Origin: a virus
Strand: one strand, 5' to 3'
Virus record (IMG/VR): IMGVR_UViG_3300024262_000202
Coordinates: 1-26,945 of that record
DNA length: 26,945 nt
Shown one piece after another: positions 1 to 26,945 of the stretch (position 1 is the stretch's first letter; each line of letters starts with the position of its first letter). The translations under genes were made by a program, and so were the position numbers. The notes beneath the pieces were generated by a model that had not been told where the DNA came from, searched no databases, and was given only the letters and a program-made list of their open reading frames with translations.

Positions 1-108
1 AAGTTTATTCTTTTCAGTCCACTCCATATAGATACATTCTTCTTCTAACATTTTGAGTAATCTGAACGCTTCATGATTAATTTCACTTAATTGTTTTTTT
101 GTAGTCAT
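1..108 (-). CDS. Partial CDS, N-terminus of an unknown small protein
   Basis: An open frame begins with ATG at 108 and runs off the window edge, giving 36 codons (MTTKKQLSEINHEAF...). A strong SD (GAGGAG) lies 6 nt before the ATG, inside the 3' end of the transglutaminase-like gene, which it overlaps by 26 nt. The visible part is charged and probably helical. The function cannot be told from this fragment. The good SD and the overlap of neighbouring genes support a real start. Confidence 0.6.
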   Translation of the reverse strand, partial: MTTKKQLSEINHEAFRLLKMLEEECIYMEWTEKNKL

Positions 109-964
109 ATGAACTCCTCTCCAAATCGTGTACAGAAAATGAGTATTCACTGGTAAATGTGAAATCTATCAGTTGATACATAGTGTTATATTTCTGTGGT
201 AATTTGCCAAAGTTGGTCAATGCCTTACTTGCATAATATGTGGTTTCCAAAGTGTAATAATTTAAATCTGAATGAATCCAAAGAAGGTTGGCGTGCCATC
301 CTGCTGGTGCTGGAAGTTTTGTTGCCGAACTGAACACGAACACAACTTGACATAAGAGTCTGTGAGCGTTGTATTCCCATTTACTAAGCAATATTAACAT
401 CTTTCTTATAACGAAGTAACCTAAGATCATAAAGTCGTCACAGTCCCCATATTTAAGTTTCAAAGTTTCTTCAGGTGTTCTCCATGTTTCTTTAAGTTCA
501 GTCTTATATTTGAATTCTTTTAATGTGGTAGTTCGTCTGGTTTGTGTTTCAATGTTAGTCACGCACCATTTATTCCAAGCGTTAGCTACATCGTCTGCAC
601 TTTCCACATGATACAATTCTAAGATGTCGTAGGCAATTTCTGTGATACCTTTAATTTCTCTGAATTTCAAATGTGTTGTGACATCAACGTTTGGATATTT
701 GATTAATTTCTTTGGAAACTTATTATTCCAATAGTTGGCATCTGTGACTTTCGGCAATGATTCTTTGGCTTTAATTTCTAATTGTTTAATTTTCTTTTTA
801 TATTCATTAATTTCTGCAAGATAAATAATGTTATCACTGTTCATCTTACGCATAACTTCATCATTATGTTTAACGGAGAGATAAATCTCGTTAAGTTCTT
901 TTTTATATTTAGGACCATTAATGTATGGTTCTAACCATTCCAACTTTCCGTCTATCCATGCCAT
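83..964 (-). CDS. Transglutaminase-like cysteine peptidase/amidase-type protein
   Basis: A protein of 293 residues. The N-terminal 70 residues are charged and coiled-coil-like. The C-terminal half carries the transglutaminase-like signature: Cys175 in KYGDCDDF, His224 in GWHANLLW, and an acidic residue at Glu240 in YTLETT, matching the Cys-His-Asp/Glu order of the superfamily. No signal peptide or wall-binding repeats are seen. It is the last complete gene of the tail module, directly after the Asp-box fibre protein and separated from it by 2 nt, with only a weak SD. Known roles of such folds in viruses are peptide-bond cleavage or amide transfer. A tail-associated or lysis enzyme acting on the host envelope is an inference. 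The triad assignment is by eye. Confidence 0.7.
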   Translation of the reverse strand: MAWIDGKLEWLEPYINGPKYKKELNEIYLSVKHNDEVMRKMNSDNIIYLAEINEYKKKIKQLEIKAKESLPKVTDANYWNNKFPKKLIKYPNVDVTTHLKFREIKGITEIAYDILELYHVESADDVANAWNKWCVTNIETQTRRTTTLKEFKYKTELKETWRTPEETLKLKYGDCDDFMILGYFVIRKMLILLSKWEYNAHRLLCQVVFVFSSATKLPAPAGWHANLLWIHSDLNYYTLETTYYASKALTNFGKLPQKYNTMYQLIDFTFTSEYSFSVHDLERSSYDYKKTIK

Positions 965-966
965 CT

Positions 967-1944
967 TTAATCATCTATGTCCAATAAACAAGTCGCCTTT
1001 GACCCAGGGTGAAAATATATTAATTTGTTTGCACTATATTCATAAATACCATATTTACCATTCCCAGGGTCGGTTGCATTTAATGGGACATTTAATTGTT
1101 TAAATGATAAACCATCTGTTGTTCTATAAAATAGAAGGTTGGAACCAGTAGAAATACATACAACTGCTTCTCCTGAAGTTAATATTACTCCACCCAAATT
1201 ACTTACTATAGTATAATACCCATATGATTTAACTGTCCCTGCAGAATTATCATACACGACTAAATGGTTGTCTGTTGAAATTACTTTTGTTGCAGAAATT
1301 GCTAATAAATGTGCAGGAGCTGCAATTGTATCACTAATACTGTGCGTAGTATCAGTCCAAGTAACTGCACCATCAGTGGTTTTCCAAAAATCACCTGTTG
1401 CGTTATACGCATACCCTGTTGTCCCATCATACATTCCTACTGCTACTATTGCAGAAGAGGGTGGTGTTGTTGCATCAGTCCAAGTTGCTCCACTATCTGT
1501 ACTAAAAACAATATGTTTTCCACCACCACCATCATCTCCTGATACTACAATTAAAGACGTGGTTGGAAAACTAACATCAGATATAGATGTTCCAAAGGTT
1601 GGTGCTGTTGCTGTTACAGCCCATGTTACGCCACTATCTGTTGTAATATTGCTAGTTGTCCCTATAAAATAAGCGTTAGTTGTATCCGCAGCACAAGATT
1701 TCATTATACCCACACCTACTCCTGTGGCTTTATCAGCAGTAGTTGCACCAGTGTCGGCCGTAGCTCTAATCTTTGAATCACTATCACTTATAGACCAATT
1801 TGTCGCTGAATGAAATGCAAAAGTTCTTTCTATGGTTCCAATTGGTCGTAATATATCCACCCATCTATTTGCTAATATTGAATCGCTTAAATCGTCTGCG
1901 TTGAGTACGTCTCCATCAACCCATGTTGTTCTTTTATCTGTCAT
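967..1944 (-). CDS. Tail fibre / receptor-binding protein with Asp-box (BNR) beta-propeller
   Basis: A protein of 325 residues. The N-terminus (TTWVDGDVLNADDLSDSI) resembles the short attachment segment common in phage tail fibres. Asp-box motifs of the S/T-x-D-x-G-x-x-W type occur at about residues 101-108 (TTDSGVTW), 148-155 (STDSGATW) and 189-196 (TTDGAVTW), with a degenerate TTDGLSF copy later. They are spaced 41-47 residues apart, as expected for propeller blades. Asp-box propellers are often sialidase- or glycan-related, but no catalytic sialidase residues could be assigned, so glycan or receptor binding is more likely than hydrolysis. The SD GGAGG is well placed. It lies between another beta-rich fibre protein and the transglutaminase-like gene. 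Confidence 0.7.
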   Translation of the reverse strand: MTDKRTTWVDGDVLNADDLSDSILANRWVDILRPIGTIERTFAFHSATNWSISDSDSKIRATADTGATTADKATGVGVGIMKSCAADTTNAYFIGTTSNITTDSGVTWAVTATAPTFGTSISDVSFPTTSLIVVSGDDGGGGKHIVFSTDSGATWTDATTPPSSAIVAVGMYDGTTGYAYNATGDFWKTTDGAVTWTDTTHSISDTIAAPAHLLAISATKVISTDNHLVVYDNSAGTVKSYGYYTIVSNLGGVILTSGEAVVCISTGSNLLFYRTTDGLSFKQLNVPLNATDPGNGKYGIYEYSANKLIYFHPGSKATCLLDIDD

Positions 1945-1960
1945 TTTATCTTAATCCTCC

Positions 1961-3220
1961 TTATCCTGTATAATACGCATACGAAGTGATTTTATCAACA
2001 GTCGTATTATCTGTTCTTGTTATTGTAAATCTTAGTTGTCCAGTAGTCCCAGTATTAGTTATTGCAAATAACTGTTTTTCAGTAATAGTTTGATAATTAG
2101 AACCACCATTAGCTGAGAATTCAACCGCCAAACTGTTAGCCGCATCAATAGTTTTCAATGTCTTTATGATGCCTGTAGTAGGAGAGGTTAATACTGCAGT
2201 CCCAGTTACTAAGATTGCATCCTCAGTTGTTAAAACTGCAGCTTCAATAAGTGGGACACTATGGGTGGTTGTGAAATCAACAGTTGAAGGGGATTGCCAT
2301 GATGGATCAGCAGTCTCACTATAAATCCCTGAAGTCGTGCCAACACAAAGAATTAATACTGATACTGGTCCTTGATTTTGAAACGCACCACCATAACTCG
2401 TACCAGAGGGAAACGGGTCTGCAGTTAATTGTAAATCTGCTGGGTTGTCTAATTCATCTGCACTTGTGTCTGCACCATATTCTCTTGATGCACTAGAACT
2501 TCCTGAATTAATAGTTGTAGATGTAGGAAATTCAACATAACCACTATACCAAGGAGAACCACCTTCCTTCATACCACCAGCTGCACTCCACACACAACAA
2601 TTTGTATTGGTTGAAGTATTGGCGAAAGTAATATCATATGTTGTATCTGTTGATCCACCACCAAGGGTAGCTCCTGGGTCTACAAAGTTAATAGCATAAG
2701 TGTAAGCTTGTTTTCCAACATCACGACTATCACTAGATTTTAAATTGGTTAATCCTGTAATCCCACTAACCTTGTTAGAAGAACCAACATATCCAGAACC
2801 CACAAACAAAGTTCGCATAACTTGTGCTCTTTGAACTTCTGCTGTACCTGACGTGCAATACATTCTATAAACATAGCTACTACCATCATCAAAGATAAGC
2901 TGTGTAGTACAATTGTTAATAGCTAATGCACTGATACCTGTTGAACTGGTTGTGTAAATGTCCATGTAATAATCAGCCCATCCAGACTGGTCCGCTGTAT
3001 CAAAAGAATCAGTACCAGCATTATAGGTTAAATGTGTTAAACTCTGGGAAGTATCACCTGCGAACAAATCCACTTTTAATCCGTCTTGATTAGTAGTTGT
3101 GACCCCATCAAGTGCAAAGTTTAATGCTGGTACTAATAGAAATGATTCATTACTCATTACCACATCTGCGTCTGCTAATGTTCCGTTTGTTAATTTTGTT
3201 AAACTAAAACTTACTGCCAT
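1961..3220 (-). CDS. Beta-rich tail fibre/tail-tip structural protein
   Basis: A protein of 419 residues rich in Ser, Thr, Gly and Asn with no membrane segment, typical of virion fibre proteins. The C-terminal 90 residues contain a segment around EFSANGGSNYQTIT resembling the small beta-sandwich modules that end many phage fibres. No enzymatic motif is seen. The SD (AGGAGAG) is well placed. It lies between a jelly-roll-containing tail protein and the Asp-box protein, so a role in the distal tail or receptor-binding apparatus is inferred from position and composition. Confidence 0.6.
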   Translation of the reverse strand: MAVSFSLTKLTNGTLADADVVMSNESFLLVPALNFALDGVTTTNQDGLKVDLFAGDTSQSLTHLTYNAGTDSFDTADQSGWADYYMDIYTTSSTGISALAINNCTTQLIFDDGSSYVYRMYCTSGTAEVQRAQVMRTLFVGSGYVGSSNKVSGITGLTNLKSSDSRDVGKQAYTYAINFVDPGATLGGGSTDTTYDITFANTSTNTNCCVWSAAGGMKEGGSPWYSGYVEFPTSTTINSGSSSASREYGADTSADELDNPADLQLTADPFPSGTSYGGAFQNQGPVSVLILCVGTTSGIYSETADPSWQSPSTVDFTTTHSVPLIEAAVLTTEDAILVTGTAVLTSPTTGIIKTLKTIDAANSLAVEFSANGGSNYQTITEKQLFAITNTGTTGQLRFTITRTDNTTVDKITSYAYYTG

Positions 3221-3233
3221 ATTTTCACTCTCC

Positions 3234-4118
3234 TTATATTATTCTGTCTTTCACAATAAATGTGAATTGATCTGTGTTGCTTTTACTCTCTGCTGTGAAT
3301 GTGTCTTCGCTGTGCATTAAAGGTGTTCCATCAGCATTGAATAAAGCGAATCCATTAATGTTATATCCGTTAGCTTCTGTACTCAATAATATTGTTCTAA
3401 TTTCAACTTCATAATTTGTTTCATCAACAGTTGGATAGCCACTAACAAATGTTTTTATTAAATCATCACTACTTGCAACTTTCCAATCATCCATAAAGAT
3501 TCTGTCAGCTGCGATTGTGTCTGCTGCCAAATCTGTAGTTAATTGAATAAAACTATAATCCATTACGGTTAATGCAGGACTTCCAGTTGTTGAGTCGGCA
3601 GTTGCAGAAGTGAAATATAATAAGTTCCAACCAACTGCAAGTTCACTTATATCCCAACCTTTTTGATAATAATTACTAGCATCAGAACCAAACCTTATTG
3701 TTATTGCATCAGTTCCTGTTGCTACTAAATCTGCTACTGCTGTTAGGTACACCCAAACAAATAAAGTTTTACTAGTGAAATCCACACTAGTTGTGGTTTT
3801 AGATGTTGAGAAATTTACACTTGACCCTGCATCTTTTGCTAAACTTAAACTTGTAGCATTTTCTTTGTAAGTTGTAGTGTTAGTTGTGATTGTCATATCT
3901 GCTGAGTCAGTCCATCCAGTAATAGCTTCACAATCATCAACTGCTTCAGTTCCTGAAAGAGGGATTGGGTTATCTAAATCTGTACTTGTAATTGATGGTG
4001 TACCGTTTAAAATACCAACCTTGAATGTTGTTGGAGCAAGATATGTTGGAACTGCAGTATATGCCCTATCTAATATTATTTTTTTACCATTATTTGTTAT
4101 TATACTTCCATTGACCAT
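3234..4118 (-). CDS. Tail fibre-type protein with an inserted carbohydrate-binding-like jelly-roll
   Basis: A protein of 294 residues. Residues 1-60 and about 215-294 together look like one tail-fibre head domain: an early TDLDNPIPL segment and a late INGFALFNADGTPLMHSEDTF segment typical of fibre attachment domains. Between them, about residues 62-212 form a jelly-roll-like module (CEAITGW..., aromatic strands, IFMDDWKV) resembling carbohydrate-binding modules. The start follows the hub stop codon by 2 nt, with SD-like GGTGGAAT. The position after the hub suggests a side fibre or tip protein that binds host surface glycans. Fold assignments are by eye only. Confidence 0.55.
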   Translation of the reverse strand: MVNGSIITNNGKKIILDRAYTAVPTYLAPTTFKVGILNGTPSITSTDLDNPIPLSGTEAVDDCEAITGWTDSADMTITTNTTTYKENATSLSLAKDAGSSVNFSTSKTTTSVDFTSKTLFVWVYLTAVADLVATGTDAITIRFGSDASNYYQKGWDISELAVGWNLLYFTSATADSTTGSPALTVMDYSFIQLTTDLAADTIAADRIFMDDWKVASSDDLIKTFVSGYPTVDETNYEVEIRTILLSTEANGYNINGFALFNADGTPLMHSEDTFTAESKSNTDQFTFIVKDRII

Positions 4119-4120
4119 TT

Positions 4121-6085
4121 TTATTCCACCATCGTTACTTTAATAACAGGTTCAGTATTTTGACCAAAACTGTCTTGTGTTAAATCTATAGTTGCAACTC
4201 CTGCTGCGTTTTCTGTAATTCTTATAAAAGTCCCAGTACCATCAGATGTAGTAACTGTTGTTAGTACTGTTTCACTAACTGTTTGCCACGTTGATTTGTT
4301 ATCTGAACTAATCTCAATAAGTAGTGTTCCGACAACTGTTCCTAAATCTACTCGAATTTGACTTAATGTTGTTCCTAAATCTATAACATTACTATACCAA
4401 ACTTGTCCAGCAGTGAATGCAATATCATTTGTTACTGTTGAGAATGTTGCTGTTGAATTTACAGCATCATGGAAATCAGTATCATAACAATATTCTCTAT
4501 AAATCATGTTACCCTGAACAAGTTTAACAGTTACTGGTGAACTTGCCTGTGTTCCTAATTGACTTGTTCCTAATATACCATAAGACGAATGGCCTAAGAT
4601 AAAACTCGTTTGTGCTGTTGAACCCCAATTATAAGAGTTCCAAATTCCATAAGTTGGGTGATTATAAATAAGTGTATCACCAGCAATACTTTGTTTCTGA
4701 AGTTTCATATACCTTCTACGAGGTTTGAAATCTCTTACTAAATCAAAAATCTGGATCAGGATGTCATCGTTCTTGCTTTGTTCTTCTTCCAACCTTTTAA
4801 TACGATCAAGTGTGAACCTATTATACTCAGCAATAGCATACTCCTCATTACCTACAGCAAGTATATCATACTTATGAGGCCAGGCTTTTGTAAGTTTATT
4901 AATAACCAAAGTCCTAGTTTCAACATTAATCGGATCTGATATTTCCACCAGCTGTCCAGCTCTATAATCTAAAGTTATGTCTGGAACGTGAAGTTCTGAT
5001 CTAATGAACGGTTCTGAATAAGTGTTAAGGTAAAGGTTAGCCCTGTTTGTTGCATCTTCTATTGTTCTTAAGTCTGAAAAATGTTTAGTGGTTGAACTTA
5101 ACCCGTAAACAGTAATGCTTACTGAATTCTTTCTTAATACAGGAATAGGGGAAGGGTATCCATACCTAACTTCTACATAATCAGATCCACCAGGTGTATA
5201 AGTTGAACTCCATATAATCTTTTTATTTTGTTCATCAACATAATAATCAAAAGATGAAGTCGAATTTAAAGTTCCACCTGTTCTTAATGTTGTAGGTGGA
5301 TTTGAAGAATCTGCATAAACTTTAGTTGAAAACGGTTGTTTAGTTAGTAGAATATCAGTTACTGTATATCCACTTGTTACTCCAATCTGTCCACTTTCTG
5401 TTGTCTCAACAATCTGTTCAGCTCCTTCTACTCTAATTTGATTTACTAGCTGAGTGTTATCAAGCTCCCAAGTTGGTAAATTTGAAACATTAGTTCCAAT
5501 AGTTAATGTAGTTGCATGAGTAGTAGTACCTGTTGGTTCAAAGTAAACATAATCGTCATCATAATTATAATATATTTGGTAATCATAAATAGTAGCAATA
5601 GTTTTAATTCTTTCAAAGATGTCTGTTTTTCTACAAACAAATTTATCTAATAAAACTGTTGCACCTGTACTAACTACTGTTGCTCCACTATTAGTACTAA
5701 GTCCACCAAAGGTTGTTATTAAAGTATTTACAATTGCAGAACCAACCCCTGCTTCAACATCAATATCTTTGTCAAAAGAAGTATTAACATCAGTCTTAAC
5801 CAATGCGATAAGTTTATCTTTTGCTTTTACAATTAATGTTGCTTCTTTTTTTGCGACCGTATCAACGTTTCCTCTAAATACATTATACTCTTGACCAGTT
5901 GTTGGTCCTCGTTTAACAATAACTTCGTCTCCGTTTTCAATGGTTAATAAGTCAACTACACTTTTTGAAAAAGACATTGTAAGATCAGGAATTTCACTTC
6001 CATAAGTGTCTATAAATTTCCAACTTACAACTTTAGACGTAACATCAATTCCTGCTACTGTCACATAAGTTTGTATTCTAGACAT
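4121..6085 (-). CDS. Baseplate hub / tail-tip protein
   Basis: A protein of 654 residues. The N-terminus (VAGIDVTSKVVSWKFIDTYGSEIPDLTMSFSKS) matches the hub family (gpD/gp27-like): a short beta domain, then a segment opening with DVEAGVGSAIVNTLI and an ITLDYRAGQLVEISDP stretch typical of hub proteins. Around residues 270-310 it carries a small beta module (DYYVDEQNKKIIW...VEVRYGY) also seen in the adaptor and tail terminator. A coiled coil follows near residue 435 (LDRIKRLEEEQSKNDD), then a C-terminal galactose-binding-like sandwich. It starts directly after the stop of the 120-residue gene, with SD GAGGGTG. It is expected at the tail tip, where the tape measure ends. Confidence 0.75.
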   Translation of the reverse strand: MSRIQTYVTVAGIDVTSKVVSWKFIDTYGSEIPDLTMSFSKSVVDLLTIENGDEVIVKRGPTTGQEYNVFRGNVDTVAKKEATLIVKAKDKLIALVKTDVNTSFDKDIDVEAGVGSAIVNTLITTFGGLSTNSGATVVSTGATVLLDKFVCRKTDIFERIKTIATIYDYQIYYNYDDDYVYFEPTGTTTHATTLTIGTNVSNLPTWELDNTQLVNQIRVEGAEQIVETTESGQIGVTSGYTVTDILLTKQPFSTKVYADSSNPPTTLRTGGTLNSTSSFDYYVDEQNKKIIWSSTYTPGGSDYVEVRYGYPSPIPVLRKNSVSITVYGLSSTTKHFSDLRTIEDATNRANLYLNTYSEPFIRSELHVPDITLDYRAGQLVEISDPINVETRTLVINKLTKAWPHKYDILAVGNEEYAIAEYNRFTLDRIKRLEEEQSKNDDILIQIFDLVRDFKPRRRYMKLQKQSIAGDTLIYNHPTYGIWNSYNWGSTAQTSFILGHSSYGILGTSQLGTQASSPVTVKLVQGNMIYREYCYDTDFHDAVNSTATFSTVTNDIAFTAGQVWYSNVIDLGTTLSQIRVDLGTVVGTLLIEISSDNKSTWQTVSETVLTTVTTSDGTGTFIRITENAAGVATIDLTQDSFGQNTEPVIKVTMVE

Positions 6086-6448
6086 CTAGACACCCTCTAT
6101 TAATTTTAATGTATAGTTAGCTTTATTGTTTAAAGTGTCCCAGACAACATCTAATGATGCCACTTTTACATTTAATGAACCAAGTTCGTCTGTGGTTAAT
6201 ACTACACTAGCACTTTGATCTCCATCTATTAAAGCTGCAAGAATATCAATATCAGCCTTCACTGTAGCTGTTGCTCCTGTATATGTTCCACTAATAGTTA
6301 GAACTTTAGTTACTCCTAATAAATCAAATGTTTCAGTAGCTGAACTATCTCCACCAGGAAAAGCCAATGGAATTATATTAGCGTCCTTTGTATAACTAAT
6401 CTGAGTCACATTATCAAGTTCATTTGAATTTAATGTAGGTGTTGTCAT
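6086..6448 (-). CDS. Small beta-rich tail protein, possibly distal-tail-like
   Basis: A protein of 120 residues that appears to be one beta-rich domain, with ISYTKDANIIPL near the start, a central TLTISGTY-type strand pair and a C-terminal VVWDTLNNKANYTLKLIEGV. Its place between the tape measure block and the hub is that of distal tail or baseplate spike-adaptor proteins. The sequence does not identify a family with certainty. SD AGGGATA precedes the start, and its stop TAG abuts the hub ATG, so translation of the two is probably coupled. Confidence 0.55.
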   Translation of the reverse strand: MTTPTLNSNELDNVTQISYTKDANIIPLAFPGGDSSATETFDLLGVTKVLTISGTYTGATATVKADIDILAALIDGDQSASVVLTTDELGSLNVKVASLDVVWDTLNNKANYTLKLIEGV

Positions 6449-6449
6449 T

Positions 6450-6626
6450 TTATATCCCTAGTCCATAACTGGTTCTTCCTTGAAGTTCTCGTTTCAATTC
6501 TTCAGTTAATTCTTTTTTAATTTTTGATATATCAATCTTCACTTCTTTTGTTGTAGTGAAACTTCTATTAAGATTGTTAAGTTCCAATTTCAATTCTTTT
6601 AATTTATCTATTGCATCTTGTACCAT
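6450..6626 (-). CDS. Small coiled-coil protein between tape measure and tail tip
   Basis: An ORF of 58 residues (MVQDAIDKLKELKLELNNL...), strongly charged and predicted helical, with leucine/isoleucine heptads through most of its length. It fills the gap between the tape measure stop (6629) and the next gene exactly, starting 3 nt after that stop. The SD is weak (AAGGA). It could be a tail-assembly accessory or a tape-measure partner. No family was recognised. Reality is supported by tight packing in the operon and its coding-like composition. Confidence 0.65.
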   Translation of the reverse strand: MVQDAIDKLKELKLELNNLNRSFTTTKEVKIDISKIKKELTEELKRELQGRTSYGLGI

Positions 6627-6628
6627 TT

Positions 6629-7858
6629 TTAGTCCTTGTTTACTGTTTCATAAACAGTTCTTATAATATGTGTAGTTACAATCTGTGTTGGAATAGCCAT
6701 CAATGCAACGTTCAATAAATCGACTGCTACCATTGATGTATTAAGACTACCATCTGTTTCTTTTAATGCGTCAGGTATATCCTCTGTAAATATTAAATTA
6801 GCTAAATTTCTAAATGAAGTAAAAATCTCTGTGAACTCAACAGAAAGATATTCTCCAACTACTTTTATAGCACTCCAAAGTCTGCTCATAAGACCACCTT
6901 CCGATTCTCCTGAGTCTATTATTGCAGCTATTGTTGGAAACTCATCGGCAAATTTAGTTTTTAAATTCTCCATCATTGGCCCAAAATCCATAGCACCAAA
7001 TAAACCTTCAAGTGCTACAATCATTGGAGCTAAGATAGGACCATATTTACTATATGCTTGAACTATACTCATAAACCCGTCCCATACTCCATCTAGACCT
7101 GTCTTTAATCCAGATATTGCTAGTTTCCAATCTTCATCACCTAACGCTCCAATTAAAGTCCAAAACGCATTCCAAGCATTAGTAAAACCTATTGTTAGTT
7201 TTTCAGCTATCCATGCTGAAACTTTGTTAAAGGTCTCAACAAAAAAGGTCCAAGCATCGTCAGCAAAAACTACTAATGAATCAAGAAGGTCAACAACATT
7301 TATATTCATGAAACCTAAAAATCCACCAACAATTCCTTTTAGTCCTGAGAATATTTGTCCAAGCCCTTCTTTAACTTGATCAAAATCTAAACTAAAAATA
7401 CCATTAGCAACATTAGTTGCTCCTTCATTAATTTGTCCTAATCCGGTTTGAGCAGTATCGCTATCAAGAAACTCACGCCACTTCTTATAAATAGGAATCG
7501 CAAATCTTAACATTGCAATTGCAAACGGTTTGATAAATAATCCAATAGCATCACCAATAGGTCTCAACAAAACTTGCATACTCTTGGTTAAAATATTTAT
7601 AGAACTAGCAAGAAGAGGACTTGATTGTACTAAAAAACCAAATCCTTTTTTAATAGTACTAAACATCTTTTCGAGAACTAATACACCACCTGCTAAAGCT
7701 GCACCAATATCTCCTAATATTGGAAGGTCTAATCCTTGTAACGCACCTCTAAGTCCTTCTGCAAATCCTTGTCCACTAGATTTTCCACCAAGACCTACAG
7801 CAGCAGATTTCATACTACTAACATCTAATACTAATTTTGCTTTTATTGGCTCTACCAT
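6629..7858 (-). CDS. Tail tape measure protein (short)
   Basis: A protein of 409 residues with several long hydrophobic stretches (around PILGDIGAALAGGVLVLEKMF, IKPFAIAMLRFAIPIY, LKGIVGGFLGFMNI and YGPILAPMIVALEGL) between helical polar segments, the usual pattern of tape measure proteins. It directly follows the frameshifted tail chaperone, the defining genomic position. At the commonly cited 0.15 nm per residue this implies a tail of roughly 60 nm, short for a siphovirus. No lytic transglycosylase or peptidase domain is visible. The start ATG is 5 nt after the GT stop, with SD AGGTAA. Function is well supported by context. Confidence 0.85.
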   Translation of the reverse strand: MVEPIKAKLVLDVSSMKSAAVGLGGKSSGQGFAEGLRGALQGLDLPILGDIGAALAGGVLVLEKMFSTIKKGFGFLVQSSPLLASSINILTKSMQVLLRPIGDAIGLFIKPFAIAMLRFAIPIYKKWREFLDSDTAQTGLGQINEGATNVANGIFSLDFDQVKEGLGQIFSGLKGIVGGFLGFMNINVVDLLDSLVVFADDAWTFFVETFNKVSAWIAEKLTIGFTNAWNAFWTLIGALGDEDWKLAISGLKTGLDGVWDGFMSIVQAYSKYGPILAPMIVALEGLFGAMDFGPMMENLKTKFADEFPTIAAIIDSGESEGGLMSRLWSAIKVVGEYLSVEFTEIFTSFRNLANLIFTEDIPDALKETDGSLNTSMVAVDLLNVALMAIPTQIVTTHIIRTVYETVNKD

Positions 7859-7863
7859 TTTAG

Positions 7864-8091
7864 TTACCTAGTTCTGCTTTTTGCGCGCTGTTGATTTTCT
7901 CTTTTTTGTTGTTCTTGCATCTGTTTCTTTTGTTGATAATTATTAATCATCAATATGAAATCAATATCTTCTTGTCTCATATTATCAACTTGTTCTGGTG
8001 TAATCCCCTTTTCAACGAAATAAAAATAAATAAACTTTTTTCTTAACCGCTGTTCGCTGGGGAGTCTATCGGAGTAGACAGCGGTTCGGAT
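7864..8091 (-). CDS. T extension of tail assembly chaperone gpGT (reached by -1 frameshift)
   Basis: A frame lying -1 to the chaperone gene is open from just after a TGA near 8098 to TAA at 7864-7866. After a slip at GGGAAAA it would add 75 residues (IRTAVYSDRL... then FVEKGITPEQVDNMRQ, EDIDFILMINNYQQKK and a basic tail), making a 169-residue G-T fusion. No good start codon with an SD opens this frame, so translation needs the frameshift. Tail chaperone pairs of the lambda G/GT type precede the tape measure in most long-tailed phages, and the helical, charged T domain here fits. The stop lies 5 nt before the tape measure ATG. Confidence 0.8.
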   Translation of the reverse strand: MRTAVYSDRLPSEQRLRKKFIYFYFVEKGITPEQVDNMRQEDIDFILMINNYQQKKQMQEQQKRENQQRAKSRTR

Positions 8092-8372
8092 TTTCCCTCA
8101 TCGTCGCCTTTAATATTAACAATGTTTTTTAATTCATTAAACAGTTTAATATAATCGTCAAGTTCTAATTCTCCTATTGCTGTTTTTACTGGAACCATGC
8201 CCCATGGATGTTTTCCTATACAAAACGGAAGAAGAATATTAAACAACTTACTCATTTTAATTTCTCCATTGCTAACTTCAGCTTCTTCCATTGCATGTGC
8301 AAAATGTTTAGCTTTAGGTTTCTTGATAAAAACCTCTCCCATACTTAATTGAATTTTTATTTCATCGCTCAT
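8043..8372 (-). CDS. Tail assembly chaperone, G-type product
   Basis: A protein of 109 residues in the unshifted frame, ending just past a hairpin. N-terminal beta strands (IKIQLSMGEVFIKKPKAKHF) and a helical core (DDYIKLFNELKNIVNI) match small tail-chaperone proteins encoded between tail tube and tape measure. Codons 93-94 (GGA AAA) lie in the slippery heptamer G GGA AAA, so ribosomes either finish this product or shift -1 into the T extension. SD AGGGTGA precedes the ATG. In known systems both products bind the tape measure during tail assembly and are absent from the virion. Confidence 0.8.
   Translation of the reverse strand: MSDEIKIQLSMGEVFIKKPKAKHFAHAMEEAEVSNGEIKMSKLFNILLPFCIGKHPWGMVPVKTAIGELELDDYIKLFNELKNIVNIKGDDEGKSEPLSTPIDSPANSG
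8047..8097 (-). promoter_or_regulatory. -1 programmed ribosomal frameshift signal
   Basis: The canonical slippery heptamer G GGA AAA lies at 8097-8091 in the chaperone reading frame. A 6-nt spacer (8090-8085) follows, then a hairpin whose outer arms are perfect 7-mers: CCGCTGT at 8084-8078 and ACAGCGG at 8053-8047. A nested GTCTA/TAGAC pair within it closes a 6-nt loop if the outer stem is shortened to CCGCT/AGCGG. Heptamer, spacer length and stem fit known -1 signals, and the new frame is open from this point. Confidence 0.8.
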
Positions 8373-8384
8373 ATTTATTCACCC

Positions 8385-9410
8385 TTATGCAATTGCATAC
8401 CATCTAATTGGAACATTTACTGCTCCGTCTGCTAATCCACTCTCAGCTGTTCCAGTTACTGTGATTTCAATAACACCACCATCTAAAGTAATAGGTTCAG
8501 ACCAACTATCAAAATGACCGTTTGCTAAATCGATATTTATTACTCTATCTGTACTAGCTCCTGTTCCTTCGTTAATATCTAAACTAATAGTATTACTTGC
8601 ATTTGAATAACCAGCACTAGGAGCAGTATCAGCTGCAGCTCCGAAGAATAGTTCTCTAGCTTCAATACCGCCTAATGTACTAGCTGTTGAATCTCTTTTC
8701 TTTCTGAGAGTCATAGTAAAATCATATCTACGCAAACCTGTTGACGGCTGTGTTATTAATCGACTTCCTAATTCTCTATAAGTTTGAATATTATTACTAA
8801 TTGTAACATTAAAAGCTGTAACCTGAACTGTATCAGTTCCAACAGTACAAGTTGCATCGTGAAACATTAACGGTCTAGCTGTTCCTGCACTAACACTTTG
8901 TAAAGATGTACTTGTTACAACTGTTTGACCTACCCAATCTATAGAAGCTGTAATAATTTCTCCTTGTGTCGCACTAATTGTTAAACTATTAATAACAACA
9001 CCACTGATCGTGATTTCATTATCTGTGGTGTCACCTTCACTCCCTACCTCTAAAGTTAAACTTGGAATGTTAGCTGCATCAAAACCAATATTTTCTGCTT
9101 CTTCAATTTGATAAGGGTCTGCGATAACACCTGTCCCTGTTAATGTTCCTATTGCATATTGCAATGCTGTCGGATCTGTAATATTAAATTCTGTTGTACC
9201 ATTAACATCGAATGGTCCTAAGAAAGTACCTGTTGCATTTCGGCCATCACCAAGACCTTGTGTTCTAAATGAGTTGTTACTCATGTTTAAATTAAAACTT
9301 GTTATCTGTCCAATAAATGCTGTAGTAGCAGGAACTACAGGTGTTCCGTATGTTGCTTCTTCTCCATAAATTATATACGTATCAAATCCCTTAAAATATT
9401 CAACTGTCAT
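8385..9410 (-). CDS. Tail tube (major tail) protein
   Basis: A protein of 341 residues, beta-rich. The N-terminus YIIYGEEATYGTPVVPATT followed by IGQITSFNLNMSNNSFRTQGLGDGRNA is typical of major tail tube proteins, as is the C-terminal GGVIEITVTGTAES region. It lies between tail terminator and tail chaperone, the expected place. No sheath gene is present, so the tail is probably non-contractile. The ATG overlaps the preceding stop (TAATG), with SD AGGAGAG. The length exceeds small siphovirus tube proteins, suggesting an extra surface domain. Confidence 0.8.
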   Translation of the reverse strand: MTVEYFKGFDTYIIYGEEATYGTPVVPATTAFIGQITSFNLNMSNNSFRTQGLGDGRNATGTFLGPFDVNGTTEFNITDPTALQYAIGTLTGTGVIADPYQIEEAENIGFDAANIPSLTLEVGSEGDTTDNEITISGVVINSLTISATQGEIITASIDWVGQTVVTSTSLQSVSAGTARPLMFHDATCTVGTDTVQVTAFNVTISNNIQTYRELGSRLITQPSTGLRRYDFTMTLRKKRDSTASTLGGIEARELFFGAAADTAPSAGYSNASNTISLDINEGTGASTDRVINIDLANGHFDSWSEPITLDGGVIEITVTGTAESGLADGAVNVPIRWYAIA

Positions 9411-9538
9411 TATTCTTCACTCTCCTTTTTATTTTGTTTTTTACTCTTAGATTTCAATTCTCCTTTTGTTAATAAATCCCATTCTTCTTCACTCACAAGA
9501 ACAGGAGGTCTTCCTCTTGCTTTAAAGTATTTCTTCAT
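9410..9538 (-). CDS. Small basic protein between tail terminator and tube
   Basis: An ORF of 42 residues (MKKYFKARGRPPVLVSEEEWDLL...), very Lys-rich with a C-terminal KSKSKKQNKKESEE tail. It starts 1 nt after the tail-terminator stop, with SD GAGAGG, and its stop overlaps the tube ATG as TAATG. The tight fit and SD argue for translation. A GRPP-x-V-x-x-E-E-W pattern suggests a small helical, possibly nucleic-acid-contacting peptide, but no family was recognised. Confidence 0.6.
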   Translation of the reverse strand: MKKYFKARGRPPVLVSEEEWDLLTKGELKSKSKKQNKKESEE

Positions 9539-9539
9539 T

Positions 9540-10259
9540 TTAATATTCCTCTCCTGCGTTAAATCCTTTAATATGATATTCTAACATATATCTAAAAATT
9601 CCCAATTCTTCATCAAAAGGTAAAGGGTTAGACGAAATAAGTTCAGGATAAAATAATCCAGTCATTGTTGTATCATTTCTCCACGAACCTCTAAATTGTT
9701 CAATAACATCTCTTGCAATATATTGGACAGCTTTCTTACCTTCTAATCCATAAGTATAAGTTGAAGTTATTGCTTGACCTGTATATGAAGAAATATCAGC
9801 AGTAGCGAAGTTTAAGTTTCCTGTACTCTTACTCCATTGAACTGTCCCTGCTGAAGGTGATGTAAAGTCTGCATCTGTATTAACTGCTGTAACAGTTCCA
9901 AACGGTGTACCGTCATGACTTATCGATGTTACGGTACCAGGAACATAATCAAAAGATAATCCAGTTGCGATGTTACCAACAGCCTCGTCAGTAACTGTTA
10001 AAGTATAAACTTGATCTTTCTTTGCTACAATATCAACTTGAAAAGTAATATCACTTAAAGTTGTATCGTCGTTGATACCCATTCGTTCACCGTTCTCAGT
10101 AAGAATAGTAATTCCCATTCTAGGAAAACTTGTATTACCTAAACTAGCAACACGAGGGAAGTCTGGATAAATCCATTGACCGGATCTAGAAGCATTAATA
10201 TCAGTAACTGTATTACGAAGAAAGTTACAAATTATTCTATCTGGTTCTAGTCTTGTCAT
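9540..10259 (-). CDS. Tail terminator-like protein with inserted beta domain
   Basis: A protein of 239 residues. N-terminal (MTRLEPDRIICNFLRNTV..., FPRMGITILTENGERMGI, TLSDITFQVDIVAKKD) and C-terminal (KKAVQYIARDVIEQFRGSW...FRYMLEYHIKGF) parts together match a tail terminator of about 150 residues. Between them, about residues 85-170, sits a beta module (YTLTVTDEAVGNI...TVQWSKSTGNLNF...TSTYTYG) also found in the adaptor and hub. The order gp10-like, terminator, tube supports the call. The ATG has only a weak SD (AGATGG), and a TATA-like element lies 64 nt upstream. Confidence 0.7.
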   Translation of the reverse strand: MTRLEPDRIICNFLRNTVTDINASRSGQWIYPDFPRVASLGNTSFPRMGITILTENGERMGINDDTTLSDITFQVDIVAKKDQVYTLTVTDEAVGNIATGLSFDYVPGTVTSISHDGTPFGTVTAVNTDADFTSPSAGTVQWSKSTGNLNFATADISSYTGQAITSTYTYGLEGKKAVQYIARDVIEQFRGSWRNDTTMTGLFYPELISSNPLPFDEELGIFRYMLEYHIKGFNAGEEY

Positions 10260-10322
10260 GGTGCCATCTTAGCGTTAAAATTTAATAAGTCCTCTTGGAC
10301 AATTACATTAATAGTTAAATGG

Positions 10323-10336
10323 TATTTAAATTATAG
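10323..10336 (-). promoter_or_regulatory. Archaeal-type TATA-like promoter element P3
   Basis: On the minus strand the sequence CTATAATTTAAATACC follows directly after the stop of the gp10-like gene. TTTAAATA occupies 10330-10323. A start site about 25 nt downstream would fall near 10300, giving the tail-terminator gene a leader of about 40 nt. The same element, with at most minor changes, occurs at 20.88 and 23.19 kb. Confidence 0.5.
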
Positions 10337-10783
10337 TTAGGCTGTGACTTTGCTCATTGCATTTTTTATAACAACATTCATCTTCTTCTGATTATACAAT
10401 ATTCTTCTAAAAGGAGCGAACGGCTGCATACCTTTAGGATATTGGGCGTGAAGTGCTTTGCTCATTTTTGTAGGTCTGGTCTTTTTCCTATGTGGAACTG
10501 TTGGAAAAGAATCAGGAGAATAATATGTATTATAATTCATTGTTCCATATTCTAAATAACCAGCATAAGGAACATCACTATAAATCGTAAGAGTGTCACC
10601 GGAGACATCAAACCTAATAGATTGGAAAAACTCGGCACTACCACCAGGAGATATGAGGTCCTGTTTCTGAATCTCTTTAACAATAGAGGCTTCAACTTCA
10701 GCACCTATCAAAGTTAATAATTGTTTTTGAAACTCTTCCCAATTAGTGATTTCATAATCTTGACCGTCTAGTGTGATTATCAT
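10337..10783 (-). CDS. HK97 gp10-like head-tail/tail component
   Basis: A protein of 148 residues. The pattern EIQKQDLISPGGSAEFFQSIRF, YSDVPYAGYLEYGT and the final PFAPFRRILYN is that of the HK97 gp10-like minor tail/connector family (about 100-150 residues), in which the YAGYLEYGT motif is characteristic. Its place between stopper and tail terminator agrees. The start follows the stopper stop by 2 nt, with SD GGTGA. Family assignment is confident. The precise role in neck completion is known only by analogy. Confidence 0.8.
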   Translation of the reverse strand: MIITLDGQDYEITNWEEFQKQLLTLIGAEVEASIVKEIQKQDLISPGGSAEFFQSIRFDVSGDTLTIYSDVPYAGYLEYGTMNYNTYYSPDSFPTVPHRKKTRPTKMSKALHAQYPKGMQPFAPFRRILYNQKKMNVVIKNAMSKVTA

Positions 10784-10785
10784 TG

Positions 10786-11190
10786 TTAATCACCGCTATT
10801 GATTCTTCTCCGACATCTATAATTATGATGTGTCGTTGCTCCTTCCAATTCTGGACTTTGAATTTCTTCAATAATCTCCCACTCTGCAGAACCATCAACT
10901 ATTATATCTTGTTCAGTTGGAAGAATTGCTAAAGCTAAAGGGTGAATATAAAGAATACCTTCACCCACTTCTATGAATCCAACTTCAATAAGTTTCTGGT
11001 CGACATCTATACCGAATTGTAGATCACCTTTGAAACTAGTATCAGCAGTAGAGATAGAACTAAGTTGTCCGAAATTATCTACCGTCCTTGTTGACCGTCT
11101 TATAATTAAAGTCTTACCAAAGATTTTAATCGCCCTTGTTAGTAAGTCTCTATTTATTTGAGCGTGTCGTCCAACCCTAGTTGTTACCAT
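10786..11190 (-). CDS. Head closure / head-tail stopper protein
   Basis: A protein of 134 residues. A short helical start is followed by beta strands (KTLIIRRSTRTVDNFGQLSSI, FKGDLQFGI, EGILYIHPLALAIL, QDIIVDGSAEWEIIEEIQ), the architecture and strand order of SPP1 gp16 / HK97-type head closure proteins that seal the capsid after packaging. It lies between adaptor and gp10-like protein as expected. The ATG is 1 nt after the adaptor stop and has no recognisable SD, so translation probably depends on coupling. Confidence 0.7.
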   Translation of the reverse strand: MVTTRVGRHAQINRDLLTRAIKIFGKTLIIRRSTRTVDNFGQLSSISTADTSFKGDLQFGIDVDQKLIEVGFIEVGEGILYIHPLALAILPTEQDIIVDGSAEWEIIEEIQSPELEGATTHHNYRCRRRINSGD

Positions 11191-11191
11191 A

Positions 11192-12502
11192 TTATATGAA
11201 TTCTACATTAATCTTACGACCAATCATATCAAATATTTCATCCATTCGTTTTCTATACTGTGACAATACTTCACGAATGTTTACATACTGCTCACCGATA
11301 ATAACTTCTTTACTACCTAATCTGTAATGAGTTGCATCATCGTATGATCCACCTGATGTACTAATGAATGCTTTAATCGCAGCAATCAATACACTAAGCT
11401 CAGTGATATAACTAGGAGTTGTAGTTTGACCGTATGAATAAGTAACACGAATATTGTTTCGTCCATTCATTACAGATCTATTAAGAACATACATTATTCC
11501 AGAACTTCTGAAATCTAGTTCATTCAATTCTACAACTTCATAAATCATATCTTTTGCTGCCATCACTGACATTACTGGAGGAGTAGAGTACGTTCCCCCA
11601 AACGTAACCCTAATCCAGTAGAGGCTTTCACTATTGACCGAAGTCTGCGTCCATCCGTAAGGAAACGACCACCTAAATAATCCACTCGCTGTGAAATCTG
11701 AACTTCCTGAATCAACTTCGGTTGTATTTAATGAAGCCCATGTTGTCCCATTATAATATTCCCAAGTCAAACTTGGTGAACCCACTCCTAAAGTTGCAAG
11801 AACAGTTCGTAGTCCTAAAAATCTACTAGCCATTCCGATGTACATAATATCTCCCGAAGACGGAGTTGTTTGCCATATACTAAAAGTACCCTCAACGGTT
11901 GAGTTTGCTTCGTCGGTTATAGCGGTGAATGTTGATTGATCCCAGTTGAACACTTTATTGAACGAAGTTGTTTGTGTTACAAAATATACTTCACTCACAT
12001 TAACAACTGGTGAATGTCTTAATAAAATCTGATCTGGTCTATCCCAATCTGGTGCGTAAGGTGCGTCTGTGGTAGGGTACATTGAAGTTCGTTCTCCACT
12101 ATAATATTCTGTGACTTCTGTTGCAGTGTCCCATTTTCTCCCAGACCTTAAATCAATCTCGTCATCAGCAATATCTATTAAATCTGAAATTACAGTGTCA
12201 CTGAACTGGTCAGTGTGCCAATAAGTTGCATAAAGAATATCTGTTCCAAGAGCAGTCACACCAGCAGATTCTAATAATATTCGTCCACTCTCTTTATCTA
12301 AAGTGTAATGTGTGGTTTCTGTTAAAGCAGTCATTGAATTAGAACCACTAGCAGCGTGTTGTAAAGTGTAACTTGAAGAGATAACATTACTATGATCTAA
12401 ATCGAAATCGGTCTCTGCATTATCTCCAGTACCTACGTTCTCGTCTACTATTCTAAGTCCTAATCCGCTTCGTTCTGCGAATTGTAAAGTTGTACTATAC
12501 AT
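11192..12502 (-). CDS. Head-tail connector (adaptor) with two inserted beta domains
   Basis: A protein of 436 residues if ATG at 12502 is used; SD GGCGGTGA lies just upstream, and a TTG at 12517 is less likely. The adaptor core appears split: helices DTVISDLIDIADDEIDLRSGRKW near residue 100 and ITELSVLIAAIKAFI plus MDEIFDMIGRKI near the C-terminus. Inserts are an N-terminal beta module (VDENVGTG...HYTLDKESGRILL) and a central sandwich of about 110 residues (DIMYIGMASRFLGL...LTWEYYNGTTW...LYWIRVTF) known from other phage structural proteins. Typical adaptors have about 100 residues, so this one is greatly enlarged, presumably by surface decorations on the neck. It overlaps the HNH gene by 8 nt. 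Confidence 0.65.
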   Translation of the reverse strand: MYSTTLQFAERSGLGLRIVDENVGTGDNAETDFDLDHSNVISSSYTLQHAASGSNSMTALTETTHYTLDKESGRILLESAGVTALGTDILYATYWHTDQFSDTVISDLIDIADDEIDLRSGRKWDTATEVTEYYSGERTSMYPTTDAPYAPDWDRPDQILLRHSPVVNVSEVYFVTQTTSFNKVFNWDQSTFTAITDEANSTVEGTFSIWQTTPSSGDIMYIGMASRFLGLRTVLATLGVGSPSLTWEYYNGTTWASLNTTEVDSGSSDFTASGLFRWSFPYGWTQTSVNSESLYWIRVTFGGTYSTPPVMSVMAAKDMIYEVVELNELDFRSSGIMYVLNRSVMNGRNNIRVTYSYGQTTTPSYITELSVLIAAIKAFISTSGGSYDDATHYRLGSKEVIIGEQYVNIREVLSQYRKRMDEIFDMIGRKINVEFI

Positions 12503-12929
12503 TTTTTTCACCGCCAATTATGTTTGTTCGTTTTGACCACCCACCGTCAGAAGGTAAAAATCTTCCTAAATTATGTTCTTTTGCATGACAGCTTCTACAT
12601 ATCATTTGCAAATTATCAAGCTTATTGTTTTTTCTATTCTCATCCATATGATGAATTACTATGTGTGATTCTGATGAACATTTTTCACAAGCAATTATAT
12701 CTACTTCCGCTAGGAACTTTACTCTATAATTCCCTGCCCCATTCGTAGTGTTAGTATCACTTATTTTGTTTTTTGTTTCTAAGGAGTGTGTTCTTCCTTT
12801 CATCCCAGATGATTTCCCAAAATTATATGGTTTCCAATTTGTTTTCCAACAAAGCCTTGAACAATATTTACTGCTAGACCTAGGGTGTTCTTTATATTCC
12901 TTACACCCATTACATTGTTTGTATGCCAT
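12495..12929 (-). CDS. HNH homing endonuclease with NUMOD3 motif
   Basis: A protein of 144 residues, starting at ATG 12929 with SD GGAG. Domains in order: an N-terminal zinc-finger-like part (CNGCKEY...KYCSRLCW), a NUMOD3-type DNA-binding motif (GKSSGMKGRTHSLETKNKISD), and an HNH nuclease with CEKC, HHMDENRKNNKLDNLQ and CRSCHAKEH carrying the metal and catalytic histidines. This is a free-standing homing endonuclease, a selfish gene that cuts homologous DNA lacking it. It has been inserted between the coiled-coil membrane protein and the adaptor, leaving 4 nt upstream and an 8-nt overlap downstream, so the flanking genes seem intact. Confidence 0.9.
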   Translation of the reverse strand: MAYKQCNGCKEYKEHPRSSSKYCSRLCWKTNWKPYNFGKSSGMKGRTHSLETKNKISDTNTTNGAGNYRVKFLAEVDIIACEKCSSESHIVIHHMDENRKNNKLDNLQMICRSCHAKEHNLGRFLPSDGGWSKRTNIIGGEKNV

Positions 12930-12933
12930 GTTA

Positions 12934-13161
12934 TTATCTCCATAATCTTGTTGCAATGTATGTAACAACACCACCAAAAGTTGTTGCCACAAATCCCACT
13001 AATGCTATCATTCCTTTTGCACTAATTCTGAACTCCGTATTTTTTGTAACTTGCCCATTCAATTTTGCTAAATGATCATTCATATGGTCTAATGTCTTTT
13101 TGATATAATCTACATCTTTCTCTAAAAGTTCTTTGATGTAAACTATTTCTTTTTGTGGCAT
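12934..13161 (-). CDS. Small coiled-coil membrane protein (XhlA/holin-like)
   Basis: A protein of 75 residues. Residues 1-45 form an amphipathic coiled coil (IKELLEKDVDYIKKTLDHMNDHLAKLNGQV) and residues 49-70 a single membrane segment (KGMIALVGFVATTFGGVVTYIATRLW). This is the layout of XhlA-like small proteins often annotated with lysis genes, although the position within the head module is unusual for lysis. The ATG overlaps the LamG gene stop (TAATG). Function as holin, anti-holin or membrane anchor is inference. Confidence 0.6.
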   Translation of the reverse strand: MPQKEIVYIKELLEKDVDYIKKTLDHMNDHLAKLNGQVTKNTEFRISAKGMIALVGFVATTFGGVVTYIATRLWR

Positions 13162-13862
13162 TATATATTCGTCCTCGCTACAGATATTTCACTTCTTGTT
13201 TTACCTGGGACAAAAGTTGAACTCCATGCAGTACCTGCAGTAATAGTTCCATTATACCCGTTACCAGATTGGTCGGTTAAAGTTGTACCAGAACCGTCTG
13301 AAAAGTCACAATGAATTTCTAAATTAGTTGAAGGAATAACACCATCATAATAAAGGTCGGCCACTTGAGATGCACTCAAATCTGTGCTCCATACACAACT
13401 CCTTGATATATTACCATCTAAATATACTCCATTATTATTACTGTACCCTAAGGTTAATTGGTTAGTTACAACACCAATATCAGTTAATGTGAAAGCAGTT
13501 GAAACTACTAATGCACCATCCAAATATATCTTTACAGTTGATTGGTCAAATGTTAATACCACTTCATGCCAAACATTCAAAGTTGGTGCTGGGCCAGTAA
13601 TAGTCTGGATAGTATTGTCAGCCTGTCTTAATTGAACCAATAAAAGACCGTTTGTATTAAAAACTAACCTATAACCGCCAGTCCCCAACTTGTCCCATAA
13701 AGATGCTGCGTTAGTATATTGGTTTATGTTAAAAGTGCATGACAATGAAAATGAATCTGTTTCTGTAAAATTGAGTATGTCGCCAAATAGAACCCGTTGT
13801 GAACTGGCTTGAACTAGGTTAAGTGAACTATTAAATTTTTGTATTGATTTTCTTCTTGCCAT
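13161..13862 (-). CDS. LamG/concanavalin-like domain protein
   Basis: A protein of 233 residues if the TAATG-overlapping ATG at 13862 is used (SD GAGG); an upstream ATG at 13883 is possible. Nearly the whole protein is one LamG jelly-roll: SFSLSCTFNI, WDKLGTGGYRLVFNTNGLLLVQL, NVWHEVVLTFDQSTVKIYLDGALV, LTLGY and GNISRSCVWSTDLSASQVADLYYDG, ending in the DQSGNGYNGTI segment that closes such domains in phages. It resembles both domains of the preceding protein. Glycan or protein binding on the virion surface is inferred. Confidence 0.75.
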   Translation of the reverse strand: MARRKSIQKFNSSLNLVQASSQRVLFGDILNFTETDSFSLSCTFNINQYTNAASLWDKLGTGGYRLVFNTNGLLLVQLRQADNTIQTITGPAPTLNVWHEVVLTFDQSTVKIYLDGALVVSTAFTLTDIGVVTNQLTLGYSNNNGVYLDGNISRSCVWSTDLSASQVADLYYDGVIPSTNLEIHCDFSDGSGTTLTDQSGNGYNGTITAGTAWSSTFVPGKTRSEISVARTNI

Positions 13863-15268
13863 TATGGTGTCCTCGTTGACCAAGCAGCAGCACCTTCTAA
13901 GGCCCCATTATTCCCTAAACCCGAAGAATCTGTTACTGTTGCTCCAGCTCCGTCTGTCATTTTTGTGTCAAGTCCTAAAGTTCCACCACCGGTTGTTTGA
14001 ATACCATCATAATAATCATTATCAACATCAGCTTGAACCCATGCGTACCCTTTATTAATATAAAATTGTGTGAGTAATCCATCCCAATTATTACCACCAT
14101 CTGCTGCCCATGAACCTAAAGTTACATTGGCACTAGTGTCACCGATAACAGTAGAAGCAGTCCCAGTCTGAATAATTGATCCATTAAGATACATTGTGAA
14201 ATCATTACCTGACCTAGTCACAACTAACCTGTACCACTTATTGTCTAACAATTCGTTCCCTGGTGTTGTGATTGGTGTTGCTGATGTCCCACCAGTAGTA
14301 GAAACTTTGAACAAGATTGTATTGTCTGAACCTTGATAAAAACAAGTGAACTCTCGATTACTCGCATTAGTTCGTTTCCCAAAAATCCCATGAGAGTTTG
14401 CTGTTTGCATTAAATTGTGTCCTTTCAACCATAATGCAATAGAGAAGTCCCCAGTTAAAACTAGTGAACTATCATTACCAAAATTAACTTCGTCTGCTGC
14501 GTTAGTCGTAGTTTGGATACTGTGTGAAAAATTTTGTGGGGTTCTTCGTTTCTTCTTTGATGTTATAGTTGAATACTCTGCGTTTCCTACCAAAGTTCCA
14601 TCATACCCGTTACCTGTTACATCTTCAACAGTACCAGCAATAAGTCCAGTCTCGTTAGGTTTCAATTCTATTAATTTTGTAACGCCAGCAGGAATTTGAT
14701 CAGTTTTTATATAAGTTGCAATTTCGTCAGAAGTTAAAGCGGTATCAAGAATAGTTACATTAGACCATGTAGTAGAAGATTTTGTTCCCAATGTATCACC
14801 GAAGCCGCCAATATGAGCATTACCTGCGTTCATTACTAAATTAATCCCTGGAACTACTTCTGTAATATCTGAATTAAGAAACACACCAAATCTGGCCCCC
14901 TGTTTATAGACCATTCCTACAACTACCCATTGATTGTTATACACATAATTTCCATCAACACTAGTAGCAATTGTTTCTGTTGCACTACCACTACAAATTC
15001 TTGCGTGAAGTGCATTAGTTGTTTGATTCCCAAAAACTTCAAAATTACGGTCAAGAGGAGTAGTGCCAAAATCTTTGTACGCAATTAACCTTCCTGCTGT
15101 AGATAACGCAACAAACGATACATTCATTCTACATCGGATTAAAACAGTAAACTCTGACTCTACTGCTGTGTTAAAAGCACTGTCAGTAGTAAAGGTTAAT
15201 CCGTCCCCTATAGAACCAGGGTCATATATTGAATATGAATAGTCCAGTATATCGTTTCTTAATACCAT
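13862..15268 (-). CDS. Two-domain LamG structural protein
   Basis: A protein of 468 residues with two LamG-type jelly-rolls in tandem. Domain 1 spans roughly residues 10-235 (SEFTVLIRCRMNVSF ... TILDTALTSDEIATYI). Domain 2 spans about 245-468 (GDFSIALWLKGHNL, NKWYRLVVTRSGNDFTMYLNGSII, LLTQFYINKGYAWVQADVDNDYYDG). Each ends with a D-x-S/T-G-x-G-x-x-G type closing segment. A basic hinge, SKKKRRTPQ, joins them. With the next gene this makes three related domains in a row. The start overlaps the preceding stop (TAATG). It is probably an exposed capsid or neck adhesin. Confidence 0.75.
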   Translation of the reverse strand: MVLRNDILDYSYSIYDPGSIGDGLTFTTDSAFNTAVESEFTVLIRCRMNVSFVALSTAGRLIAYKDFGTTPLDRNFEVFGNQTTNALHARICSGSATETIATSVDGNYVYNNQWVVVGMVYKQGARFGVFLNSDITEVVPGINLVMNAGNAHIGGFGDTLGTKSSTTWSNVTILDTALTSDEIATYIKTDQIPAGVTKLIELKPNETGLIAGTVEDVTGNGYDGTLVGNAEYSTITSKKKRRTPQNFSHSIQTTTNAADEVNFGNDSSLVLTGDFSIALWLKGHNLMQTANSHGIFGKRTNASNREFTCFYQGSDNTILFKVSTTGGTSATPITTPGNELLDNKWYRLVVTRSGNDFTMYLNGSIIQTGTASTVIGDTSANVTLGSWAADGGNNWDGLLTQFYINKGYAWVQADVDNDYYDGIQTTGGGTLGLDTKMTDGAGATVTDSSGLGNNGALEGAAAWSTRTP

Positions 15269-15468
15269 TATATCTCTGATTCTTCTCTTGGTGCATTATC
15301 AGATTCTAATTTGTCCGCTGCATATTGAAGACTAGCTTTCAATGATTCTTCATCAAAAGTTCGTACTTCATATAATTCAAATGAACCGTCTCCTTTGAAA
15401 CAAACTTGGCAACGTTTATAGTCGCCAACTTGTTCAATTGAACCTTCTTTAATTTCATATTTAGCCAT
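15268..15468 (-). CDS. Small acidic conserved-looking protein
   Basis: A protein of 66 residues (MAKYEIKEGSIEQVGDYKRCQVCFKGDG...), a likely beta hairpin followed by a helix (EESLKASLQYAADKLES) and an acidic tail. A Cys-x-x-Cys pair (CQVC) is present, too little to claim zinc binding. SD AGGTGAAT precedes the ATG at good spacing, and the stop overlaps the LamG gene start as TAATG. Function unknown. It could be a chaperone for the adjacent surface protein. Confidence 0.6.
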   Translation of the reverse strand: MAKYEIKEGSIEQVGDYKRCQVCFKGDGSFELYEVRTFDEESLKASLQYAADKLESDNAPREESEI

Positions 15469-15478
15469 GTTTATTCAC

Positions 15479-16516
15479 CTATACGTCTAACCATTTACCA
15501 CTATCTATCCCAATGTGTGTTATCTTTGTACCTGCTTCCAAAGTTATTGGTGTATTAACACCTGGGCCTAAATCGTCGCCTGATGCAGGAAATATCTTCA
15601 GAACGTTTGCTCCAAGATTAGCAATAAACACTTCCATACCTGGAACCACAGTAGGCATAGTTACTACGTCGTTTGCATTAGCTACAGTAGTCACAATATT
15701 CTTCTCTGCAAGAAGTGGTTGTTGACCTTGTGTTTGTGTAACTGATGCAGTAATTCCCATCGTCACTGTCCGTTTTAAATAACCAGAATAACTAACTTCA
15801 GCCCCGTCAAAGAAAAAGATTTCTGCCATTGAATCATCCAAGAAAGAAACTCCTCCTCCTGTCTTTCCATTCATAACCTGTAAATCAGTCCCGTCATGTA
15901 ACAATACTGCATTTTCAGTTGCACCCACATTCCATAATTGTAACCCAAAAGACTTACCTGATCCAGTTGGGGTTCCAGGATATATTACTACACCACCACC
16001 ATCATTATTACCAGAACCTGCAGCAGATCCTCCTTTAAGATTAACACTACCACCAGCGTCACCAGTGGTAGCTCCTGCGGCTGGACCACCTTGAATTGTT
16101 AAACTAGCTCCTGGGTCATCACCTGCAGGATTCTGTGGCATAGCACCAATTAGAAAACCACCACTACCAAAATCTGATAAAGATAAAGAGGCATTTACTG
16201 GGTCTAAAATGAATACTGATTTATTATCAACTTTTAAATTTAGTAATGCTATATTATCCCACCCAGTTAAATCTGTCGCAGTAATATTCCCTTTAATTAA
16301 ATCAAAGGTATCACTACCCCCTGCTGCACCACCATCATTCAAGGTTGAAATTATATTCAACCCATAATCATTGGTTGTACTAGACGTTATTGGTGCTTGT
16401 CCAATTTGAAGTCCACCAACAGGGGTGACAATATCATTCCCGTTTGTATCTAAATTACCAGTCAGTTTTGGGCTGGTATCATTGGCCATTCTAAATGGTC
16501 CTGTGTTTATTGGCAT
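15479..16516 (-). CDS. Fibre-like virion surface protein with Gly-rich stalk
   Basis: A protein of 345 residues. The N-terminal SPKLTGNLDTNGNDI segment is a common repeat of phage fibre stalks. A Gly/Ala-rich stretch around residues 110-185 (GGPAAGATTGDAGGSVNLKGG...) suggests a low-complexity fibrous shaft. The C-terminal part (VPGMEVFIANLGANVLKIFPASGDDLGPG...) matches a small beta domain frequent at the end of phage structural proteins. SD GAGGTGAC is well placed. Position between the capsid and neck genes suggests a head fibre rather than a tail fibre, by inference. Confidence 0.6.
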   Translation of the reverse strand: MPINTGPFRMANDTSPKLTGNLDTNGNDIVTPVGGLQIGQAPITSSTTNDYGLNIISTLNDGGAAGGSDTFDLIKGNITATDLTGWDNIALLNLKVDNKSVFILDPVNASLSLSDFGSGGFLIGAMPQNPAGDDPGASLTIQGGPAAGATTGDAGGSVNLKGGSAAGSGNNDGGGVVIYPGTPTGSGKSFGLQLWNVGATENAVLLHDGTDLQVMNGKTGGGVSFLDDSMAEIFFFDGAEVSYSGYLKRTVTMGITASVTQTQGQQPLLAEKNIVTTVANANDVVTMPTVVPGMEVFIANLGANVLKIFPASGDDLGPGVNTPITLEAGTKITHIGIDSGKWLDV

Positions 16517-16528
16517 TCTTTGTCACCT

Positions 16529-17680
16529 CTATTCAAAGTCTGAACTGAACCAGCAATCTGCTGCTCCGATTGTTTTCGTTGGGCCAGTAGAGGAATTACA
16601 TATTACAATCCCTACACTGAACACTTTCCCTTGAGGAAAAGATATACTAAAGTTGCTTGATGCTGATACAGTAAAAACTTCTTCAGGTACAGTTGTGTCT
16701 GCAGGTAAAGAAGCCGCATCGTGTACTTGAATAAATTGTGCTGAAGCTAAAGAGTTGTACCCCCTGATTTCAAACAATTTCCCTGCACTAGCTTTAACAA
16801 CTAAGTTTGTTGCGTAAGCAGTAGTATTATTGTGAGATGTGTCTCGTGGTGTTACACTAACTTCATCATTAGTTGCATCAAGAGATGTTCCTAAATAAAC
16901 AACTTGTCTTCCATAAACATCACCAATTGCATTAACTCTATCTGCTACAGCTACTGCTGCAGGTAAAGAAGTTGGGTCTTGTGCGTTTAAACCAATCTTA
17001 ACTGGTTCTCCTGCATCAACTGAATCGTGAGCTACATCACCAGAAACACTTGCACCGTCACTAGCTGCGTTATCCCAGTCATCCATTACTGCTAATGAAA
17101 CTACTGCTGGGTCGTCTGAAGCCAGAACCATTCTTGGTGTTCCTGCACTTGCTGCACCAACATTTACATCTGGAGCAACATCTCTAATCATATCGTAATT
17201 AACATTAAGTAATCCTGCTGAATTAACTTGTAAAGGTGCATAATCACCATCAGTATCTACTAATGAAGTTCCTGCATCATTTCGTACAGCTAACATCATA
17301 GTACCAAATTCACCAGTGGTGTGAGCTGAATCTTCTGCATACCCTGTTAATCCACCAGGCATAGTAAGAACATCAACTTGTTGGTGACCAGCTGCGTCCA
17401 CTAATGCGAATGAAGTATTTGCACTTGTTAAGTCAGTAGAAAATACTGCTACATTATCAATAATAACATTACCATCAACAGTTAATTCTGTATCAACCAT
17501 TAACTTACCATCAGAAGTAAGTCGTAAAAATCCAAAATCAGTATTTGCTAAAGTAGGAGCTGCTGTTGTATAATAACCTGCCACAACTTGTCCATGTGGG
17601 GTGTTAATATCAGATTCAGCGGCTGTTTTATTGTCTTCTAAAAGACTCATATATTTTCTTTCATTTAATCCATTTGCCAT
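16529..17680 (-). CDS. Beta-rich virion structural protein
   Basis: A protein of 383 residues. It contains recurring phrases seen in structural proteins of many environmental caudoviruses (DYAPLQVNSAGLLNV, SGDVAHDSVDAGEPVKIGL, GDVYGRQVVYLG) and a C-terminal beta sandwich (LVVKASAGKLFEIRGYNS ... KVFSVGIVICNSSTG). No enzymatic motif was found. SD GGAGG is well placed. A T8-A-T7 tract lies 69-84 nt upstream of its start, so it may be transcribed by read-through or from an unrecognised promoter. Probable head decoration or fibre base. Confidence 0.6.
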   Translation of the reverse strand: MANGLNERKYMSLLEDNKTAAESDINTPHGQVVAGYYTTAAPTLANTDFGFLRLTSDGKLMVDTELTVDGNVIIDNVAVFSTDLTSANTSFALVDAAGHQQVDVLTMPGGLTGYAEDSAHTTGEFGTMMLAVRNDAGTSLVDTDGDYAPLQVNSAGLLNVNYDMIRDVAPDVNVGAASAGTPRMVLASDDPAVVSLAVMDDWDNAASDGASVSGDVAHDSVDAGEPVKIGLNAQDPTSLPAAVAVADRVNAIGDVYGRQVVYLGTSLDATNDEVSVTPRDTSHNNTTAYATNLVVKASAGKLFEIRGYNSLASAQFIQVHDAASLPADTTVPEEVFTVSASSNFSISFPQGKVFSVGIVICNSSTGPTKTIGAADCWFSSDFE

Positions 17681-17776
17681 TGTAATCCTCCTTGATTAAT
17701 TATTTGTGACCGCATATCAGAGGAGACTGCTTGTCATGAGTGTGAAATAAAAAAATAAAAAAAAGTAATATCAAAT
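17681..17776 (-). terminator. T-rich terminator-like tract in a 96-bp gap
   Basis: After the stop at 17777, the minus strand runs TTTTTTTTATTTTTTT at 17764-17749 without a preceding GC-rich hairpin, as archaeal intrinsic terminators do. The same 16-mer is found at 18603-18588. The rest of the gap holds a short leader with SD AAGGAGGA before the next gene. No ORF is seen. Confidence 0.5.
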
Positions 17777-18559
17777 TTATAATGATACTACTCTGTAAGT
17801 TACATACAAGTTTGCTGTACCAGCTGCGGTTCCAGGGTCTGTAAATGCACCAGTCGCGTTAGTAATAACCAAAGCTGTTGCCGCGGATAATTCTAATTCT
17901 GTTTCTGCTGTTTTACCTACTCTGAAAATTTTGTCTGCACTAGCTCCAAATGAATTAGTCTTAGTTAAAGTACCACTAACTGCAGAACCACCACTATAAT
18001 CAATAGTAATATCTCCACCGCCAGTGTAAGCTGCAGTATCATAAGTAAATGCGATTGTTGCACTAACAAATTCAATTGCACTTCCTGCTGGAGGTGCTGC
18101 TACTACTTCTACTGGTGCTCCATTCATTGCAAGAATGTTTGCTGCACTAATTACAACTCTTTCAGTCTTGATTACTACTGGGTCCATCATAGACGAATCT
18201 ACTGCATTAGCTGCAATTGATACTGCACCACTTGAAGCTAAAGTTACATCTCCACTAACTGCTACACTTACAACATCAGTACCATCTCCTACTAAGATTT
18301 GTCCACTAGATTTTGCATCTAATACTGTAGGTACATTACCTGCAGTTTGACCTGAAATAACACTACCTCTTGTTAAAGCTGCTAATTTACTGAATGCGAT
18401 TGCTGCTGCTGCTGCTACTTTTACGTTGGTCACTGCATCAGTTCCTAATTCTGTATTACTAATTGAACCTGCTGCTAGAGTAGGGTCAACTTGTACATCC
18501 ATTGTTGCGTCAATCGTTACTGCTCGTCCCGATTGCATCCAAGGTTGTCCGTATGCCAT
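17777..18559 (-). CDS. Virion surface/head fibre-like protein
   Basis: A protein of 260 residues. Residues 1-130 contain fibre-repeat patterns (GSISNTELGTDAVTNVKVAAAAAIAFSKL, SGQILVGDGTDVVSVAVSGDVTLASSGAVSIA) typical of fibre shafts. Residues 135-260 form a beta sandwich (TERVVISAANILAMNGAPVEVVAAPPAGSAIEFVSATIAF ... LYVTYRVV) that resembles a widespread phage head-fibre or decoration C-terminal domain. SD AGGAGG is well placed. It is flanked on both sides by identical T8-A-T7 tracts, suggesting a separately controlled transcript. Assignment as a head fibre rests on composition and position close to the capsid gene. Confidence 0.6.
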   Translation of the reverse strand: MAYGQPWMQSGRAVTIDATMDVQVDPTLAAGSISNTELGTDAVTNVKVAAAAAIAFSKLAALTRGSVISGQTAGNVPTVLDAKSSGQILVGDGTDVVSVAVSGDVTLASSGAVSIAANAVDSSMMDPVVIKTERVVISAANILAMNGAPVEVVAAPPAGSAIEFVSATIAFTYDTAAYTGGGDITIDYSGGSAVSGTLTKTNSFGASADKIFRVGKTAETELELSAATALVITNATGAFTDPGTAAGTANLYVTYRVVSL

Positions 18560-18587
18560 ATTATTTTCCTCCTAAATTATAATAATT

Positions 18588-18603
18588 AAAAAAATAAAAA
18601 AAA
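18588..18603 (-). terminator. T-rich terminator-like tract upstream of the head-fibre gene
   Basis: Minus-strand TTTTTTTTATTTTTTT at 18603-18588, 10 nt after the stop of the 91-residue gene and preceded by CTTTA. No hairpin precedes it. It is identical to the 16-mer at 17764-17749. It would end or reduce transcripts of the capsid protein unit, if archaeal rules apply. Confidence 0.5.
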
Positions 18604-18613
18604 TAAAGAAACT

Positions 18614-18889
18614 CTAAAGTCTCCCTAATACATGAATAGTTCTTGCTTCATTATCAGTTGAACCTGGGATAGCTAAACCACTTGCTGCGGTAATAACTAA
18701 TACTGGTTCCCAATCATCGGTTGAACCATAACAAGTTGCTGAAACTATTTTTGTAATTGCACAAATTGAACTTATATCAATAGTGTCTGTGTCATCTGCA
18801 GTAGCTGGGGTAACGATTTTATATACGTTAAATCCAGGTAAAGCTGCGTCAACGGTAACTGTACAATCTGCTATATCTATTGCTGCCAT
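18614..18889 (-). CDS. Small beta-rich protein, possible capsid decoration protein
   Basis: A protein of 91 residues, beta-rich, with IDIADCTVTVDAALPGFNVYKIVTPATADDTDTID at the start and EARTIHVLGRL at the end. It directly follows the major capsid gene, where decoration (cement) proteins are usually encoded, and its size fits. No family signature was recognised. The nearest SD (GGAGGA) is 14 nt from the ATG, a long spacing. A T-rich tract follows the stop. Confidence 0.55.
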   Translation of the reverse strand: MAAIDIADCTVTVDAALPGFNVYKIVTPATADDTDTIDISSICAITKIVSATCYGSTDDWEPVLVITAASGLAIPGSTDNEARTIHVLGRL

Positions 18890-18905
18890 TTTATATCATA
18901 TCCTC

Positions 18906-19955
18906 CTATGCGATAGCCGTTCTCTCAGCCATCAATGCTTCTGCTGTTACAACCAAAGCTCCATACCATTTAAGGTAATACTTCTGGCTGTCATTCACGT
19001 GAGCTAGTTCTTGGAAGGTCATATCCTGTAAAACTGCTAGTGTAATATAACGAGTATCTAAATATAGAATCTCGTGTTGAGCTGCAGTTGTAGGCATATA
19101 CCTATCTCGAATTACTAATACTCCATCAAACATGAACGCATCTGGGATTCCAAAATCCATTCTTCCTGAAGGTCTTTCAACATTTCGTTGGAAGTCCATT
19201 AATAATCCTTTAATTACATTATGAGTTGCTCCGTCGGTAACCATTAAGTCACATCGTCCGTTTGCTTCAAACACAGTATTCAAATCTGTTCGGATTTGTG
19301 CTAATGTGATTGCTGCGGTTGCGTTTGATGTAGAGTTGGTTGCGATTGAAGTTCGTAATCCATCAAATCCTGCTGCGTCAGTTGCAACAGCACCGTTTAG
19401 AATTTCGTTCTCTAATGCTTCATTCATTGATACTACTTTAATACGAATATCTTCAGCTAGTAAATCCATGAATCCTTCTGCGCTTCTATTAGCTGGTCCA
19501 GTTACACGTCCTACAGCGTATAGATATTTCATCTGTACACTTGCTACGCTTCTGGTATCAACTTGTTCTGCTAAAGCTGCGTCGTCTCCTAGAAATGCTG
19601 CTCCTGCTTTCGCTGAAACAATGTTGTAAACGTATGATCGTCCACGAACTGCTTTTCTTGGTAATAGACCAACCAAAGGTGTTTCCCTTACGGTTCGGTC
19701 TACAATTTCTGGATCAACAAATGAAGGCATTAAACCATATTCGGTAAATGTTCCACCTGTAGTGTTATTCATTGTTGGAGCTTTGTTAAGCTCCCATGCT
19801 TTGTGCATAGTTGCAAGTTTATCTTTTGAACCTTGTGCTCCTTGTCTCATTGGGTCGTAATAAGTTTGATCTTCTACGATTCCCATTTTACCAAAGGACT
19901 GCTCAAAAATAAAACTAGCTTCTGCGTTACTCATTCCTGTGCTTGTAAATGCCAT
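18906..19955 (-). CDS. Major capsid protein, HK97 fold
   Basis: A protein of 349 residues. It follows the protease/scaffold gene, the standard place, and has features of HK97-fold coat proteins: an N-terminal segment with a helical start, RETPLVGLLPRKAVRGRSYVYNIV (the E-loop/P-domain entry), a spine-helix region with MNEALENEILNG, and a C-terminal DRYMPTTAAQHEILYLDTRYITLAVL strand. There is no clear long N-terminal delta domain, and the scaffold-like tail of the protease may take its place. SD AGGAGGAAA is strong, as expected for a highly made protein. Family call is by context and pattern. Confidence 0.85.
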   Translation of the reverse strand: MAFTSTGMSNAEASFIFEQSFGKMGIVEDQTYYDPMRQGAQGSKDKLATMHKAWELNKAPTMNNTTGGTFTEYGLMPSFVDPEIVDRTVRETPLVGLLPRKAVRGRSYVYNIVSAKAGAAFLGDDAALAEQVDTRSVASVQMKYLYAVGRVTGPANRSAEGFMDLLAEDIRIKVVSMNEALENEILNGAVATDAAGFDGLRTSIATNSTSNATAAITLAQIRTDLNTVFEANGRCDLMVTDGATHNVIKGLLMDFQRNVERPSGRMDFGIPDAFMFDGVLVIRDRYMPTTAAQHEILYLDTRYITLAVLQDMTFQELAHVNDSQKYYLKWYGALVVTAEALMAERTAIA

Positions 19956-19973
19956 TTTTTATTTTCCTCCTAA

Positions 19974-20321
19974 TTATCCATATATGGATTTTAGCATACC
20001 TTGTATTGTAGGTACTTTCTCTTCAACTTGTGGTTCACTAGTTTCAACTGTTGCTTTCATAATTGATTTTTTAACATCAACTGTTTCTACTTCTTTTGTA
20101 ACTTCTAAACTTACAAGTTTTTCTTTTAGCTCTGCTACTTCTTTTTTAAGGTCTGCAATAACTGATTTCTCAGCTCCAACTTCCTCAGCAACTTCGCCCT
20201 CAGCTTCAATTACTTCCTGTGCTACTTCTGCAACAACCACTTCTTCGGCTACTACTTCTTCAGCAACGGGAGCAACTTCTTCCTGAACTTGAACTTCTTC
20301 CTTTTTGATTTCTTCTGTCAT
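19974..20321 (-). CDS. Nested in-frame scaffold product (internal start)
   Basis: Within the protease gene, ATG at 20321 (residue 178) is preceded by SD GGAGGAG at 20334-20328 with a 6-nt spacer, at the exact border between protease and scaffold-like tail (EEST-MTEEIKK). The product would have 115 residues, all of the coiled-coil part. This is the arrangement of lambda C/Nu3, in which a nested start makes free scaffold in excess over protease. Not proven, but the SD is one of the best in the window and is otherwise unneeded. Confidence 0.65.
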   Translation of the reverse strand: MTEEIKKEEVQVQEEVAPVAEEVVAEEVVVAEVAQEVIEAEGEVAEEVGAEKSVIADLKKEVAELKEKLVSLEVTKEVETVDVKKSIMKATVETSEPQVEEKVPTIQGMLKSIYG

Positions 20322-20852
20322 TGTTGACTCCTCCAAATCTTTATTTAGGTCAAACGCCTTAGCGACATGACCAAAAGATGCGTTTCTATTAGATTGAATA
20401 GGAACCCAAGTTGCTTCAACTAGTTCAGCCTTGGTCCATACACGATGTTGTGTTCCGTCCACATCTTTGTTTAAAGATTCAGTTGGAATTGCACCGATAG
20501 AAATACCCACGTTCAATCCATTTTCTAGGGCTTCCTCCACCTGCTTTTGAATTTGGGCCGCAAGTGGATTAGCCTCTTTAGAAAAGAAAAATGGTTCTGC
20601 CATTAATGCAGTGTGTCCGCCTTTATTGACGGTTCTTAGATTTTTCCAACCACCAACAAGATTTTCCATCTTATTAACGTGATTAGCTAATGCTGGTAAT
20701 ACTTGATTATTCTTCGCCCAATCTTGGATAAGTTCTTTACTCATGAACTCGTCATCTCGGTCAATAGAAGTATCAGATAGTATTCCAACAAACTTTCCAG
20801 AACTTGATTTTGTTACTGGCATCCATAGTTTTGTAATAGTTTGTTCTGTCAT
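19974..20852 (-). CDS. Prohead protease fused to scaffold-like domain
   Basis: A protein of 292 residues. Residues 1-165 form an HK97 gp4-like (U35/S78) prohead protease: candidate catalytic His58 in ALANHVNKMENLVGGW, Ser118 in NVGISIGAIP, and the family's closing segment LVEATWVPIQSNRNASFGHV. Residues 178-292 are low-complexity, Glu/Val/Ala-rich, with a coiled coil (IADLKKEVAELKEKLVSLEV), as in scaffolding proteins. The protease is expected to mature the procapsid and then degrade the scaffold part. An in-frame ATG (residue 178) with its own SD could make the scaffold alone. SD AAGGAG lies 8 nt before the start. A TATA-like element lies 24 nt upstream of the ATG. Confidence 0.85.
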   Translation of the reverse strand: MTEQTITKLWMPVTKSSSGKFVGILSDTSIDRDDEFMSKELIQDWAKNNQVLPALANHVNKMENLVGGWKNLRTVNKGGHTALMAEPFFFSKEANPLAAQIQKQVEEALENGLNVGISIGAIPTESLNKDVDGTQHRVWTKAELVEATWVPIQSNRNASFGHVAKAFDLNKDLEESTMTEEIKKEEVQVQEEVAPVAEEVVAEEVVVAEVAQEVIEAEGEVAEEVGAEKSVIADLKKEVAELKEKLVSLEVTKEVETVDVKKSIMKATVETSEPQVEEKVPTIQGMLKSIYG

Positions 20853-20876
20853 CTTTATATCTCCTTAATTAATTTG

Positions 20877-20890
20877 TATTTAAATTATGG
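20877..20890 (-). promoter_or_regulatory. Archaeal-type TATA-like promoter element P2
   Basis: Minus-strand ACCATAATTTAAATAC follows the portal stop by at most 1 nt; TTTAAATA lies at 20884-20877. A start about 26 nt downstream would fall near the protease ATG (20852), which would remove the SD at 20864-20861 and give an almost leaderless mRNA. The element matches the copies at 10.33 and 23.19 kb. Confidence 0.5.
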
Positions 20891-20891
20891 T

Positions 20892-23072
20892 TCAATCTGG
20901 TTTGAAAAGGATTCTAGCTCGACAATTAGGATGTCCAGGTGGATGTTCAAAATCTTTTCCATCAACATCACTATGAAATAACTCGTGAAGTTTCACTTCC
21001 TTACCGTCTAAATGTTTACAAATTTCAGAAGTTCGATTATCTTCTATTGACATCCATACTTTCTTCCCTTTTAATCCGCTATCAATATATGTTTGTAATG
21101 AACCAGCGTTACGAAACCGATTTGTTTCTGTTCGTGCAATCTTCATAGCTCGCCCTTCACTAGATTCAGTTCCAGTGAGTGTGTCCATATAATCTTTAAT
21201 TTGTGTCTTGATACTTTTTAGTCCATCTTTATTGGATAACCCTTTCTGAACAATGTTACCAATTTCCATTTGAGCATCACTGGCAACACCTTTGATTCCA
21301 GCCCATCGTTTACCGTCGAGTTGAAACCCTTCAAGTTGTCTATCTGCTAAGAATCCAATCTTCTCGTTAAGGTTTGCAGAAATACCAACATCCATATTGA
21401 TATGTTCTTCTGCTTCAGCTACTCCTTCTTTCACATGGATAGCGATAATATGTTTAATTGTATCCCTAAAACCAGCAGTGTTAATAGAATTAAAAACACC
21501 CCTAATGAAATCTCCAAAACTCTTGTTAATAAGGTCCACATCTTTTTCAATAATTTCATCTTCTAATGTTGCATCTATGAATTTAAAAATACTATCCTCC
21601 CATGACTGAAATTGTCTTCGTAAAAAGGATTCATAATCAGAAGCTTCTTCTTGTTCTATAAACTCAGGAACATCTTTAGAAATTGGAATTTTTATTTTTT
21701 TTTTAGTTTCTTCGTTGCGTTTATCAGCTTCAGCGTTATCACGACGTTCGTCTCTATCCTGTGTTTCAGGAAGATTTTCAGTGCCTTCGGGGGCGGCTTC
21801 ACTAGGACGAACTGGTTCTTGAGTGTTTTGTTGTGCCTGTATTGCCATTGACATTGGAACGTCTCCCCAATCAACGGGTAACAATCCTTCCAAAGCACGA
21901 ACTTCATTAATAGTAATCACACTTGCATTAAGTTTGTCCATCTTTTGTTCATGGTCAATCTTTTCTTCAACGTGATCTGTCGGGAACCATTTGAATTTTA
22001 CTTCGTCATGTCCTAATAATTCAGGAATTATCTCACGATTAATTTTATCAGCAATATGTTTCAAATAGGGTTTAATAGCATTCTTGATAGTGATGCGTTC
22101 TTGACTGTCACCAGTAGCACGATTACTATTTTCATAAAATCCTGCTTCTTGAGGAGACAATCCGTAAGCTCCAAAGACAATATGGAAATACCATTTCTGT
22201 CCTTCTAACCATTCCATATCTTTATTAGAAGTTTTTAATTGTTTGAAATCTACTCCTGGGCTGCTTAAGAATAATAACTTATGCGCCTTACCTCGTAACT
22301 GTTCCCACGCTGTCTTAACCCGTTCCATCTGGTCGGGGTCATCCATCGGGATAGAAACAATACCGTCAGGGATAGCATTGTTAATGAAATATTCTTTATT
22401 ATATCGTGAAGATTGAATCATTAACTCTACTTCCTGAACAACGGATTGTAACGGAGAAAATCCATAAGGTTTAAACTCGGTACTCCTGTTTACTGCACCA
22501 TAAACAATTTCGTCCTTTTCAAAAGGAAACGGTGCGGCTTCAGTATTATTGAAACTATATTGATAATAACCCAGAGTTCGTCCATAAACATCCATATTAA
22601 CAAGGAATCTGGACCCATCGTGAGCATACAATTCTACAAGTTCGCCAGCAGTATTTCTACCTTTAACAATAACACCAGCATCAATCTCAAGAACGTCTCG
22701 TAAATATGCGCCCCATAAATCATAAAATGTTTCACCATTAGAATTCGGATAATTCAAAAATGTTGTAACCCGTTCAATATCTCCAAGCCTATCTTCTCGG
22801 TCTTCCTCGTCTTCTGGAACAATATCCCATTCAACGGTCATCACCTGTTTTAAAATGGCATTAATAACCATCTGAACCCAAGGTGATTTTGCATATTGTC
22901 TTATCTCTAAGATGTTTACACGACGTGGAATCCCAAGTTTAGGATTAAAAAAGAATAATGGAACTGTCGCTAGTCTACTTTGTATGGCTGTCTGAGATGC
23001 GTTAAATACTCGAATCTCTTTTTCAACCGTCTCGGTCGCAATTTTCGGTTTGAACCAATCTGTTATTCCCAT
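20892..23072 (-). CDS. Portal protein fused to MuF-type minor head protein
   Basis: A protein of 726 residues. Residues 1 to about 410 are a portal protein: MGITDWFKPK start, YAKSPWVQMVINAIL, a stem/clip region around EVELMIQSSRYNKEYFINNAIPDGIV, and GLSPQEAGFY followed by SNRATGDSQERI. A charged linker (about 415-465) holds an A10 homopolymer. About residues 470-726 are a MuF-like domain, ending with ARTETNRFRNAG, RTSEICKHLDGKEV and HPPGHPNCRARI. In SPP1 these are separate genes (gp6, gp7); fused forms are known. Twelve portal subunits form the DNA gate, and MuF proteins are usually low-copy inner proteins. No SD precedes the ATG; the leader holds a 13-bp inverted repeat. Confidence 0.9.
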   Translation of the reverse strand: MGITDWFKPKIATETVEKEIRVFNASQTAIQSRLATVPLFFFNPKLGIPRRVNILEIRQYAKSPWVQMVINAILKQVMTVEWDIVPEDEEDREDRLGDIERVTTFLNYPNSNGETFYDLWGAYLRDVLEIDAGVIVKGRNTAGELVELYAHDGSRFLVNMDVYGRTLGYYQYSFNNTEAAPFPFEKDEIVYGAVNRSTEFKPYGFSPLQSVVQEVELMIQSSRYNKEYFINNAIPDGIVSIPMDDPDQMERVKTAWEQLRGKAHKLLFLSSPGVDFKQLKTSNKDMEWLEGQKWYFHIVFGAYGLSPQEAGFYENSNRATGDSQERITIKNAIKPYLKHIADKINREIIPELLGHDEVKFKWFPTDHVEEKIDHEQKMDKLNASVITINEVRALEGLLPVDWGDVPMSMAIQAQQNTQEPVRPSEAAPEGTENLPETQDRDERRDNAEADKRNEETKKKIKIPISKDVPEFIEQEEASDYESFLRRQFQSWEDSIFKFIDATLEDEIIEKDVDLINKSFGDFIRGVFNSINTAGFRDTIKHIIAIHVKEGVAEAEEHINMDVGISANLNEKIGFLADRQLEGFQLDGKRWAGIKGVASDAQMEIGNIVQKGLSNKDGLKSIKTQIKDYMDTLTGTESSEGRAMKIARTETNRFRNAGSLQTYIDSGLKGKKVWMSIEDNRTSEICKHLDGKEVKLHELFHSDVDGKDFEHPPGHPNCRARILFKPD

Positions 23073-23202
23073 GATAGTAAGTGAGAAAGGGGTTCGTATT
23101 TAACACAAGGGGTTATATGAGGTGGTGGTTGATGGACTAAATAGAGAAAACCCCTTTCTCATAGCTATTATGGAAGAATGGTATTTAAATTATGGTTTGA
23201 AA
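23073..23202 (-). promoter_or_regulatory. Portal leader: TATA-like element P1 and 13-bp inverted repeat
   Basis: This 130-bp gap between terminase and portal holds no ORF. Minus-strand ACCATAATTTAAATACC carries TTTAAATA at 23189-23182, with a start site expected near 23160. A perfect inverted repeat follows: TGAGAAAGGGGTT at 23082-23094 and AACCCCTTTCTCA at 23149-23161 on the plus strand. A second direct AAGGGGTT lies at 23107-23114, 20 bp from the first. The transcript would begin about where one arm starts, and the other arm ends 9 nt before the portal ATG. Confidence 0.55.
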
Positions 23203-24588
23203 TCATCCGAAAAAGAACGATACAGTTTGAGTTTTCCATACCATATAAACCAGAGCGTCCGCATAATCGGGAGACTTATCTGGATCAATAATTTTAATCT
23301 TACCAGAAGATGTCAACTCCCACTTCATGGCTAATAATTCTTTCACCAATTTATGGTGTCGAGGTATTTGGATCTTACTCTCTTCAAACAATGTTCGTAA
23401 TCGAAAATAGTTTTCTGCCTTCTTATTAATGAACCGTTTCTTGGTCAAAGTTGGAGAATTTAAAATGTTATTAACAGTAGCAGGAGCTTCTCCATAATGA
23501 CACGCTGTAATTCTGATACCAGAACCACCCAACACCTCTTTAACACGAGACAACACTCCGATACCTACACCAATACAATCTATATTAATTCTATGAACTC
23601 GTTTCTCATTAGCCCAATCTATAATTCGACCTGCTATTTTCATGTTATCAGAAATAGGCTCGTGATAAATATCTATCAAAGTGAACTGGTCGTCTTTAGA
23701 AACAGTCCCATACATAATAACAGTATGATCTAACCCTTTGTCTGCAGGGTCGCAAGAAATAATACGGATTTCTCCATCATCAAAATTCTGCTCCTGCGCA
23801 CGAGTAACGTCCGCTAATTTGAATAAGGAATCAATAGCCTGTTCAGGAAACTGGGAATCATACAAAACAGTGAATTCAATAGGAGTCAACTCGTGCCGCA
23901 TTTCGTCCACGAACTCTTGAGTTATCCGACCCTCTCCTAAAGCACGTTCCCACCCAATATGGATAGTCTTGAACCGAGGTGAAATGTAATGTTCATAATA
24001 TCTAGTGGCACTATCCCAAGGATTAGCCAATTCTATAAGAACGGATTTCTCAGCGTTATCTCCAAGCATCCTTAATATTTTTGCATAAGCTTCATTAGAA
24101 ATAAGACAAGCTTCATCAATGACAACCACATCCGCTCCGAAACCCATCAATCCCTCAGCTTCTCCATGAGCTGACAAAATTCGTAATTCACAACCGTTCG
24201 CAAAAGTGTACCTCTTACGACTTGCTTCTTTACGAAGACGGCTTACATCAGAACCTTTACTGGTTTCTAATAATCCTTCAAAAATAGGAGACGCCACGAT
24301 AATCTCGGCTACATAATTTCTAATGATAGCAGTCTGATCCCGAGTCGGACCAATAAGAGCTATTTTTAAATCTGGATTTAAAAGAATTAATAATGATACA
24401 CCCCACGCAACAGATTGGGATTTTCCGTACCGAGTCATTGCATTAATACAAACCCTTCGGTGTGTTTGAAACGCGATAGTTTGCACTATTTCCTTCTGAC
24501 CATCAGTCAAATTTGCATTAAAGAAATATTTACATAAGAAACCAGCGTCCTTATTTTTAAACACCTCTTGAATTTGTTGCTCGTCCAT
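23203..24588 (-). CDS. terL: Terminase large subunit (ATPase and nuclease)
   Basis: A protein of 461 residues that drives DNA packaging into procapsids. ATPase domain: Walker A variant AMTRYGKS (residues 50-57), Walker B VVVIDEA (154-160) with catalytic Glu159, and motif III LIELANP (184-190). RNase H-like nuclease domain: Asp280 in IISCDPADKG, Asp337 in INIDCIGVG, and Asp441/Asp444 in SPDYADALVY, supplying the acidic metal ligands. The length is normal. The ATG overlaps the preceding stop (TAATG). No small subunit was recognised upstream. Family call is firm. Confidence 0.95.
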   Translation of the reverse strand: MDEQQIQEVFKNKDAGFLCKYFFNANLTDGQKEIVQTIAFQTHRRVCINAMTRYGKSQSVAWGVSLLILLNPDLKIALIGPTRDQTAIIRNYVAEIIVASPIFEGLLETSKGSDVSRLRKEASRKRYTFANGCELRILSAHGEAEGLMGFGADVVVIDEACLISNEAYAKILRMLGDNAEKSVLIELANPWDSATRYYEHYISPRFKTIHIGWERALGEGRITQEFVDEMRHELTPIEFTVLYDSQFPEQAIDSLFKLADVTRAQEQNFDDGEIRIISCDPADKGLDHTVIMYGTVSKDDQFTLIDIYHEPISDNMKIAGRIIDWANEKRVHRINIDCIGVGIGVLSRVKEVLGGSGIRITACHYGEAPATVNNILNSPTLTKKRFINKKAENYFRLRTLFEESKIQIPRHHKLVKELLAMKWELTSSGKIKIIDPDKSPDYADALVYMVWKTQTVSFFFG

Positions 24589-24812
24589 TATTTTTTATTT
24601 ACCCATATCATTTCTATTTGACGATTATATTCTGGTTCGTCAGGATTACGACCATTACAACATCTATAAAGTGTGACTGTACCTTCTGGTTTTGTCATAT
24701 ATCTGCAAGGGTTATCTTCGTCGCCAATCCCACAATATTTTGTATTATTAAGTAAAACTTGTTGATCTAATATTTGAATACATTGGTCCACGATTTCTTT
24801 AAGTTTACTCAT
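24588..24812 (-). CDS. Small Cys-rich protein upstream of terminase
   Basis: A protein of 74 residues. An N-terminal helix (KLKEIVDQCIQILDQQVLL) is followed by a Cys-containing part (YCGIGDEDNPCRYM, LYRCCNG) that could bind zinc. Position directly before terL is where small terminase subunits lie, but it has no helix-turn-helix and is short, so that role is not claimed. SD GAGGATGATG precedes the ATG, which overlaps the upstream stop (ATGA). Confidence 0.6.
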   Translation of the reverse strand: MSKLKEIVDQCIQILDQQVLLNNTKYCGIGDEDNPCRYMTKPEGTVTLYRCCNGRNPDEPEYNRQIEMIWVNKK

Positions 24813-25054
24813 TTTGTCATCATCCTCGCCATATATGCACTGATCGCTTTGATATAATCTTGTTTATTTTCAAGTTTCATTGATAATAAATGATCAGGAA
24901 ACTCTTTAGTAATGTAATCTACAGCTTCACCTAATCTTCTGAACGAATCATAATGTTCATTACAAGCTACTCGGTATCTGTTTCCATATTCAACAAGTTC
25001 AACTTCTCCCTTAGGATTAGTGGTTGTACAAATTATTATTGTTTCAAGTTCCAT
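24809..25054 (-). CDS. Unknown small protein
   Basis: A protein of 81 residues with an N-terminal beta part (LETIIICTTTNPKGEVELVEYGNRYRVAC) and a helical C-terminus (DSFRRLGEAVDYITKEF, KQDYIKAISAYMARMM). No family recognised. SD GGGAAGGAAT, part of the downstream copy of a 25-bp direct repeat, precedes the ATG. It overlaps the next gene by 4 nt. Real coding is supported by operon packing. Confidence 0.6.
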   Translation of the reverse strand: MELETIIICTTTNPKGEVELVEYGNRYRVACNEHYDSFRRLGEAVDYITKEFPDHLLSMKLENKQDYIKAISAYMARMMTK

Positions 25055-25060
25055 TTTATT

Positions 25061-25090
25061 CCTTCCCTGCGCTATGCGAAGCTTTCAATA
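25061..25090. repeat. Direct repeat copy B at a gene junction
   Basis: 25 identical bases with copy A, exactly 300 bp away, extending to 29 of 30 with one C/T difference. On the minus strand the repeat contains the last codons of the 90-residue gene (SFA and stop: AGCTTCGCATAG) and the SD of the following gene (GCAGGGAAGG). Confidence 0.9.
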
Positions 25091-25344
25091 AACCTTCTTG
25101 CTAATGTTGATACGTGTCTTTGCGTAGGTCTTTGAGTAAATTCAATTTGTCTATTCCAATTTCTTTTTTTATGTATTATTAACATAAGTAAATAGTAATT
25201 ATTTTTGCAATCTTGTGTTACATCTATTGATACAATCCCTAAAGGATGTAAGTACTCTCCTGAAAAACCATATTTTGTTGCTAAATAACTTCCACATTTT
25301 TCTGTTTTGTAATTACTATCATAACTTTCTTTGATTATTGACAT
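25072..25344 (-). CDS. Unknown 90-residue protein in a repeat-bounded cassette
   Basis: A protein of 90 residues (MSIIKESYDSNYKTEKCGSYLATKYG ...), with strands (LGIVSIDVTQDCKNNYYLLMLIIHKK) followed by a basic helix (THE C-terminal RHVSTLARRFIESFA region). SD GGAGG precedes the ATG. A 25-bp repeat lies just upstream and again over its 3' end, so the gene can be removed exactly by recombination. No function recognised. It may be an exchangeable accessory gene. Confidence 0.6.
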   Translation of the reverse strand: MSIIKESYDSNYKTEKCGSYLATKYGFSGEYLHPLGIVSIDVTQDCKNNYYLLMLIIHKKRNWNRQIEFTQRPTQRHVSTLARRFIESFA

Positions 25345-25360
25345 TTTTATTCCTCCAATC

Positions 25361-25390
25361 CCTTCCCTGCGCTATGCGAAGCTTTTAATA
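25361..25390. repeat. Direct repeat copy A at a gene junction
   Basis: Upstream partner of the repeat at 25061-25090. In one frame it also encodes an ending IKSFA and stop, preceded by a 13-codon ORF (MIEEVLKIIKSFA, 25413-25372), comparable with the IESFA ending of the 90-residue gene. That short ORF has no clear SD and may be a remnant of an older gene end. Confidence 0.85.
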
Positions 25391-25456
25391 ATTTTTAATA
25401 CTTCTTCTATCATCTTGACATTCACAAACACCTTTTGCTTTTATCCAAAATCTCAT
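25385..25456 (-). CDS. Possible 23-residue micro-ORF
   Basis: ATG at 25456 with SD GGTGAA close upstream opens MRFWIKAKGVCECQDDRRSI and three more residues. It starts 1 nt after the stop of the preceding gene, so coupling is possible. It overlaps the direct repeat at its 3' end. A Cys-x-Cys pair is present. It may equally be non-coding remnant sequence. Confidence 0.35.
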   Translation of the reverse strand: MRFWIKAKGVCECQDDRRSIKNY

Positions 25457-25457
25457 T

Positions 25458-25682
25458 TCATTCACCATCCACTGCAGTTATAATTTTGTTCACAAGTTCA
25501 ATCCCAATCTTTTTGGCTTCTACCAATGTCATTTTATCATCCCAGTACAATTCATCATTTTGTAACTTTTTTTCTACTCCTAATTCAGAAAGATTGAGTA
25601 GTGTTCTTAACACCATACCTTCTTTATGAGTAAGATCCTTAATTTCATAATTCACTTCTGCCACAACCCTGTTAATTTTCAT
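25458..25682 (-). CDS. Unknown small helical protein
   Basis: A protein of 74 residues. An N-terminal strand pair (KINRVVAEVNYEIKDLTHKEGMVL) is followed by helices (LRTLLNLSELGVEKKLQ, VEAKKIGIELVNKIITAV). SD GGAGGAGG is strong. No family recognised. It could be a small regulatory or DNA-packaging accessory factor, but nothing seen here shows that. Confidence 0.6.
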   Translation of the reverse strand: MKINRVVAEVNYEIKDLTHKEGMVLRTLLNLSELGVEKKLQNDELYWDDKMTLVEAKKIGIELVNKIITAVDGE

Positions 25683-25693
25683 TCTTCCTCCTC

Positions 25694-26047
25694 CTATGCT
25701 TCATCGGTTTGATTAATTTCATGGCCACCATCTATCCTATAAACGTAATTCCAACCACAATTAACACAAGGAACTTTTTTTAAAATCGGGCCTTGTGGTT
25801 CTTTCTCCTCCTTGGCGAACGCAGGGAATGCAGAGTCAATGATTTTTCTCACTTCATAAAACGCTGTATGATGGTCAAAAACTGGACCATACCTGTCGTT
25901 CTCTGCAAGTTCTAACTCTTCTTTATTCAACCTCTCCCTCAACAGTTCAAGGGCAGCACAAAGGTCTTTCTTTTTGTAAACTGGTATCTCTTTAAACCAC
26001 GCCACGTGTTCTTTCTCTTCTGTCAATGCTCGTTCATCAGTTGTCAT
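25694..26047 (-). CDS. Unknown protein with C-terminal Cys-x-x-Cys segment
   Basis: A protein of 117 residues if ATG 26047 is used (SD GGTG); a start at 26068 is possible but would overlap the upstream gene more. The central part is helical (KKKDLCAALELLRERLNKEELELAEND). Near the end, KVPCVNCGWNYVYRIDGGH carries one CxxC pair, half of a zinc ribbon. No family recognised. Confidence 0.6.
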   Translation of the reverse strand: MTTDERALTEEKEHVAWFKEIPVYKKKDLCAALELLRERLNKEELELAENDRYGPVFDHHTAFYEVRKIIDSAFPAFAKEEKEPQGPILKKVPCVNCGWNYVYRIDGGHEINQTDEA

Positions 26048-26240
26048 TTGTTTCACCTGTCCCTTCACAAAAATTACCCCAAGATATTTGTCTCATCTGA
26101 CTATCACAAACAGACCAATGGGCATACTGGTAATCATTAAGGAATCTGATCGGTCCACCACCATTCTTCAGTTCCCATTCGCTTGGTTTACACTTAATCA
26201 AGTATCTCACTTCAAACCATTCTTCTTGTTCATCATTCAT
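26037..26240 (-). CDS. Unknown small aromatic-rich protein
   Basis: A protein of 67 residues if ATG 26240 is used, which overlaps the preceding stop as ATGA; an upstream in-frame ATG at 26291 would lie inside the preceding gene. It contains many Trp, Tyr and Phe residues (EEWFEVRYLIKCKPSEWEL, YQYAHWSVCDSQM). No domain recognised. A short SD-like GGTGG lies just upstream. Confidence 0.55.
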   Translation of the reverse strand: MNDEQEEWFEVRYLIKCKPSEWELKNGGGPIRFLNDYQYAHWSVCDSQMRQISWGNFCEGTGETNDN

Positions 26241-26467
26241 TGTAACGCCACCACCACTAACAAAACCAAAGTCAACAAAGTCAACACACAACCAAGAGCC
26301 ATTGATGCCAAAGTCTTAGTGATAGGTTGCCAAGCTAAACTTTTCTTATACAACTTCTTCAAGAATTTACCCTTAAAGAAATTCTTTATACTTGGTGGAA
26401 CATCAGTAATACTAATCCAATTGTTCCTAATATACAATTCCCCAATTTTGGTTTTTATCTTTACCAT
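26237..26467 (-). CDS. Small membrane protein with C-terminal anchor
   Basis: A protein of 76 residues if ATG 26467 is used (SD GAGG, 6 nt away). The first 50 residues are very basic (KNFFKGKFLKKLYKKSLAW). Residues about 54-75 are one hydrophobic segment (MALGCVLTLLTLVLLVVVAL), a tail anchor. Such small basic membrane proteins may act in lysis, in superinfection exclusion or at the host membrane; the sequence does not decide. Confidence 0.6.
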   Translation of the reverse strand: MVKIKTKIGELYIRNNWISITDVPPSIKNFFKGKFLKKLYKKSLAWQPITKTLASMALGCVLTLLTLVLLVVVALQ

Positions 26468-26475
26468 TTTAATCC

Positions 26476-26634
26476 TCAAAATCCAAATTCCATACAAACC
26501 ATAAGTCTGTGTAATTTTGATAATCCGATAATTTCTTCAATTGTAAGTTCATTGAACTCACGACTGAAAAAGATATTATCAGCCTCTTCTAAGGTTAAAT
26601 TTTCTAATAACCATATATAATCAATTTCTCTCAT
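26476..26634 (-). CDS. Unknown 52-residue acidic helical protein
   Basis: An ORF of 52 residues (MREIDYIWLLENLTLEEADNIF...) starting 1 nt after the membrane microprotein stop, with SD GGGAGGAA. Helical and acidic (LTIEEIIGLSKLHRLM), reminiscent of small helix-hairpin modules, but no family was recognised. Tight packing and a strong SD support it as real. Confidence 0.6.
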   Translation of the reverse strand: MREIDYIWLLENLTLEEADNIFFSREFNELTIEEIIGLSKLHRLMVCMEFGF

Positions 26635-26635
26635 T

Positions 26636-26728
26636 TTATTCCTCCCATCCAAGCCAAATTCGTATAATACACAATGTAAAAATTATGAATACACAGGTTG
26701 ATACTAAAATTATTTCTGACGGAGTCAT
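26636..26728 (-). CDS. 30-residue single-pass membrane microprotein
   Basis: ATG at 26728 overlaps the stop of the winged-helix gene (ATGA) and has SD GGGGGA 7 nt upstream. The product is almost entirely one membrane segment (SEIILVSTCVFIIFTLCIIR) followed by IWLGWEE. Similar-sized viral membrane peptides include holin-like and spanin-like factors, but function is unknown. Confidence 0.55.
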   Translation of the reverse strand: MTPSEIILVSTCVFIIFTLCIIRIWLGWEE

Positions 26729-26925
26729 ACTGATTCCCCCAATGCTAAATATACATAACGCATTTTCTCTTTAATGGATTCACCCTTCTGAGTCAAAGTG
26801 ATACTATAAGTTCGTCGGTTGGTACGACCCAAAGATATTAAACCCCACTCCACAAACTTTTTTGTGGTCTTACTGGTTATATCATAACCGATTAAAGATT
26901 TACGGGAAACATCGGATTTACTCAT
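26725..26925 (-). CDS. Winged-helix DNA-binding protein
   Basis: A protein of 66 residues. The segment TSKTTKKFVEWGLISLGRTNRRTYSITLTQKGESI shows the recognition helix and wing (GLI...RRxYSITLTxKG) of MarR-like or archaeal winged-helix regulators, with a helix before it. It has no effector domain. The start ATG overlaps a preceding stop as ATGA. It is probably a small transcription regulator of the virus; its binding site is unknown. Confidence 0.7.
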   Translation of the reverse strand: MSKSDVSRKSLIGYDITSKTTKKFVEWGLISLGRTNRRTYSITLTQKGESIKEKMRYVYLALGESV

Positions 26926-26945
26926 CCCATTCTCAATACAAAGTA
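26922..26945 (-). CDS. Possible C-terminal end of an upstream gene (partial)
   Basis: Seven codons (YFVLRMG) and a TGA stop that overlaps the winged-helix ATG as ATGA, the same kind of junction seen repeatedly in this cluster. Too short to say more than that the operon probably continues beyond the window. Confidence 0.3.
   Translation of the reverse strand, partial: YFVLRMG

Follow-up and report, generated by a model that had tools for sequence, protein, structure and literature searches.

A virus contig of 26,945 nt (IMGVR_UViG_3300024262_000202; the whole stretch analysed here, hereafter the window) carries two overlapping ORFs between its tail tube and tape measure genes. The locus raises the question of whether the second ORF is reached from the first by a -1 ribosomal frameshift and, if so, whether this would take place on archaeal ribosomes. 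In phage lambda, the overlapping ORFs G and T precede the tape measure gene, with T in the -1 frame, and a low-level -1 slip produces a G-T fusion; G-T frameshifting is widely conserved among long-tailed phages (PMC5009743). The gene order in the window is tail tube - G - T - tape measure, all on the minus strand. The putative zero-frame tail assembly chaperone G (8043-8372, 109 aa) runs from an ATG at 8372 to a TAA at 8045-8043 and is preceded by a Shine-Dalgarno-like motif, GGGTGA (8379-8384), 6 nt 5' of the ATG, while the T segment (7864-8097) lies in the -1 frame. The flanking genes encode a tail tube protein of 341 aa (8385-9410; Pfam Phage_tube_2, E 2.3e-17), the presumed partner of T, and a tape measure protein of 409 aa (6629-7858; PHROG tail length tape measure protein, E 3.5e-6), the presumed client of G and GT.

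The overlap contains the slippery heptamer G GGA AAA (8097-8091), in which GGA and AAA are zero-frame codons of G. The -1 frame is bounded by a TGA immediately before the heptamer (8100-8098) and a TAA after it (7866-7864), so that a fusion protein would consist of 94 + 75 = 169 aa, with 75 residues coming after the slip site, and would end 5 nt before the tape measure ATG (7858). Counted from the G stop, the first ATG of the T frame is at +65 and no GTG or TTG occurs before +92; the earliest possible T starts thus fall after most of the conserved core of T. The position and frame of the heptamer, the extent of the -1 frame and the lack of a separate T start had all been described in a first-pass annotation, and each was recovered when the coordinates were re-read base for base.

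The same annotation had described a hairpin with 7-bp outer arms behind a 6-nt spacer. The hairpin is present, but two further A-U pairs extend it to 9 bp and reduce the spacer to 4 nt. Its 5' arm, AACCGCUGU (8086-8078), pairs with the 3' arm, ACAGCGGUU (8053-8045), the last base of which is the first base of the G stop codon. Stems of at least 9 bp beginning no more than 10 nt downstream arose in 95 of 3000 shuffles (about 3%). The minimum-energy fold of the 121-nt context prefers another structure, and the 9-bp stem is therefore best regarded as a local structure, which would arise in the RNA directly in front of the ribosome. In the window and in one close relative, L002, the loop UCCCC (8063-8059) could form a pseudoknot with GGGGA (8008-8004); this pairing was rejected as a case of compensatory change, since in L017 the two segments pair only when offset by one base.

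Taken alone, the heptamer of the window is only moderately surprising: codon shuffles of G yield an in-phase X XXY YYZ site (Y = A/T) in an equally long overlap in 18% of cases, and the weight of the argument therefore falls on relatives. In the other genes of the window, GGGAAAN was not found in phase in any of 7,845 codons. An alignment of related viruses had been suggested by the first-pass annotation, and in the two closest, L002 (IMGVR 3300027861_000261) and L017 (3300025141_000899), with G proteins about 70% identical, the heptamer (identical and in phase), the stem and the T frame are all kept, which removes the doubt that the signal of the window arose by chance. Across the three sequences, one stem pair alternates between A-U and G-C, two others differ by G-U pairing, and all 27 pair cells are paired, as against 22-56% in slid registers. 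Covariation measured against column shuffling is not separable from chance with three sequences (176/500 shuffles). Among the three close relatives, substitutions in the T frame beyond the overlap number 47, 37 and 89 at codon positions 1, 2 and 3, and this excess at the third position indicates that T is selected as a protein in the -1 frame. The signal is thus real, conserved and of a kind ordinary for long-tailed viruses. One additional match to the DNA pattern of heptamer plus stem (L106) belonged to an unrelated phage and was discarded as a chance match.

More distant relatives were gathered by single-protein searches and then by tail-tube (A1) and portal (A3) alignments. Eight lineages with T in the -1 frame were picked by tail-tube homology regardless of heptamers, the close trio being counted once, and seven of them carry an in-phase heptamer in the overlap where 1.3 would be expected (P about 8e-6). 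Besides G GGA AAA, these are A AAA AAA (L005, L019, L093, L100), A AAA AAC (L006) and A AAA AAG (L020). Two further relatives with heptamers, L091 and L103, came to attention through a scan for heptamers and were therefore left out of the probability. The eighth lineage, L094, has T in -1 and no heptamer (GCA AAG AAG GGG GAA TAG); it is kept as an exception, where the ribosome might slip on a single codon at A AAG or G GGG. Two kinds of site come with a stem that clearly exceeds chance, G GGA AAA in the close trio (folding z from -2.4 to -3.1) and A AAA AAC in L006. The L006 stem has 12 bp, starts 3 nt after the heptamer, is unrelated to that of the window and was matched in 3 of 1000 shuffles; none was found at the remaining sites tested.

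These relatives bear on the reading in which T is a separate gene with its own start, reached by coupling or reinitiation, the heptamer being incidental. Such an arrangement has a precedent in the annotation of HHTV-2, an archaeal virus in which genes 46-49 follow the order of the window (tail tube - 47 - 48 - tape measure, the last of 419 aa as compared with 409 aa) and in which 47 and 48 are listed as independent genes with 9 nt between them. However, no early T-frame ATG is present in any -1 member found: in the window and all its -1 relatives the first one occurs at least 35 nt, and mostly at least 59 nt, past the G stop, at a point within or beyond the conserved core, and in-phase heptamers recur in the overlap. 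Separate initiation of T in the window is very unlikely on these grounds, even with the in-frame ATG codons of some +1 relatives described below on its side.

Stuttering of RNA polymerase instead of slipping of the ribosome might also join the two frames, and this is conceivable on the long A runs of L005 (8 A), L019 (9 A) and L093 (11 A). By contrast, the window, L002 and L017 contain just GGGAAAA, with a conserved stem at the position of a ribosomal stimulator, and the site of L006 is AAAAAAC with its 12-bp stem, so that transcriptional slippage is an extremely improbable account of the module.

The assignment of the pair to the tail assembly chaperones draws on gene order and predicted structure. 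PHROG and Pfam searches with G of the window and PHROG searches with T returned no informative family, and tblastn of T of the window and G of L006 against phage records returned nothing. An AlphaFold model of G built from 17 sequences (pLDDT 83) has as its top PDB match the tail assembly chaperone of HK97 (2OB9; probability 0.97, E 0.05, TM 0.48), a match that is weak by its E value and has 16% sequence identity, followed by YqbN (3KLU); its BFVD matches include tail assembly chaperones of Bacillus phages, Mu FS-gp41, HHTV-2 and ChaoS9. The model thus gives moderate support for a tail assembly chaperone fold of G. The model of T is helical (pLDDT 86) with weak structure matches only. Together with the conservation of T as a protein and the recurrent in-phase heptamers of relatives, gene order and the fold of G support the G/GT identity originally proposed for the two ORFs.

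The locus is therefore very probably the G/GT module of a long-tailed, presumably archaeal virus, in which a minority -1 slip on G GGA AAA would yield the 169-residue GT. We infer that most ribosomes would read G to its own stop, whereas a minority would be delayed by the 9-bp stem while the tRNAs for GGA and AAA occupy G GGA AAA, slip back by one base to GGG AAA and read on through T. What G and T would bind is taken over from lambda (PMC5009743): by this analogy, the tape measure protein might be coated by G, and tail tube subunits might be recruited by the T portion of GT, in which case the slip would set the ratio of G to GT.

The -1 frame is not universal in the wider group. In five lineages (L095, L096, L097, L098/L099 and L101) T lies in the +1 frame relative to G; the regions concerned are L095 2594-3143, L096 1148-1691 and L098 2573-3068 and, on the minus strand, L097 955-1468 and L101 882-1401. 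A heptamer is found in none of these five as against seven of the eight -1 lineages (Fisher P 0.005), and inspection by eye revealed no slip site that the +1 relatives share. The G stop is TGA in four of the five, and in four of the five an in-frame ATG precedes it, so that a +1 slip, a -2 slip and separate initiation of T are all conceivable in these viruses. Relatives lacking the heptamer while T keeps its own start had been named beforehand as a case that would speak against frameshifting. L094 has no heptamer, but it has no early ATG either, and the part of that case that was encountered, heptamer-less sites mostly with an ATG before the G stop, is confined to the +1 relatives. T proteins can be aligned between -1 and +1 members, many of them around a motif like GITPEQVDxM.

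The most interesting by-product of the comparison is that both -1 and +1 (or -2) arrangements of T occur in a single group of viruses. On the tail-tube tree the frame label takes three changes, although weak branches would permit one. A broader reading, to which we give somewhat less than even credence, is that a group of non-halophilic archaeal viruses has kept the G-T fusion while repeatedly rebuilding the decoding device, some members using various -1 heptamers, accompanied by unrelated stems or by none, and others a +1 (or -2) route; archaeal ribosomes might then serve both directions.

The host of the virus is likely to be an archaeon, as the first-pass annotation had also supposed, and the support is indirect, coming from matches to haloarchaeal viruses, the replication proteins of relatives and TATA motifs. 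HHTV-2 is the sole named match of the major capsid protein, and the best E values among the matches listed belong to HRTV-28 for the portal and to Halogranum tailed virus 1 for the terminase (TerL); all of these matches are remote (about 24-27% identity). The large replication proteins of two relatives (L012 13095-15773 and L013 10653-13022, the latter on the minus strand) match ORFs of archaeal viruses only, namely Sulfolobus-type spindle-shaped viruses and, for one relative, HRTV-27 too; the N-terminal part of one of these proteins weakly matches a primase-polymerase. A DNA polymerase of a relative has its best E value, among the matches listed, to HRTV-25.

A TATA-like motif, which we take to resemble archaeal TATA boxes, occurs on the minus strand of the window as CTATAATTTAAATAC (10322-10336) upstream of gene 9540-10259 and as CCATAATTTAAATAC upstream of gene 19974-20852 (20876-20890) and of the portal gene (23181-23195). 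The motif YATAATTTAAATAC was found three times exactly, each time in a spacer 5' of a gene and on its coding strand. In relatives, a similar motif (ATTTAAATAC or ATTTATATAC) stands before orthologous genes (L027 798, L028 2987, L025 4845, L026 15912). Among nine stretches, 10 of 24 matches are intergenic and codirectional with the following gene, as against about 1.2 expected, this being evidence at the level of the consensus. Matches to sigma-70 promoters were at chance level only.

If the host were bacterial, the frameshift could be just as real and yet uninformative about archaeal ribosomes. The terminase and the tail tube also match bacterial phages, the tail tube having a better match in a Rossellomorea phage than in Haloarcula viruses. 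Alignments of the tail tube and the portal against cellular genome contigs found no relative, and among 22 records there was no PCNA match and no MCM match above the cut-off; the MCM test could not discriminate, because the MCM model also scores in every bacterial control. On the other side stand the best listed matches of the major capsid protein, the portal and the terminase to haloarchaeal viruses, the archaeal virus-specific matches of the replication proteins and the archaeal-style TATA motifs in orthologous spacers, and a bacterial host is accordingly considered unlikely.

With an archaeal host the locus joins a list of proposed cases. G-GT sites of the -1 type have been predicted for HVTV-1, HCTV-1/2/5 and Hardycor1, and HSTV-2 is reported to have a likely +1 counterpart of the G-T frameshift (PMC5009743, PMC8211752, PMC7911831; for HSTV-2, PMC5009743). 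In archaea, -1 frameshifting is described as unequivocal only for a Sulfolobus alpha-fucosidase gene (PMC8037382), and the viral cases are predictions. The window shares with the archaeal tailed viruses HVTV-1, HCTV-1/2/5 and Hardycor1 a predicted -1 slip in the tail chaperone genes; unlike theirs, its group is AT-rich (about 36% GC) and is known here from metagenome virus contigs alone. HSTV-2 resembles the five +1 relatives, whereas the window itself is -1. As in lambda, the ORFs of the window overlap ahead of the tape measure gene and T is in the -1 frame. The lambda heptamer is G GGA AAG; the window differs in having G GGA AAA with a 9-bp stem 4 nt downstream, and its G and T belong to no recognisable sequence family.

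The locus had been put forward, on condition of an archaeal host, as a useful example of -1 frameshifting on archaeal ribosomes. This stands in so far as relatives keep the signal and an archaeal host is likely, which makes it a good new example of a known frameshift; it would not be the first G-GT case of the -1 type on archaeal ribosomes, since such sites had already been proposed for the haloarchaeal viruses named above. For specialists, the interest lies in how the sites have been rebuilt across the group and in the presence of two frame directions. The group offers a natural series comprising four heptamer types, two unrelated stems, a case with no heptamer and the +1 set, and placing this series in one reporter could reveal the tRNAs and structures to which archaeal ribosomes are responsive.

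Several other features were observed in these genomes. In L090 (6281-6753) and HHTV-2 (L110 5550-5570), a G-like gene ends with GAA AAC TGA and the next frame is -1, with no X XXY YYZ heptamer. T-rich runs with no obvious hairpins follow genes at 18560-18616 and 17681-17780 of the window, as in archaeal terminators. The window also contains an HNH endonuclease gene amid its structural genes (12495-12992), and two neighbouring proteins encoded at 13161-15268 carry Laminin_G_3 lectin-like domains and are candidates for receptor binding or capsid decoration. One relative, G006, encodes QueC, a radical SAM protein, GTP cyclohydrolase I and a QueF-like protein (L025 14714-17061, minus strand), a gene set that suggests 7-deazaguanine modification of its DNA.
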